Below, one piece after another: positions 1 to 64,000 of a stretch of DNA of 64,000 nucleotides. Every line of letters begins with the position of its first letter. The first letter of the stretch is position 1. The notes under the pieces were generated by a model, which worked only from the letters and a program-made list of their open reading frames with translations, searched no databases and was not told the DNA's origin. The translations under genes were made by a program, and so were the position numbers. The DNA comes from Frigoribacterium sp. PhB116 (GTDB lineage: Bacteria; Actinomycetota; Actinomycetes; Actinomycetales; Microbacteriaceae): NCBI RefSeq assembly GCF_004364285.1, contig NZ_SOBE01000001.1, forward strand, positions 496,001 to 560,000. Reading direction: 5' to 3'.

Positions 1-1460
1 AGCAGGCCGGCCGCCAGCATCACCGAGGGGTTCGACGTGTTGGTGCAGGACGTGATGGCCGCGATGGCGACCGCGCCGTGGTCGAGCGTGAACGAGGAGC
101 CGTCGTCGAGGGCGACCTGGGTCGGCTTCGACACCGTCGACGGGGCGTGCGAGGTGTGCGTGTGCGAGTGGGCGTGCGAGGACTCCTCGTCCTGCGCGGT
201 GAAGCCCACGGGGTCGGACGCCGGGAACGTGCCCTCGACCGCGGCGTCGACCATCGAGTGGTCCGTCGTGGCGTAGTTGTCGAGGTCGACCCCGAACTGG
301 CTCTTCGCGTTCGTCAGCTCGATGCGGTCCTGGGGACGCTTCGGCCCGGCGATCGACGGGACGACGGTCGCGAGGTCGAGCTCGAGGTACTCGCTGAAGA
401 CCGGCTCGACCGACGGGTCGTGCCAGAGGCCCTGGAGCTTCGCGTACTTCTCGACGAGCTCGATCTGCTCGTCGCTGCGGCCGGTGAGGCGCAGGTAGTC
501 GAGGGTGACGTCGTCGATCGGGAAGATCGCGGCCGTCGAGCCGAACTCGGGGCTCATGTTGCCGATCGTGGCGCGGTTCGCCAGGGGCACCTCGGCCACG
601 CCGTCGCCGTAGAACTCGACGAACTTGCCGACGACGCCGTGGCGACGCAGCTGCTGCGTGATCGTCAGCACCACGTCGGTCGCGGTGACGCCGGTCGGGA
701 TCGAGCCGCTGAGCTTGAAGCCCACCACCTTGGGGATGAGCATCGAGACGGGCTGGCCGAGCATGGCCGCCTCGGCCTCGATGCCGCCCACACCCCAGCC
801 GAGCACGCCGAGGCCGTTGACCATCGTCGTGTGCGAGTCGGTGCCGACGAGGGTGTCCGGGTAGGCCTGGAGGACCCCGCCGACCTCGCGGCTGTAGGTG
901 ACACGCGCGAGGTACTCGATGTTGACCTGGTGCACGATGCCCGTGCCCGGCGGCACGACCTTGAAGTCGTCGAAGGCCGTCTGGCCCCAGCGGAGGAACT
1001 GGTACCGCTCGCCGTTGCGCTCGTACTCGATCTCGACGTTGCGCTCGAGGGCGTCGGCCGAGCCGAACAGGTCGGCGATGACCGAGTGGTCGATCACGAG
1101 CTCGGCCGGGGCGAGGGGGTTGATCTTGGTGGGGTCGCCGCCGAGGGCCGAGACCGCCTCGCGCATCGTCGCGAGGTCGACGATGCAGGGCACCCCCGTG
1201 AAGTCCTGCATGACGACGCGCGCCGGCGAGAACTGGATCTCGGTGTCGGGCTCGGCGGTCGGCTGCCACGAGCCGAGCGCGCGGATCTGGTCGCCCGTGA
1301 CGTTCGCGCCGTCCTCGGTGCGGAGCAGGTTCTCGAGCAGGACCTTGAGGCTGAAGGGCAACTTCTGCGAGCCGTCCACCGCGTCGATGCGGTAGACCTC
1401 GTAGTCGGTGCCGCCGACCGTCAGGACGTCTTTCGAGCTGAAGCTGTTGATTGCAGACAC
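1..1460 (-). CDS. acnA: Aconitate hydratase, N-terminal half (truncated by window edge)
   Basis: Aconitase interconverts citrate and isocitrate in the TCA cycle through a [4Fe-4S] cluster. The visible 486 residues are roughly the first half of a protein that is usually about 900 residues. The last visible stretch reads [20 protein letters not shown], which carries the first cluster-ligand cysteine of the family motif; the other two ligands lie outside the window. The start is the GTG at 1460, giving [11 protein letters not shown], typical of the AcnA/IRP-type N terminus. It is read leftwards and is separated from the DUF3159 gene by 150 bases. The reading frame is intact. The AcnA type is clear from this N terminus and from the long N-terminal region before the cluster motif. 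Confidence 0.96.
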
Positions 1461-1610
1461 GTGCCGTCTCCCTTGCTGGACTTCGCCCTCATCATGACCC
1501 GACGACGAGGGACCGCACCAGCGAGGTCAGCCTAAGTCGCCGACGGACTGCGGGCGCATGTCGTCGAACTGTCTTGATGTCGAGACAAACCTAGCACCGG
1601 AGGCGGTGGG

Positions 1611-2399
1611 CTAGCTGACGGTGCCCTGCGCGTCGACGACATCGTCGCCGGAGGCGCGACCGCGGTAGACGGTCCGGACGAGCAACCACGTGACCCAGAG
1701 GAGGCCGGCGTAGAGGGGCACGCCCATGAGGAGCTTGAGGGTCGCGAGGGCGGTGATCTGCCCGCTCAGCAGGAGCGGGAGCTGCACCGCGAGGCGAGCC
1801 GCGAACAGCCCTGCCCACAGCCACGTGACCAGCACGAGGACGCGGCGCTTGGCACGGTCCTGCCGCCAGGCGCCTCCTTCGTTGGTGAGGAGGCCGACGA
1901 TGATGCCGACCAGGGGCCAGCGAACGGCGATGCTGACGACCATCGCCAGGAGCGAGATGGCGTTGATCACGATGCCGGGGACGAAGTTCCCCTCGGCCCG
2001 ACCGCTCAGCAGGGCGATGCCGGCCGACAGAGCGACGCCCAGCACGCCGGCGAGTGCCTGCGCGACCGGACCGCGCTGCACGGCGCGGGACACGACGAAG
2101 AGGGCGGCGAGGGCGACGGGGATCAGCACCGACGGCAGCAGCTGGCCGGTGATCGTGTAGACGACCACGAAGCCCAGGCCCGGCACGATCGACTCCGCCA
2201 GGCCGCGGACCCCGCCGATGGCAGTCAGGAGCGCGGAGGCGGTGGGCACCTCGCCGGGCGCCACCTGCCCGATGCCGGCCTTCTGCGCCGCGGCCCGCAG
2301 CTGGGCGGCCAACGAGACGCGCGGATCGTCGAGCGGCGACTCCTCGCCGGGCAGGGGTCGCTCGTCGTCGGGCCGGGCCGTCGCCCCGTCGTGCTCCAC
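1611..2399 (-). CDS. DUF3159 family membrane protein
   Basis: A 262-residue integral membrane protein of unknown function. A hydrophilic N terminus of about 60 residues is followed by alternating hydrophobic segments from about residue 70 (including LGFVVVYTITGQLLPSVLIP) to the C terminus, probably six membrane helices. The pattern matches the actinobacterial DUF3159 family. The start is the GTG at 2399. It lies 5 bases downstream of the DUF3710 gene, which itself overlaps dut, so the three form one operon. That gene order is widely conserved in Actinobacteria, but no biochemical role is known to me. Confidence 0.85.
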   Translation of the reverse strand: MEHDGATARPDDERPLPGEESPLDDPRVSLAAQLRAAAQKAGIGQVAPGEVPTASALLTAIGGVRGLAESIVPGLGFVVVYTITGQLLPSVLIPVALAALFVVSRAVQRGPVAQALAGVLGVALSAGIALLSGRAEGNFVPGIVINAISLLAMVVSIAVRWPLVGIIVGLLTNEGGAWRQDRAKRRVLVLVTWLWAGLFAARLAVQLPLLLSGQITALATLKLLMGVPLYAGLLWVTWLLVRTVYRGRASGDDVVDAQGTVS

Positions 2400-2404
2400 G
2401 AGGG

Positions 2405-3118
2405 TCAGGCCTGGTCGGCGGCGCCCGCGGACGCGTCGACCGCGCTCGGCTTGGGCATGCTGAGCGGGATGAGCTCGCGAGGAGGCATCGGGGTGGTGCC
2501 CCGGACGACGACGATGCTGCGGAACAGCTCCTCGATCTTCGCGGCGGCCTCGTCGTCGACGGTGGCGTCGCCGGCGATCACGCCGCGGAGGAACCAGCGC
2601 GGGCCGTCGACGCCGATGAACCTGGCGAGGCGCGTGCTGCCGGGGTCGCCGCCCATGAGCGGGATCTCGGCGCGGACCTCGGGGCCGAACGGGCCGTCGA
2701 CCTCGGTCGTCGTGCCGCCCTGCTTCTGGATCTGCTCGCTGATCTGCTCGCGGATCTCGTTCCAGAGGCCCGTCGTGCGGGGAGCCGCGAAGGGCTGCAC
2801 CTGCAGCGTCGACTTCGCGAAGTCGAGGCCGACCGCGACGACGCGCTTGCTGCCCTCCTCGACCTCGAGTCGCAGGTGCAGGCCGTCGCGCGGGACGATC
2901 TTGACGCCGCCGAGGTCGACGTACGGGCGGACAGGATTGGCCTCGGTCTCGTCGAGCGGGCCCTCGTCGGCCCGGTCGGCGGGCGCGGACTTCGAGTCGT
3001 CGAAGACCTCGACCTCGGCGTCGTCCAGGGCCTCGATGTCGACCTCGACGTCGGCCAGGTCGGCGGTCTCGACCTCGATCTCGGCCAGCTGCTGCGCCTC
3101 GCGCTTCGACTTCCTCAT
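2405..3118 (-). CDS. DUF3710 family protein
   Basis: A soluble 237-residue protein. Residues 1-60 are very acidic (repeated E, D and V, for example VEVDIEALDDAEVEVFDD); the rest is a globular domain with the DUF3710 signature VRPYVDLGGVKIVPRDGL followed by LRLEVEEGSKRVVAVGL. No enzymatic motif is visible. The ATG at 3118 overlaps the dut stop codon by 4 bases (ATGA), implying translational coupling. Function is unknown; the steady pairing with dut in Actinobacteria is the only hint. Confidence 0.85.
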   Translation of the reverse strand: MRKSKREAQQLAEIEVETADLADVEVDIEALDDAEVEVFDDSKSAPADRADEGPLDETEANPVRPYVDLGGVKIVPRDGLHLRLEVEEGSKRVVAVGLDFAKSTLQVQPFAAPRTTGLWNEIREQISEQIQKQGGTTTEVDGPFGPEVRAEIPLMGGDPGSTRLARFIGVDGPRWFLRGVIAGDATVDDEAAAKIEELFRSIVVVRGTTPMPPRELIPLSMPKPSAVDASAGAADQA

Positions 3119-3603
3119 GATGCGGTGCCTCCGGTGGTGTGTGCGTAGCCCGTCGAGCCGAAGCCGCCCGTGCCCCGGCTGCTCTCGGGCAGCTCGTCGA
3201 CGGGGACGAAGACGGCCCGGACGACGGGCACGACGACGAGCTGGGCGATCTTGTCGCCCACCTCGATCTGGTGGTCCGACTCGAGGTCGGTGTTCAGGAG
3301 CGTGACCTTGATCTCGCCGCGGTAGCCCGCGTCGACCGTGCCCGGGCTGTTCACGACGGTGATGCCGTGCTTGGCCGCCAGCCCGCTGCGCGGGACGACG
3401 AACGCCGCGTGGCCGTCAGGCAGCGCGATCGACACGCCGGTGCCGACCAGCGCCCGGTGGCCGGCCCGGAGGACGAGCGCCTCGGACGACAGGAGGTCTG
3501 CCCCCGCGTCGCCGGGGTGCGCGTACCGCGGGGCCAGGTCGTCCGGGGACGAGGAGGCGCCGGCTCGGTCGGCCGTGAAGAGGACGTCGAGGGTCGGGGT
3601 CAC
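3115..3603 (-). CDS. dut: dUTP diphosphatase
   Basis: Hydrolyses dUTP to dUMP and pyrophosphate, keeping uracil out of DNA and supplying dUMP for thymidylate synthesis. The 162 residues contain the trimeric dUTPase motifs in order: HPGDAGADL (motif 1), VPRSGLAAKHGI (motif 2), GTVDAGYRGEIKV (motif 3 with the catalytic Asp), and C-terminal RGTGGFGSTG (motif 5). The GTG start at 3603 is preceded by a TAGCCT hexamer 6 bases upstream, so the message is probably leaderless. It is the first gene of the dut-DUF3710-DUF3159 operon and is divergent from the DUF3093 gene, only 38 bases apart. Confidence 0.97.
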   Translation of the reverse strand: MTPTLDVLFTADRAGASSSPDDLAPRYAHPGDAGADLLSSEALVLRAGHRALVGTGVSIALPDGHAAFVVPRSGLAAKHGITVVNSPGTVDAGYRGEIKVTLLNTDLESDHQIEVGDKIAQLVVVPVVRAVFVPVDELPESSRGTGGFGSTGYAHTTGGTAS

Positions 3604-3609
3604 GTGTCG

Positions 3610-3615
3610 AGGCTA
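3610..3615 (-). promoter_or_regulatory. Candidate -10 of dut (leaderless)
   Basis: TAGCCT on the minus strand, 6 bases before the GTG of dut, places the transcript start at the start codon. The divergent DUF3093 promoter lies within 25 bases. Confidence 0.5.
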
Positions 3616-3629
3616 GTGCAGAAGTCTGG

Positions 3630-3635
3630 TCGAAT
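3630..3635 (+). promoter_or_regulatory. Candidate -10 of the DUF3093 gene (leaderless)
   Basis: TCGAAT followed by a 6-base spacer and ATG at 3642; no Shine-Dalgarno sequence can fit between them. Confidence 0.4.
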
Positions 3636-3641
3636 GGACCC

Positions 3642-4097
3642 ATGAACCCGTACCGCGAACGGCTCACGCCGCCGGCCACCGTCTTCGTCGCGACCGCCCT
3701 GGTCGTCCCCGCGACGCTGCTCGTCTTCCTGCCCATCGACCAGCTCGTCGGGGTCGTCGTGGCGGTCCTCTTCTACGCGGCCACGGTGCTCGCCCTCGTC
3801 TTCACCTCGCCGGTGCTCCGCATCGACGACGAGGGGTTCTCCGCCGGGCGCGCCCGTCTCTTCCCGCACGAGATCGGAGAGGTGCGGGGCTTCTCGGGAG
3901 CGGAGGCCACACAGCAGAGAGGGCCCCGGCTCGACGCGCGAGCCTGGACCCTCTTCCGTGGCTGGGTGAAGCCGGTGGTCAGGATCACCCTCACCGACGA
4001 GACGGATCCCGCACCCTACTGGTTGGTGTCGACGAGACGACCCGACGAGGTCGTCCGTCTCCTGGAGTCGCTCAGGCAGCGCACTCCCGGCAGATAG
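3642..4097 (+). CDS. DUF3093 family membrane protein
   Basis: A 151-residue protein of the actinobacterial DUF3093 family. Two adjacent hydrophobic segments (about residues 13-30 and 35-55) form a membrane hairpin, followed by a cytosolic PH-like domain with the family pattern LRIDDEGFSAGRARLFPHEIGEV. The ATG at 3642 has no ribosome site, in keeping with a leaderless message. Its 3' end overlaps the 3' end of the convergent DUF4193 gene by 26 bases. Function unknown. Confidence 0.85.
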   Translation: MNPYRERLTPPATVFVATALVVPATLLVFLPIDQLVGVVVAVLFYAATVLALVFTSPVLRIDDEGFSAGRARLFPHEIGEVRGFSGAEATQQRGPRLDARAWTLFRGWVKPVVRITLTDETDPAPYWLVSTRRPDEVVRLLESLRQRTPGR

Positions 4098-4365
4098 CGC
4101 CCAGCTTGGTCTCGTGGTCGAGCTGCGAGCGGTGCTTCACGAGGAAGCACTCGACGCAGGTGAACTCGTCGACCTGCGGGGGCAGGACGACGACGTCGAG
4201 GTCGAGGTCGGAGAGATCCTGGCCGGCGAGCTCGAACGAGCCCGGGTTGTCCGCGTCGTCGTCGATCACTCCGGTGGTCTTGTCGGGGGTGCGCTCCTTG
4301 AGCCCCTCGATCGACTCCGAGCCGTCGTCGTCGTTCTTGCGAGGTGCGTCGTAGTCGGTGGCCAT
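4072..4365 (-). CDS. DUF4193 family small zinc-finger-like protein
   Basis: A 97-residue acidic protein with a family-typical start MATDYDAPRK and a C-terminal pair of CxxC motifs (CVEC and CREC) that could bind one zinc ion. The last two thirds (DLSDLDLDVVVLPPQVDEFTC) match the DUF4193 family, conserved through Actinobacteria and often beside dut and sepH. The ATG at 4365 matches the family N terminus; an ATG two codons upstream (4371) has the better-placed GAAG ribosome site and may be the real start. It overlaps the convergent DUF3093 gene. Function unknown. Confidence 0.85.
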   Translation of the reverse strand: MATDYDAPRKNDDDGSESIEGLKERTPDKTTGVIDDDADNPGSFELAGQDLSDLDLDVVVLPPQVDEFTCVECFLVKHRSQLDHETKLGAICRECAA

Positions 4366-4577
4366 GCCCATCCAGTTCTTCAATAGTTCGTGTACCGAAG
4401 TTCGTGTACCGAATTCGGCGGGCACAGTTTGCATCACTCGTTGTCGAATAGCAAACCCGCCGAAGGGGCCTCTCGGCCGCTCTGGAGGAACTCGCGGCAC
4501 GCCCGATCCATTCCCGGGAACACGCCCCTGACGTGGGACGCTTCTGGCCAGGACACGACGGTGGAAAGGCGTGCGAG

Positions 4578-5759
4578 ATGCAGGATCTGAGGGTCATCGG
4601 GGTCGAGAGCGGAGCGCTCGTCGTCGCCGCCGACGGCGGTGCCGAGTACCGGCTCCCCGTCACCCCGTCGCTGAGGTCGCAGCTGCGCGCTGCGGCCCCC
4701 GACAGCACCCCGGTCGAGCGCAAGGCGCCGCCGCGCGAGATCCAGTCGCTCATCCGCTCCGGGCTCTCGCCCGAGCAGGCGGCGGAGCGCACGGGAGCGG
4801 ACCTCGCCTACGTCCGGCGCTTCGAGGGCCCCGTCCTCGCCGAGAGGTCGCACGCCCTGCGCACCGCCCTCGGCGTCGCCGTCACCGTCGCCTCCGACGT
4901 GCAGCCCGACGGCGACTCGTCCTCCTTCGGGGGCGTCATCGAGTCGCGCCTCGACACCGCCGCTGCGACCGACCGTCACTGGACCAGCTACAAGGACGCC
5001 GAGCACGGCTGGCTCGTCTCCGTCTCGTACGTGACGCAGGAGGTGTCGCGAGACGCCACCTGGCGCTTCGACCCCAAGGCCCTCTCCCTGGTCCCGCACG
5101 CCGGCGACGCCCGCACCCTCTCGCAGCACTCGGCCGACGTCGGCCCCCTCGTCCCGCGTCTCCGGGCCGTCGGCCTCCGCCCGGCAGACGACGAGCCCGT
5201 GACGGGGCGCTTCGACAGCGGCGCGTTCCTCGTCGAGCCCGAGGACGGGCACCTGGACGACGCGGCCCCGGACGAGCACCGTTCGGACCGCCCCGCAGCG
5301 GTCGCGCGACAGGACGTCCGCTCCCCCGCTTCCCTCGCGGCCACGAACCGCGACCCCGACGCCGCCGCCGGGGACCCGCACGCCCAGACCGCCGACCTGC
5401 TCGAGGCGCTCCGTCGACGCCGAGGCGAGCGCGAGGCGGCGCGCTTCTCCGACGACTCGTCGCGGGACGAGCTCGCCACAAGCTCCATCCGGGTCATCGA
5501 TGTGCCCCTCGACGACTTCGACCTGCCCGAGGGCGAGACGACGCCGCAGCCCCTCCTCCCTGGTGCTCCCTCGGCACAGGGAGACGGCGGGCAGCGCGCG
5601 CGCACCGTGGGACAGGCCCGCGGCGGTCGACGCCCGATGCCCGGACCGGACGGCGTCGTGCCCGGTCAGGGCGGCCCGAAGAAGGCCCGCGGCCGCGCGT
5701 CCATGCCGAGCTGGGACGAGATCGTCTTCGGAGCCCGCTCGGACGACGACCCCGCCTGA
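4578..5759 (+). CDS. sepH: Septation protein SepH
   Basis: SepH is an actinobacterial cell-division protein that binds FtsZ and promotes Z-ring assembly (known from Streptomyces). The 393 residues show the DUF3071 N-terminal domain with the start MQDLRVIGVESGALVV and a helix-turn-helix-like segment (SLIRSGLSPEQAAERTGADLAYV, about residues 57-79). A long disordered acidic and Pro-rich middle follows, then the conserved C-terminal tail motif MPSWDEIVFG at about residues 376-385. The ATG at 4578 has GGAAAGG upstream. It converges on a phosphodiesterase gene with a shared hairpin between them. Confidence 0.93.
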   Translation: MQDLRVIGVESGALVVAADGGAEYRLPVTPSLRSQLRAAAPDSTPVERKAPPREIQSLIRSGLSPEQAAERTGADLAYVRRFEGPVLAERSHALRTALGVAVTVASDVQPDGDSSSFGGVIESRLDTAAATDRHWTSYKDAEHGWLVSVSYVTQEVSRDATWRFDPKALSLVPHAGDARTLSQHSADVGPLVPRLRAVGLRPADDEPVTGRFDSGAFLVEPEDGHLDDAAPDEHRSDRPAAVARQDVRSPASLAATNRDPDAAAGDPHAQTADLLEALRRRRGEREAARFSDDSSRDELATSSIRVIDVPLDDFDLPEGETTPQPLLPGAPSAQGDGGQRARTVGQARGGRRPMPGPDGVVPGQGGPKKARGRASMPSWDEIVFGARSDDDPA

Positions 5760-5776
5760 CGCCCCGTCTGAGTCCT

Positions 5777-5797
5777 CGCGCGCACGACGTGCGCGCG
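5777..5797. terminator. Bidirectional hairpin between sepH and the phosphodiesterase gene
   Basis: A 9-bp stem CGCGCGCAC/GTGCGCGCG with a 3-base loop sits in the 40-base gap between convergent genes. Confidence 0.55.
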
Positions 5798-5799
5798 GA

Positions 5800-9564
<3,765 letters not shown>

Positions 9565-9593
9565 GGACGGCCCGCCAGCCCGGCCAGCTGCCG

Positions 9594-9627
9594 GGTGGCC
9601 AGATGCGTGGGGTGGCCAGATGCGCGG
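9594..9627. repeat. Two tandem 17-bp copies in the parC-parE gap
   Basis: GGTGGCCAGATGCG followed by TGG or CGG occurs twice head to tail with one mismatch, between the two convergent stop codons. The gap also holds long-range complementary blocks (GCCCGCCAG near 9569 and CTGGCGGGC near 9651) that could form the terminator stem. Confidence 0.6.
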
Positions 9628-9687
9628 GTCGGCCTGACCGCGTTCCGGCCTGGCGGGCGGTCTGGCCGCACGGGCGGTCAGCGCAGA

Positions 9688-11784
<2,097 letters not shown>

Positions 11785-12002
11785 GGTGTTCTCCTGACGC
11801 GAGGCAGAGCCGGCCGGCGGGAATTCCGGAGGCGGGGGTCTCGTTCCATCCTACGAGCGCCCACGGACAGTCCCGGGAGGCGCTCACCCCCCTCCGTCAC
11901 TACGCGATGAGCGAAATCGGCTCGGATCGCACCCGATACCCGGGAGCGCGTGTTTTGATGAGGTCTTCACATCCGCAGCACCACCGTCAGGAGGAGCATC
12001 AC

Positions 12003-12230
12003 ATGACTCAGATGGCCACCGACCACACCGCCGTCGACGAGCTCGGCTCCCGCTACCAGCTCTCCGCCGCCGACCGTTGCGACAGCTGCGGGGCCCAGGC
12101 CTATGTCCGCGTGACCATGGCGAGCGGCGAGCTGTTGTTCTGCGCGCACCACGGTGCCAAGGTCAAGGACAAGCTCCAGCCCACCGCAGTCGAGTGGCTG
12201 GACGAGAGCTCCAAGCTCCACGAGCACTGA
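12003..12230 (+). CDS. DUF7455 family small cysteine-containing protein
   Basis: A 75-residue protein with CDSCG and a later CAHH pair (Cys and His spaced as in a small zinc-binding knuckle), the pattern LSAADRCDSCGAQAYVRV, and a hydrophilic tail. It matches a family that lies beside sigA and parE in many Actinobacteria. The ATG at 12003 has GGAGGAG 6-7 bases upstream. Function is unknown; the metal site is an inference from residue spacing. Confidence 0.85.
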   Translation: MTQMATDHTAVDELGSRYQLSAADRCDSCGAQAYVRVTMASGELLFCAHHGAKVKDKLQPTAVEWLDESSKLHEH

Positions 12231-12277
12231 GCTCGACGACCACGAGATCGTCCGGGGAGCAGCACCCCGGCGGTACG

Positions 12278-12315
12278 ACGAAGGGCCCGCATCCTCACGG
12301 ATGCGGGCCCTTCGT
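12278..12315. terminator. Bidirectional terminator between the DUF7455 gene and gatD
   Basis: A perfect 17-bp stem (ACGAAGGGCCCGCATCC and its complement) with the 4-base loop TCAC, between convergent genes. Confidence 0.85.
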
Positions 12316-12337
12316 GTGTCCGGCGGCGGAGACCCGG

Positions 12338-13093
12338 TCACATGGCCTTGAACGACCGCTCGAGGTTCTCGCGGATGACGCGCTGCGACTGCTCGGCGTA
12401 CTCGTCGAGCTTCGCGTGCGCCTCCCCCGCGTGGTACGAGATGCTGCGACGCGTCAGCGCCGCGCGGAGCACCCGGTCGCTCAGCGCCGGGTTGAGGGGC
12501 AGCAACGGCCCCTTGAGCTGCGTGCCGAAGGAGGCGCCGCGCACGACGCCCTCGGCGCCGCCGGTCCCGTTGCCCCCGCCGTGCACCACACGGCCGAAGG
12601 CCTCGACGCCGGTGCCGAGCTCGAGGTGTGCGGCGTGGTCCTCGAAGCCGAAGAGGGTCAGCTCGTCCCCGCCGTAGGTCGTCGTCACCTGGAAGTAGTT
12701 CGTCCGGCGCGGGGCGCCGCGACGGACCGTGGCGTCGAAGAACCCGATGCCGGTGACGGTCTCGCCCTGCTCGGTGACGACGCCCCTGGTCAGCAGCTCC
12801 ATGCCGCCGCCGACCCCGATCACGGGGACGCCCGACGCGGCGAAGCCCTCGAGGGCCGGGACGAGGCGCTGGGCGTCGGCGCTCACCGAGCGGACCCCCG
12901 AGAGCGGGCCGTGCCCGAGGAGGACGACGTCGGCCACGGTGGGCACGTCGTCGCCGACCCGGTACTCCACGACCTCGGTCTCGAGGCCGGCGCGCCGCGC
13001 ACGGGCCACCAGCGTCGTGACGTTTCCCCGGTCGCCGCTGACCCCGAGCTGCTCGGGGTAGAGGTGGACGAGGCGGAGGGTGTCGGCGCTCAC
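12338..13093 (-). CDS. gatD: GatD-like glutamine amidotransferase subunit lacking catalytic Cys and His
   Basis: GatD normally hydrolyses glutamine and passes ammonia to MurT, which amidates the alpha-carboxyl of D-Glu in lipid II. The 251-residue protein has the class I GATase fold and family landmarks (LVHLYPEQLGVSGDRGN at the start; GPLLPLNPALSD near residue 196). The nucleophile motif, normally CGG, reads VIGVGGGMEL with Gly95 in place of Cys. The His motif, normally LHGP, reads LKGP with Lys194. The usual GGGQD-type loop reads GHGPL. No cysteine occurs anywhere. The frame is intact and the GTG start overlaps the murT stop by 4 bases. Glutaminase activity should be absent; see findings. 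Confidence 0.88.
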   Translation of the reverse strand: MSADTLRLVHLYPEQLGVSGDRGNVTTLVARARRAGLETEVVEYRVGDDVPTVADVVLLGHGPLSGVRSVSADAQRLVPALEGFAASGVPVIGVGGGMELLTRGVVTEQGETVTGIGFFDATVRRGAPRRTNYFQVTTTYGGDELTLFGFEDHAAHLELGTGVEAFGRVVHGGGNGTGGAEGVVRGASFGTQLKGPLLPLNPALSDRVLRAALTRRSISYHAGEAHAKLDEYAEQSQRVIRENLERSFKAM

Positions 13094-14349
13094 GCGGTCT
13101 TCTCCAGGTCGGGGTGGCCGAGGATGCGACGGGCCAGCATCATCTGCTCGTAGTTGGTCACGAAGTGCTTCGTGTGGTCGCGGGGCGAGGGCAGCGCGCG
13201 CATCAGCTTTATCGCCTTCGCGATGTCCTCCTCGATCACGTGCACGGGGATGCCCTCGTGCTCGAGGCGCAGGGCGAGCTGCCAGGCCTTGGCGCCCGCC
13301 AGCACGTCGACGTGGTCGAGGCGCGAGAAGTCGATGTCGTAGATCCACGAGATGTCGGGCGTGCCCTCGTCGATCGCGAGCATGACCTGCTCGGCGCCCT
13401 GCGGCAGTGCGTCGAGGTTCAGCTGCAGGCTGGCCGCGTTCTTGAACATGATGAACTCGGCCTCGTCGGCGCCGAGCGACATGCGCTCGCCCCGACCGTA
13501 GGCCGGCTTCATCGTGTCGAAGGCACGAGCCACCGCCTCCTGGTCGACGGGCTCGCCGAGCACGACCGACGCGGTCTGCAGGGCCGCCGCCGCGTCGACG
13601 GCGTAGTGCAGCCCGCGGGCGGGGAGCCGCACGTCGACGGTGGTCTCGCCGACCCGGATGCTCGCGCGGTCGCCGTCCATCGCGACGACCTCGGCCTCGA
13701 CGGGACGGGTGGAGTCCGCCTCGCGGGAGAAGTCGTTCGCGTTCTGCAGCCCGTTGGGCGCGGCAGCGACGACGTCGGGGGCGGCGCCGAAGCGCGTGAC
13801 CGTCTGACCGGGCTTCGCTTCGTAGGGGGCGAGGTGCTGGTCGTCGCGGTTCGTCACGACGGCGCGCGTGGCCAGGGCCGCGGTGTCCGTCATCATCGTG
13901 CCGACGCGCTCGGTCTCGAAGAAGCGGTAGAGCTGGTCGACCTGCACGTTGAGCATGAGCACGGTCGACGGGTGCAGCGATCGGGTCAGCTCGACCGCGA
14001 AGGCCTCGTCGACCTCGATCACGCCGATGTCGTGCTTCACGCGGCCGAACGGCGTCACCTCGCGGAGGAACGCCGAGGCGATGCCCTGCGGGAGGTTGGC
14101 GCCGGTGGGGTTCGTGAAGACGCGGAGGCCGTTGGCCCGGAGCGTCTCGGTCAGCATCATCGTGGTCGTCGACTTGCCGTTCGAGCCGAGGACGAAGACG
14201 ACGCCCTGCTCGAACTGCGACGAGACGTGGGTGAGGAAGTCGGGCGCCAGCGCGAGGACTGTGCGGCCCGGGTAGGCCGAGCCGCCGCCGCGGAGGCGGG
14301 CGACCGCACGGACGAGCCGGCCCGCCAGGACGGGCACGAGGTATCGCAC
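13090..14349 (-). CDS. murT: MurT-like Mur ligase without the Cys4 zinc ribbon
   Basis: A 419-residue Mur-ligase-fold protein: P-loop GSNGKSTTT (residues 55-63), the central-domain acidic motif EVDEAF (112-117), LNVQVDQLYRF (133-143) in place of the usual LNIFRDQLDRY, and the C-terminal DISWIYDIDF (332-341) with the Asp that matches the family catalytic Asp. Classical MurT has four zinc-binding cysteines in the central domain; the matching stretch (about 170-210) has none and the protein has no cysteine at all. It follows sigA by 4 bases and overlaps gatD by 4, so sigA-murT-gatD is one transcription unit. It probably acts on D-Glu of a peptidoglycan precursor, but the amine donor may differ from ammonia. 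Confidence 0.88.
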   Translation of the reverse strand: MRYLVPVLAGRLVRAVARLRGGGSAYPGRTVLALAPDFLTHVSSQFEQGVVFVLGSNGKSTTTMMLTETLRANGLRVFTNPTGANLPQGIASAFLREVTPFGRVKHDIGVIEVDEAFAVELTRSLHPSTVLMLNVQVDQLYRFFETERVGTMMTDTAALATRAVVTNRDDQHLAPYEAKPGQTVTRFGAAPDVVAAAPNGLQNANDFSREADSTRPVEAEVVAMDGDRASIRVGETTVDVRLPARGLHYAVDAAAALQTASVVLGEPVDQEAVARAFDTMKPAYGRGERMSLGADEAEFIMFKNAASLQLNLDALPQGAEQVMLAIDEGTPDISWIYDIDFSRLDHVDVLAGAKAWQLALRLEHEGIPVHVIEEDIAKAIKLMRALPSPRDHTKHFVTNYEQMMLARRILGHPDLEKTA

Positions 14350-14353
14350 GGGC

Positions 14354-15637
<1,284 letters not shown>

Positions 15638-15778
15638 GCGAACACCTTCCACTTCATCTGCACTGGGTCTTTCGGGCAGTACTAGGACCCATGTCAAGTC
15701 CCCATGGCTGAGCGCGCCGACGAGAGTCGAGCACCTGCACGGGACATGAACGGGTCCGACTCCGATTATTGCACGTCT

Positions 15779-15795
15779 GGTCGGCGGCGCCGACC
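15779..15795 (-). terminator. Possible terminator of the MFS gene
   Basis: GGTCGGC/GCCGACC, a 7-bp stem with a 3-base loop, 18 bases after the stop of the leftward MFS gene. No U-tract follows, so this is tentative. Confidence 0.35.
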
Positions 15796-15812
15796 ACGGG
15801 CCGCCCTCGGCG

Positions 15813-17153
15813 TCAGGAACTCCGCCGACGGCGGGTCTGCCATCTCCTGTTCAGTGCAACCCACAAGGGGGCCACCTGGATTCCCTCCTCGAGGCGCAGG
15901 AGGCGCCGGGTGCGTCGGCGCTCCAGGACGAGGCAGACGACGCCTCCGCCGACGACCACGTACTGGACGAGGAACGCGACGCGGAACGACTCGAACGAGA
16001 AGAGGTCGCTCGGCGCCCCGCCGGCCACCCGTGCCGCGTCGAGCTGGTCGAGCACGACGCCGATGAGGAACATCATCACGAAGCTCGCGAGGAAGCCCCC
16101 GACGTTGACGATGCCGTTGGCCACGCCGAGGCTGCGCATCGGGTTGAACGACCGGGCGAAGTCGAAGCCGATGAGGCTGCCGGGGCCCCCGACGCCGAGC
16201 ACCACCACGAGGACGAACGCGAGCCACTGCGGGGGCTGCCCCGGCCAGGCCAGCAGGACGGTCCACGTGATCCCCAGGGCCGCGACGATGCCGAGGACGA
16301 GGTTCGAGCGCCGGAGCGGGAAACGGGCCGTGAGCAGGCCGAGGACCGGGCCGGCCACGACGCCGGAGGCGACGAGCAGCGTGAGCATGCCGGATGCCTG
16401 CGTCGCCGTGAAGCCGAGCGCCCCGACGAGGAAGGGGACGCCCCAGAGCAGGCTGAAGACCGTCCCGGACGACTGCGTCACGAAGTGCGACCAGAAGCCG
16501 AGGCGGGTGCCGGGTCGCCGGATGCTCTCCCCGAGCTGACGACCGGCGTCGCGCCAGGTCGTCCCGGCCGACTCGGCGGGGCGTCCGAGCGGGGAGTCCC
16601 GCACGACGACCACCACGAGGACGACGGCGACCACCGAGAGGCCCGCCGCGCCGAGGAAGGCCGGCTGCCAGCCGCTGCCGTGCAGGACGATCGAGAGGGG
16701 CACCGCCGAGAGTACCTGGCCGAGCTGGCCGACGTTGCCGGTCCACTGCGAGATCTGGGGCAGGATCGGCCCTCGGAACCAGGCGGGCAGCAGGCGGATG
16801 ACGCTGATGAAGGTCATCGCGTCGCCCGCGCCCACGAGGACGCGCCCGACTATGGCGACGCCGATGTGCGGGGGCGCGAGCGCGACCACCGACTGCCCGA
16901 CGACCAGCAGGACCCCGCCGGCGACGATCAGGGCCCGGGGGCCGACGCGGTCGAGCAGCACGCCCACGGGGATCTGCAGGCCCGCGTAGACGATCAGCTG
17001 CACGACGGCCAGCGTCGACAGCGTCGACGCCGAGATGCCGAAGATGTGCTGGGCCTCGACCCCGGAGACGCCGAGCGAGGACCGTTGGAGGACGGCGACG
17101 ACGTAGGCCACGACGGCGGCGCCCCAGACGAGCCAGGCGCGCGACGAGTTCAC
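15813..17153 (-). CDS. MFS transporter
   Basis: A 446-residue major facilitator with about 12 hydrophobic segments. The N-terminal half carries the loop 2-3 signature [15 protein letters not shown], a relaxed form of the MFS motif A. The family start ([26 protein letters not shown]) is seen in actinobacterial permeases of unknown substrate. The GTG start at 17153 follows TAGGGT by 6 bases, suggesting a leaderless transcript. It stands between sigA and the PAC2 gene with no linked enzyme, so a substrate cannot be proposed. Confidence 0.85.
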
Positions 17154-17159
17154 CCGACG

Positions 17160-17165
17160 ACCCTA
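17160..17165 (-). promoter_or_regulatory. Candidate -10 of the MFS gene (leaderless)
   Basis: TAGGGT on the minus strand, 6 bases before the GTG start. Confidence 0.4.
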
Positions 17166-17224
17166 GCTGGAGTCGTGCGTCCTCGATTCCTGGCCGTGCG
17201 AGACGGCCGTGGAGCGGTCGGGGG

Positions 17225-18139
17225 TCAGGACTCCTCGTCGCTGCGCCGGCCGGCGAGGAAGCGCTCGAGCTCGGCGGCGAGGACGTCCGCGGAGGGGACC
17301 TGGCCGTCCTGGTCGGTGAGCGGCGACGGGAGCGGGTTGCCCTCCATGTAGGTGTCGTGGCGTTCCTCGAGCGTGGAGACGAGCCGCGAGAGCTCGTGGT
17401 TGCCCTGCACCTGCTCGTCGACCTTGGCGAGGAAGTCGCGCCCCTCCGAGCGGAGCCGGTCGGTGGGGAAGATCAGTCCCGTCGCCGCGCTGATGCTCGA
17501 GAGCGCCGCGACGGCGGCGTCCGGGAACTCGGTGTCGGCCAGGTAGTGCGGCACCAGGAGGACGAAGCCCGCGGTGGGGTGGCCGGAGTCGCCGAGCCGC
17601 TGCTCGACGAGGTGCAGTGCGTTCGCGGGCGCCTGGGTCACGGGCCGCCACACCGACAGGGACTCGACGAGGTCGGACCGGTTGCCGCTGACCGTGACCC
17701 CGATCGGACGCGTGTGGGGCACGGGCATGGGTATCGAGTGGACCCACGTGGTCGTCGAGACCCGGTAGCGACGCACGAGGTCGACGACGGCGGAGGTGAA
17801 CCGCTGCCACTGGAAGTCGGGCTCGAAACCGGACAGGAGGAGGAAGGGCTGTCCGATGTCGTCCCTCATCAACCGGAGCGAGAGGGTCGCCGTCGAGACC
17901 TCGGAGATGTGGTCCTGGTCGAACGTGAAGACGGGGCGACGGGCGCGGTAGTCCAGGAGCTCGTCGGCGTCGAAGGAGGCGACCATCGAGTGGTCGAGCT
18001 CGCCCACGAGGAACTCGGCGAGCTGCCCCACCGCGCCCCCCGCGTCGGAAGAGCCAGTCAGGCCCGCCACGAGCGGCAGCCCCTCGGGCACGTCGGAGGC
18101 GTCGGGAGCGAGGTCGTAGAGTCCGGCGGGGTCGTGCAT
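17225..18139 (-). CDS. PAC2 family protein (proteasome-assembly-chaperone-like)
   Basis: A 304-residue protein of the PAC2 family, related to archaeal and eukaryotic proteasome assembly chaperones and common in Actinobacteria; its role there is unknown. Visible family blocks include LVAGLTGSSDAGGAVGQLAEFL near the N terminus, a YRARRPVFTFD segment and a long C-terminal helical part (TDRLRSEGRDFLAKVDEQV). The ATG at 18139 is favoured because TAGCAT lies 7 bases upstream (leaderless). A GTG at 18169 with GGAGG 6 bases upstream is a serious alternative and would add 10 residues. The gene is divergent from pepA. Confidence 0.85.
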   Translation of the reverse strand: MHDPAGLYDLAPDASDVPEGLPLVAGLTGSSDAGGAVGQLAEFLVGELDHSMVASFDADELLDYRARRPVFTFDQDHISEVSTATLSLRLMRDDIGQPFLLLSGFEPDFQWQRFTSAVVDLVRRYRVSTTTWVHSIPMPVPHTRPIGVTVSGNRSDLVESLSVWRPVTQAPANALHLVEQRLGDSGHPTAGFVLLVPHYLADTEFPDAAVAALSSISAATGLIFPTDRLRSEGRDFLAKVDEQVQGNHELSRLVSTLEERHDTYMEGNPLPSPLTDQDGQVPSADVLAAELERFLAGRRSDEES

Positions 18140-18146
18140 GTCCTCA

Positions 18147-18152
18147 ATGCTA
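18147..18152 (-). promoter_or_regulatory. Candidate -10 of the PAC2 gene (leaderless)
   Basis: TAGCAT on the minus strand, 7 bases before the ATG at 18139; the same hexamer is placed upstream of rnpB. Confidence 0.45.
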
Positions 18153-18213
18153 GGCAACCCGCCCGGCACCGGCCGCCTCCGGCGACGTGCCGAGAGCGAA
18201 CACCCGCGGTGGC

Positions 18214-18219
18214 TACGAT
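18214..18219 (+). promoter_or_regulatory. Candidate -10 of pepA (leaderless)
   Basis: TACGAT, 6 bases before the ATG at 18226. The same hexamer and spacing occur before the membrane protein gene starting at 43618. Confidence 0.5.
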
Positions 18220-18225
18220 CGAGGG

Positions 18226-19701
18226 ATGACCGAGCTCTTCCTGTCCACCACCCGTTCCCCCGCAGCCGAGGTCGAGGCCGACGTCCTCGTCGTCGGGGTC
18301 GTCACGGGGGCCGACGGCCCCTCGGTCACCCGCGACGTGCCCGGCCTGCCCTCGGACCTGCGTGCGCTCGGGGTCAGCGGCGCGCGCGACGAGCTCGTGA
18401 AGCTGCCGAGCACGGGCGCCGCGACGGTGACGGCCCTCGTGGGGCTCGGCGACGTCGTCGACGCCGAGGCCCTGCGCTACGCGGCCGGCGCCGCCGTCCG
18501 CCAGCTGACCGGCGTCGACCGCGTCGTGCTCGACCTGCCCGTCTCGACCGAGGCGGAGGCGCTGGCGGTCCTCGAGGGCGCGGCCCTCGCCTCCTACGAG
18601 TTCGACGCGTTCCGCGGGTCGTCGGCATCGGAGTCGCGCCGTCACGCGCGCACGCTGGTGCTCGCGACCGACCTCGACGTCGAGGAGGCGACGGTGCGGC
18701 AGGCGGCCGTGGTCGCGCAGGCCGTCCACACGGTCCGCGACCTCGCCAACACTCCCCCGCAGCAGATGTTCCCCCAGGCGCTCGCCGACCACGCCGTCGA
18801 GCTCGCCACGGACCTGCCGCTCGACGTGACCGTCCTCGCCGAGGACGAGCTGCGCGCGGGCGGCTTCGGGGGGATCCTGGGAGTCGGCCAGGGGTCCAGC
18901 CGTGGTCCGCGGATGGTCAAGGTCGTCTACGCGCCCGAGGGCGCCTCGAAGCACCTCGCCCTCGTCGGCAAGGGCATCACCTACGACACCGGGGGGCTCT
19001 CGCTGAAACCTGCGGGCAGCATGCTGGGGATGAAGGACGACATGACGGGCGCCGCCACGGTCCTCGCCGTCGTCGTCGCCGCGGCGCGGCTCGAGCTGCC
19101 CGTCCGCCTCACGGCCTGGCTCTGCGTCGCCGAGAACATGCCGAGCGGCACGGCCATCCGGCCCGACGACGTCCTCACGATCCGCGGCGGCACCACCGTC
19201 GAGGTGACGAACACCGACGCCGAGGGCCGCCTCGTCATGGCCGACGGCCTGGTCGCGGCCAGCGAGGAGCAGCCCGACGCGATCGTCGACGTCGCGACGC
19301 TGACCGGCGCCCAGGTCGTCGCGCTCGGCACCCGCACCGTCGGGGTCATGGGCAACGACGACCTCGCGAGCCGCGTGGTCGAGCTCGCCGACCGCGCCGG
19401 CGAGGCGGCGTGGCGCATGCCGCTCCCCGGCGAGCTGCGCAGCCGGCTCAAGTCCGACGTCGCCGACCTCGTCAACGCCACCCCGGGGAACACCGCCGCC
19501 GGCATGTTGCTCGCGGGCGTGTTCCTGAACGAGTTCGTGGGAGAGAAGCAGGGTACGGGAACGCCGCTGCCCTGGGCGCACCTCGACATCGCCGGGCCGT
19601 CGAACAACAAGGGCGGGGGCTGGGGCTACACCGGCAAGGGCTCCACGGGCGTTTCCGTGAGAACGCTGCTAGAGCTGGCCCGCGACTTTTCGGCCGCGTA
19701 G
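18226..19701 (+). CDS. pepA: Leucyl aminopeptidase (M17)
   Basis: Cytosolic metalloaminopeptidase that removes N-terminal residues from peptides. The 491 residues have the alpha/beta N-terminal domain and the catalytic domain with VGKGITYDTGGLSLKP (metal-binding Lys and Asp, catalytic Lys), KDDMTGAATVL (metal Asp), and the M17 signature NTDAEGRLVMAD (Asp and Glu ligands). The ATG at 18226 is chosen over an in-frame GTG at 18187 because the family begins here and a TACGAT -10 lies 6 bases upstream. lpdA and the E2 gene follow in the same direction, an order common in Actinobacteria. Confidence 0.96.
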   Translation: MTELFLSTTRSPAAEVEADVLVVGVVTGADGPSVTRDVPGLPSDLRALGVSGARDELVKLPSTGAATVTALVGLGDVVDAEALRYAAGAAVRQLTGVDRVVLDLPVSTEAEALAVLEGAALASYEFDAFRGSSASESRRHARTLVLATDLDVEEATVRQAAVVAQAVHTVRDLANTPPQQMFPQALADHAVELATDLPLDVTVLAEDELRAGGFGGILGVGQGSSRGPRMVKVVYAPEGASKHLALVGKGITYDTGGLSLKPAGSMLGMKDDMTGAATVLAVVVAAARLELPVRLTAWLCVAENMPSGTAIRPDDVLTIRGGTTVEVTNTDAEGRLVMADGLVAASEEQPDAIVDVATLTGAQVVALGTRTVGVMGNDDLASRVVELADRAGEAAWRMPLPGELRSRLKSDVADLVNATPGNTAAGMLLAGVFLNEFVGEKQGTGTPLPWAHLDIAGPSNNKGGGWGYTGKGSTGVSVRTLLELARDFSAA

Positions 19702-19853
19702 TAGGGTCGAGGAGGCGGGAGCGACCCGCCGAGATCGGTCCCCGGGCGACGCCGCCTCCTCCTCACCGAGGTGGACGCGGACGCGACGCCGACGTCACCA
19801 CGACGGCGCCTCCCCCGCCTCGGGAACCTCCGAACGCACGAGGGAGTTGCTGG

Positions 19854-21227
19854 GTGTCGGAACAGAATTTTGACCTGGTGGTGCTCGGCGGCGGCAGCGG
19901 CGGCTACGCCGCAGCCCTGCGGGCCACCGAGCTGGGGCTGAGCGTCGCGCTGGTCGAGAAGGACAAGCTCGGCGGCACCTGCCTCCACCGGGGCTGCATC
20001 CCGACCAAGGCGCTGCTGCACTCCGCCGAGGTCGCCGACGTCTCGCGTGAGTCCGCGAAGTACGGGGTGTCGACCGACTTCCACGGCATCGACGTCCCGG
20101 CCGTGACGGCTTACCGCGAGGGCGTCGTCGCCAGCAAGTACAAGGGCCTCCAGGGCCTCGTGAAGGCCCGCGGCATCACCGTCGTCGAGGGCGAAGGTCG
20201 TCTGACCTCGCCCACCACCGTCCAGGTGGGCGAGACCACGCTGACGGCCAAGAACGTCGTCCTGGCGACCGGCTCGTACTCGCGCAGCCTCCCGGGCCTC
20301 GAGATCGGCGGCAAGGTCATCACGAGCGAGGCCGCCCTGGCCCTCGACCACGTGCCGGCCCGTGTCGCCATCCTCGGCGGCGGCGTGATCGGCGTCGAGT
20401 TCGCGAGCGTCTGGAAGTCCTTCGGCTCCGACGTCACGATCGTCGAGGCCCTCCCCCACCTCGTCCCCAACGAGGAGGAGTCCATCTCGAAGCAGTTCGA
20501 GCGCGCGTTCCGCAAGCGCGGCATCGGCTTCTCGCTGGGCGTCCGGTTCAAGAGCGTGACGCAGAGCGACGACGGCGTCGTCGTGACCCTCGAGGACGGC
20601 AAGACGATCGAGGCCGACCTGCTCCTGGTGGCCGTGGGGCGCGGTCCCTCGACCCAGGGACTCGGCTTCGAGGAGGTGGGCGTCACCGTCGACCGCGGGT
20701 TCGTCATCACCGACGAGCGACTGCACACCAGCGTCCCCGGCGTGTTCGCGATCGGGGACATCGTCCCCGGCCTGCAGCTCGCGCACCGCAGCTTCCAGCA
20801 GGGCATCTTCGTCGCCGAGGAGATCGCGGGCCTGGCGCCGCAGGTCATCGAGGACACCAACATCCCCAAGGTCACCTACTCCGACCCCGAGGTGGCGTCC
20901 GTGGGCCTGACGGAGGCCAAGGCGGTCGAGAAGCACGGTGCCGACAAGGTGACGAGCTACGACTACAACCTCGCCGGCAACGGCAAGAGCCACATCATCG
21001 GCACCAGCGGCTCCGTCAAGGTCGTCCGCGTCGTCGACGGTCCGGTCGTCGGGGTCCACATGATCGGCGCCCGTGTCGGTGAGCTCATCGGCGAGGCCCA
21101 GCTGGCCGTCAACTGGGAGGCCTACCCGGAGGACGTCGCGCCCCTGGTGCACGCCCACCCGACCCAGAACGAGGCTCTCGGAGAGGCGATGCTGGCCCTG
21201 GCCGGCAAGCCGCTCCACGCGATGTAG
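19854..21227 (+). CDS. lpdA: Dihydrolipoyl dehydrogenase (E3)
   Basis: Flavoprotein that reoxidises dihydrolipoamide on the E2 subunits of 2-oxoacid dehydrogenase complexes, reducing NAD+. The 457 residues contain the FAD dinucleotide fold VVLGGGSGGYAAALRA, the redox disulfide GGTCLHRGCIPTKALL, the NAD fold AILGGGVIGVEFASVW, the second FAD motif TSVPGVFAIGDIV, and the C-terminal His-Glu pair HAHPTQNEALGEAM. The GTG start at 19854 follows GAGGGAG by 7 bases and gives the normal family length. It lies 88 bases before the E2 gene and probably forms an operon with it. Confidence 0.96.
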   Translation: MSEQNFDLVVLGGGSGGYAAALRATELGLSVALVEKDKLGGTCLHRGCIPTKALLHSAEVADVSRESAKYGVSTDFHGIDVPAVTAYREGVVASKYKGLQGLVKARGITVVEGEGRLTSPTTVQVGETTLTAKNVVLATGSYSRSLPGLEIGGKVITSEAALALDHVPARVAILGGGVIGVEFASVWKSFGSDVTIVEALPHLVPNEEESISKQFERAFRKRGIGFSLGVRFKSVTQSDDGVVVTLEDGKTIEADLLLVAVGRGPSTQGLGFEEVGVTVDRGFVITDERLHTSVPGVFAIGDIVPGLQLAHRSFQQGIFVAEEIAGLAPQVIEDTNIPKVTYSDPEVASVGLTEAKAVEKHGADKVTSYDYNLAGNGKSHIIGTSGSVKVVRVVDGPVVGVHMIGARVGELIGEAQLAVNWEAYPEDVAPLVHAHPTQNEALGEAMLALAGKPLHAM

Positions 21228-21314
21228 TCGCAGCCCCGTCACATCCGCACCACCCGCACACTTCCGCACCACCCGATCACACAGACACACGATGTCTTCG
21301 AAGGAGTCCCCCGC

Positions 21315-22841
21315 ATGAGCGAATCCGTCAACCTCCCGGCACTCGGAGAGAGTGTCACCGAGGGCACGGTCACCCGCTGGCTGAAGAACGTCGGCGACCG
21401 GGTCGAGGTCGACGAGCCCCTGCTCGAGGTCTCGACCGACAAGGTCGACACGGAGATCCCCTCCCCCGTCGCCGGTGTCATCGAGGAGATCCTCGTGCCC
21501 GAGGACGAGACCGTCGAGGTCGGGACCGCTCTGGTCCGCATCGGCGACGGCAGCGGCCAGGGCGACGACTCCTCCGACGACGCTCCTGCCGAGGAGACCG
21601 CCGAGGCCCCGCAGGCCGAGAGCCCGGCCGAGGGCGGCCAGGACGAGGCGGACGACGCCGTCGTCGCGTCGTCGGCGGCACCGGCACCCGGCGAGGAGTC
21701 GGACGCCGAAGCCCCCGCACCGGCCGACGACGTCGACCCGGCTCCGGCGACCGAGCAGCCTGCCGACCAGGCCCCGGTCGTCCCCGCCGCCGCCCCGGCT
21801 GCCGCGGCGGCCCCCGCGGCGGCAGCGCCCCCCGCAGCGGCAGCTCCCGCTCCGGCGGCGGCCGCTCCTGCAGCTGCTGCCCCCGCAGCCGCCGCACCGG
21901 CAGCTGCTGCGCCGGCGGCCTCGGCCGACTCGTCGTCGGCTCCGACCGGCTACGTCACACCACTGGTCCGGAAGCTCGCTAACGAGAAGGGCATCGACAT
22001 CTCGACCCTCACCGGGAGCGGTGTCGGCGGTCGCATCCGCAAGGAGGACGTCCTCGCTGCCGTCGAGGCCGCCAGCTCGGCGTCCACGACGTCGGCCACG
22101 GCGTCGGCACCCGTCGAGGTCTCGCCGCTGCGCGGCACGACCGTGCCCATGACGCGTCTGCGCAAAGTCGTCGCGGAGCGCGCCGTCCAGTCGATGCAGG
22201 CGATGGCCCAGCTCACGAGCGTGGTCGAGGTCGACGTCACGGCCGTCGCCACGTTCCGTGACGCGAACAAGGCGGCGTTCCTCGAGAAGACCGGCAACAA
22301 GCTGTCCTTCCTGCCGTTCTTCACGCTCGCGGCCGCCGAGGCGCTCAAGGCGCACCCGAAGCTGAACGCCACCGTCGACGGCGACTCGATCGTCTACCCG
22401 GACCACGAGAACGTCAGCATGGCCGTCGACACGGAGCGCGGTCTGCTCACGCCCGTCATCAAGGACGCGTCCGACCTCGACCTGGCCGGCATCGCCGCCC
22501 AGATCGCGGACCTGGCGCAGCGCACGCGCGACAACAAGCTGAAGCCCGACGAGCTGGCCGGCGGCACCTTCACGGTGACGAACACGGGCTCGCGGGGCGC
22601 GCTGTTCGACACTCCCGTGGTGTTCCTCCCCCAGGTCGCCATCCTTGGCACCGGCGTCGTCGTCAAGCGTCCCGTCGTCGTCCAGGTCGACGGCGCCGAC
22701 GCGATCGCGGTTCGGTCGATGGTCTACCTGGCCCTGTCGTACGACCACCGCATCGTCGACGGTGCGGACGCCGCCCGGTTCCTCGTGGCGGTCAAGACCC
22801 GCCTCGAGGCGGGCGACTTCGCCGGGGTGCTGGGCATCTGA
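21315..22841 (+). CDS. sucB: Dihydrolipoamide acyltransferase (E2) of 2-oxoacid dehydrogenase complexes
   Basis: E2 core enzyme that carries the acyl group on lipoyl-lysine and transfers it to CoA. The 508 residues comprise one lipoyl domain (1-78; lipoylated Lys43 in TDKVDT), a long acidic and then Ala/Pro-rich linker (80-210), a peripheral subunit-binding domain (213-250, YVTPLVRKLANEKGIDIS) and the catalytic domain with YDHRIVDG (His478, Asp482). It is usually annotated sucB. In Actinobacteria, OdhA often carries its own succinyltransferase, so this E2 may instead be the pyruvate dehydrogenase E2 (AceF) shared by both complexes, working with the AceE at 53411-56155 and LpdA next door. Confidence 0.93.
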   Translation: MSESVNLPALGESVTEGTVTRWLKNVGDRVEVDEPLLEVSTDKVDTEIPSPVAGVIEEILVPEDETVEVGTALVRIGDGSGQGDDSSDDAPAEETAEAPQAESPAEGGQDEADDAVVASSAAPAPGEESDAEAPAPADDVDPAPATEQPADQAPVVPAAAPAAAAAPAAAAPPAAAAPAPAAAAPAAAAPAAAAPAAAAPAASADSSSAPTGYVTPLVRKLANEKGIDISTLTGSGVGGRIRKEDVLAAVEAASSASTTSATASAPVEVSPLRGTTVPMTRLRKVVAERAVQSMQAMAQLTSVVEVDVTAVATFRDANKAAFLEKTGNKLSFLPFFTLAAAEALKAHPKLNATVDGDSIVYPDHENVSMAVDTERGLLTPVIKDASDLDLAGIAAQIADLAQRTRDNKLKPDELAGGTFTVTNTGSRGALFDTPVVFLPQVAILGTGVVVKRPVVVQVDGADAIAVRSMVYLALSYDHRIVDGADAARFLVAVKTRLEAGDFAGVLGI

Positions 22842-22864
22842 GCGCGCCACGGTGATCGCGCACG

Positions 22865-24196
22865 TCAGCGACGTAGCACCTCTCTGAGACGCCAGCCGGC
22901 CTCGGTCCTCACCACGAGGACCGAGGCCGGTTCGTCGTCGGCAGTGCGGCAGGCGAGGAGGACGGTCTCCCCCAGCCGTTGCACCTCCGACTCGACGACC
23001 GTGGGCAGCACCAGGTCGCCCGCCGACGCGAGGTCGGCCATGATCCGGGAGTCTCCCGCCGCCACGGGCGACCCTTCCTGGTCGACGGCCGCGAGGCACG
23101 ACGTCGACGGTTCGCGGACGCACGCGACCCGGGCTCGGAGCAGCACCGCGGCCGCCGCGAGCGGGTCGTCGCCCCGTACCGCCGCCTCCTCCGTGCTCAC
23201 CGGCTCGTCAGGGGCGCTGTCCGGGACGGGGACGGCGGTGACCGGGCCGGGCGCCGAGACGGCTGGGCCGGACGGCCGATCGGCAGGGGACGTCACCGCG
23301 GGCGGAGCCGAGTCGGAGCGCCCGAGGCCGGAGTCGCCGCCCCGCGGCACGACGGCTGCCCCCACCACGAGAGACACTGCCACGAGGCCGGCCAGGACCC
23401 AGGCGCGTGGCCTGACCGCCCGCAGTCGGTCGACGATCGGCACGGCCGCGACCGCCTCCCACCAGTCCGCGACGCCGTCGAGGAGCGCGGACTCGGGCAG
23501 GACGCTGGTCCAGCCGGATCTCGGCGGGTCTCCCAGCGGTGGTCGCCAGGCGACCGCCGCCTCCTCGACGCCCGTGCTCGGCACGACGGTCGGCAACGCG
23601 ACGGGAGGAGCCAGGTCGTGGACCCGCTCGACGAGCTCGTCCAGGCAGGTGTCGGCACCTTCCGGGCCCCGCAACCGGGCCCGGTCGCGAGGAGACAGCT
23701 CATCTGCCACGGCCTCGACGAGGGCCTGAGCCCCCTCGGCCGCCGCCACGAGCGGCGCCGCACCGGGCTGTGCGGTCCTGCCGCCGACGAGGACCGGGGC
23801 GCCCCGGTCGTCGAGCACGACGTCCTCGAGGCCGACGCTGCCCAGCGCCGTCCCCCGCCGGGCCAGGTGGGCGACCGCGGAGAGCACGGGGAGCAGGACC
23901 GTGACGGCCTCTCCGGCCGACATCGTGCCGCGGCGCCGAGCCCACCTGTCGAGTCGTTCCCCGCCCGGCTCGTCCGAGACGACCACGAGGGCGCCCTCGT
24001 CGTCGACCATCAGGTCGACCGGGCGGAGGAGGTGCGGGTGCGGCGACGAGCTCGCCGCCGCGACGAGGGCCGGCGACGAGCGACGCAGCAGCACCCGGCT
24101 GCCGTCGGGCGCGGTGCCCCCGACGGCGCCGCCCGGACCGGGGGGCCAGGACGACCCGGACGCGAGCTCGTAGGGGCCGAGTGAGGAGGTGACCAT
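22865..24196 (-). CDS. Membrane-anchored pseudokinase-like protein
   Basis: A 443-residue protein with a degenerate Ser/Thr-kinase domain (residues 1-about 235), one membrane helix (about 285-303, WVLAGLVAVSLVVGAAVV), a Pro/Ser/Ala-rich extracellular linker and a C-terminal domain of about 110 residues. Kinase layout is recognisable: SPHPHLLRPVDLMVDDEGAL (the HPHLV block), GGERLDRWARRRG, and LGSVGLEDVVLDDRGAPVLVG where an active kinase has HGD.....NVLLD.....L.DFG. The catalytic Asp and the DFG Asp are missing and no ATP-binding Lys is obvious, so it should not phosphorylate. The start is the ATG at 24196. It converges on the E2 gene, whose likely terminator lies inside its coding sequence. 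Role unknown; perhaps sensing or scaffolding. Confidence 0.75.
   Translation of the reverse strand: MVTSSLGPYELASGSSWPPGPGGAVGGTAPDGSRVLLRRSSPALVAAASSSPHPHLLRPVDLMVDDEGALVVVSDEPGGERLDRWARRRGTMSAGEAVTVLLPVLSAVAHLARRGTALGSVGLEDVVLDDRGAPVLVGGRTAQPGAAPLVAAAEGAQALVEAVADELSPRDRARLRGPEGADTCLDELVERVHDLAPPVALPTVVPSTGVEEAAVAWRPPLGDPPRSGWTSVLPESALLDGVADWWEAVAAVPIVDRLRAVRPRAWVLAGLVAVSLVVGAAVVPRGGDSGLGRSDSAPPAVTSPADRPSGPAVSAPGPVTAVPVPDSAPDEPVSTEEAAVRGDDPLAAAAVLLRARVACVREPSTSCLAAVDQEGSPVAAGDSRIMADLASAGDLVLPTVVESEVQRLGETVLLACRTADDEPASVLVVRTEAGWRLREVLRR
22896..22930. terminator. Perfect hairpin inside the 3' end of the pseudokinase gene
   Basis: A 15-bp perfect stem (CCGGCCTCGGTCCTC and complement) with a 5-base loop, 55 bases after the E2 stop codon and within the last 22 codons of the opposing gene. 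It is best read as the terminator of the lpdA-sucB operon. Confidence 0.75.
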
Positions 24197-24307
24197 GGGG
24201 CCATCGTGCTGGTCTCCGAGGGGCCGACGCGCGCCTCCTCGTCCCGGCCGGGGACGACCGACTACGGCGAGCCCCCCGGGGAGGACCCACGGCGGCTCGC
24301 GACCCCG

Positions 24308-24313
24308 TATCCT
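24308..24313 (+). promoter_or_regulatory. Candidate -10 of the DUF4191 gene (leaderless)
   Basis: TATCCT followed by 7 bases and the ATG at 24321. Confidence 0.45.
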
Positions 24314-24320
24314 GGTCTGC

Positions 24321-25043
24321 ATGGCACGACGCACGTCACCGGAGAACACGTCCCCGAAGCCGCCCAAGGAACCGGGCCGCTTCTCGCAGATGTGGCAGGT
24401 GTTCAAGATGACCCGCCGCGTCGACAAGTCGGCGCTGCCGCTGATGCTGCTGGCGCTGCTGCTGCCGGTCGCGGCCGGAGTCCTCGCGGGTCTCTTCCTC
24501 TCGGCAGGCAACGTCCTGGCGCTCGTGCTGTACATCGTGGTCGGCCTGATGCTCGGCATCCTGCTGCTGCTGATCGTCCTCGGACGCAAGGCCGAGAGGG
24601 CCGCCTACTCGCAGATCGAGGGGCAGCCCGGCGCCGTGGGCGCCGTCATGAAGAGCGGCCTCCGTCGCTCGTGGCGCGCCGCCGAGATGCCCGTCGCGGT
24701 CCAGGGCCGCTCGCAGGCCGCCGTCTACCGAGCCGTCGGCAAGGGCGGCGTCGTGCTGATCGGCGAGGGCTCGGTCGCGCAGACCAAGAAGCTCGTCGAC
24801 GAGGAGCGCCGCAAGGTCGCACGCATCCTGCCCAACGTCCCCATCACGGTGCTGCACGTCGGCCCCGACGCCGAGTCCGTGCCGCTGCACAAGATCGCCG
24901 GCCGCATGAACAAGATCAAGTCGTCGCTGAACCGGAACGAGGTGCTCGCCGTGAGCAACCGCCTCCAGTCGCTCGGCAAGAACGGCCTGCCGATCCCCAA
25001 GGGCGTCGACCCGTTCAAAGTGCGGGCCGGACGACCGCGCTGA
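24321..25043 (+). CDS. DUF4191 family membrane protein
   Basis: A 240-residue protein of the actinobacterial DUF4191 family. A basic N terminus (MARRTSPENTSPKPPKEPGR) precedes two close hydrophobic segments (about residues 40-60 and 65-88), then a cytosolic domain with GKGGVVLIGEGSVAQTKKLVDEE and basic C-terminal helices. The ATG at 24321 is chosen because TATCCT lies 7 bases upstream and family members begin with this basic stretch; longer in-frame starts have no support. Its usual neighbours are the lipoate and E2 genes, but its function is unknown. Confidence 0.85.
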   Translation: MARRTSPENTSPKPPKEPGRFSQMWQVFKMTRRVDKSALPLMLLALLLPVAAGVLAGLFLSAGNVLALVLYIVVGLMLGILLLLIVLGRKAERAAYSQIEGQPGAVGAVMKSGLRRSWRAAEMPVAVQGRSQAAVYRAVGKGGVVLIGEGSVAQTKKLVDEERRKVARILPNVPITVLHVGPDAESVPLHKIAGRMNKIKSSLNRNEVLAVSNRLQSLGKNGLPIPKGVDPFKVRAGRPR

Positions 25044-25080
25044 CGGTCGACGCGACCCGCTGAACGGACCGGCGACGGAC

Positions 25081-25117
25081 GGAGGCGCCCGTCCCCCTCG
25101 AGGGGACGGGCGCCTCC
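25081..25117. terminator. Bidirectional terminator between the DUF4191 and RDD genes
   Basis: A perfect 16-bp stem (GGAGGCGCCCGTCCCC and complement) with a 5-base loop in the gap between convergent genes. Confidence 0.88.
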
Positions 25118-25133
25118 GTCTGTGGAGCGTCGA

Positions 25134-25574
25134 TCAGACGCGGACGAGGACCGTCCCTGCTACGCGGTCGTGCAGGCCCCTCTGGTCTTGGTCCCAGACC
25201 ACCGCGGGGATGACGACCGCGAGCAGCAGGGTCCGGACGACCGGGCGCCAGAGACCGGTCCGGCCACCGGCCATCGGGACGAGGCGCATGCCGAGGACCA
25301 GGTGGCCGACGGTGCCGCCGAGGGTGACCAAGAAGAGGATCTGGACGACGCTGAAGACGACCGTGATGGCGAGCCCCTGGCCGTCGAAGAAGGCGAACGC
25401 GACGACGTAGGCGAGCGCCCAGTCGATCGTCACCCCGGCGATCCGGCGACCCAGACGTGCGATCGAGCGCGGGCCCGTGCGGGGCAGGCCGAGGCGCTGG
25501 CCCGGCCAGTCCTGCCGGGGCGCCGCACCGCCGTCGACGGGGTCGGACGGAGGGCGGGAGCGGTCGTCGTGCAT
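25134..25574 (-). CDS. RDD family membrane protein
   Basis: A 146-residue protein with a disordered N terminus (to about residue 35) and an RDD domain: the first helix contains the Arg and Asp pair (RLGRRIAGVTIDWALAY), with three hydrophobic segments and the later motif GHLVLGMRLVP and LHDRVAGTVLVR. RDD proteins are membrane proteins of mostly unknown role. The ATG at 25574 is 138 bases from glnA, with which it shares a divergent intergenic region holding a GlnR-type box, so it could respond to nitrogen status. Confidence 0.88.
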   Translation of the reverse strand: MHDDRSRPPSDPVDGGAAPRQDWPGQRLGLPRTGPRSIARLGRRIAGVTIDWALAYVVAFAFFDGQGLAITVVFSVVQILFLVTLGGTVGHLVLGMRLVPMAGGRTGLWRPVVRTLLLAVVIPAVVWDQDQRGLHDRVAGTVLVRV

Positions 25575-25601
25575 GCCTCCGAGCCTACCGACGCGGCACC
25601 C

Positions 25602-25639
25602 GTAACATCTCTGAAACAATGGGGACACCGCGACGAAAC
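25602..25639 (+). promoter_or_regulatory. GlnR-type nitrogen box upstream of glnA
   Basis: Four pentamers at exact 6-base spacing: GTAAC (25602-25606), GAAAC (25613-25617), GACAC (25624-25628) and GAAAC (25635-25639). This reproduces the actinobacterial GlnR consensus gTnAc-n6-GaAAc-n6-GtnAC-n6-GAAAc. It ends 73 bases before the glnA start codon. Confidence 0.8.
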
Positions 25640-25712
25640 GGCCCCGCCATAACGTCGTCGAAGGCTGCGTCCGGCAGTCTGACCGATCTGAGCCCATTGG
25701 AGAGACACCTAG

Positions 25713-27137
25713 ATGTTCACCGATTCTTCCGAGGTGCTGAAGTTCATCACGGACACCGACGTCAAGTTCCTCGACATCCGGTTCACGGACCTGCCCGGCG
25801 TCCAGCAGCACTTCAACATCCCCGCGTCCACCGTCGACGAGGAGTTCTTCTCCGTCGGCCAGCTCTTCGACGGGTCCTCCATCCGCGGCTTCGCGTCGAT
25901 CCACGAGTCGGACATGCAGCTCATCCCCGACGTCACCACGGGCTACGTCGACCCCTTCCGCGCCGAGCGCACCCTGGTGCTCGTGTTCGACATCTTCAAC
26001 CCGCGCAACGGCGAGCTCTACAGCCGCGACCCCCGCCAGGTGGCCAAGAAGGCCGAGAAGTACCTCGCCTCCACCGGCATCGCCGACACGGCGTTCTTCG
26101 CCCCCGAGGCCGAGTTCTACATCTTCGACGACGTCCGCTACGAGGTGAAGCAGAACGCCAGCTTCTACAGCGTCGACAGCGAGGAGGGCGCCTGGAACAC
26201 GGGCCGTGTCGAGGAGGGCGGCAACCTCGCCAACAAGACCGCCTACAAGGGCGGCTACTTCCCGGTCAGCCCGGTCGACAAGACGGCCGACCTCCGCGAC
26301 GACATCAGCCTCAAGCTGATCGACTCGGGCCTCGAGCTCGAGCGCGCCCACCACGAGGTGGGCACCGGCGGCCAGCAGGAGATCAACTACAAGTTCGACA
26401 CCATGGTCCACGCGGCCGACGACATCCTGAAGTTCAAGTACATCGTCAAGAACACCGCCGAGCAGTGGGGCAAGGTCGCGACCTTCATGCCCAAGCCGCT
26501 CTTCGGCGACAACGGCTCGGGCATGCACACCCACCAGTCGCTCTGGAGCGACGGCAAGCCGCTGTTCTACGACGAGAACGGCTACGGCGGGCTCTCCGAC
26601 CTCGCTCGCTGGTACATCGGCGGCCTGCTGAAGCACGCACCCGCCGTCCTCGCCTTCACGAACCCCTCGATCAACTCGTACCACCGGCTGATCCCGGGCT
26701 TCGAGGCCCCCGTCAACCTGGTCTACTCGGCGGGCAACCGCTCGGCGGCCATCCGCATCCCGATCACGGGCACGAACCCCAAGGCCAAGCGCATCGAGTT
26801 CCGCGTCCCCGACGCCGCGTCCAACCCCTACCTCGCGTTCGCCGCGCAGCTGATGGCGGGCCTCGACGGCATCCAGAACCGGATCGAGCCGCACGAGCCC
26901 GTCGACAAGGACCTCTACGAGCTGCCCCCCGAGGAGGCGAAGGGCATCCCCCAGGTGCCCGCGTCGCTCGACGGCGCCCTCGACGCGCTCGAGGCCGACC
27001 ACGCGTTCCTCACCAAGGGCAACGTCTTCACCGAGGACCTCATCGAGACGTGGATCGCGTACAAGCGCGAGAAGGAGATCCTGCCGATGGCGCAGCGCCC
27101 GCACCCCTTCGAGTTCGAGCTCTACTTCGGCGTCTAG
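25713..27137 (+). CDS. glnA: Glutamine synthetase type I
   Basis: Makes glutamine from glutamate, ammonia and ATP; the main ammonium-assimilating enzyme. The 474 residues show the beta-grasp domain ([14 protein letters not shown]), the active-site motifs [29 protein letters not shown] (metal-ligand Glu), [18 protein letters not shown], and the adenylylation site [10 protein letters not shown] with Tyr402. Presence of that Tyr, with glnE nearby at 32530-35475, means activity is probably controlled by adenylylation. The ATG at 25713 has GGAGAG upstream. Transcription is probably controlled by GlnR through the box at 25602-25639. It is the GSI-beta, GlnA1 type. Confidence 0.97.
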
Positions 27138-27145
27138 GCGACACC

Positions 27146-27180
27146 GGACGGGGCGCGACCAACTCGGTCGCGCCCCGTCC
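27146..27180. terminator. Terminator of glnA
   Basis: A perfect 15-bp stem (GGACGGGGCGCGACC and complement) with a 5-base loop, 9 bases after the glnA stop. Confidence 0.88.
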
Positions 27181-27201
27181 GTCGTCGTGGCCGTCGGACG
27201 C

Positions 27202-27238
27202 GAGAAGGCCCGCACCCCCTCGGGGTGCGGGCCTTCTC
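27202..27238. terminator. Terminator of ugd
   Basis: A perfect 17-bp stem (GAGAAGGCCCGCACCCC and complement) with a 3-base loop, just after the ugd stop on the minus strand and back to back with the glnA terminator. Confidence 0.88.
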
Positions 27239-27254
27239 CCGTCGCCGGTCGGCG

Positions 27255-28700
27255 TCAGGCGGGGATGCTGCTCCCGGTGAGGACGCGGCGCTGAGCCGGG
27301 GTCCGACGACCGCCGAGGGGTCGCACCTCCCAGCCGCCGCTCGACCAGACCTCGGCGTCGAGCACGTTGCGGGCGTCGATCACGACGGGGTTGGCCGCGA
27401 GCTCGGCGAGGGCCGAGGGCTCCGCGCTGACGAACTCGGGCCACTCCGTCAACAGCAGCACGGCGTCGGCGTCCGAGACCGCCTCCTCGATGCTGTCGGC
27501 GAACGACAGGGTCGGGAAGCTGCGCTGGGCCGTCTGGGTCGCCTCCGGGTCCACGACCAGCACCTGGGCGCCGCGCAGGTGCAGCGCCGCCGCCACGTTC
27601 AGGGCCGGCGAGTCGCGGACGTCGTCCGTGTGCGGCTTGAACGCGGCGCCGAGGACGGCGATGCGCCGGTTCAGGACCGACCCGCCGCAGGCGTCGATGG
27701 CCTGGTCGATGACCCGCTGGCGCTGGGCCATGTTGATCTCGTCGACCTGCTGCATGAGGCCGACCGCACGGTGCGCTCCCAGCTCGTTGGCCCGGAACAT
27801 CAGCGCGCGGATGTCCTTCGGCAGGCAGCCGCCCCCGAAGCCCAGGCCCGCGTTGAGGAACTTGCGGCCGATCCGGTCGTCGAAGCCGAGGGCGTCCGCG
27901 AGCGTCGAGACGTTCGCCCCGGCGGCCTCGCAGAGCTCGCTGATCGCGTTGATGAACGAGATCTTCGTCGCCAGGAACGCGTTCGCGCTGACCTTGACCA
28001 GCTCGGCCGTCGGCAGGTCGCACGAGATGACGGGCGTGCCCGTCGAGATCGGCTCGGCGTAGACCTCGCGGAGGATCGCCTCGCTGCGGACGTCGGTGCC
28101 GCCGAAGACGATGCGGTCGGGACGCAGGGTGTCCTCGACGGCGTGGCCCTCGCGGAGGAACTCCGGGTTCCACACGACGTCGGCCGACACCCCGGGAGGC
28201 AGCACGCCGGCCACGATCTCCCGGAGGCGGGCCGCGGTGCCGACCGGCACGGTCGACTTGCCGACGATCAGGCCGTCGTGGCTGAGCGACTCGGCGACCT
28301 TGCGGGTGGCCTCCTCGACGTAGCTCAGGTTGGCGGCGTGGCTCCCCCGGCGCTGCGGCGTGCCGACGCAGATGAAGTGCACGTCGGAGAGGGCGACGGC
28401 CTCGGCGATGTCCGTCGTGAAGAGCAGTCGACCGGACTCGACGTGGCGGAGGATCAGCTCGGGCAGTCCCGGCTCGAAGAAGGGGACTCGGCCCTGGCTG
28501 AGCGCCTCGACCTTCGAGGGGTCCGTGTCGACGCCGATGACGTCGAAGCCCATCTCGGCCATCGCGGCGGCGTGGGTCGCCCCGAGGTAGCCGGTGCCGA
28601 TGACGCTGATGCGGGGCTTCGTCGAGGCCGACGTCACCGCGGCGTCGACGGACTGGGGGTCGGTGCCGGCGCCGTCGGCCGGGCTGGTGTTCTTGCTCAT
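27255..28700 (-). CDS. ugd: UDP-glucose 6-dehydrogenase
   Basis: Oxidises UDP-glucose to UDP-glucuronate with two NAD+. The 481 residues have a 27-residue disordered leader, the NAD fold ISVIGTGYLGATHAAAMAEMGF, the middle helical domain with NPEFLREGHAVEDTLRPDR, the catalytic cysteine motif GFGGGCLPKDI, and the C-terminal UDP domain (LGAAFKPHTDDVRDSPALNV). The ATG at 28700 has AGGAG 6 bases upstream. It lies 85 bases downstream of the GH26 and glycosyltransferase genes in the same direction, suggesting it supplies UDP-glucuronate to that synthase. Confidence 0.95.
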   Translation of the reverse strand: MSKNTSPADGAGTDPQSVDAAVTSASTKPRISVIGTGYLGATHAAAMAEMGFDVIGVDTDPSKVEALSQGRVPFFEPGLPELILRHVESGRLLFTTDIAEAVALSDVHFICVGTPQRRGSHAANLSYVEEATRKVAESLSHDGLIVGKSTVPVGTAARLREIVAGVLPPGVSADVVWNPEFLREGHAVEDTLRPDRIVFGGTDVRSEAILREVYAEPISTGTPVISCDLPTAELVKVSANAFLATKISFINAISELCEAAGANVSTLADALGFDDRIGRKFLNAGLGFGGGCLPKDIRALMFRANELGAHRAVGLMQQVDEINMAQRQRVIDQAIDACGGSVLNRRIAVLGAAFKPHTDDVRDSPALNVAAALHLRGAQVLVVDPEATQTAQRSFPTLSFADSIEEAVSDADAVLLLTEWPEFVSAEPSALAELAANPVVIDARNVLDAEVWSSGGWEVRPLGGRRTPAQRRVLTGSSIPA

Positions 28701-28785
28701 GATGCGCTCCTCGCGATCTGGGGTGCTGCAGTCAGTGGGGCGGAGGGGGTGGGGAGGGACGAGAGCCGCGAGTCGTCGGCCGTGG

Positions 28786-30351
28786 TCACGGCAGCGTCCT
28801 CAGGGCGAAGTCGGTGTCGGTGCGGGCGATGCCGCGCCGGAAGGCGTCGAGGGAATCCTGCCGGGAGACGATCCGCCAGTCGTTCGTGAGGTAGGAGCCG
28901 CTGGACACGGTCGTGGCCGTGAGGTTGAACCAGGAGAACCCGAGGATGTCGTCGTTCTCCGGCTTGGCGAGCTCGCTGAAGAGCGAGTCGATCCACTTCG
29001 GCTTCTGGGCGTCCTTCGTCGTGCCGAGCTCGGCCGCGCCCATCTCGGCGAGGATGATCGGCTTCGTCGTGATCTGCCGCAGCTGCGCCAGCGTCTTGCC
29101 GAAGGTGCCCTGGAAGTCGCCGGTCTGGGGCGTCTCCGGGCTGTTCCGGAGGTAGCCGGTCATGCCCACCCAGTCGACGTAGTCGTCGCCGGGGTAGAGG
29201 CTCGCCGTGTACTCGACGCCCCTGTTCTTGGTGGGCACGCCCTCGACCCGCGTGGGGGCCCAGACCCAGGCGACGAGCTCGTTCGCGCCCCGTGCCTCGA
29301 AGAGGTCGTGCACGTGCTGCCACATCTGCACGTACTCGGTCTTCTCGTTCCCGTTCACGCCCTCGGCCCACGGGTACCAGTTGCCGTTCATCTCGTGGTC
29401 GAGACGGATGGCCATCGGCAGGCCGTTGGCCACGAGTGCGTCGGCCCAGCGCGTGAGGTACGCGTCGAAGTCGCCCTCGATGATCTTGCTCAGCTCGTAG
29501 TCCGGGTCGACGACCGCCTCGTTGCCGGCGGCGATCGGTCGGGACTCCCAGGTGAGGAACGGGAGGTCGCCCTTGGCCCACGAACGGTTCACCGCCGTGG
29601 CGTTGAATTCCTGGTCGAAGCCCTGGAAGTAGCCCGACATGTTCGGCTGCGCGCCGATCTTCGTGCTCACGTCGTCGAACTCGGACCAGCTGAAGGGCGA
29701 CTGGGTCGTGTAGAGGCCGAAGTAGCGGGACTCGGGCGAGACGATGTCCGCGAGGGACGGAGCGGTGATCGGCACGGGGCCGGTCGTCGCGCCCCCGCCT
29801 GAGCCGTTGCCGCTGCCGTTGCCGCTGCCCGAGCCGGAGACGCCTGAGCCGTTGCCGCTGCCGGAGCCGGTGCCGCCCTTGGGCCCCGTGGCCACGGCCC
29901 CGGAGCCTCCGCTGCCGTCGCCGCCGCCGGACGACGAGCCGCCGCCGGTCGCGGCCTGGGCGTCACGGAGGGCGTCCTGCGCCGACGCGAGGCGAGCCTG
30001 TGCGTCGGTGAGCTGCCCCTCGGACGTCCAGGCCTGCTGCTGCACGTCCGCCAGCTCGGTCTTGCTCGCGGCGAGCTGCCGCTTGGCGGCGACGAGCTGG
30101 TCGAGGAGGGCCGAGCGGTCCTCCTTGAGGGTGGTGACCTGGGCAGGGGACGTGCCGACCGCCTCCTGCACGGCGGTGCGGACGGGGTTGTCCGTCGGCG
30201 AGATCCAGATGAGCCACGAGATCATGGCCAACAGGACGACGGTCGCGGTCGCGCCGAGGGCCGTGCGGCGGGCGTTCCCGTGGGACGAGGCCCACCAGGC
30301 TCCCGACTGCACGTGCAGCGGGGCGACGAAGGTCTGCGGGGACTCAGACAA
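28786..30351 (-). CDS. Membrane-anchored GH26-type glycoside hydrolase
   Basis: A 521-residue type II membrane protein: short cytosolic N terminus, one membrane helix (about 35-50), a coiled coil (about 70-133), a Gly/Ser/Asn-rich linker (136-189), then an extracellular glycoside hydrolase domain. The family 26 residues are present: acid/base Glu320 in DHEMNGNWYPW and nucleophile Glu436 in ILAEMGAAEL. GH26 enzymes cut beta-mannans, mixed-linkage glucans or xylans; the substrate here is unknown. The start is a TTG at 30351 with GGAGG 9 bases upstream, overlapping the glycosyltransferase stop by 8 bases. Coupling to a polysaccharide synthase suggests trimming or release of the polymer made by its neighbour. 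Confidence 0.85.
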   Translation of the reverse strand: MSESPQTFVAPLHVQSGAWWASSHGNARRTALGATATVVLLAMISWLIWISPTDNPVRTAVQEAVGTSPAQVTTLKEDRSALLDQLVAAKRQLAASKTELADVQQQAWTSEGQLTDAQARLASAQDALRDAQAATGGGSSSGGGDGSGGSGAVATGPKGGTGSGSGNGSGVSGSGSGNGSGNGSGGGATTGPVPITAPSLADIVSPESRYFGLYTTQSPFSWSEFDDVSTKIGAQPNMSGYFQGFDQEFNATAVNRSWAKGDLPFLTWESRPIAAGNEAVVDPDYELSKIIEGDFDAYLTRWADALVANGLPMAIRLDHEMNGNWYPWAEGVNGNEKTEYVQMWQHVHDLFEARGANELVAWVWAPTRVEGVPTKNRGVEYTASLYPGDDYVDWVGMTGYLRNSPETPQTGDFQGTFGKTLAQLRQITTKPIILAEMGAAELGTTKDAQKPKWIDSLFSELAKPENDDILGFSWFNLTATTVSSGSYLTNDWRIVSRQDSLDAFRRGIARTDTDFALRTLP

Positions 30352-31996
30352 TGAACCACACCTCCAGGGCGATGATGACGGCACCGATCAGGTACGGGAA
30401 GCCGGCTTTGGGGTTGAGGCGACGACGAGGAGGCGCGGCGGCGGCCACGGGGGCCGTGGCCGCGGCGAAGGCGGTCGCCGACGAGGTCGTCACGGCGTCG
30501 TCCTGGGGCGACGGCGCGGTCTCGACGGCCGTCTCGGCGCGGTGGCTGCGCACCAGGACCACGCCCGTGTCGTCGCGTCGGACGGTGGTCGCGTCCGACG
30601 TGGGACCGGCCGGGGCCGAGGAACCGCCGAAGTCGAAGAGGGCGTCGACGCCGGGATCGGTCACGTCGTCGAACTCGCGCTCCAGGACCTGCAGCGAGTC
30701 GTCGCCGGTGGCCTGGTGGGCCATCTGCTGGGCCGCGTCGTCCGCGGCTCCGCCGGCGTAGGCGCCGGCACGGGTCCCCCAGCCGCTGGCGTGCCCCATG
30801 CGGAAGAACCCGATGACGCGGATCGGCATGAGGAAGAAGGTCGACACGATGATGAAGACCGGCAGGCGGAGGAAGTCCGACGGCTTCTCGGCCAGGTGCC
30901 GCATCTGTCGGATGGCCATGCTGAGCACGGACGACAGCACCATCAGGACCACGATGCTGACCAGCCCGGTGGAGACCCCGTACTCGGCAAGGATGCCGCG
31001 GTACAGGTTGACGCCCTGGCCGGTGATGCCCCGGTAGATCCAGCCGCCGATGACGCCCATCAGGAGGAAGGGCAGGATGATGTCCATCGCGAAGAAGAAC
31101 GCCAGCATCGGAGCGTGCCCGAGCATCCACGGCATCATCCGGAACGTGTTGTACTGGCTGCCGCGGGCCCAGCGGAGCTGCTGCTTGAACAGCTTCTTCA
31201 CCTCGAGCGGGGCGTCCGTGTAGACCAGGCTCGTGTGCTGGTAGACGGTGCGGTAGCCCTCCTTGAGCGTGAGGTTCGTCAGGGTGCGGTCGTCGCTGAC
31301 CTCGAGGAAGACGCCCATGAACTTCTCCGTCATGAACCGGTCCATCACCCGCACGAGGATCTCGCGGCGGAACGCGATCGTCCGGCCGGGGAGGCAGCCG
31401 ATCTGCCCCAGGACGCTCTGCGCGGGCATCGAGTAGAGCGCACGCGAGTTCTCGAGCCAGTCGGCCCAACGGGTGATCCAGCTGCGCTCGGGCTCCAGGA
31501 TGCGCTGACGCGTGGTCACGCCGCCGACGTTCTCGTGGGCGAAGGGACGGACGAGCTCGGAGAGCGTCCCCGGCGTCCACACCGTGTCGGAGTCGACGAG
31601 CACGGTGATGTCGCCGCGGCTGAGCTCGGTGCCGATCATGACGGCGTTGCGCTTGCCGGGGATGGGGGTGTGCACCCAGCGGACGAGGGGGGCGTACTCG
31701 TCGCAGACGGCGGCCAGCTCCGGGTTGGGCTTGCCGTTGATGACCACGATGATCTCGCCCGGCTGCTGCTCGACCATGCGGCCGATGACGTCGCGGAAGA
31801 GGTCGAGGGGCTCGTCGACCACGGGGACGACGACGCTCGTGGAGCCGGAGAACTCCCCCGTGAAGGGACGGTACCGCCTCGAGAGCAGCACCTTGATGAT
31901 CCACAGGATCCAGATGAATGCCGAGTAGACCGCGAACAGGTACAGCTCGGCGTGGCCGCCTGCCATCGATCGGATCTGGAGGATGAAAGTCAACAC
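30344..31996 (-). CDS. Processive family 2 glycosyltransferase (hyaluronan/cellulose-synthase-like)
   Basis: A 550-residue membrane glycosyltransferase. An N-terminal helix (about 17-38) precedes the GT-A domain with VLVDSDTVW (DxD at 135-137), VSDDRTLTNLTLKEGYRTVY (catalytic Asp region, like the GDDRHLTN block of hyaluronan synthases) and QQLRW (272-276, the QxxRW motif of processive enzymes). Several C-terminal helices and a hydrophilic Ala/Thr-rich tail of about 130 residues follow, with a final hydrophobic segment. The start is the GTG at 31996 with GAGG 9 bases upstream; longer in-frame starts are unsupported. With GH26 and ugd downstream it probably makes and exports a uronate-containing polymer. 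Confidence 0.87.
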   Translation of the reverse strand: MLTFILQIRSMAGGHAELYLFAVYSAFIWILWIIKVLLSRRYRPFTGEFSGSTSVVVPVVDEPLDLFRDVIGRMVEQQPGEIIVVINGKPNPELAAVCDEYAPLVRWVHTPIPGKRNAVMIGTELSRGDITVLVDSDTVWTPGTLSELVRPFAHENVGGVTTRQRILEPERSWITRWADWLENSRALYSMPAQSVLGQIGCLPGRTIAFRREILVRVMDRFMTEKFMGVFLEVSDDRTLTNLTLKEGYRTVYQHTSLVYTDAPLEVKKLFKQQLRWARGSQYNTFRMMPWMLGHAPMLAFFFAMDIILPFLLMGVIGGWIYRGITGQGVNLYRGILAEYGVSTGLVSIVVLMVLSSVLSMAIRQMRHLAEKPSDFLRLPVFIIVSTFFLMPIRVIGFFRMGHASGWGTRAGAYAGGAADDAAQQMAHQATGDDSLQVLEREFDDVTDPGVDALFDFGGSSAPAGPTSDATTVRRDDTGVVLVRSHRAETAVETAPSPQDDAVTTSSATAFAAATAPVAAAAPPRRRLNPKAGFPYLIGAVIIALEVWFIV

Positions 31997-32529
31997 GAGG
32001 GCCGCCTCAGGGGGATGGGAAAAGGATGATTCCGCGTCTTCGAGGAAAGGGGTCTGTCGGGTCGGTGCAATCTTGCGGCGGTTCGGAGGGGACTCACAAC
32101 CGACCACCCGTTCGGGGACTCGGCCCGGCCGGGCGGGGTACGCCCTTGTCCTCCCATCGGTGTCGCACGAAATGCCGACAGGGCCGAGTGCCTGTCAGAG
32201 GCGCAGCGGCACTCACCGGACACGACCCTTTCCTGCCCTCCTGAGCGCACGGAGGCCGCGAGCGAAAAGCCAGGTCAGAGGGCCGTTCTGACCACCCCGC
32301 CTCGACTCGGCCCGCGGTGCGGGAGGTGAGGAAAGCCCATGGCGCTCTGGGGCCGTGCGTGCTGGGCGGTCATGCGTCCGAAACACGGCAGACATCTCGA
32401 CCGGGGTACGCACCCCCTTTTCGGGGTACGACAAAATCACCCGTGACCAATTCGGGCGTCACCCCCCGGGTGAGTGCATCCCGGGCGTGTCGCACCTCGT
32501 GACCGCGACGCCGGTCGCGCCGGGCGAGG
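31997..32529. other. 533-base non-coding region upstream of the GT2 operon
   Basis: No convincing gene on either strand; short open frames lack ribosome sites and family resemblance. It contains three copies of the 9-mer CGGGGTACG (32134-32142, 32402-32410, 32422-32430), the last two 20 bases apart, and an AT-richer stretch near 32430-32450 that could hold the promoter. The distance implies either a long 5' leader or extended regulatory DNA. No known riboswitch fold is recognised. Confidence 0.6.
32402..32430. repeat. Pair of CGGGGTACG repeats in the GT2 upstream region
   Basis: Two direct copies start 20 bases apart (32402 and 32422), about two helical turns; a third copy is at 32134-32142, nearer the GT2 start. 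The spacing is what paired operator sites often show. Confidence 0.5.
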
Positions 32530-35475
32530 TCAGGCGGTAGGCTCCGGCGCCTCGTCCAGGCCGTAGAAGCCCCGCTCGAACACCGCACGCGCGCGACGGG
32601 TCACCGCGAGGTAGTCCTCCTCGAGGCGTGTGGCCGACCCCGGCGGGTACTCCATCAGGCGGGCGACGCCCTCGAGCTGGCGACGGTCGGTCGGCAGGAC
32701 GTCCGAGGTGCGCGAGGTCCAGAGGACGACGGCGGAACGGGCACGGGACGCCATCAGCCAGGCGTCGTGCAGCTTGGCCGCGTCCTCGACGTCGACGAGC
32801 CCGGCGGCGGCCGCCGCCTCGAGGGCGGTCAGGGTCGAGGTCGTGCGGAGACCGGGGACGTCGTGCGCGTGCCGGAGCTGCAACAACTGCACGAACCACT
32901 CCACGTCGCTCAGGGAGCCGCGGCCGAGCTTGAGGTGACGGGACGGCTCGGCGCCCTTGGGGAGGCGCTCCGCCTCGACGCGGGCCTTGATGCGCTTGAC
33001 CTCGCGCACCTCCTGGTCCGAGAGGGACGCCGGGTAGCGGACCTCGTCCGCCAGCGCGGTGAACTCGGCCCCCAGGCCGGCGTCGCCCGCCACCACGCGG
33101 GCGCGCAGCAACGACTGGGCCTCCCAGGTGAGCGACCACCTGGCGTAGTACGCCCGGTAGGAGGCGAGGGACCTGGTCACCGGTCCGTTCCCGCCCTCGG
33201 GACGCAGGCCCGTGTCGAGGTCGAGCGGCACGAGGGCGTCCGAGGTGAGACGACCCATCTCGGCCACCACGCCGGCGGCCCGGCGCTGCGAGGTGTCGTC
33301 GCCCTCGGCCCCCCGGTGGACGAAGAGCACGTCGGCGTCCGACCCGAACCCGAGTTCGCGTCCGCCGTAGCGACCCATGGCGACGACGGCCATCTCGATG
33401 TCGGGCACGTCCCGACGGGCCAGGGCGAGGGCGCCCGTGATCGTCGCGGTCGTGACGTCCGTGAGCCCCTGAGCCAGCTGGTCGATCGTGACGAGGCCCA
33501 GGATCCCCGAGATGGCCAGCCGGAGGACCTCGCGGCGACGGGCCTGCCGCAGCACGCCGGCCGCCCCCTCCTTCGACTCGTGCCGCGCCACGGTGGCGCT
33601 CGTCTCGTCGAGCAGGCTGGCGAGCGTCCGTGGTCTGAGCTCGGCGTCGGACTCGAACCAGGCGGCCGCCTCCGGGGACCGGTCGAGCAGGTCGGCGACG
33701 AACGTCGACGACGAGAGGACGGTCGTGAGCCGGTGGGCAGCCCCCGACGAGTCGCGCAGCATGCGGAGGAACCAGTACGACTCGCCGAGCCCGTCGCTGA
33801 GCCTGCGGAAGGCGAGCAGTCCGAGGTCGGGGTCGGTGCCGTCGGCGAACCACTGCAGCATCGCGGGCAACAGGTGCCGCTGGATGCTCGCCCGCCGGGA
33901 GACTCCCCCGGTCAGGGCGGCGATGTGCCCGAGTGCACCGCGCGGGTCGGAGAAGCCGATCGCGGCCAGCCGGGCGGCGGCCTGGTCGCTGCTGAGCGCG
34001 AGGTCCTCCTCGGGACGGGCCGCGACCGCCGAGAGCAGGGGCCGGTAGAAGAGGCGCTCGTGCAGGGTGCGGACGCGCCGCTTCACAGCGCGCCACGCCT
34101 CCACGAGACCCGTGCCCGACGAGCTCAGCCCGGAGGAGCGCGCGAGCACCCGGAGCGCGTTCTCGTCAGTCGGCATCAGGTGGGTCCGCCGCAGGTGCGC
34201 CAGCTGCACGCGGTGCTCGAGGACGCGCAGCACCCGGTAGTCGCGATCGAACTCGGCGGCCTCGGCGCGCCCCACGTAGCCCCGTCTCGCGAGGGCGGCC
34301 AGCGCCTCCAGCGTCGACCGCTGCCGCACGCCGTCGTCCGCCTGGCCGTGGACGAGCTGCAGCAGCTGGATCGTGAACTCGACGTCGCGGAGCCCGCCGG
34401 GCCCCAGCTTCAGCTGCCGGTCGACCTCGTCGGCGGGGAGGAGGTCGGTGACGCGCTCGCGCATGGCCTGCACCGACTCGACGAAGGCCTCGCGCTGGGC
34501 GGCGGACCACACGAACGGCGCGATGCGCTCCGCGTACCGGTCGCCGAGGTCGACGTCCCCCGCGAGCGGACGCGCCTTGAGCAGCGCCTGGAACTCCCAT
34601 CCCTTCGCCCAGCGCTCGTAGTAGGCGACGTGCGACTCGAGGGTGCGGACCAGGGCGCCGTCCTTCCCTTCCGGCCGCAGGTTGGAGTCGACCTCCCAGA
34701 GCTCGGGCTCGAGCGCGAGGTCCGTGATCGCCCGCACGGTGTGCACCGCGAGCCGGGTGCCGATCTCGACCGCGCGCCCGTTCTCGAGGCCGTCGGCGCC
34801 CTCGGCGACCCACACGACGTCGACGTCGCTGAGGTAGTTCAGCTCGCGTGCCCCCGCCTTGCCCATGCCGATCACCGCGAGCCGCGTGCGCGACACGTCG
34901 TCCGCGGGGAACGGCACCTCGCGCCGGGCCACGTCGAGGGCGGCGTGCAGAGCGGCACCGGCCAGGTCGGCGAGGGCCGCGGCGACCACGGGGAGCGCCT
35001 CGACCGGGTCGGGCCGGTCGAGGTCCCAGCCGGCGATCTGCACGAGGTGACGGCGGTAGCCGACGCGGAGGGCTAACCGCGCCTCCTCGTCGACCAGCCC
35101 GGCTACGCGCGACTGGAGGTCGTCCACGTAGGCGTCGCGACTGCGGGGAACGGGCGCGGGCTGCAGGAGCAGCCCGAGCTCGGCCGGTCGGCGCACCAGG
35201 AACTCGGCGAGGCCGGACGACGACCCGAGCAGGCGCAGCAGGCGCTCCCCCGCACCGGCCTCGAGCAGCGCGGCGACGCCGTCGGGCGAGCGCTCGAGCA
35301 GACGCTCGAGGTGCAGCAGGGCCTGGTCGGGATCGGGACTGCGAGCGAAGGAGGCGACGGCCGACGCGAGCGACGGGGTCGCCTCGACGAGGCGGTCCAG
35401 CCGCTCGCGCGCGGTGCCGAGCTCGGCGAACCCGAGCCGCGCCAGGTCGGACAGGGCCGTCGCGGCTCGGGGCAT
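32530..35475 (-). CDS. glnE: Bifunctional glutamine synthetase adenylyltransferase/deadenylase
   Basis: Adds AMP to, and removes it from, the regulatory tyrosine of GlnA in response to nitrogen signals. The 981 residues have two nucleotidyltransferase domains: N-terminal deadenylase with VIGMGKAGARELNYLSDVDVV, and C-terminal adenylylase with VAMGRYGGRELGFGSDADVL, each with the G..G..EL...SD.D motif and a following HxxE/EVDxxLRPEG block (WEVDSNLRPEG; LDTGLRPEGGNG). Length is normal for the family. The ATG at 35475 is 15 bases after the glnA2 stop, so glnA2 and glnE are co-transcribed. Confidence 0.97.
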   Translation of the reverse strand: MPRAATALSDLARLGFAELGTARERLDRLVEATPSLASAVASFARSPDPDQALLHLERLLERSPDGVAALLEAGAGERLLRLLGSSSGLAEFLVRRPAELGLLLQPAPVPRSRDAYVDDLQSRVAGLVDEEARLALRVGYRRHLVQIAGWDLDRPDPVEALPVVAAALADLAGAALHAALDVARREVPFPADDVSRTRLAVIGMGKAGARELNYLSDVDVVWVAEGADGLENGRAVEIGTRLAVHTVRAITDLALEPELWEVDSNLRPEGKDGALVRTLESHVAYYERWAKGWEFQALLKARPLAGDVDLGDRYAERIAPFVWSAAQREAFVESVQAMRERVTDLLPADEVDRQLKLGPGGLRDVEFTIQLLQLVHGQADDGVRQRSTLEALAALARRGYVGRAEAAEFDRDYRVLRVLEHRVQLAHLRRTHLMPTDENALRVLARSSGLSSSGTGLVEAWRAVKRRVRTLHERLFYRPLLSAVAARPEEDLALSSDQAAARLAAIGFSDPRGALGHIAALTGGVSRRASIQRHLLPAMLQWFADGTDPDLGLLAFRRLSDGLGESYWFLRMLRDSSGAAHRLTTVLSSSTFVADLLDRSPEAAAWFESDAELRPRTLASLLDETSATVARHESKEGAAGVLRQARRREVLRLAISGILGLVTIDQLAQGLTDVTTATITGALALARRDVPDIEMAVVAMGRYGGRELGFGSDADVLFVHRGAEGDDTSQRRAAGVVAEMGRLTSDALVPLDLDTGLRPEGGNGPVTRSLASYRAYYARWSLTWEAQSLLRARVVAGDAGLGAEFTALADEVRYPASLSDQEVREVKRIKARVEAERLPKGAEPSRHLKLGRGSLSDVEWFVQLLQLRHAHDVPGLRTTSTLTALEAAAAAGLVDVEDAAKLHDAWLMASRARSAVVLWTSRTSDVLPTDRRQLEGVARLMEYPPGSATRLEEDYLAVTRRARAVFERGFYGLDEAPEPTA

Positions 35476-35490
35476 GGTGGAGCCGGCCCG

Positions 35491-36828
35491 CTAGAGGATC
35501 TCGAGGTTGGAGCGCAGCTCGAACGGCGTCACCTGCGCGCGGTAGGACTTCCACTCCTGCCGCTTGTTCAGCAGCACGTAGTTGAAGACCTGCTCGCCGA
35601 GCGTCTCGGCGACCAGCTCGCTGTCCTCCATGATCGAGAGGGCATGGTCGAGGCTGGCGGGCAGCTGCTTGTAGCCGAGCGCACGACGCTCGGCGTCGCT
35701 CATGCCCCAGACGTTGTCCTCGGCCTCGGCGGGGAGCTCGTAGCCCTCCTCGATGCCCTTGAGGCCGGCGGCGAGCATGAGCGAGAACGCGAGGTACGGG
35801 TTCGCGGCGGAGTCGATCGCGCGGTACTCGACGCGGCTCGAGTTGCCCTTGTTCGGCTTGTACAGCGGCACACGCACCAGCGCCGAGCGGTTGTTGTGCC
35901 CCCAGGTCACGAAGCTGGGCGCCTCGTCGCCGCCCCACAGGCGCTTGTAGCTGTTCACGAACTGGTTCGTCACCGCCGTGATCTCGGGCGCGTGGCGCAG
36001 GAGGCCCGCGATGAACTGCCGACCGATGCGGGAGAGCTGGTACTCGGCACCGGCCTCGTAGAACGCGTTGCCGTCGCCCTCGAAGAGCGACATGTGCGTG
36101 TGCATCCCGGAGCCGGGGTGCTGGCTGAAGGGCTTGGGCATGAACGTGGCGTACACGCCCTGCTCGATCGCCACCTCCTTGATGACGGTGCGGAACGTCA
36201 TGATGTTGTCCGCGGTCGTCAGGGCGTCGGCGTAGCGAAGGTCGATCTCGTTCTGCCCGGGGCCCGCCTCGTGGTGGCTGAACTCGACGGAGATCCCGAG
36301 GTCTTCGAGCATGCGGACCGAGCGGCGGCGGAAGTCGTGGGCCGTCCCGCCGGGCACGTTGTCGAAGTAGCCGGCGGAGTCGACGGGCTGGGGGCCGTCC
36401 GGCCCGCCCTGCGCGTCCTTCAGCAGGTAGAACTCGACCTCGGGGTGCGTGTAGAACGTGAAGCCGCGTTCGCCTGCGCGCGCGAGCGTGCGCTTGAGGA
36501 CGTTCCGCGGGTCGGCGACGGCCGGCTGCCCGTCGGGCGTCGTGATGTCGCAGAACATGCGCGCGGTCGGGTCGATCTCGCCCCGCCACGGCAGTATCTG
36601 GAAGGTGGTCGGGTCGGGCTGCGCGAGCACGTCGGCCTCGTACGAGCGGGTGAGCCCCTCGATCGCGGAGCCGTCGAAGCCGATGCCCTCGGCGAACGCG
36701 CCCTCGACCTCGGCCGGGGCGATGGCCACGCTCTTCAGGGTGCCGATCACGTCCGTGAACCAGAGCCTGATGAACTTGATGCCGCGTTCTTCGATCGTCC
36801 GGAGGACGAAGTCCCTCTGCTTGTCCAT
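35491..36828 (-). CDS. glnA2: Glutamine synthetase, GlnA2 type
   Basis: A 445-residue glutamine synthetase of the actinobacterial GlnA2 (GSI-alpha-like) group. Catalytic blocks are intact: FTDVIGTLKSVAI, THPEVEFYLL, HHEAGPGQNEIDLRYADAL, MPKPFSQHPGSGMHTHMSL and RVEYRAIDSAANPYLAF. The position of the adenylylation Tyr in GlnA1 is occupied by DNVWGMSDAERRA with no Tyr, so GlnE next door should regulate GlnA1 and not this enzyme. No GlnR-type box is seen upstream of its ATG at 36828, where AAAGG provides a ribosome site. It may be a constitutive paralogue. Confidence 0.95.
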   Translation of the reverse strand: MDKQRDFVLRTIEERGIKFIRLWFTDVIGTLKSVAIAPAEVEGAFAEGIGFDGSAIEGLTRSYEADVLAQPDPTTFQILPWRGEIDPTARMFCDITTPDGQPAVADPRNVLKRTLARAGERGFTFYTHPEVEFYLLKDAQGGPDGPQPVDSAGYFDNVPGGTAHDFRRRSVRMLEDLGISVEFSHHEAGPGQNEIDLRYADALTTADNIMTFRTVIKEVAIEQGVYATFMPKPFSQHPGSGMHTHMSLFEGDGNAFYEAGAEYQLSRIGRQFIAGLLRHAPEITAVTNQFVNSYKRLWGGDEAPSFVTWGHNNRSALVRVPLYKPNKGNSSRVEYRAIDSAANPYLAFSLMLAAGLKGIEEGYELPAEAEDNVWGMSDAERRALGYKQLPASLDHALSIMEDSELVAETLGEQVFNYVLLNKRQEWKSYRAQVTPFELRSNLEIL

Positions 36829-36901
36829 CGACAGCCTTTCTGCTCTGCGTCGAGGCTAGTGGACGCACCCGTCGGCCACGGTCACGCCCGCGCAGGATCC
36901 G

Positions 36902-37075
36902 TCAGTCGTCGGCCGCGTCCTCGGCGTCGAGGCGGGCGTTGCGCTCCTGGATCGTCCTGATCGCGGCTGCAGCCTCCTCGCGCGTCGCGTAGGGCCCGGC
37001 GCGGTCGACCGCGGGCGAGACCTTGCCCTCCTCGACCTCGTGCGTGCGGGTGTTGAACCAGAACTCAGTCGTCAT
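36902..37075 (-). CDS. Small SPOR-domain-like protein
   Basis: A 57-residue protein beginning MTTEFWFNTRTHEVEEGKVS, with the half-repeat RAGPYATREEAAAAI that resembles the core of SPOR-like domains (GPF.t.eeA..a) and a charged C-terminal helix. Similar 55-70-residue proteins labelled SPOR domain-containing are common in Microbacteriaceae beside map and glnA2. The ATG at 37075 and the stop at 36902-36904 enclose a clean frame. Role unknown. Confidence 0.75.
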   Translation of the reverse strand: MTTEFWFNTRTHEVEEGKVSPAVDRAGPYATREEAAAAIRTIQERNARLDAEDAADD

Positions 37076-37138
37076 GGGCCGAGGCTACCGCCCGACGGCC
37101 TGACCGTCCCCGGGGGGGCGTCGACGACGAGACCCGGC

Positions 37139-38218
37139 CTAGCGGACCGTGACGGTCCGGCAGCCGAGCGTCGGGTTGTTGCCCGCGGGCGCGTTGATCG
37201 CGTAGGCGCAGACGGTGTGCGAGCCCGCGGGCACCGAGAGGCGGGCGAACCAGGCGTTGGCGTCCGGGGACCCCGGGTAGGCCGCGATGACGTTTGCCCT
37301 GGTCAGCGTGGGAGGCACGGAGGCGAGGAACCGGCCGTTGTCGTAGAGGTGCACGCTCGTCGGCTGGCCCGACCACTCGAAAGCCCAGCCGTTGGCGATC
37401 AGCTGACCGGACTGGTACGAGACGAGCCCGTCGTAGGCGCCCAGCGGATCGCCGACGCCCGTCACCGTGCGGCAGCCGAGCACGACGGCACGGGCGCCGC
37501 CCGACGCGGCGGAGGCGCAGATCCTGCGGTCGCCCTGCGGGATCCCGTCGTAGAGCGAGATGTCGTAGCCGGTGGTCATGTAGGCACCGGGGAACGCCCG
37601 GTTGACGTCGGGGCGGCGCACGCCGTCGGAGACCGTCGCGAGCTCGACGATCTTCCCTCCGGTCTCGTCCGTGATGGTGACGTCGCCGAGGCCGTCCTCG
37701 TCCTGGGGGGCCCAGACCCAGCCTCGGACCCGGATTCCGTCGCGGTCGCGGGAGACGGCGTCGAGAGCCCCGACGGTGACGTCCCGGAGGGTGATCTTCC
37801 TGGTCGAGGCGTCGCGGCAGCCGATCAGCGGATTGGAACCGCCGATCGCGTACGCGCAGATGCGGTGGGCCCCGTCGGGCAGCCTGAAGTCGCCCCCGTA
37901 GCCGGCGTAGACAGGCGCTCCGGGCACGACGCGCGCGACGTCGGGGCGCTCGGTCGAGGTCCTCACCTTGCCCACCCAGGCGTTGCCGCGGGCCTGGTCG
38001 TAGAAGTGCACCTCGGTCGGCCCGGCGACGCCTGCCCAGGCCCAGCCGTCGACCGAGACGACGTCGCCGTGCACCTCGACCACGTCCAGGGCACCTCGGG
38101 GGGTCGGCGCGGCTGCGACAGCTGGCGACACGACCACGGCGGGGACGGCCAGCGCGAGCGCGAGCGCGGCGGCGGCGAGGGTGACGGCGGGGGCGAGGCG
38201 GGCACGGCGCGGGAACAC
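37139..38218 (-). CDS. Secreted protein of three tandem actinobacterial surface repeats
   Basis: A 359-residue protein with a classical signal peptide (1-37: MFPRRAR, a long Ala/Leu core, then AVAAA). The mature part is three copies of one repeat of about 100 residues (41-136, 149-253, 259-359). The shared pattern is LD.V, then GWAWA, a V.(F/L)YD strand, RPDV or RANV, PG..., and a final H.(I/V)CAYAI...N(P/T)LGCR with two cysteines that probably form a disulfide. Such repeats occur as accessory domains of secreted hydrolases in Actinobacteria; here they stand alone with no catalytic domain. The GTG at 38218 has AGGAG 5 bases upstream. Likely a cell-surface binding protein. Confidence 0.8.
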   Translation of the reverse strand: MFPRRARLAPAVTLAAAALALALAVPAVVVSPAVAAAPTPRGALDVVEVHGDVVSVDGWAWAGVAGPTEVHFYDQARGNAWVGKVRTSTERPDVARVVPGAPVYAGYGGDFRLPDGAHRICAYAIGGSNPLIGCRDASTRKITLRDVTVGALDAVSRDRDGIRVRGWVWAPQDEDGLGDVTITDETGGKIVELATVSDGVRRPDVNRAFPGAYMTTGYDISLYDGIPQGDRRICASAASGGARAVVLGCRTVTGVGDPLGAYDGLVSYQSGQLIANGWAFEWSGQPTSVHLYDNGRFLASVPPTLTRANVIAAYPGSPDANAWFARLSVPAGSHTVCAYAINAPAGNNPTLGCRTVTVR

Positions 38219-38414
38219 GGTTCTCCTGGATTCGGGGGACGACGACTGCCGTCGGAGGAGCAGTCGATGAACGCTAACCGGCCGTCGAGATCCGTCGCGC
38301 CCCCTCTTCGGGCAGCGGCCAGCGCGTCCGCCAGCGCCTCCGCCAGCGACGACGCCAGCGACGACGCCTTCGACACGTCCGTGCACGGCGCATCCCGCGG
38401 AGCCGCCCTCCCCC

Positions 38415-38420
38415 TAAGCT
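38415..38420 (+). promoter_or_regulatory. Candidate -10 of map (leaderless)
   Basis: TAAGCT followed by 7 bases and the ATG at 38428. Confidence 0.5.
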
Positions 38421-38427
38421 GGACGGC

Positions 38428-39291
38428 ATGCCCCGGGACCTCGACGGATCACTGACCCCTGGCCGGGTCTCACCACTCCGGCCGGTCCCCTCGTCCATCA
38501 CCCGACCCGAGTACGTCGGCAAGGCGGGCCCCGCTCCCTACACCGGCGGCGACGTGTACGACGCCCCGACGATCGAGCTGATCCGCGCGAGCGGCCGGAT
38601 CGCCTCGCAGGCGATCGACGCCGTCGAGGCCGCGATCCGCCCCGGCGTGACGACGGACGAGCTCGACCGGGTCGCCCACGACTTCCTCGTGGCCCACGAC
38701 GCTTACCCGTCGACGCTCGGCTACCGTGGGTTCCCGAAGTCGGTCTGCACGTCGGTGAACGAGGTCATCTGCCACGGCATCCCCGACGACACCGTGCTCG
38801 TCGAGGGCGACCTGGTCAACATCGACATCACCGCCTTCAAGGACGGGCTGCACGGCGATCTCAACCGCACCGTGGTGGTCGGCGACGCGGCCCCGGAGAC
38901 CGTCGACCTCGTCGACCGCACCCGCGAGGCCCTGCGCCGCGGCATCAAGGCGGTGGCCCCCGGTCGCGAGGTCAACGTGATCGGCCGGGCGATCGAGTCG
39001 TACGCCGCGCGTTTCGGCTACGGGGTCGTACGCGACTACACAGGCCACGGCGTCGGCCGCGCGTTCCACTCCGGCCTCGTCATCCCCCACTACGACGCCC
39101 CCCAGTTCGACGACGTCATGGTGCCGGGGATGGTCTTCACCATCGAGCCCATGCTCACCCTCGGTGGCGTCGAGGCGGACATCTGGGCCGACGGCTGGAC
39201 CGTCACCACCCGCGACAAGTCGCTCACGGCCCAGTTCGAGCACACCCTCGTCGTCACCGAACGCGGTGCCGACGTCCTCACCCTCAGTTGA
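38428..39291 (+). CDS. map: Methionine aminopeptidase type I
   Basis: Removes the initiator methionine from nascent proteins. The 287 residues include an N-terminal extension with the PxxP-type motif typical of actinobacterial MetAP-c enzymes. The pita-bread catalytic domain follows with all five metal ligands: [18 protein letters not shown] (two Asp), GHGVGRAFH (His), VFTIEPML (Glu) and QFEHTLVV (Glu). The ATG at 38428 follows TAAGCT by 7 bases. ppgK follows after 28 bases, so the two may be co-transcribed. Confidence 0.96.
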
Positions 39292-39319
39292 CGACGAGCA
39301 CCAGGAAGAAGGACGACCC

Positions 39320-40081
39320 GTGGCACAGAAGGCAGTCGGCATCGACATCGGCGGCACCGGCATCAAGGGGGCGATCGTCGACGTCGAGTCGGGCGAGCTC
39401 CTCACCGACCGCATCAAGAAGCCGACCCCCGAGGGAGGCGAACCCGACGCCATCGTGGCGGTGGTGAAGCAGATCGTCGACGAGCTCGGACTCGACGACG
39501 ACGCGATCCCGGTGGGCGTCTGCTTCCCGGCCGCCATCATGGACGGCAAGACCCTCTCGGCCGCGAACGTGTCGAAGAAGTGGATCGGCTTCGAGGCCGA
39601 GAAGCTGTTCGAGACCACCCTCGGGAGGTCGATCCACTTCGTCAACGACGCAGACGCCGCCGGCTACGCCGAGACCCGCTACGGCGCCGCGAAGGACGTG
39701 CCCGGTCTCGTGATCATGACGACGCTCGGCACCGGCATCGGCACCGCCCTGATCAACGACGGCGTCCTCATCGTCAACGCCGAGCTCGGCCACCTCGAGA
39801 TCGGCGGCAAGGACTACGAGACGAAGGCCTCGTACGCCGCCAAGGAGCGCGACGACCTCAGCTGGAAGCACTGGGCCAAGCGCCTGCAGAAGTACTACTC
39901 GCACCTCGAGGCGCTGCTCTACCCCCGGCGCATCATCGTCGGCGGCGGCGTCTCGAAGCACCACGAGGAGTTCCTGCCGCTGCTCGACCTCCGCGCCGAG
40001 ATCGTGCCGGCGGTGCTGCGCAACAACGCGGGCATCATGGGCGCAGCTGCTCTCGCCGCGGGCTCCCGCCCGACTGCCTGA
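39320..40081 (+). CDS. ppgK: Polyphosphate glucokinase
   Basis: Phosphorylates glucose using polyphosphate (and usually ATP). The 253-residue ROK-family protein has the phosphate motif VGIDIGGTGIKGAIVD, the sugar-binding ELGHLEIGGKDYE, and the PPGMK-type C-terminal stretch LLYPRRIIVGGGVSKHHEEFLP. The ROK zinc-binding cysteine motif is absent, as is normal for polyphosphate glucokinases. The GTG start at 39320 has AAGGA 7 bases upstream and gives the normal length. It ends at a very strong bidirectional terminator facing rnpB. Confidence 0.95.
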   Translation: MAQKAVGIDIGGTGIKGAIVDVESGELLTDRIKKPTPEGGEPDAIVAVVKQIVDELGLDDDAIPVGVCFPAAIMDGKTLSAANVSKKWIGFEAEKLFETTLGRSIHFVNDADAAGYAETRYGAAKDVPGLVIMTTLGTGIGTALINDGVLIVNAELGHLEIGGKDYETKASYAAKERDDLSWKHWAKRLQKYYSHLEALLYPRRIIVGGGVSKHHEEFLPLLDLRAEIVPAVLRNNAGIMGAAALAAGSRPTA

Positions 40082-40105
40082 GGCGGCGCGGCGGACCCGC
40101 GGCCG

Positions 40106-40169
40106 ACACGACGAGAGGGACCCTGGCTCGGGAGGCGCGCCTCCTGGACCAGGGTCCCTCTCGTCGTGT
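40106..40169. terminator. Very long bidirectional terminator between ppgK and rnpB
   Basis: A perfect 21-bp stem (arms 40106-40126 and 40149-40169) encloses a 22-base apical region that itself contains the palindrome GGAGGCGCGCCTCC. A second smaller hairpin, TCAGCCG...CGGCTGA, follows near 40171-40190 at the RNase P RNA 3' end. Confidence 0.9.
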
Positions 40170-40190
40170 GTCAGCCGCGTGCACGGCTGA

Positions 40191-40581
40191 GGCGGATGGG
40201 CCGGCTGATACGCCGGGTTCTGTCCCGGTGCGTGAGCACCATGGACGGCCATCTCTCTCGGGACTGCGTTGCCGCAGCCCTCTAGCGGTCTACCCGAGGA
40301 CTCGGCGAGCAGCCTCGACGTCCTCTGTCTGACCTTGCTCCGGGCGAGGTTTACATAGCCGGTCGGTCACCCGAACCGCTGGTGGTCTCTTACACCGCCG
40401 TTTCACCCTTACCCCGGCGCCGCCTCTCGGCGACGACCGTGGCGGTCTTCTCTCTGTTGCACTGTCTCGCGGGTCGCCCCGGGTGGGTGTTGCCCACCGC
40501 CCTGCTCTGTGGAGCCCGGACGTTCCTCGGCACCGCGGGGCGGACCCCGCGGTGACGCGACCGTCTTGCCGACCCATCCGC
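40191..40581 (-). ncRNA. rnpB: RNase P RNA (class A)
   Basis: The catalytic RNA of RNase P, which matures tRNA 5' ends. On the minus strand the 5' end reads GCGGATGGGTCGGCAAGACG and pairs with the 3' end GGCCCATCCGCC (helix P1). The universally conserved P4 strand GAGGAACGTCCGGGCTCC occurs near 40530, and the 3' conserved block ACAGAACCCGGCGTATCAG near 40215. About 391 nt, normal for Actinobacteria. A TAGCAT -10 lies at 40589-40594. The ends are estimated from pairing and may be off by a few bases. Confidence 0.95.
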
Positions 40582-40588
40582 GTGGACC

Positions 40589-40594
40589 ATGCTA
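40589..40594 (-). promoter_or_regulatory. Candidate -10 of rnpB
   Basis: TAGCAT on the minus strand, 7 bases upstream of the mapped 5' end of the RNA. Confidence 0.55.
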
Positions 40595-40626
40595 GCGGGC
40601 GTCACCCGCCCGTCACGACGGGACGG

Positions 40627-41367
40627 TCAGATGCCCGACTCGCCCGTGCGCACGAGGATCGCGTCGCTGTCGGGGCAGAGGACGACGTCGTACGCGGAGG
40701 CGGACCGCACGGCCGCGAGGTCGCTGCCGGTGAGCGTCACTCCGCTCGCGCTGGAGACCCCGCCGCGGAGCAGCGACGCGCCGACGCCGTAGCGGGCCCG
40801 CTGGCGCTCGTACAGGGCGAGCAGCTCGGCGGGGACCTTCTCGGCGATGGCGGCTCGGTCGGCCTCGACCTCGCGCCGCTCCACCTCGAGCCTGCCGAGG
40901 CCGGCATCACGGCCGTCGGCCGCCTCGGCACGACGGGTCTCGATCTGGTCGAGCTCGGACTTCGTCAGCGCGGCGACGGCACCGAGCGACTCGACCCGGT
41001 CCATGACCTCGAGCTGCGCGTCCTCCAGGTCGCTCTGACGACGGGCCAGGGCGACGAGCTCGCCCTCCAGCGCCGCGACGTCCTTGACGGACGAGGACGA
41101 CGCCAGCCGTGTGCGGTCGCGCTCGGCACGGGCCACGACGACGGCCACGTCGGACTCGATGCGCGTCAGCTCGGTCTGCGCGTCCTCCCAGGCGCCCTGC
41201 TCCGACGAGAGGCGGCTGCGGAGGCGGGAAGCGTCGCCGTCGATCGTGGCCAGCACGGCGATCTCGGGCAGGTTCGCCGCGCGGTGGGCGAGCTGCTGGA
41301 TCGACGTGTCGAGCGCCTGGAGGTCGAGGAGGAGCGCCTGGTCGGCGGGGCTTGCTTGGAGGGCCAT
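40627..41367 (-). CDS. Coiled-coil protein of the C4-type zinc ribbon family, ribbon lost
   Basis: A 246-residue protein. Residues 5-170 form a long antiparallel coiled coil (many Glu, Arg, Leu and Ala heptads), and the start LLDLQALDTSIQQLAHR is typical of the C4-type zinc ribbon (DUF164) family, which sits beside nif3 in many bacteria. The C-terminal ribbon, normally CxxC...CxxC, is degenerate: the first pair is replaced by GGVSSASGVTL and the second by VVLCPDSDAILVRT, leaving a single Cys in the whole protein. Zinc binding by the usual route is not possible. It is 106 bases downstream of the Nif3-like gene. Confidence 0.85.
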   Translation of the reverse strand: MALQASPADQALLLDLQALDTSIQQLAHRAANLPEIAVLATIDGDASRLRSRLSSEQGAWEDAQTELTRIESDVAVVVARAERDRTRLASSSSVKDVAALEGELVALARRQSDLEDAQLEVMDRVESLGAVAALTKSELDQIETRRAEAADGRDAGLGRLEVERREVEADRAAIAEKVPAELLALYERQRARYGVGASLLRGGVSSASGVTLTGSDLAAVRSASAYDVVLCPDSDAILVRTGESGI

Positions 41368-41473
41368 GGTGCCTGCTTCGTGGTCGTGGTGCGGCGGTGG
41401 TGGTGCGGCGTTCGTGGTGCGGCGTTCATGTGGCGGGCCCGACAGGGCCGGGGGCGAGGCAGGGTCGGGTCGG

Positions 41474-42289
41474 CTACTGCACGACCGTGAAGTCCCAGGG
41501 GTCGGTGCGCAGGTCGCTCAGGGTGACCTCGACGTCGTGGAGGGCCTCCCGCAGCTGTGCGGCGGCCGTGTCGAGCCAGAGCCACTCGCTCGCCCAGTGC
41601 GAGACGTCGACGAGCGCCGGGCCCCGGCCGAGGAGCATCAGGTCGCGGGCGTCGCTCGCGGGGTGGTGGCGCAGGTCGCTCGTCAGGTAGACGTCGGCCG
41701 CCCGGACCACGGGGTGGTCGAGCAGCGAGTCGCCGGCGCCGGCGCAGAGGGCGACCGTCTCGACGACGCGCTCGGCGTCACCGGCCACGCGGACGCCCGC
41801 GGCGGTCGGCGGCAGGAGCTCGCCCAGCTGACGGGCGAACGACACCAGGCTCATGGGGCGCGGCAGGCGGCCCGTGACGCCGAGGCCGGTCGAGCTCGTC
41901 GCGCCCTCGGTGATCGGTCGCTGGTCGACGAGGCCGAGCTGGTGGGCGAGGGCACGCGAGGTGCCGGTCTCGACGACGTCGGCGTTCGTGTGGGCGGCGA
42001 TCAGCGCGCAGCCGGCCCGCACGAGGCGGGAGACGACCGCGCCCTTCGTCGTGTCCTCGGCCATGGTGGTCGCGCCGCGGAACAGGAGCGGGTGGTGGAC
42101 GAGCAACAGGTCCGCACCGATGTCGACGGCCTCGTCGACGGCCTCGAGCACAGGGTCGACCGCGAGGCGGACATGGGTCACGGGCTGATCGGGATCGCCG
42201 ACGACGACGCCCGGGGAGTCCCACGGCTCGGCGCCCGAGAGGGGCCAGAGGCGTTCGACGACGGCGTTGACGGAGGCGAGTGTGGACAC
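41474..42289 (-). CDS. Nif3-like dinuclear metal centre protein
   Basis: A 271-residue member of the NIF3/YbgI family, a hexameric protein with two metals per active site and disputed enzymatic role (often called GTP cyclohydrolase I type 2 family). Metal-binding residues are visible: LLLVHHPLLFRG (His pair), AHTNADVVETGTSRALA (Asp and His), and C-terminal DVSHWASEW (His and Glu). It starts at the GTG at 42289, 9 bases after the upstream membrane protein gene, and is followed by the zinc-ribbon family protein, a conserved pairing. Confidence 0.92.
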   Translation of the reverse strand: MSTLASVNAVVERLWPLSGAEPWDSPGVVVGDPDQPVTHVRLAVDPVLEAVDEAVDIGADLLLVHHPLLFRGATTMAEDTTKGAVVSRLVRAGCALIAAHTNADVVETGTSRALAHQLGLVDQRPITEGATSSTGLGVTGRLPRPMSLVSFARQLGELLPPTAAGVRVAGDAERVVETVALCAGAGDSLLDHPVVRAADVYLTSDLRHHPASDARDLMLLGRGPALVDVSHWASEWLWLDTAAAQLREALHDVEVTLSDLRTDPWDFTVVQ

Positions 42290-42298
42290 CGCCTCAGC

Positions 42299-43618
42299 CT
42301 AGCGGCGGGAGCTCGACCGGAGACCCGTCGCGAGCACGGCGACCACGAAGGCGGCGGCCGCGGCCACGAGCAGCGCGGCGACGGCGGCGATGCCGGGCGT
42401 CATGCCCGTGAAGCCGACGAGGCGGACGAGCCAGCCCTGCCAGGCCAGCGACGCCGGCACCGTCACCAGGACGCCGTAGCCGAGCGCGGCGGACACGACG
42501 ATGCCGGCGACGACGGCGACGGGCCCGCGGGCGGCGACGCGCAGGGCGTCGGCCGGACCGTGCACCACGGCGATCAGCGCGGCGGCCGCACCGAGGCCGC
42601 CCGCGACGGGGACGGCCACCGTGGCGAGCACGGCGGAGGCGAGCAGCTCGGGGACGACCAGGGCGAGCACCACGGCAGCGAGGACGACGAGTCCCGCGAC
42701 GACGAGACCGGCGACGATCGGGATGCGTGGCGCCTGACCGGCGGACCGCTCGACCTCGTGGGCCTCGTCGATCTGGAGGGCCGGCTCGGCGAGGGCCGCA
42801 GGCGCGAGGGTCGGCGCAGGGGCGGGAGTCGGAGCAGGTGCGGGCGCGGACAGGCCGCTCGGTGCGCCCGAGGCCTCCGAGGGGGTCGCAGCCGGGCCCG
42901 ACGACTGCACGTCGGTGGTCGTGTAGGGCGTCGCCTCGGGCTTATCGTCGACGGCGTCGTCGGCGTGGACCTCGTCGAGGTCGATCGGCAGCACGACGTC
43001 GATGACGCCGGTGAAGCGGAGCCGGGTCCGCTCGAGGGCGTCCGCGGCCTCGTCGGTGCCGACGCGGTCCATCTCGCGAGCCCAGGAGGCGAAGCGGGCG
43101 GCCTCGACGCGGCGCGCCTGGAGCTGAGCCTGCACGACCGCCATCAGGTCGACGGTCGCCGTGTCGTCGAGACGACGCTCGACCATCCGCACGAGGACGT
43201 CGTCGTCGAGGGTGAGTCGATCGGGCGGCTGCGGCAGCGAGGGATCGACGTCCGGGGCGAAGACGGGCAGGGTGATGGCCGAGGTCTCGACCGAGTGGCG
43301 GGCGACGCTGGCCGGTCGCGGCTCCGTCGGGTCGGTGGGCACGACGCCGTCGGTCGTGTCGGCGCGGTGCGAAGGCACCGAGGCCGGACGCGGATCGCGG
43401 CGGGTGACGAGGACATCGGACGGTGCTGCGGGGGCCTCGGGTGCGAGGACGGGTGTCACGGGGCGGTGCTCCTGCTCGTGCGTCGCGGGTGCGTGCGACG
43501 CGGTGGGGTCGACTGCGGGAGGAGCCGGGACGGCGGTGCGGGCCCCCCGCGGCGAGGGCGGCGCCTCGACGGGGAGCACGTCGACGTCCCACTCCGTCGT
43601 GCCAGTGCTCTCACTCAT
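42299..43618 (-). CDS. Proline-rich protein with C-terminal membrane domain, unknown function
   Basis: A 439-residue protein I do not recognise. Residues 1-110 are disordered and rich in Pro, Thr and Ala. Residues 125-225 form a hydrophilic helical domain (LDDDVLVRMVERRLDDTATV; WAREMDRVGTDEAADALERT). A Pro/Ala linker (PAPAPTPAPAPTLAP) follows, then four hydrophobic helices in the last 150 residues. The ATG at 43618 has TACGAT 6 bases upstream, so it is probably leaderless. It heads a unit with the Nif3-like gene 9 bases downstream. Confidence 0.7.
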   Translation of the reverse strand: MSESTGTTEWDVDVLPVEAPPSPRGARTAVPAPPAVDPTASHAPATHEQEHRPVTPVLAPEAPAAPSDVLVTRRDPRPASVPSHRADTTDGVVPTDPTEPRPASVARHSVETSAITLPVFAPDVDPSLPQPPDRLTLDDDVLVRMVERRLDDTATVDLMAVVQAQLQARRVEAARFASWAREMDRVGTDEAADALERTRLRFTGVIDVVLPIDLDEVHADDAVDDKPEATPYTTTDVQSSGPAATPSEASGAPSGLSAPAPAPTPAPAPTLAPAALAEPALQIDEAHEVERSAGQAPRIPIVAGLVVAGLVVLAAVVLALVVPELLASAVLATVAVPVAGGLGAAAALIAVVHGPADALRVAARGPVAVVAGIVVSAALGYGVLVTVPASLAWQGWLVRLVGFTGMTPGIAAVAALLVAAAAAFVVAVLATGLRSSSRR

Positions 43619-43624
43619 GCTCGG

Positions 43625-43630
43625 ATCGTA
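43625..43630 (-). promoter_or_regulatory. Candidate -10 of the membrane protein/nif3 unit (leaderless)
   Basis: TACGAT on the minus strand, 6 bases before the ATG at 43618; identical in sequence and spacing to the pepA element. Confidence 0.5.
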
Positions 43631-43743
43631 CGTCCGCCCGGGGCCCACGCCCGGCGGACTCGCCGGTGCGACCGGGACATCTCCTGGCGTGAGCCCACCA
43701 GGAGGGCGCCTCCCCGACCGGACGCCCTCCCGCTGCTCAGAGC

Positions 43744-46189
<2,446 letters not shown>

Positions 46190-46336
46190 GGGGTGCCTCC
46201 TCTCGGTCGTCGGTGCGCGGTGCGGCGACGTCGCCGGAGGGCGGGTGCCCACCGGAGATGATTGCACTCTGCGGGCAATAGTGCAATGCACATGTCCTGC
46301 GGGCGAACGGCAGCGACGAGCCGGCCCCCGGGCTGA

Positions 46337-46342
46337 CAAGAT
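46337..46342 (+). promoter_or_regulatory. Candidate -10 of cls (leaderless)
   Basis: CAAGAT followed by 6 bases and the ATG at 46349. Confidence 0.35.
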
Positions 46343-46348
46343 CGACGC

Positions 46349-47821
46349 ATGACGTGGCGCAGGATCTTCAAGCACTTCCCGACGGTGATCTTGGTCGTCG
46401 ACATCCTCATCCGGATCGTGGCCGTGGTGGCCGTGCCCCGCAACCGGCGCCCCAGCTCCGCGATGGCCTGGCTGCTGGCGATCTTCGTGTCGCCGATCCC
46501 CGGCAGCGTGCTCTTCGGCCTGCTCGGCAGCTCCAAGCTGCCCCAGGACCGCCGCGACAAGCAGCGCGAGATCAACGACCGCATCCTCGACGCGACCAAG
46601 GGCATCGACGACGTCCACGCTGTGACGGACCCGCGCCCGCCGTGGTTCGGCACGGTCGTGACCCTCAACCGCACGCTCGGCGCCATGCCCCTGCTGCCCG
46701 GCAACACGGCGACCCTGCTGCCCGACTACGCCGAGTCGATCGCGGCCATGGCCGCCGCCGTCGACGAGGCCGAGCGGTACGTGCACGTCGAGTTCTACAT
46801 CCTCACCCGTGACGAGTCGACCTTCCTCTTCTTCGAGGCGCTGGAGCGCGCGCACGCGCGAGGCGTCGCCGTCCGGGTGCTCTACGACCACTGGGCGACG
46901 ATGCGGAACCCTCAGGGCCGGGTCACCCGGCAGTGGCTGCGCGACTCGGGCATCCGGTTCGAGGAGATGCTGCCCTTCCGCCCGTTCCAGGGCGCGTGGC
47001 GCCGACCCGACCTGCGGAACCACCGCAAGATCGTCGTGATCGACGGCGACGTCGCCTTCACGGGTTCGCAGAACATGACGGACCCCAGCTACAACAAGCG
47101 CGGCAACATCAAGCGCGGGCTGCAGTGGAAGGACCTCATGGTGCGGCTCGAGGGCCCCGCCGCCGTCGGCCTCAACGCCCTCTTCATCACCGACTGGTAC
47201 AGCGAGACCGACGAGCTGCCCACCGATGCCGAGGCCGAGCCCCTGATCGAGCAGCGGCAGGGGCCCGACAGCCTCGAGTGCCAGGTCGTGCCGAGCGGCC
47301 CGGGCTTCGACGGCGAGAACAACCTGCGCCTGTTCAACGCACTCGTCTACGGCGCGCAGGAGAGGCTGATCATCGCGAGCCCCTACTTCGTGCCCGACGA
47401 CTCGATGCTCTACGCGATCACGACGGCTGCCGAGCGCGGCGTCGAGGTCCAGCTCTTCGCGTGCGAGGTGGCCGACCAGTTCATGGTCTACCACGCCCAG
47501 CGCTCGTACTACGAGACGCTGTTGCGGGCCGGTGTCCGCATCTTCCTCTACGAGCGCCCGATCGTGCTGCACTCGAAGCACTTCACCGTGGACGACACCG
47601 TCGCGGTGATCGGCTCGAGCAACATGGACATGCGCTCGTTCAGCCTCAACTTCGAGGTGTCGCTGATGGTGCACGGCAAGTCGTTCGTCGACGAGGTCCG
47701 CCTCATCGAGGACGACTACCGCCGCAAGTCGCGCGAGATCACCCTCGAGGGCTGGCTGTCCCGTCCCGCGGGCCTGCAGGTGCTCGACAACGTGGCACGG
47801 CTGACCGCGTCGGTCCAGTAG
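46349..47821 (+). CDS. cls: Cardiolipin synthase (phospholipase D type)
   Basis: Makes cardiolipin at the membrane. The 490 residues have two N-terminal hydrophobic segments (about 10-30 and 40-60), then two phospholipase D HKD motifs: RNHRKIVVIDG (first) and VLHSKHFTVDD (second), each with the H-x-K-x4-D pattern, and later IGSSNMDMRSFSLNFE. This is the bacterial ClsA layout. The ATG at 46349 follows CAAGAT by 6 bases. It stands alone between the TetR/efflux unit and the NERD gene. Confidence 0.95.
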   Translation: MTWRRIFKHFPTVILVVDILIRIVAVVAVPRNRRPSSAMAWLLAIFVSPIPGSVLFGLLGSSKLPQDRRDKQREINDRILDATKGIDDVHAVTDPRPPWFGTVVTLNRTLGAMPLLPGNTATLLPDYAESIAAMAAAVDEAERYVHVEFYILTRDESTFLFFEALERAHARGVAVRVLYDHWATMRNPQGRVTRQWLRDSGIRFEEMLPFRPFQGAWRRPDLRNHRKIVVIDGDVAFTGSQNMTDPSYNKRGNIKRGLQWKDLMVRLEGPAAVGLNALFITDWYSETDELPTDAEAEPLIEQRQGPDSLECQVVPSGPGFDGENNLRLFNALVYGAQERLIIASPYFVPDDSMLYAITTAAERGVEVQLFACEVADQFMVYHAQRSYYETLLRAGVRIFLYERPIVLHSKHFTVDDTVAVIGSSNMDMRSFSLNFEVSLMVHGKSFVDEVRLIEDDYRRKSREITLEGWLSRPAGLQVLDNVARLTASVQ

Positions 47822-47870
47822 GCCCGACGCGGCAGGCCGGCGTCAGAGGAGGCGCGACGACCGAGGAGCG

Positions 47871-48893
47871 CTACGTCTGCGTCGGCGAGGACTCTGCGTT
47901 CTCGGGCTGGCCTGCCGGGCCAGCTAGGCCCGCCGCCGTCGCGCGGTCGAGCGGCTTGCCGAAGGAGGTCACCTCGGCCCCGAGACCGGCGAAGAGGGCG
48001 GAGAGCTCGTCGATGCGGGGGCTGTCGGGGCCGGGCCGACGGCGTCGGACGAGCTCCTCGAGGTGGGCGCGGAGCTGGGCCTGGCTGGCGATGACCACGG
48101 TGCTCACGCCCTCGTCGTCGGCCCGGGGGTCGGCGTGGACGTCGGCGTCGGGGTGCGAGTACAGCACCGCGGTGTCGAACCACGGCTTGCGGTGGGTCTC
48201 GGCACGGACGAGGTCGGAGATGCGCTGCGCCTGGCGCCGGACCTGCTTGCGCGGGGCGTGGCCCTGGTCGTGCGTGCGCAGCTCGAGCGAGGTGAGCGAG
48301 TCGCGCTTGACCTGGACCGCGAAGGGCGGCTCCAGCTCGAGGTCGCCGAGGAGCGTCGCGAACGACGAGCCGGCGTCCCGCGGGTGCACGCCGTCGAGCA
48401 CGACGCCCTTCCACCCCTTGTTCTCGATCACGAGGGCGACCGTCGGCAGCAGGAGGACGTGGTCGACCTGCGCGACGAAACGCCGGGTCCGCGTCGCGTC
48501 GACGGGGACGAAGACGAGGTTCGTCACGAGGGCGCCGTCGAGGCCGAGGTCGGTGACCGCGTCGAGCACCATGCGGCGGGAGGTCTCCTCCCACTTCGCC
48601 CCGGCCGCGACCAGGGCGCGGCTCTGCTGGGCGGACGTCTCGGCGTCGACGCGCCGCGCCTCGACCTGCTCCAGCTCGCGGGCGTGGGCCTCGGCGGCGT
48701 CGCGGGCGGCGCGCTCGCGCTCGGCCGTGGCCTCGTCGAGCGCCCTCCGGTGCGCCTCCTCGCGGGTCCGCAGCGCCTCCTGCGCCGCCGTCGCCCGTCG
48801 ACGCAGCAGCACCACTAGCACGATCAGCACGATGAGGAGGACGGCGGCGACCGCCCAGGGCAGGTATGTGGTCAGCTCGCTCGCGTCAGGCAT
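47871..48893 (-). CDS. Membrane-anchored NERD-domain protein
   Basis: A 340-residue protein: one N-terminal membrane helix (about 10-32), a cytosolic charged coiled coil (about 35-95), then a nuclease-related NERD domain (about 115-240). The NERD core is seen in VAQVDHVLLLPTVALVIENKGWKGVV, including the Asp of QVDH and the ENK Glu-Lys pair that match the restriction-endonuclease-like fold. The ATG at 48893 is chosen over an upstream start that lacks conservation. NERD proteins are predicted nucleases or nucleic-acid-binding proteins; activity is unproven here. Confidence 0.8.
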   Translation of the reverse strand: MPDASELTTYLPWAVAAVLLIVLIVLVVLLRRRATAAQEALRTREEAHRRALDEATAERERAARDAAEAHARELEQVEARRVDAETSAQQSRALVAAGAKWEETSRRMVLDAVTDLGLDGALVTNLVFVPVDATRTRRFVAQVDHVLLLPTVALVIENKGWKGVVLDGVHPRDAGSSFATLLGDLELEPPFAVQVKRDSLTSLELRTHDQGHAPRKQVRRQAQRISDLVRAETHRKPWFDTAVLYSHPDADVHADPRADDEGVSTVVIASQAQLRAHLEELVRRRRPGPDSPRIDELSALFAGLGAEVTSFGKPLDRATAAGLAGPAGQPENAESSPTQT

Positions 48894-48968
48894 GCGCCCA
48901 GCAGAACACGCCGGGCGGCAGGCGCCGAGGAGGCGCACCGTGCCCGCCGGAGGCGGTGGCCGAGGGCC

Positions 48969-49637
48969 TCAGGGACCGCCGAGCCAGTGGTCGATCCGGT
49001 GGTGGTCGGGGCGGAAGCCGTTCTGCACGCCCCAGAGCACGGCCTGCGTGCGGCTGGTCGCACCGATGCGCCGGTAGACCGACCGGATGTACGACTTGAC
49101 CGTGTTCGGGCTGAGGTAGGTCAGGGCGGCGACCTCGGCGTTGCTCTTGCCCTGCGTGATCAGCGCCAGGATCTCCGACTCGCGGTCGGTGATGCCCTCG
49201 CGGCGGCCGGGCCAGTCGAGGCCGGGGGCGCTCGGCGCACGGCCCCGGACGTCGCTGACGACCTGCTCGCCTCGGTGCACCGCCTCGAGCGCCTCCACGA
49301 GCTCGCGCGCAGTGAGGGTCTTCGAGAGGTACCCGTGCACGCCCTGCGCGAGGGCCGCCTCCACCAGCTCCGGGTGGAAGTTCCAGGTGTAGACGACCAC
49401 CTTGCCGGCCGCGGGGTTCGCGACGAGCTCGGCGAGCTCGTGGTGGTCGGACTCGGGCTGGGCGAAGGAGTCGTAGAGGACGACGTCGACCTCGTCGGAC
49501 AGCGCCGTCGTCGCGTCGATCTCGGCGACGACGACCCGGTCGCGGTACTGGTCGAACATGTGGGCGAGGCCGGCGAGCACGACGTCGTAGTCGTCGACGA
49601 GGGCGACGGTGATCGAGCGGGTCGGGGCGAGGGGCAT
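48969..49637 (-). CDS. Orphan response regulator, LuxR/NarL type
   Basis: A 222-residue two-domain regulator. The receiver domain keeps the acidic pair (VDDYD, residues 15-16), phospho-acceptor Asp56 (VDVVLYDSF), Thr84 and Lys106 (YLSKTL). The output domain is a LuxR helix-turn-helix (GITDRESEILALITQGKSNAEVAALTYLSPNTVKSYI, about 148-184). No histidine kinase is adjacent. The ATG at 49637 faces a GlsB-type gene across 119 bases that contain a long inverted repeat (49650-49687), a plausible binding site for this protein. Confidence 0.9.
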   Translation of the reverse strand: MPLAPTRSITVALVDDYDVVLAGLAHMFDQYRDRVVVAEIDATTALSDEVDVVLYDSFAQPESDHHELAELVANPAAGKVVVYTWNFHPELVEAALAQGVHGYLSKTLTARELVEALEAVHRGEQVVSDVRGRAPSAPGLDWPGRREGITDRESEILALITQGKSNAEVAALTYLSPNTVKSYIRSVYRRIGATSRTQAVLWGVQNGFRPDHHRIDHWLGGP

Positions 49638-49649
49638 GACGACACCATC

Positions 49650-49687
49650 CCACCCCGAGGGGTGTGCCGCCACACCTCCAGGGGTGG
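49650..49687. promoter_or_regulatory. 17-bp inverted repeat between the regulator and GlsB-type gene
   Basis: Arms 49650-49666 and 49671-49687 match at 13 of 17 positions (outer CCACCCC and inner GGTGTG blocks exact) around a 4-base centre. It lies 13 bases from the regulator start codon and 70 from the other gene, a likely operator. Confidence 0.55.
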
Positions 49688-49756
49688 TCTGCTGAGCTGC
49701 GCGACTCCACGGCACCGACGGCGCCCGTCGCGCACCTCTCCCGGAAGGAGAACACC

Positions 49757-50038
49757 ATGATCGGACTCATCATCAGCCTGCTCGTCATCGGCCTCATCGC
49801 AGGGTTCATCGCCCGAGCGGTCGTCCCCGGGCGTCAGAGCCTCTCGATCGCCATGACGATCCTCCTCGGCGTCATCGGCTCGTTCGTCGGCGGGTTCCTC
49901 GGCTTCCTGCTGTTCCAGCACGACCCGACCGACGGCTTCTTCCAGCCCGCCGGCATCATCGGCTCGATCATCGGCGCGATCGTCGTCCTCGCGATCTGGG
50001 TCGCCGTCTCCGGCCGACGCAGCGCCGCCCGCCGCTAG
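49757..50038 (+). CDS. GlsB/YeaQ/YmgE family stress-response membrane protein
   Basis: A 93-residue protein with three hydrophobic helices and the transglycosylase-associated (GlsB/YmgE) family pattern: [15 protein letters not shown], then [18 protein letters not shown] and [14 protein letters not shown]. These small membrane proteins are linked to envelope stress in other bacteria; their mechanism is unknown. The ATG at 49757 has AAGGAG 6-7 bases upstream. The divergent LuxR-type regulator may control it. Confidence 0.92.
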
Positions 50039-50111
50039 GGCCGTCGTCGTCGCGGGGGTGCGCCGGGCCGTCACGGACGTCCCGGCCCCTCCCCCGAGGC
50101 GGTGGGCCTGC

Positions 50112-51515
50112 TCAGCGCCCGGCGGCGTGGCGGGCAGCCACGTCGGCCGCCGTCAGGGCGACGTCGTAGACCGCGGTGTTCTCGAGATCGCCTCGGTAGT
50201 GCGGACTGGACGGCGCCTCCGGCCACACTCCCCCCACCGTGTCGTAGCCGATCCGCCACCAGCCCAGGAAGTCCTCGGCCGCGTTCTGCGGCGAGGACGC
50301 GACCTGCGCCCCGTCCACGTAGAGGACCATGCCCGACCCGTCGAAGGTGACGGTGGCGAGGTGCCACGCCCCGTCGGCGTAGGAGGCGGTGCTCGACATC
50401 GTGTACTGCTGGCCGCTGTACACGCCGAAGACGAGCGTGCCCCGGTTCGTGAGGTAGAGGTGCCGGTCGTACTGGGTCGACGCCCCCGCCTGGCTGTTGC
50501 CGAAGCCGACGAGCTTCCCCCCGGCTGTCGTCGTCGTCCGGAACCACGTCTCGATCGAGAAGACCTGGGGCGCCCTCAGCCGCTCGGGCGTCGTGACCTG
50601 CCCGGTCACCCCGTCGAGCGACAGCCACGGGCTCGGGCCCGACGCGCAGCTCCCGCTCTGGATCATCGCCCCCTGGGTGAGCGTGCCCGCGCGCCCGTTG
50701 CCGCTGCTGTCCCGCAGCGACGTGCCGGCACCGTCGTTGTACTGGTAGGCGAAGTGCGTCTGCGCGGCGACAGGTCGATCGAGGCAGGTGAACCGTGACG
50801 TGGCGAGGCTGCTCGCCGTCGAGGTCGTGCCGGCGAACGCGGAGTGGCTCGAGCCCACGACCAGCAGCAGCACGGCTACGCCGCCGACCACGGCGAGCAC
50901 CGTCCCGGACGCCCTGGCCGCCCACGTCATGGTCGTCACGGGGGCACGCGCACGGTGACGGGACAGACCGAGCGGGTCGACCACCTCCTCGTCGCCCCTC
51001 GGCTCGAGCCGGGTCAGGGCGATCAGCGCCAGCACGACCAGCGACGCCAGCAGGCCGCCGGCCACACGGTCGCCGCCGTGCCAGAGCATCGGGGAGCCGA
51101 CCCCGGGCACGAGCAGGACGCCCACGCCGTGGACGTCCTCGACCGGCACCGGGCTCGAGTCGGCCGTCGTGTTGGCGTCGCCCTGCAGCCGGAGCCCGTC
51201 GGCGGTGCTCTCGACCAGCCGGTGCAGCCGCAGCTCGCCGGGGCGGTCAGGGTCGTCCACGAGCAGGACCTGACCGGGGACGAGCTCGTCGGCGTCCAGG
51301 GGCATCGCCACGACGACGTCGCCCGCGACGATCGTCGGCGCCATCGACCCCGAGACGACGGTGGTCGGCGACCAGCCCCAGAGGGCCGGCACGGCTGCCC
51401 AGAGGAGGAGGCAGGCGATCGTCGTGAGGGCCACCCGCGCACACGTCGCGACGCAGAGGGCACCCCAGAAGGAGAAGGCCGTGCGGCCGGGCTGCGGCGT
51501 GGTGGTCGGGGTCAT
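50112..51515 (-). CDS. SipW-like signal peptidase I fused to a LamG-type domain
   Basis: A 467-residue fusion. The N-terminal half is a signal peptidase I domain: membrane helix (about 25-45), nucleophile Ser57 in VVSGSMAPTI, LRLHRLVE with His98 where classical enzymes have Lys (the SipW/ER type), GDANTTAD (box D/E), and a second helix (about 152-168). A third hydrophobic segment (about 200-220) ends in SHSAFAGTTS, which resembles the cleavage region of the neighbouring exported protein. A concanavalin-like LamG domain (about 240-467) then lies outside the cell, with Cys244 and Cys290 able to pair. The ATG at 51515 has GGGAG 7 bases upstream. The TasA-like gene is 43 bases upstream in the same direction. 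Confidence 0.85.
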   Translation of the reverse strand: MTPTTTPQPGRTAFSFWGALCVATCARVALTTIACLLLWAAVPALWGWSPTTVVSGSMAPTIVAGDVVVAMPLDADELVPGQVLLVDDPDRPGELRLHRLVESTADGLRLQGDANTTADSSPVPVEDVHGVGVLLVPGVGSPMLWHGGDRVAGGLLASLVVLALIALTRLEPRGDEEVVDPLGLSRHRARAPVTTMTWAARASGTVLAVVGGVAVLLLVVGSSHSAFAGTTSTASSLATSRFTCLDRPVAAQTHFAYQYNDGAGTSLRDSSGNGRAGTLTQGAMIQSGSCASGPSPWLSLDGVTGQVTTPERLRAPQVFSIETWFRTTTTAGGKLVGFGNSQAGASTQYDRHLYLTNRGTLVFGVYSGQQYTMSSTASYADGAWHLATVTFDGSGMVLYVDGAQVASSPQNAAEDFLGWWRIGYDTVGGVWPEAPSSPHYRGDLENTAVYDVALTAADVAARHAAGR

Positions 51516-51558
51516 GACAGGACTCCCGCTCCGAGTGGTCGACCGGGGTCGACCGCGG

Positions 51559-52164
51559 TCAGCGGGTCTGGGCCTCCCAGGTGAAGGCGAGGGCGGCACG
51601 CGAGTCCTGCCCGGTGTTCGGAGTGGCCGAGCTCAACGTGTAGGTGAACTGGAAGGAGCGCGACTCGGGGGCGGTGCCCGACGGCGACCAGGTCGGCGCG
51701 CCGGTCGCGTAGCCGGTGCGTTGGCTCGCGAAGTCCGCGAGGGTGCCCGACCAGACCTGGGCGTCCTGGGTCGCGGGCGTGAACCCGTCGCACGAGGCGC
51801 TCGACCCGCCGGTGCCCTGCACGATCCGCAGGTCGAGGTAGGACGAGAGCGAGTTCGTCGTCGTCGCCGACGTGCCGTAGAGCCTGACCGCCGACGGCAG
51901 GGTGCCCTTCGACGTGACCGTGATGCACTTGCTGCCCGTGTCGCCGGGCTTCAGGCCGGAAGCTGAGAACAGGGCGACGTCGGAGTCGTCGTCCGTGAGC
52001 TGGACGGTGCCGGTCGACCAGTTGCTGGTCGGGTTCGACGTGGTGGCGGAGAACGCCGAGTACGAGGCGGTCGAGATGATCGCGCCGGAGGCGATCACGG
52101 CGACGGGCAGGGCTGCCCAGCGGGCACGGCGCGTCCAGCGGGCGCGGCTGATCGTTCGGGACAT
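51559..52164 (-). CDS. TasA/CalY-like SipW-dependent exported protein
   Basis: A 201-residue secreted protein: basic N terminus (MSRTISRARWTRRARW), hydrophobic core (about 17-34), and SYSAFSATTSNPTSNWSTGT around the processing site, the pattern of TasA/camelysin-type substrates of SipW peptidases. The mature domain is beta-rich (VQLTDDDSDVALFSASGLKPGDTG) with two Cys. It is directly upstream of the SipW-like peptidase. In Bacillus such proteins form matrix fibres; a comparable surface or fibre role here is an inference. Confidence 0.83.
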   Translation of the reverse strand: MSRTISRARWTRRARWAALPVAVIASGAIISTASYSAFSATTSNPTSNWSTGTVQLTDDDSDVALFSASGLKPGDTGSKCITVTSKGTLPSAVRLYGTSATTTNSLSSYLDLRIVQGTGGSSASCDGFTPATQDAQVWSGTLADFASQRTGYATGAPTWSPSGTAPESRSFQFTYTLSSATPNTGQDSRAALAFTWEAQTR

Positions 52165-52530
52165 GTCGGGAGGTCTCTCGGGTCGCGCCTCGGGAGCCCC
52201 CGGTGGTGCCGGTCGGGTAGGGATTCGCGAGGGTCGGCACGGTGCCGATGACGTGACGGTACCGACGGGTCGCCAGGACGGTAAGGGGTCGGGTGTCCCC
52301 AAAGATGGGGATGTCGCTGTACCCCGCGCCTTCCTGCGCCTGTTCCGCCACGCGACCGAGCGGCCGCACTCACTTTCCGTACGTCGCCGTGCCGTGCGCC
52401 GCCGTCCACCGCGAGCCGACACGGCGCAGGGGCCTGAGCAGCTCGCGCGCCGCTGACGATCGATTCGGGGTCGGCCGACCACGACGTCCGAGGACACGAC
52501 GGCTCGACACGTGGATCACGACTCGCGGGG
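52165..52530. other. 366-base non-coding region between the TasA-like gene and tRNA-Val
   Basis: No supported gene. It should hold the promoter of the TasA-like/SipW unit on the minus strand. Visible elements are the 13-base palindrome CGGCACGGTGCCG (52235-52247) and a short hairpin TCCCC/GGGGA near 52298. No known regulatory motif is recognised. Confidence 0.5.
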
Positions 52531-52603
52531 TGGGCCCTACCGGGCTCGAACCGATGACATCCACGGTGTAAACGTGGCGCTCTACCAACTGAGCTAAAGG
52601 CCC
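52531..52603 (-). tRNA. tRNA-Val (anticodon TAC)
   Basis: A 73-nt cloverleaf on the minus strand: acceptor GGGCCTT, D-arm AGCTCAGTTGGTAGAGC, anticodon stem CCACG/CGTGG with loop TTTACAC (anticodon TAC), T-loop GGTTCGAGCC, and discriminator A. CCA is not encoded. Confidence 0.96.
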
Positions 52604-52691
52604 TCGCGCCGGGCGGGCCGGGCGAGCAGGAGACAGGTTATCGCGAAGCAGACGCGACCGGCGCCTCCTGCGGGCTGGCCCTGACGGCGAG

Positions 52692-53165
52692 TCAGGCCGG
52701 GACGGACGTGAGCTGGTCGAGCGCGGCGCGGTAGTCGGCCAGCGAGCGTGCCTGGCCGGGCTCGGTGAGGAAGTGCTCGCGGATGACGCCGTCGACGTCG
52801 ATGAGGAACGTAGCGCGGGTGGCGAAGCCCTTGTGCTCGAGGAACACGCCGTACTCCTTCGAGACCTCGCCGTGCGGCCAGAAGTCGGCCAGGAGGGTGA
52901 AGTCGTAGCCCTCCTCCTCGGCGAAGGCCCGCAGGGTCGCCTTCGAGTCGACGGAGATGCCGATCAGCTCGACGCGGGCGTCCTGGAACATCGCCAGGTT
53001 GTCGCGGAGCGTGCAGAGCTCGGCGGTGCAGGTGCTGGAGAAGGCCAGCGGGAAGAAGACGAGGGCGACGGGGCGCACGCCGCGGTAGTCCGCCAGTCGC
53101 ACGTGCTCGCCGAACTGGTTCGGCAGATCGAAGTCGGGAGCCTGGATGTCGTTCTCCAGCGCCAT
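52692..53165 (-). CDS. Peroxiredoxin (AhpE/BCP-like)
   Basis: A 157-residue thiol peroxidase reducing hydrogen peroxide and organic peroxides. It has the thioredoxin-fold start LENDIQAPDFDLPNQFGE and the active site FPLAFSSTCTAELCTLRD with peroxidatic Cys46 and a second Cys51, the arrangement of actinobacterial AhpE/PrxQ-like enzymes. ATFLIDVDGVIREHF follows. The ATG at 53165 has AAGGA 8 bases upstream; a GTG two codons earlier is possible. It is divergent from aceE. Confidence 0.94.
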   Translation of the reverse strand: MALENDIQAPDFDLPNQFGEHVRLADYRGVRPVALVFFPLAFSSTCTAELCTLRDNLAMFQDARVELIGISVDSKATLRAFAEEEGYDFTLLADFWPHGEVSKEYGVFLEHKGFATRATFLIDVDGVIREHFLTEPGQARSLADYRAALDQLTSVPA

Positions 53166-53290
53166 GAGCACGTTCCTTCCGCGCCGGTCCGGGCGACCGA
53201 CGTCAACACGAGGAGCGATGTTACGCCTCTGACGGCCGCGCGCGAGGACGTTCTCCCAGGGCGTGCCGAGCCTCCGTCGGCGGAGCCAAC

Positions 53291-53296
53291 TAGACT
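53291..53296 (+). promoter_or_regulatory. Candidate -10 of aceE
   Basis: TAGACT, 114 bases before the aceE start codon, in the divergent region with the peroxiredoxin gene; it would give a leader of about 110 nt. Confidence 0.35.
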
Positions 53297-53410
53297 CGCC
53301 AGGTCAGTGCGCGACGACGACCCGGGACCCGAGCCGCGTCGAGCTGGCCGCCGTGCGCCCCCGTGGGGCGGCGGCTGTTGTCCACCACACACGAGTGATA
53401 GAGGTCAAGG

Positions 53411-56155
53411 GTGACGGTAAACGATCAGGATCCGTACACGGTCGACACGACCGACCAGGATCCCGAGGAGACCGCCGAGTGGAGGGAGTCCCTCGACTCC
53501 CTCGTCGCGGCGCAGGGCCACGAACGCGCACGTCAGATCATGAAGAGCCTGCTGTCTCGCTCGAGCGAGCTGCACCTCGGCGTGCCGATGGTCCCGAAGA
53601 CCGACTACGTGAACACCATCGCCCCCGAGGACGAGCCCGAGTTCCCCGGCGACGAAGAGCTCGAGCGCCGTTATCGCCGCTGGGTCCGCTGGAACGCGGC
53701 CGTCACGGTGCACCGCGCCCAGCGCCCCGGTGTCTCGGTCGGCGGCCACATCTCGACCTACGCCTCGTCGGCCGCACTCTACGAGGTCGGCTACAACCAC
53801 TTCTTCCGCGGCCAGGACCACGCGGGCGGCGGCGACCAGGTCTTCTTCCAGGGCCACGCCTCCCCCGGCATGTACGCCCGCGCGTTCCTCGAGGGCCGCC
53901 TCGGCACCGACCAGCTCGACGGCTTCCGCCAGGAGAAGTCGCACCACACCGGCGGCCTCAGCTCGTACCCGCACCCCCGGCTCATGCCGCAGTTCTGGCA
54001 GTTCCCGACCGTGTCGATGGGCCTCGGACCGATCAACGCGATCTACCAGGCGCAGGTCGCCAAGTACCTCACCAACCGCGGCATCAAGGATGCCTCCGAC
54101 CAGCAGGTCTGGGCGTTCCTGGGCGACGGCGAGATGGACGAGGTCGAGAGCCGCGGCCAGCTCCAGGTGGCGGCCAACGAGGGCCTCGACAACCTCAACT
54201 TCGTCATCAACTGCAACCTGCAGCGCCTGGACGGCCCGGTGCGCGGCAACGGCAAGATCATCCAGGAGCTCGAGAGCTTCTTCCGCGGTGCCGGCTGGAA
54301 CGTCATCAAGGTCGTCTGGGGCCGCGAGTGGGACGACCTGCTCGCCCGCGACACCGAGGGCGCGCTGCTCAACCTGATGAACACGACGCCCGACGGCGAC
54401 TTCCAGACCTACAAGGCCGAGAGCGGCGCGTACGTCCGCGAGAACTTCTTCGGCCGCGACCCCCGCGCCCTCGAGCTCGTGAAGGACTTCACCGACGACC
54501 AGGTCTGGAACCTCAAGCGCGGCGGCCACGACTACAAGAAGGTCTACGCGGCCTTCAAGGCCGCCAGCGAGCACAAGGGCCAGCCCACCGTCATCCTCGC
54601 GAAGACCGTCAAGGGCTACGGCCTCGGCCCGGCCTTCGAGGGTCGCAACGCGACCCACCAGATGAAGAAGCTCACGCTCGACAACCTCAAGCAGTTCCGC
54701 GACGAGATGCGCATCCCGATCAGCGACGCGCAGCTCGACGAGGACCCGTACCTGCCGCCGTACTACCACCCGGGCGACGGCGACGAGGCGATCCAGTACC
54801 TGCACGAGCGCCGACGCGCCCTCGGCGGCTACGTGCCCGAGCGCCGCAGCAAGTACACCGAGATCGCGGTTCCCGAGGCGAAGTCCTACGACGTCGTCCG
54901 CAAGGGCTCGGGCAAGCAGGAGGTGGCCACCACGATGGCCTTCGCCCGCCTGCTCAAGGACCTGCTGCGCTCCCCCGACTTCGGCCACCGCATCGTCCCG
55001 ATCATCCCGGACGAGGCCCGCACCTTCGGCATGGACGCGTACTTCCCGACGTCGAAGATCTACAACCCCAACGGGCAGCACTACACGTCCGTCGACCGGG
55101 AGCTGCTGCTGGCCTACAAGGAGAGCCCGCAGGGCCAGCTCCTGCACGTCGGCATCAACGAGGCCGGCGCCTTCGCGGCCTTCACCGCCGTGGGCACGTC
55201 GTACTCGACGCAGGGCGAGCCGCTCATCCCGGTCTACGTCTTCTACTCGATGTTCGGCTTCCAGCGGACCGGCGACGCCATGTGGGCAGCGGGCGACCAG
55301 ATGGCCCGCGGGTTCATCATCGGCGCCACGGCGGGCCGCACGACGCTGACCGGCGAGGGCCTGCAGCACGCGGACGGCCACTCGCTGCTGCTCGCCTCGA
55401 CCAACCCCGCCGTCGTCTCGTACGACCCGGCGTACGGCTACGAGCTCGGGCACATCGTCAAGGCGGGCATGGACCGCATGTACGGGAAGAACGACGACGG
55501 CACCCCGTCGCACGACGACCCGAACGTCATGTTCTACATCACCGTCTACAACGAGCCGATGCAGCAGCCCATCGAGCCGGACGACCTCGACGTCGACGGC
55601 GTCGTGCGCGGCATCTACAAGTTGAAGTCCGCCGAGAACCTGGGGCCCCGCGCCCAGCTGCTCGCCTCGGGCGTCGGCGTGCGCTGGGCCCTCGAGGCCC
55701 AGCAGCTGCTCGCCGACGACTGGAACGTGGCCGCCGACGTGTGGAGCGTCACCTCGTGGAACGAGCTGCGCCGCGACGGTCTCGAGGCCGAGGAGCACAA
55801 CTTCCTCAACCCGAGCGCCGAGCCCCGCACGCCCTACGTGACCGAGAAGCTCCAGGGCTCCGAGGGCCCGGTCATCGCGACGTCCGACTTCATGGCGGCC
55901 GTGCCCGACCAGATCCGCGAGTACGTGCCCGGCGACTACCTGACGCTCGGCGCCGACGGCTTCGGCTTCTCGGACACCCGCGCGGCTGCTCGTCGGTTCT
56001 TCAAGATCGACGGCCCCTCCATGGTGGTCCGCACGCTGCAGGCGCTCGCGCGTCGCGGCGACGTCGACCGCAGCGTCGTCCAGCAGGCGATCGACCGCTA
56101 CCAGCTGCACGACGTGACGGCCGGCACCAGCGGCACCGCCGGCGGGGAGAGCTGA
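53411..56155 (+). CDS. aceE: Pyruvate dehydrogenase E1, homodimeric type
   Basis: Thiamine-diphosphate enzyme that decarboxylates pyruvate and acetylates the E2 lipoyl group, giving acetyl-CoA. The 914 residues match the homodimeric AceE family: [22 protein letters not shown], the ThDP motif [12 protein letters not shown] followed by [16 protein letters not shown], and the C-terminal transketolase-like part with [19 protein letters not shown]. The GTG start at 53411 has CAAGG upstream. fasR follows after 7 bases, linking acetyl-CoA formation to control of fatty-acid synthesis. Its E2 and E3 partners are probably the genes at 21315 and 19854. Confidence 0.97.
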
Positions 56156-56162
56156 CGACCGC

Positions 56163-57392
56163 GTGAGCGCCGAGCGGGTCCCGGCCTCGCCGATGGAGCC
56201 GTCCGCGGCCACGAAGGAGCGAACGCTCGCGTGGCTGCGGACGGTGTCCGGGGAGTTGTCGACGGCGACCATCAAGCGGCTGGAGGAGACGCTCCCCTGG
56301 TACGGCGACATGCCGCCCGGCCGCCGTTCGGCGGTGGGGCTCGTCGCCCAGGCGGGCATCACCTCCTTCATCAGCTGGTTCGACGATCCCCGGTCGACGC
56401 CGTGGATCGCCGCCGACGTGTTCGGCGCGGCCCCTCGAGAGCTGCTCCGCTCCATCAGCCTCCAACAGACCCTCCAGCTCATCCGGGTCACGGTCGAGGT
56501 GGTCGAAGAACGCGTCAAGGACGGCGACGACAGCCTGCGGGAGGCGATCCTCCTGTACTCGAGGGAGATCGCGTTCGCCTCGGCCGACGTCTACGCCCGG
56601 GCCGCCGAGGCGCGCGGCCTCTGGGACGCCCGGCTCGAGGCCCTCGTGGTCGACTCGATCCTGCGGGGCGAGTACGACGACGAGCTGCCGAGCCGCATCG
56701 CCGCGCTCGGCTGGCACGGCCACGGCGAGGTGTCCGTGCTGGTCGGCACGGCCCCCCGCATGCTCGACGTCGACCAGCTCCGCCGCACGGCGCGCCACCT
56801 CGACGCCGACGTCCTGATCGGCGTGCAGGGCAGCCGGCTGGTGCTCGTGATCGGCCGAGCCGAGCAGGAGACCGACGAGAACGGCGTCTCGACGTCGCAG
56901 CCCCCGTTCACCGACATCGCGTCGGCCCTCGAGCCCGGCTTCGGCGACGGCCACCTCGTGCTCGGCCACGAGGTGCCGAGCCTCGTCGAGGCCGCGCAGA
57001 GCGCCAAGGCCGCCCTCGCCGGGTTCGCCGTCGCCCGGTCGTGGCGGAACGCGCCTCGTCCGGTGCTCGCCGACGACCTGCTCCCCGAGCGCGCCCTCGC
57101 CGGCGACCCCCTCGCCCGCTCGACCCTCGTCAACCGCATCTACAAGCCGCTGAAGACGCACTCGACCGAGCTGCTCACGACCCTGTGGTGCTACCTCGAC
57201 AACGGGCGGTCGCTCGAGGCCACGGCACGCGAGCTGTTCGTGCACCCCAACACGGTCCGCTACCGCCTCAAGCGCGTCTCGGACGTGATCGGCTGGGACG
57301 CCACCGGCTCACGGGAGGCCATCGTGCTGCAGTCGGCGCTCATCCTCGGGTCGATCGCCGACACGGACGGGCAGACGCCCCGGCGACGCTGA
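56163..57392 (+). CDS. fasR: PucR/CdaR-family regulator of fatty-acid synthesis (FasR-like)
   Basis: A 409-residue regulator: an N-terminal helical domain (WLRTVSGELSTATIKRLEETLPWYGDMPP), a GGDEF-like middle (about 170-300), and a C-terminal PucR helix-turn-helix (LKTHSTELLTTLWCYLDNGRSLEATARELFVHPNTVRYRLKRV, about 338-380). Its position just before fabD-fabH-acpP-fabF matches Streptomyces FasR, which activates that operon. The GTG at 56163 has no strong ribosome site; the ATG at 56193 is an alternative. A palindrome at 57421-57436, upstream of fabD, may be its target. Confidence 0.87.
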   Translation: MSAERVPASPMEPSAATKERTLAWLRTVSGELSTATIKRLEETLPWYGDMPPGRRSAVGLVAQAGITSFISWFDDPRSTPWIAADVFGAAPRELLRSISLQQTLQLIRVTVEVVEERVKDGDDSLREAILLYSREIAFASADVYARAAEARGLWDARLEALVVDSILRGEYDDELPSRIAALGWHGHGEVSVLVGTAPRMLDVDQLRRTARHLDADVLIGVQGSRLVLVIGRAEQETDENGVSTSQPPFTDIASALEPGFGDGHLVLGHEVPSLVEAAQSAKAALAGFAVARSWRNAPRPVLADDLLPERALAGDPLARSTLVNRIYKPLKTHSTELLTTLWCYLDNGRSLEATARELFVHPNTVRYRLKRVSDVIGWDATGSREAIVLQSALILGSIADTDGQTPRRR

Positions 57393-57420
57393 CCGCTGCG
57401 GTCGCGGCTGTGGGTCGCGG

Positions 57421-57436
57421 CTGTGGTGATCCACAG
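57421..57436. promoter_or_regulatory. Palindrome upstream of fabD, candidate FasR operator
   Basis: CTGTGG-TGAT-CCACAG, perfect 6-bp arms, centred about 75 bases before the fabD start. Confidence 0.35.
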
Positions 57437-57490
57437 TGTCCCCAGCGATCTTTGGTCGAGTTGCTCCACACGGACGGGACACGTCGTTGG

Positions 57491-57496
57491 CATGAT
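57491..57496 (+). promoter_or_regulatory. Candidate -10 of the fab operon (leaderless)
   Basis: CATGAT followed by 6 bases and the GTG of fabD at 57503. Confidence 0.4.
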
Positions 57497-57502
57497 GGTC
57501 GA

Positions 57503-58423
57503 GTGATCGTCGTCGTAGCGCCCGGACAGGGCTCCCAGTCCCCCGGATTCCTCGAGCCCTGGCTGGAGGACGACGCCCAGCGCCGCCTCCTCGAGCAGCT
57601 TTCCGAGTCGGCCGGCGTCGACCTCGTCGCCCACGGCACGACGTCCGACGCCGACACCATCCGCGACACCGCCGTGGCCCAGCCCCTCATCGTCGCCGCC
57701 GGCCTGCTCACGGCTCGCGCCCTCTTCTCCCGCGTCGACCGCAGCCGCGTAGGCGGCGTCGCCGGCCACTCGGTCGGCGAGTTCACCGCGGCGGCCGTGG
57801 CCGGCGTGCTCACCGACGACGACGCCGTGCGCCTGGTCGCCGAGCGCGGCCGCGCGATGGCCGAGGCAGCCTCGTCGGTCGAGACCGGCATGAGCGCCGT
57901 CCTCGGCGGGGACGAGGCCGAGTTCGCCGCCCGCCTCGAGGCCCTCGGGCTCACCGCAGCCAACCACAACGGCGGCGGACAGATCGTCGTCGCGGGCGAG
58001 CTGAGTGCCCTCGCCGCCCTCGCCGCCGAGCCGCCCGCCAAGAGCCGGGTCGTGCCGCTGCAGGTCGCCGGGGCGTTCCACACGCGCTTCATGGAGCCGG
58101 CCGTCGAGCGCCTCCGCACCGCCGCCTCCTCCGTCACCGCCTCGGACCCGACCCTGCGGCTCTGGACGAACCACGACGGCAGCGCCGTCGACTCCGGCAA
58201 CCGCTTCGTCGAGCTGCTCGTCGGCCAGGTGTCCTCGCCTGTCCGGTGGGACGCCGTCATGACCTCGTTCGCCGACGCCGGCGTCACCGGCATCGTCGAG
58301 CTCGCCCCTGCGGGCGCCCTGACCGGCCTCGCCAAGCGCGCGCTGCGCGGAGTCCCCTCCGTCGCGGTGAAGACCCCCGACGACCTGCAGGCCGCCGTCG
58401 ACCTCCTCGAGGGAGCAGAATGA
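57503..58423 (+). CDS. fabD: Malonyl-CoA:ACP transacylase
   Basis: Transfers malonyl groups from CoA to acyl carrier protein. The 306 residues show the start VIVVVAPGQGSQSPGF, the nucleophile GHSVGEFTAAAVAG (Ser90), an Arg in the LVAERGRAM segment, and catalytic His193 in AGAFHTRFM. The GTG at 57503 is preceded by CATGAT 6 bases upstream. The stop overlaps the fabH start by 4 bases. It is the first gene of the type II fatty-acid synthesis operon fabD-fabH-acpP-fabF. Confidence 0.96.
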   Translation: MIVVVAPGQGSQSPGFLEPWLEDDAQRRLLEQLSESAGVDLVAHGTTSDADTIRDTAVAQPLIVAAGLLTARALFSRVDRSRVGGVAGHSVGEFTAAAVAGVLTDDDAVRLVAERGRAMAEAASSVETGMSAVLGGDEAEFAARLEALGLTAANHNGGGQIVVAGELSALAALAAEPPAKSRVVPLQVAGAFHTRFMEPAVERLRTAASSVTASDPTLRLWTNHDGSAVDSGNRFVELLVGQVSSPVRWDAVMTSFADAGVTGIVELAPAGALTGLAKRALRGVPSVAVKTPDDLQAAVDLLEGAE

Positions 58424-59430
58424 CCACCCCCCAGCTCAAGCAGCAGCACGGCGCCGAGTACACGCGCATCCTCTCCATCGGCGCCGCCCGGGGCGACCAG
58501 GTCGTGCCGAACGCCGACATCGTCGAGCCGATCGACTCGAGCGACGAGTGGATCCAGCAGCGCACCGGCGTCGTGACGCGCGTGCGGGCGTCGTCCGAGG
58601 TGCACGTCGTCGACCTCGCCGAGGCCGCCGCGAACGAGGCGATCGCCAAGGCCGGCATCCGTGCCGACCAGATCGGCGTCGTGCTCGTCTCGACCATCAG
58701 CGGCGGCGTCGCTACCCCCTCGGTCGCCTCGCTGCTCGCCGAGAAGATCGGTGCGAACCCGGCCGCCGCCTACGACATCTCGGCCGCCTGCGCCGGCTAC
58801 GCCTACGGCATCGCGCAGGCCGACTCGTTCGTGAAGTCCGGTCTCGCCGAGTACGTGCTCGTCGTCGGGGCCGAGAAGCTCAGCGACTTCATCGACCCGA
58901 CCGACCGCACCATCTCGTTCCTCCTCGGCGACGGGGCGGGCGCGGCGGTCGTCGGCGCGAGCGACACCCCCGGCATCGCCCCCACCGTCTGGGGCAGCGA
59001 CGGCTCGAAGTGGGACGCCATCCGCATGACGAACACGATGCAGGAGTACCGCGCCGGGGCCGGCGAGGTCGCCTGGCCCACCCTCCGCCAGGAGGGCCAG
59101 ACCGTCTTCCGCTGGGCCGTGTGGGAGATGGTCAAGGTCGCGAAGCAGGCCCTCGAGCAGGCCGGCGTCACGAGCGACCAGCTCGCCGCGTTCGTGCCTC
59201 ACCAGGCCAACATGCGCATCGTCGACGAGTTCGCCAAGCAGCTCGGCCTGCCGGACACGGTCGTCATCGCCCGCGACATCGCGACCACCGGCAACACGTC
59301 CGCCGCCAGCATCCCGCTCGCGACCCACCGCCTCCTCGAGGAGCACCCCGAGCTCAGCGGCGGCCTGTCGCTGCAGATCGGCTTCGGCGCGGGGCTCGTG
59401 TTCGGCGCCCAGGTGGTCGTCCTCCCGTAG
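58420..59430 (+). CDS. fabH: 3-oxoacyl-ACP synthase III
   Basis: Starts fatty-acid chains by condensing an acyl-CoA primer with malonyl-ACP; in this group it probably prefers branched primers. The 336-residue thiolase-fold enzyme has the triad Cys124 (ISAACAGYAYG), His261 (VPHQANMRI) and Asn292 (TTGNTSAAS). The ATG at 58420 overlaps the fabD stop (ATGA), implying coupling. Length is normal. Confidence 0.97.
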   Translation: MTTPQLKQQHGAEYTRILSIGAARGDQVVPNADIVEPIDSSDEWIQQRTGVVTRVRASSEVHVVDLAEAAANEAIAKAGIRADQIGVVLVSTISGGVATPSVASLLAEKIGANPAAAYDISAACAGYAYGIAQADSFVKSGLAEYVLVVGAEKLSDFIDPTDRTISFLLGDGAGAAVVGASDTPGIAPTVWGSDGSKWDAIRMTNTMQEYRAGAGEVAWPTLRQEGQTVFRWAVWEMVKVAKQALEQAGVTSDQLAAFVPHQANMRIVDEFAKQLGLPDTVVIARDIATTGNTSAASIPLATHRLLEEHPELSGGLSLQIGFGAGLVFGAQVVVLP

Positions 59431-59510
59431 CGCGCCGCGACGGCGCGCCGCCGCCGCCCTGTATAGGCTTTACCCCGGTCACCACGACACCCCCTCAAGG
59501 AGAACACACC

Positions 59511-59759
59511 ATGGCACTGTCCACCGAAGAAGTCCTCGCCGGCCTGGCCGAGCTCGTCAACGACGAGACGGGCATCGCGACCGACACCGTCGAGATGGAC
59601 AAGTCGTTCACCGACGACCTGGACATCGACTCCATCTCGATGATGACCATCGTGGTCAACGCCGAGGAGAAGTTCGACGTGAAGATCCCCGACGAAGAGG
59701 TCAAGAACCTCAAGACCGTCGGCGACGCCGTCACCTTCATCACCAAGGCACAGGACTAG
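59511..59759 (+). CDS. acpP: Acyl carrier protein
   Basis: The 82-residue carrier for growing acyl chains. The phosphopantetheine-bearing Ser41 lies in DDLDIDSISMM; the protein is acidic and helical as expected. The ATG at 59511 has AAGGAG 7-8 bases upstream. A TATAGG hexamer at 59462-59467 may give acpP its own promoter, in keeping with its high demand. A hairpin follows the gene. Confidence 0.96.
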   Translation: MALSTEEVLAGLAELVNDETGIATDTVEMDKSFTDDLDIDSISMMTIVVNAEEKFDVKIPDEEVKNLKTVGDAVTFITKAQD

Positions 59760-59767
59760 ACGTCGAC

Positions 59768-59797
59768 GGCCCGGTCTCCCCTCGGGGCGACCGGGCC
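59768..59797 (+). terminator. Hairpin after acpP (partial terminator)
   Basis: Outer stem GGCCCGGTC/GACCGGGCC (9 bp) with inner CCCC/GGGG pairing, followed by a pyrimidine-rich run. It lies between acpP and fabF and may limit read-through so that acpP is made in excess. Confidence 0.6.
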
Positions 59798-59862
59798 TCT
59801 CCGTCCCCCCTCGTGGGCTCCGCGCCTGCCGAGGGACGCACCGTCTCTCCAGGAGAATCGTC

Positions 59863-61101
59863 ATGACCAAGAAGATCGTCGTCACCGGCCTCGGTGGCAC
59901 CTCCCCCCTCGGCGGCACCGCCGTCGACAGCTGGAACGCGCTCCTCACGGGCGAGTCCGGCATCACGACCCTCGAGCAGGAGTGGGTCGCCAAGTACGAG
60001 CTGCCCGTCACCATCGCCGGCCAGGCCAAGGTGCCGTCGGCCGACGTGCTGGACCGCCGCGAGACCAAGCGCCTCGACCCGTCCAGCCAGTTCGCCCTCA
60101 CCGCCGCGCGCGAGGCCTGGGCCGACGCCGGCTCGCCCGAGGTCGTCCCCGAGCGCTTCATCGTCGACTGGGCCACCGGCATCGGCGGCGTGTGGACCCT
60201 GCTCGACGCGTGGGACACCCTCCGCGAGAAGGGCCCGCGGCGCGTGCTGCCGATGACCGTGCCGATGCTGATGCCCAACGGGCCCGCCGCCGCGATCTCG
60301 ATGAGCCTCGGCGCGCGCGCCGGCGCCCGCACGGTCGTCTCGGCATGCGCCTCCAGCACCGAGTCGATCGCCATGGCCTACGACCACCTCCAGTCCGGCC
60401 TCGCCGACATCGCCGTCGCCGGCGGCTCCGAGGCGGCCATCCACCCGATGCCCCTCGCCTCGTTCGCGGCCATGCAGGCGCTCTCGAAGCGGAACGACGA
60501 CCCGGCCACCGCTTCCCGTCCGTACGACGTCACCCGGGACGGCTTCGTCCTCGGCGAAGGAGGCGCGGCGCTCGTCCTCGAGACCGAGGAGCACGCGCTG
60601 GCCCGCGGCGCCCGCATCTACGCCGAGCTGATCGGCGGAGCGGTCACGAGCGACTCGTACCACATCACCGCCCCTGACCCCGAGGGCACCGGTGCCGCCC
60701 GGGCGGTCATCGCGACGCTCGAGAACGCCGGCGTCGAGCGCGACCAGGTCGTGCACGTGAACGCGCACGCGACCAGCACGCCGGTCGGCGACATCGCCGA
60801 GTACCACGCGATCAAGCGGGTCTTCGGCGACCACACCTCGAAGCTGATCGTCTCGGCGACCAAGGCGTCGACCGGGCACCTGCTCGGCGGTGCCGGAGCC
60901 ATCGAGGCCCTCTTCACGGTGAAGGCGCTGCACGAGCGCATCGCTCCCCCGACGATCAACGTCACGCAGATGGACGACGAGATCGACCTCGACGTCGTGG
61001 TCGGCGAGCCGCGCCGGCTGCCCGACGGCGAGATCGTCGCGGTCAGCAACTCGTTCGGCTTCGGCGGGCACAACGCGGTCGTCGCGTTCCGCTCGGTCTG
61101 A
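59863..61101 (+). CDS. fabF: 3-oxoacyl-ACP synthase II
   Basis: Elongating condensing enzyme of type II fatty-acid synthesis. The 412 residues contain the catalytic Cys162 (VVSACASSTESIA), His302 (VNAHATSTPVGD) and His339 (TKASTGHLLGGAG), with the family end SNSFGFGGHNAVVAF. The ATG at 59863 has AGGAG upstream (CCAGGAGAATCGTC). It is the last gene of the fab cluster and ends at a strong bidirectional terminator. Confidence 0.97.
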   Translation: MTKKIVVTGLGGTSPLGGTAVDSWNALLTGESGITTLEQEWVAKYELPVTIAGQAKVPSADVLDRRETKRLDPSSQFALTAAREAWADAGSPEVVPERFIVDWATGIGGVWTLLDAWDTLREKGPRRVLPMTVPMLMPNGPAAAISMSLGARAGARTVVSACASSTESIAMAYDHLQSGLADIAVAGGSEAAIHPMPLASFAAMQALSKRNDDPATASRPYDVTRDGFVLGEGGAALVLETEEHALARGARIYAELIGGAVTSDSYHITAPDPEGTGAARAVIATLENAGVERDQVVHVNAHATSTPVGDIAEYHAIKRVFGDHTSKLIVSATKASTGHLLGGAGAIEALFTVKALHERIAPPTINVTQMDDEIDLDVVVGEPRRLPDGEIVAVSNSFGFGGHNAVVAFRSV

Positions 61102-61130
61102 TCCTCCCTGCCCGCGCCTCCGCGACGGGC

Positions 61131-61174
61131 GCGACGAAGGCCGGTGTCCCCACGGGGTCACCGGCCTTCGTCGC
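61131..61174. terminator. Bidirectional terminator between fabF and the DUF3145 gene
   Basis: A perfect 16-bp stem (GCGACGAAGGCCGGTG and complement), with an apical CCCC/GGGG pairing in its 12-base loop, between convergent genes. Confidence 0.88.
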
Positions 61175-61247
61175 GTCGCGCGGGTGCGTGGAGGTCAGCC
61201 GACGGGCGTCGACGACCGAGGTCAGCGACCGAGGCCGGCGACCGAGG

Positions 61248-61751
61248 TCAGCCGACCTTGTGCAGCCAGACGACGGGGTTGCCCTCGCCGCTGTAGCGGA
61301 ACGGCTCCAGTTCGTCGTCCCAGGCCTGGCCGAGCGCGAGCCGCAGCTCGCGGTGCAGCTCGAGCGCGTTCGAGCCCGCGATGTCCATGGCGTAGCGGAT
61401 CCGGTCCTCGGGCACGACGGTGTTGCCCGCCGTGTCGGTCTGCGCGAAGAACACCCCGAGGTCGGGCGTGTGCATCCAGCGCCCGCCGTCGTTCTCGACG
61501 CCCGGATCTTCCGTGACCTCGTACCGGAGGTGCTCCCAGCCGCGCAGCGCCGAGGCGATGCGCGCGCCGGCACCTTCGTCGCCCTGCCAGGAGAACTCGG
61601 TCCTCTGGGCGCCGGAGAGGACCGGCTGCGCCACCCAGGCGAAGTTCACGGCGTGCCCGAGGGCACGACCGACCGCCCACTCGACATGCGGGCACAGTGC
61701 ACGAGGGGACGAGTGCACGAAGAGCACTCCCCTAGCCGTTGCAGCAGCCAC
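61248..61751 (-). CDS. DUF3145 family protein
   Basis: A 167-residue soluble protein of the actinobacterial DUF3145 family: start VAAATARGVLFVHSSPRALCPHVEWAVG, middle GWEHLRYEVTEDPG and the end ELEPFRYSGEGNPVVWLHKVG. It is found beside the fab operon in other Actinobacteria too, including Streptomyces, but its role is unknown. The GTG at 61751 has GGAGG 4 bases upstream and agrees with the family N terminus; longer in-frame starts are not supported. Confidence 0.9.
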   Translation of the reverse strand: MAAATARGVLFVHSSPRALCPHVEWAVGRALGHAVNFAWVAQPVLSGAQRTEFSWQGDEGAGARIASALRGWEHLRYEVTEDPGVENDGGRWMHTPDLGVFFAQTDTAGNTVVPEDRIRYAMDIAGSNALELHRELRLALGQAWDDELEPFRYSGEGNPVVWLHKVG

Positions 61752-61989
61752 GATTCCTCCATCCGTTAGGTGCGACTTCCCCATCGACCTGTGGACACGT
61801 GGACCGTGTGCGTGCTCTCGTGCATGTTCGGTTGTGTGCGGACCTCGGCCCGCTGGGTCGATCATGACACGTGCTCCCTGAGCGTCACAACCGTGCAACG
61901 GCTGGCAATCGATCGGGCCTGCCCCGCGGGGCGGTGCGTGACCCCCGACGAGGAGGCGGCGGGCGCGCCCTCGGACCCGCCCGCGCCTC

Positions 61990-63648
61990 CTACTTGGCCT
62001 GCGAGTAGTCGTCGACGACGGCCACGGTCAGCGGGAACCGCACCGGGGCGTCGCCGAACAGCATCCGGCCCGCGGCCGCAGCCGCCTCGACGACGAGGAC
62101 CGCGACCTCGTCGGCCGTGTCCGCCGGCGCGTGCACGACGACCTCGTCGTGCAGGAAGAACGTGAGGTGCGGGGCGTCGTCGCCGCGTTCGCCGAAGCGG
62201 TCGTGCAGCGCCTGGCGGAACGCCCCCAGCCAGCACAGCGCCCACTCGGCCGCCGTGCCCTGTACGACGAAGTTGCGGGTGAAGCGCCCCCACGACCGGG
62301 CGTCGCGCCCGACCTCGGCACGGGGCATCTCGGGCGGCAGCTCGTCGGCGGCGGTGTCGGCCGGCGACGGCGAGGTCCGCCCGAGGAGGGTGCGGACCAC
62401 TCCCCCCTGCTCGCCGGTCCGGGCGGCGGTCTCGACGAGGGCCATCGCCTGCGGGAACCGGCGTGCCAGCCGCGGTACGAGACGCCCGCTCTCACCCTGG
62501 GTCGCGCCGTACATCGCCCCGAGCATCGCGACCTTGGCCTCGGCCCTGCTCGCCACCGCGCCGCTCGCCACGATGCCCTCGTAGAGGTCGCCCTGGCCCG
62601 CCGCCGCCATCGCGCGGTCGCCCGAGAGGCCGGTCAGTATGCGCGGCTCGAGCTGCGAGGCGTCGGCGACGACGAGCTTCCAGCCCGGGTCGGCCACGAC
62701 GGCAGCCCGGACGGCCCTCGGCAGCTGCAGGGCGCCTCCCCCGCTCGTCGCCCAGCGACCGGTGACGCTGCCGGCCGGCACGTAGTCGGGCCGGAATCGC
62801 CCGTCACGCACCCAGGCGTCGAGCCAGGCCCAGCCGTTGGCGACGAGCAGCCGCTGTCGCTTCTTGTACCGCAGCAGGGGCTCGACGGCGGGGTGGTCGT
62901 GACGCTCGAGCTCCCACTTGGTCGTCGAGGCGACGTGGACGCCGGCCGAGTTGAGCGCGCGCACCAGCTCGGCGGGCGAGTCGGGGTTGAGGTCGGGGGC
63001 GTCGAGCCGGCTCCGCACCTCGTCGAGGTCGGTGCGCATCAGCGCCGGTCGTTCCCCCGCGGCCGGCCGTGGCCCGAGAGCCTCGCTGAGGACGCGGTCG
63101 TGTACGCGGGCCGACCACGGCACGCCGTGGTGCCGCATCTCGACGGCGATCAGCGCGCCCGTCGACTCGGCGGTCGTCAGCAGCTCGAGTCGTGCCCGCT
63201 CGGGGCTCGTCTCGATCGCCGCCCGCTGACGGAGGAACTCCCCTGCCGGATCGGGCAGCGACTCGGGCAGCACGTCGAAGAGCCCGTCGCGGGGACCGTC
63301 CACGCCCTGCGGGACGTCCCACGGGCCGCGGGGCGCCCCGTGCAGCTCCGACCCGGCCGTCGCGACGGCCGACCGCAGCAGCGCGTGGCAGAGCCGCAGG
63401 TCGACGCAGCGCGCCACGCGGACGCCCGCCTCGAGGAGGCGCGGGTACCACCGGGGGGTGTCGTCCCAGACCCAGCGGGGCCCTGCCGTGCCCTCGGGGC
63501 GCGACTCGCGCCTCCGGACGGCCTCGGCCAGGTCGGCGTCGCCGACGACCTCGACGTCGGCCGGGGCCAGTACCTGGTCGGGGGCGGGACGCCGCCACGT
63601 CGTCAGCTCGACGTCGCCGTCGGCGAGGCGACGGGCGAGCACGAACAT
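61990..63648 (-). CDS. Family-A DNA polymerase, short form with degenerate exonuclease domain
   Basis: A 552-residue PolA-like polymerase without a 5' nuclease domain. The C-terminal polymerase has motif A VVADASQLEPRIL, motif B AEAKVAMLGAMYGATQGESGRL, FVVQGTAAEWAL and motif C FFLHDEVVVHAP, all with the catalytic acids. The N-terminal part (1-about 180) corresponds to the 3'-5' exonuclease, but I see no DxE motif; only a CVDLRLCHALLR segment resembles a later exonuclease block. Microbacteriaceae relatives are annotated bifunctional 3'-5' exonuclease/DNA polymerase. The ATG at 63648 has GATGAT 6 bases upstream. It is probably an accessory repair or translesion polymerase besides the full PolA. 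Confidence 0.88.
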   Translation of the reverse strand: MFVLARRLADGDVELTTWRRPAPDQVLAPADVEVVGDADLAEAVRRRESRPEGTAGPRWVWDDTPRWYPRLLEAGVRVARCVDLRLCHALLRSAVATAGSELHGAPRGPWDVPQGVDGPRDGLFDVLPESLPDPAGEFLRQRAAIETSPERARLELLTTAESTGALIAVEMRHHGVPWSARVHDRVLSEALGPRPAAGERPALMRTDLDEVRSRLDAPDLNPDSPAELVRALNSAGVHVASTTKWELERHDHPAVEPLLRYKKRQRLLVANGWAWLDAWVRDGRFRPDYVPAGSVTGRWATSGGGALQLPRAVRAAVVADPGWKLVVADASQLEPRILTGLSGDRAMAAAGQGDLYEGIVASGAVASRAEAKVAMLGAMYGATQGESGRLVPRLARRFPQAMALVETAARTGEQGGVVRTLLGRTSPSPADTAADELPPEMPRAEVGRDARSWGRFTRNFVVQGTAAEWALCWLGAFRQALHDRFGERGDDAPHLTFFLHDEVVVHAPADTADEVAVLVVEAAAAAGRMLFGDAPVRFPLTVAVVDDYSQAK

Positions 63649-63654
63649 CCGTCG

Positions 63655-63660
63655 ATCATC
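63655..63660 (-). promoter_or_regulatory. Candidate -10 of the family-A polymerase gene (leaderless)
   Basis: GATGAT on the minus strand, 6 bases before the ATG at 63648. Confidence 0.3.
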
Positions 63661-63733
63661 CCACCCCCGGGCGACAGGACGCGCCCACGGCCCCGGAGCC
63701 TCGCCGCTCGCTCCGTCGGGACCGGCCACGCCG

Positions 63734-64000
63734 TCAGTGCAGCAGGGCGCCGTCGCGGTCGAGCACGTTCTTCTCGCCGGCCTCGATCGGCACTGTCAGT
63801 CGGTTCTGCGGGGGCGGGATCGGGCAGTTGAAGGCGTACGAGAACGCGCAGGGCGGCAGAACTGCCTGGTTGAAGTCGAGCACGATCGTACCGTCGTCGC
63901 CGGGGGTCGGGAAGAGGAAGCGGCCGACCGAGTAGGTGCTCTCGCCGTTCGTCGCGTCGCCGAAGACGAGCTGGAGGCGTTCGCCGGAGCCGCTCGGGAA
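63734..64000 (-). CDS. DUF1684 family protein, C-terminal part (truncated by window edge)
   Basis: The last 88 residues of a gene that enters from the right edge. Its sequence LQLVFGDATNGESTYSVGRF, then VLDFNQAVLPPCAFSYAFNC and LTVPIEAGEKNVLD match the C-terminal half of the DUF1684 family, which has a conserved FNxAxxPPCAF block. The frame is open from the edge to the stop at 63734-63736. Family function is unknown. Confidence 0.85.
   Translation of the reverse strand, partial: FPSGSGERLQLVFGDATNGESTYSVGRFLFPTPGDDGTIVLDFNQAVLPPCAFSYAFNCPIPPPQNRLTVPIEAGEKNVLDRDGALLH

Follow-up and report, generated by a model that had tools for sequence, protein, structure and literature searches.

The gene pair that follows sigA in the window, the 64,000-nucleotide stretch of Frigoribacterium sp. 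PhB116 DNA analysed here, encodes relatives of MurT and GatD that probably join an amino acid, rather than ammonia, to the α-carboxyl of D-Glu; this reading of the sequences would make the complex the enzyme of the first step of B-type bridge formation. It would not be the only such ligase of the Microbacteriaceae. In B-type peptidoglycan the bridge starts from the D-Glu α-carboxyl and not from the third residue, and B-type cross-linking is a hallmark of this family. Our search of open-licence PMC papers found no assigned ligase for B-type cross-linking.

The genes and residues discussed below are listed in Table 1. The stop codon of murT and the start codon of gatD share the bases GTGA at 13090-13093, and the murT start follows the sigA stop (14354) after four bases (14350-14353). 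Re-reading the letters bore out the observations from which a sequence-only reading had set out, namely a full-length MurT free of cysteine, Gly95 and Lys194 in GatD, and the 4-base spacings. The small ORF at the right border of the slot, which we take to be DUF7455, sits between sigA and murT at one locus (L102). By domain content the pair belongs to MurT-GatD: MurT carries MurT_C (E 4.8e-10) and a Mur ligase domain (Mur_ligase_M, E 1.1e-5), and its partner in the operon carries GATase_3 (E 5.6e-14), all of which passed the Pfam cut-offs. The NCBIfam equivalog cut-offs for isoglutaminyl synthase were missed by far (MurT, 102 of 800 bits; GatD, 77 of 450), which sets the pair apart from canonical MurT-GatD. 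A whole-genome profile search of the strain returned a single MurT_C match, that is, no second MurT, and no second full-length GatD, the window gatD being the only near-full match to GATase_3. Four further GATase_3 matches are partial, two of them above the cut-off; a canonical second copy of the pair was not found in this genome. AF2 models built from 12-row alignments predict that both folds are kept. The GatD model (pLDDT 89) reached a TM score of 0.87 to S. aureus GatD (6gs2), and the top PDB matches of the MurT model (pLDDT 87) were MurT chains (best TM 0.67), followed by pseudomurein ligases and MurF. Gene order, folds, and ATP and acceptor residues are shared with the MurT-GatD complexes of S. 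aureus (6GS2/6H5E) and S. pneumoniae (6FQB).

Table 1. Genes and residues of the sigA-parE interval in the window (window positions).
Feature	Position	Strand	Description
sigA	14354..15697	(-)	housekeeping sigma factor; left border of the slot
murT (class C)	13090..14349	(-)	Mur-ligase-fold amide ligase without Cys4 ribbon; 419 aa, 0 Cys
gatD (class C)	12338..13093	(-)	glutaminase fold without catalytic Cys and His; 251 aa, 0 Cys
Small conserved ORF	11907..12230	(+)	right border of the slot; adjoins parE in many related loci
parE/gyrB-like gene	9688..11709	(-)	outer right border; named by eye; conserved neighbour in related loci
MurT Lys59	14173..14175	(-)	P-loop lysine; kept in 89/89 class C
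MurT Asn85	14095..14097	(-)	acceptor-carboxylate contact; kept in 89/89 class C
MurT Glu112 to Glu115	14005..14016	(-)	Mg/ATP acidic residues; Glu112, Asp114 and Glu115 kept in 89/89 class C
MurT Val137	13939..13941	(-)	gate Arg site (S. pneumoniae Arg135; mapped in this analysis)
GatD Gly95 (codon GGC)	12809..12811	(-)	catalytic Cys site (S. aureus Cys94, S. pneumoniae Cys107)
GatD Lys194 (codon AAG)	12512..12514	(-)	catalytic His site (S. aureus His189)
GatD Ser19	13037..13039	(-)	ammonia-channel plug Tyr site (S. pneumoniae Tyr30; mapped in this analysis)
GatD Arg129	12707..12709	(-)	glutamine-capturing Arg (S. aureus R128), kept

MurT relatives were sorted into classes in 120 Microbacteriaceae genomes from 78 genera; the whole-genome searches scored up to 14, 9 or 6 candidates per genome, so misses are possible. 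Class C, the window's sigA-linked kind, was found in 78 genomes (76 read and two, G035 and G102, by score only). Class A pairs (Cys and His intact, no ribbon) occur in 11 genomes, three of which (G050, G060 and G113) carry class C together with the intact pair, class B pairs (Cys and His intact, with a Cys4 ribbon) in three, class D pairs (a Cys4 MurT and a GatD lacking Cys and His, placed after sigA) in seven, class E pairs in two and an odd pair in one (G005), and 21 genomes gave no MurT match at the 1e-15 limit. The fetched stretch contains sigA for 88 of the 89 distinct class C MurT sequences. Genomes G009 and G085, which carry class C, measure 1.4 Mb, with GC contents of 0.49 and 0.52 over the fetched stretches. 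Outside the family, class C was absent from the 105 distinct MurT sequences that were read; 158 genomes of the phylum had a match, and the part that was read comprised 30 loci taken automatically, four already in the set, and 20 fetched.

Presence throughout the B-type Microbacteriaceae, which a bridge ligase of the whole family should show, was not observed, and the view of this pair as the one bridge ligase of the Microbacteriaceae is not supported. The 42 genomes without class C divide into 17 with a CofE-like protein, seven with class D and 18 with no candidate ligase. The last group consists of eight genomes with class A only, three with class B only, one with an L025-type pair and six without MurT; for 15 of these 18 the reading extended to the sigA slot itself. 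If these 18 organisms are B-type, another enzyme must exist.

Gly95 and Lys194 of the window GatD were placed on Cys94 and His189 of S. aureus GatD by PDB alignment, so that both catalytic residues of the glutaminase are replaced. To compare relatives we used a residue table of 219 rows (247 before duplicates were removed by MurT core), of which 114 come from the family, 89 of them class C, and 105 from outside; nine unreadable and one misaligned GatD outside the family and one class C GatD ended by a contig end were left out. In this comparison residues carry S. pneumoniae numbers, mapped in this analysis, and residue roles follow the available text of PMC6085368. Cys stands at the Cys107 site in 0/88 readable class C GatDs, whereas Cys and His are both retained in 94/95 readable GatDs outside the Microbacteriaceae, the exception (L387) lying on a class-D-like branch; the loss of Cys is therefore not due to chance. 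The plug Tyr30 of the ammonia channel is likewise present in 94/95 readable sequences outside the family and in 0/88 of class C. Class C GatD is predicted to make no ammonia, since the nucleophile is gone in every relative read, and the dead glutaminase half described earlier from one sequence extends to all 88 readable class C GatDs. In S. aureus, changing the GatD nucleophile from Cys to Gly abolished lipid II amidation (PMC6085368, available text), and the accessible part of PMC5871853 gives no glutaminase activity for R128A, C94A and H189A. The loss of His, taken in the sequence-only reading as a further sign of repurposing, turned out to be lineage-specific, as His206 is retained in 55/88 class C sequences. 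Two other features of the known complexes persist: the MurT Asp of the S. aureus triad in 88/89 class C sequences (the other is at a contig end) and the glutamine-capturing Arg142 in 84/88, a retention that agrees with continued amino acid binding by GatD.

The ligase half of MurT remains intact, as had been supposed. Lys59, Asn85, Glu110, Asp112, Glu113, Asp136, Arg140 and Arg304 are present in 89/89 class C MurTs; in window numbers, the residues typical of Mur ligases, K59, N85, E112, D114, E115 and the hinge R286, are equally found in 89/89. The gate Arg135 occurs in 0/89 class C MurTs versus 105/105 outside the Microbacteriaceae. With the ligase residues kept and Cys, plug Tyr and gate Arg missing from all class C sequences read, unlike in the known MurT-GatD complexes, the bond-making half has been frozen, and the ammonia-making half and the gate have been lost. 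MurT shares the Mur-ligase fold, and in our proposal the chemistry of an acyl phosphate attacked by the amine of an amino acid, with MurC, MurD, MurE, MurF and the archaeal pseudomurein ligases. It differs from them in having a GatD partner and in its proposed acceptor, the D-Glu α-carboxyl, and MurT is without the full N-terminal domain of Mur ligases (PMC6113224, available text). The missing Cys4 ribbon also sets class C apart from the characterised complexes, and this trait is common to canonical pairs of the order. The ribbon region is without cysteine in all 11 class A pairs of the Microbacteriaceae (which fill 12 rows of the residue table, one genome being counted twice) and in 45/105 pairs outside it, and the accessible part of PMC6113224 describes the MurT zinc finger as present only in a subset of species. 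We rejected ribbon loss as a mark of repurposing, as the sequence-only reading had used it, because pairs of the same order with Cys and His intact are ribbonless too.

A tree of 109 MurT and GatD sequences (40 of class C; LG+G4+F, 1000 ultrafast bootstraps, midpoint-rooted) placed class C as a monophyletic group (support 100) inside a clade of ribbonless pairs of the order with Cys and His intact. Class D, L387 and class E formed a separate clade (support 100), which under midpoint rooting implies that Cys was lost at least twice; the position after sigA is common to classes C and D. Class A, which falls together with class C in the tree, differs from it in that its catalytic set is complete in all 11 Microbacteriaceae genomes that carry it, as it is in the canonical pairs read outside the family, and in having no sigA in the stretch fetched. 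This descent from canonical pairs, together with the retention in 89/89 class C MurTs of the acceptor-carboxylate residue Asn85 and the acidic pair, makes it unlikely that the complex adds its amino acid or other substituent to another envelope polymer or to a different carboxyl, for instance one on the third residue or on the bridge diamino acid. In favour of such an acceptor are the absence of class C from 42/120 family genomes and the fact that sequence does not define the acceptor.

The slot between sigA and parE has other occupants. Fifteen family genomes that lack MurT carry a CofE-like amide ligase (PF01996) in the interval behind sigA; two class E genomes bring the total to 17/120. CofE, the coenzyme F420-0:L-glutamate ligase, is an amide ligase that adds an amino acid to a carboxylate. 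A relative of CofE occupies the same slot in other Microbacteriaceae; no sequence kinship to MurT was seen. The CofE-like gene (17 genomes) and class C (78 genomes) co-occur in 0/120 genomes (hypergeometric p 1.3e-9, uncorrected for kinship). Nine genera contain two kinds of occupant: class C or CofE-like in g7, g9, g53, g73 and g78, class C or D in g34, g38 and g44, and class D or CofE-like in g54. An ATP-grasp gene (PF14397, E 1e-25) was found in 18/120 genomes, 13 with the CofE-like protein, four with class D and one with class C (G016). Three slot CofE-like proteins that were scanned reached 31-35 bits, where the equivalog cut-off for CofE is 181. Relatives occur in 16/198 genomes of the order outside the Microbacteriaceae, in frames of 809-1016 aa, and the one that was read is fused to an AsnB-like protein; the CofE-like protein is hence neither family-specific, a possibility we rejected, nor a marker of the B type.

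A further scan of named loci, which used a PAC2-like neighbour gene, yielded 80 loci, 75 of them titled Microbacterium. The CofE-like protein occupied 72 (69 with the ATP-grasp gene and 39 with a racemase) and class C seven (none with ATP-grasp, five with the racemase), M. aoyamense and M. ulmi among them; the remaining locus is on a short contig without sigA. Our table of full intervals omits 26 loci that lack one or both borders, and includes the window with its copy L149 and L214 with its copy L286.

Some genes that share the interval may act in amino acid supply. The slot racemase is a split gene pair of the alanine racemase family (Ala_racemase_N and Ala_racemase_C), and it adjoins at least 18/57 class C loci of the family sample and at least 39/72 CofE-like loci of the Microbacterium set, both counts being lower bounds, as many stretches end before parE. 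Of nine genomes checked in which the pair sits at the locus, eight carry another Ala_racemase_C match elsewhere (the exception is G013), so the locus pair looks dedicated in most genomes. The window genome has three such matches, all off the locus, two of which are in tandem and one of which was checked for both domains. Only three genomes among 412 sequences carry, within the interval, a diaminobutyrate transaminase that scores above the TIGR02407 equivalog cut-off. In Microbacterium sp. RU33B (L242, class C) it stands between sigA and murT, its stop codon preceding the murT start by 8 bases, and in G018 and G053, both CofE-like, it is within the interval; all three also match the model for the ectoine enzyme. 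In Microbacterium bridges Gly is the first residue and Orn or Lys comes next, an arrangement that would suit a pair of ligases, the CofE-like and the ATP-grasp protein; bridges made of a single D-diamino acid would fit class C alone.

Published diamino acids allowed a comparison with the locus racemase. According to the available parts of the sources, Dab is the diamino acid in some Microbacterium species (PMC10757982) and Rhodoluna lacicola has B2beta peptidoglycan with Dab (PMC4156110); D-Orn is given for M. testaceum, M. hydrothermale and M. radiodurans and L-Lys for M. enclense and M. arborescens (PMC10757982), and M. schleiferi has Orn and M. saccharophilum Lys (PMC10978784). Among the Orn species, the locus racemase occurs in M. 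hydrothermale and in three records under the name M. testaceum. It is absent from the loci of M. arborescens and M. saccharophilum (Lys), and none was found in the 8 kb behind the CofE-like gene of M. enclense (Lys), an interval that is not bordered. The agreement is suggestive, with two exceptions, the Orn species M. radiodurans and M. schleiferi, which lack the racemase and for which it failed as a perfect marker of D-Orn; only some of the named Microbacterium records are type strains, and the M. schleiferi record is FXH-192. The type of slot, class C or CofE-like, was rejected as a Lys/Orn switch in Microbacterium: the CofE-like type is found with both, which counts, like the two racemase exceptions, against our preferred reading.

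These neighbours also weigh on the idea that MurT still amidates the D-Glu α-carboxyl with free ammonium and that GatD is a mere scaffold, which we consider improbable, more so than a different acceptor. Amidation would block the carboxyl that a B-type bridge needs; in other genomes the slot is taken by a CofE-like ligase, a kind of enzyme of which the characterised members add glutamate and not ammonia, and racemases are often and a diaminobutyrate transaminase is sometimes found there. No class C sequence that was read, moreover, retains the gate Arg or the plug Tyr. Free ammonium would be compatible with the retention of all mapped ligase residues in class C and with the behaviour of S. aureus MurT-GatD, which uses ammonia directly at pH 8.5 and still requires GatD (PMC6085368, available text), a dependence that could equally explain why a dead GatD is retained.

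When compared with two same-genus genomes (L029 and L040), both genes gave dN/dS estimates of 0.10-0.14; comparison with two genomes from a different genus (L026 and L027) gave 0.33-0.57. The pair is thus under purifying selection and shows no decay. The view that GatD is a remnant in decay, with MurT a near-dead enzyme or a regulator, as the loss of Cys and the partial loss of His might suggest, is very hard to reconcile with these within-genus values, with a gatD adjoining murT in every class C locus read, bar one ended by a contig end, and with the retention of the pair even in a genome of 0.93 Mb (L145).

The preferred reading, ligation of an amino acid, would proceed as follows. Judging from descent and from B-type chemistry, MurT would activate the D-Glu α-carboxyl as acceptor, and the nucleophile would be an amino acid. 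GatD would stay as a structural partner, in which Arg129 may bind the carboxylate group of the amino acid to be joined. The slot of the window contains no racemase, transaminase or ATP-grasp gene, and where ATP-grasp is lacking the incoming residue is probably the bridge diamino acid itself. Gene content further suggests that in other genomes the CofE-like protein or the second Cys-less class of MurT-GatD performs the same step, in many cases alongside a dedicated racemase and an ATP-grasp ligase that would add a second residue. The sequence-only idea of an α-carboxyl bridge ligase thus gains from the intact ligase, the dead glutaminase, the exchange of the slot with other amide ligases, and the racemase, ATP-grasp and, at three loci, diaminobutyrate transaminase neighbours; a sole ligase for the whole family is not supported.

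On balance, we lean slightly towards regarding the sigA-parE interval as a B-type bridge locus, in which a ligase would have been recruited at least three times, by two independent inactivations of MurT-GatD and one displacement by a CofE-like protein, accompanied by an optional ATP-grasp gene, a two-gene racemase and sometimes a diaminobutyrate transaminase that would make the bridge residue, with GatD as an amino-acid-binding subunit. The interval would offer a small set of candidate genes for the B-type bridge step that is suited to reconstitution, and the pair may be a case in which an amidotransferase became an amino-acid ligase through loss of its ammonia source.

A second MurT-GatD lineage without the catalytic Cys comprises the class D pairs, in which GatD lacks both Cys and His, and their relatives (loci L016-L022, L025, L387, and L395; L395 was assigned from MurT alone, and the tree was built without L025). 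This lineage is present elsewhere in the phylum too. The class D pairs are located after sigA and retain the Cys4 ribbon.

The ligase queries found no match in the sigA-parE interval of four Microbacteriaceae genomes, G045, G017, G047, and G003 (L225-L228). Outside Microbacteriaceae, 16 of the 198 genomes of the order have a CofE-like match in a long frame. One such CofE-like match is fused to an AsnB-like part (L408). AsnB-like amidotransferases usually carry Cys2; the fusion protein begins M-S-G, and its AsnB-like part therefore lacks this residue. Two database records with Microbacterium-like sequence (L234 and L303) bear other names, Planococcus sp. APC 4015 and Stenotrophomonas maltophilia P13; these records are probably mislabelled or contaminated.

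Three sigA-parE intervals contain a diaminobutyrate transaminase gene, one of which directly precedes murT*, the MurT gene of a class C pair. The window genome has a third alanine-racemase-family match away from its two tandem genes of that family. The 0.93 Mb Microbacteriaceae genome G013 (L145) retains both MurT*-GatD* and the split alanine-racemase-family pair of the murT* locus, and a search of it for further Ala_racemase_C matches found none beyond that pair.

Coordinates of the features within each locus
Feature	Locus	Position	Strand	Remarks
Tandem alanine-racemase-family genes (two)	L411	2349-4627		Window genome; downstream of glmS-like gene
Diaminobutyrate transaminase	L242	12619-13902	+	Within sigA-parE interval
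Diaminobutyrate transaminase	L172	2909-4165	+	Within sigA-parE interval
Diaminobutyrate transaminase	L222	3905-5182	-	Within sigA-parE interval
Canonical (Cys/His) MurT-GatD pair	L402	7905-10854		Leifsonia shinshuensis plasmid NZ_CP043642.1
AsnB-like + CofE-like fusion	L408	1914-4610	+	Outside Microbacteriaceae; 898 aa; AsnB-like part with PF00733, PF13537; CofE-like part C-terminal

The plasmid-borne canonical pair of Leifsonia shinshuensis adjoins an M15 VanY-like peptidase. Since this pair is carried on a plasmid, class A, the Cys/His-intact type, can be accessory in Microbacteriaceae.
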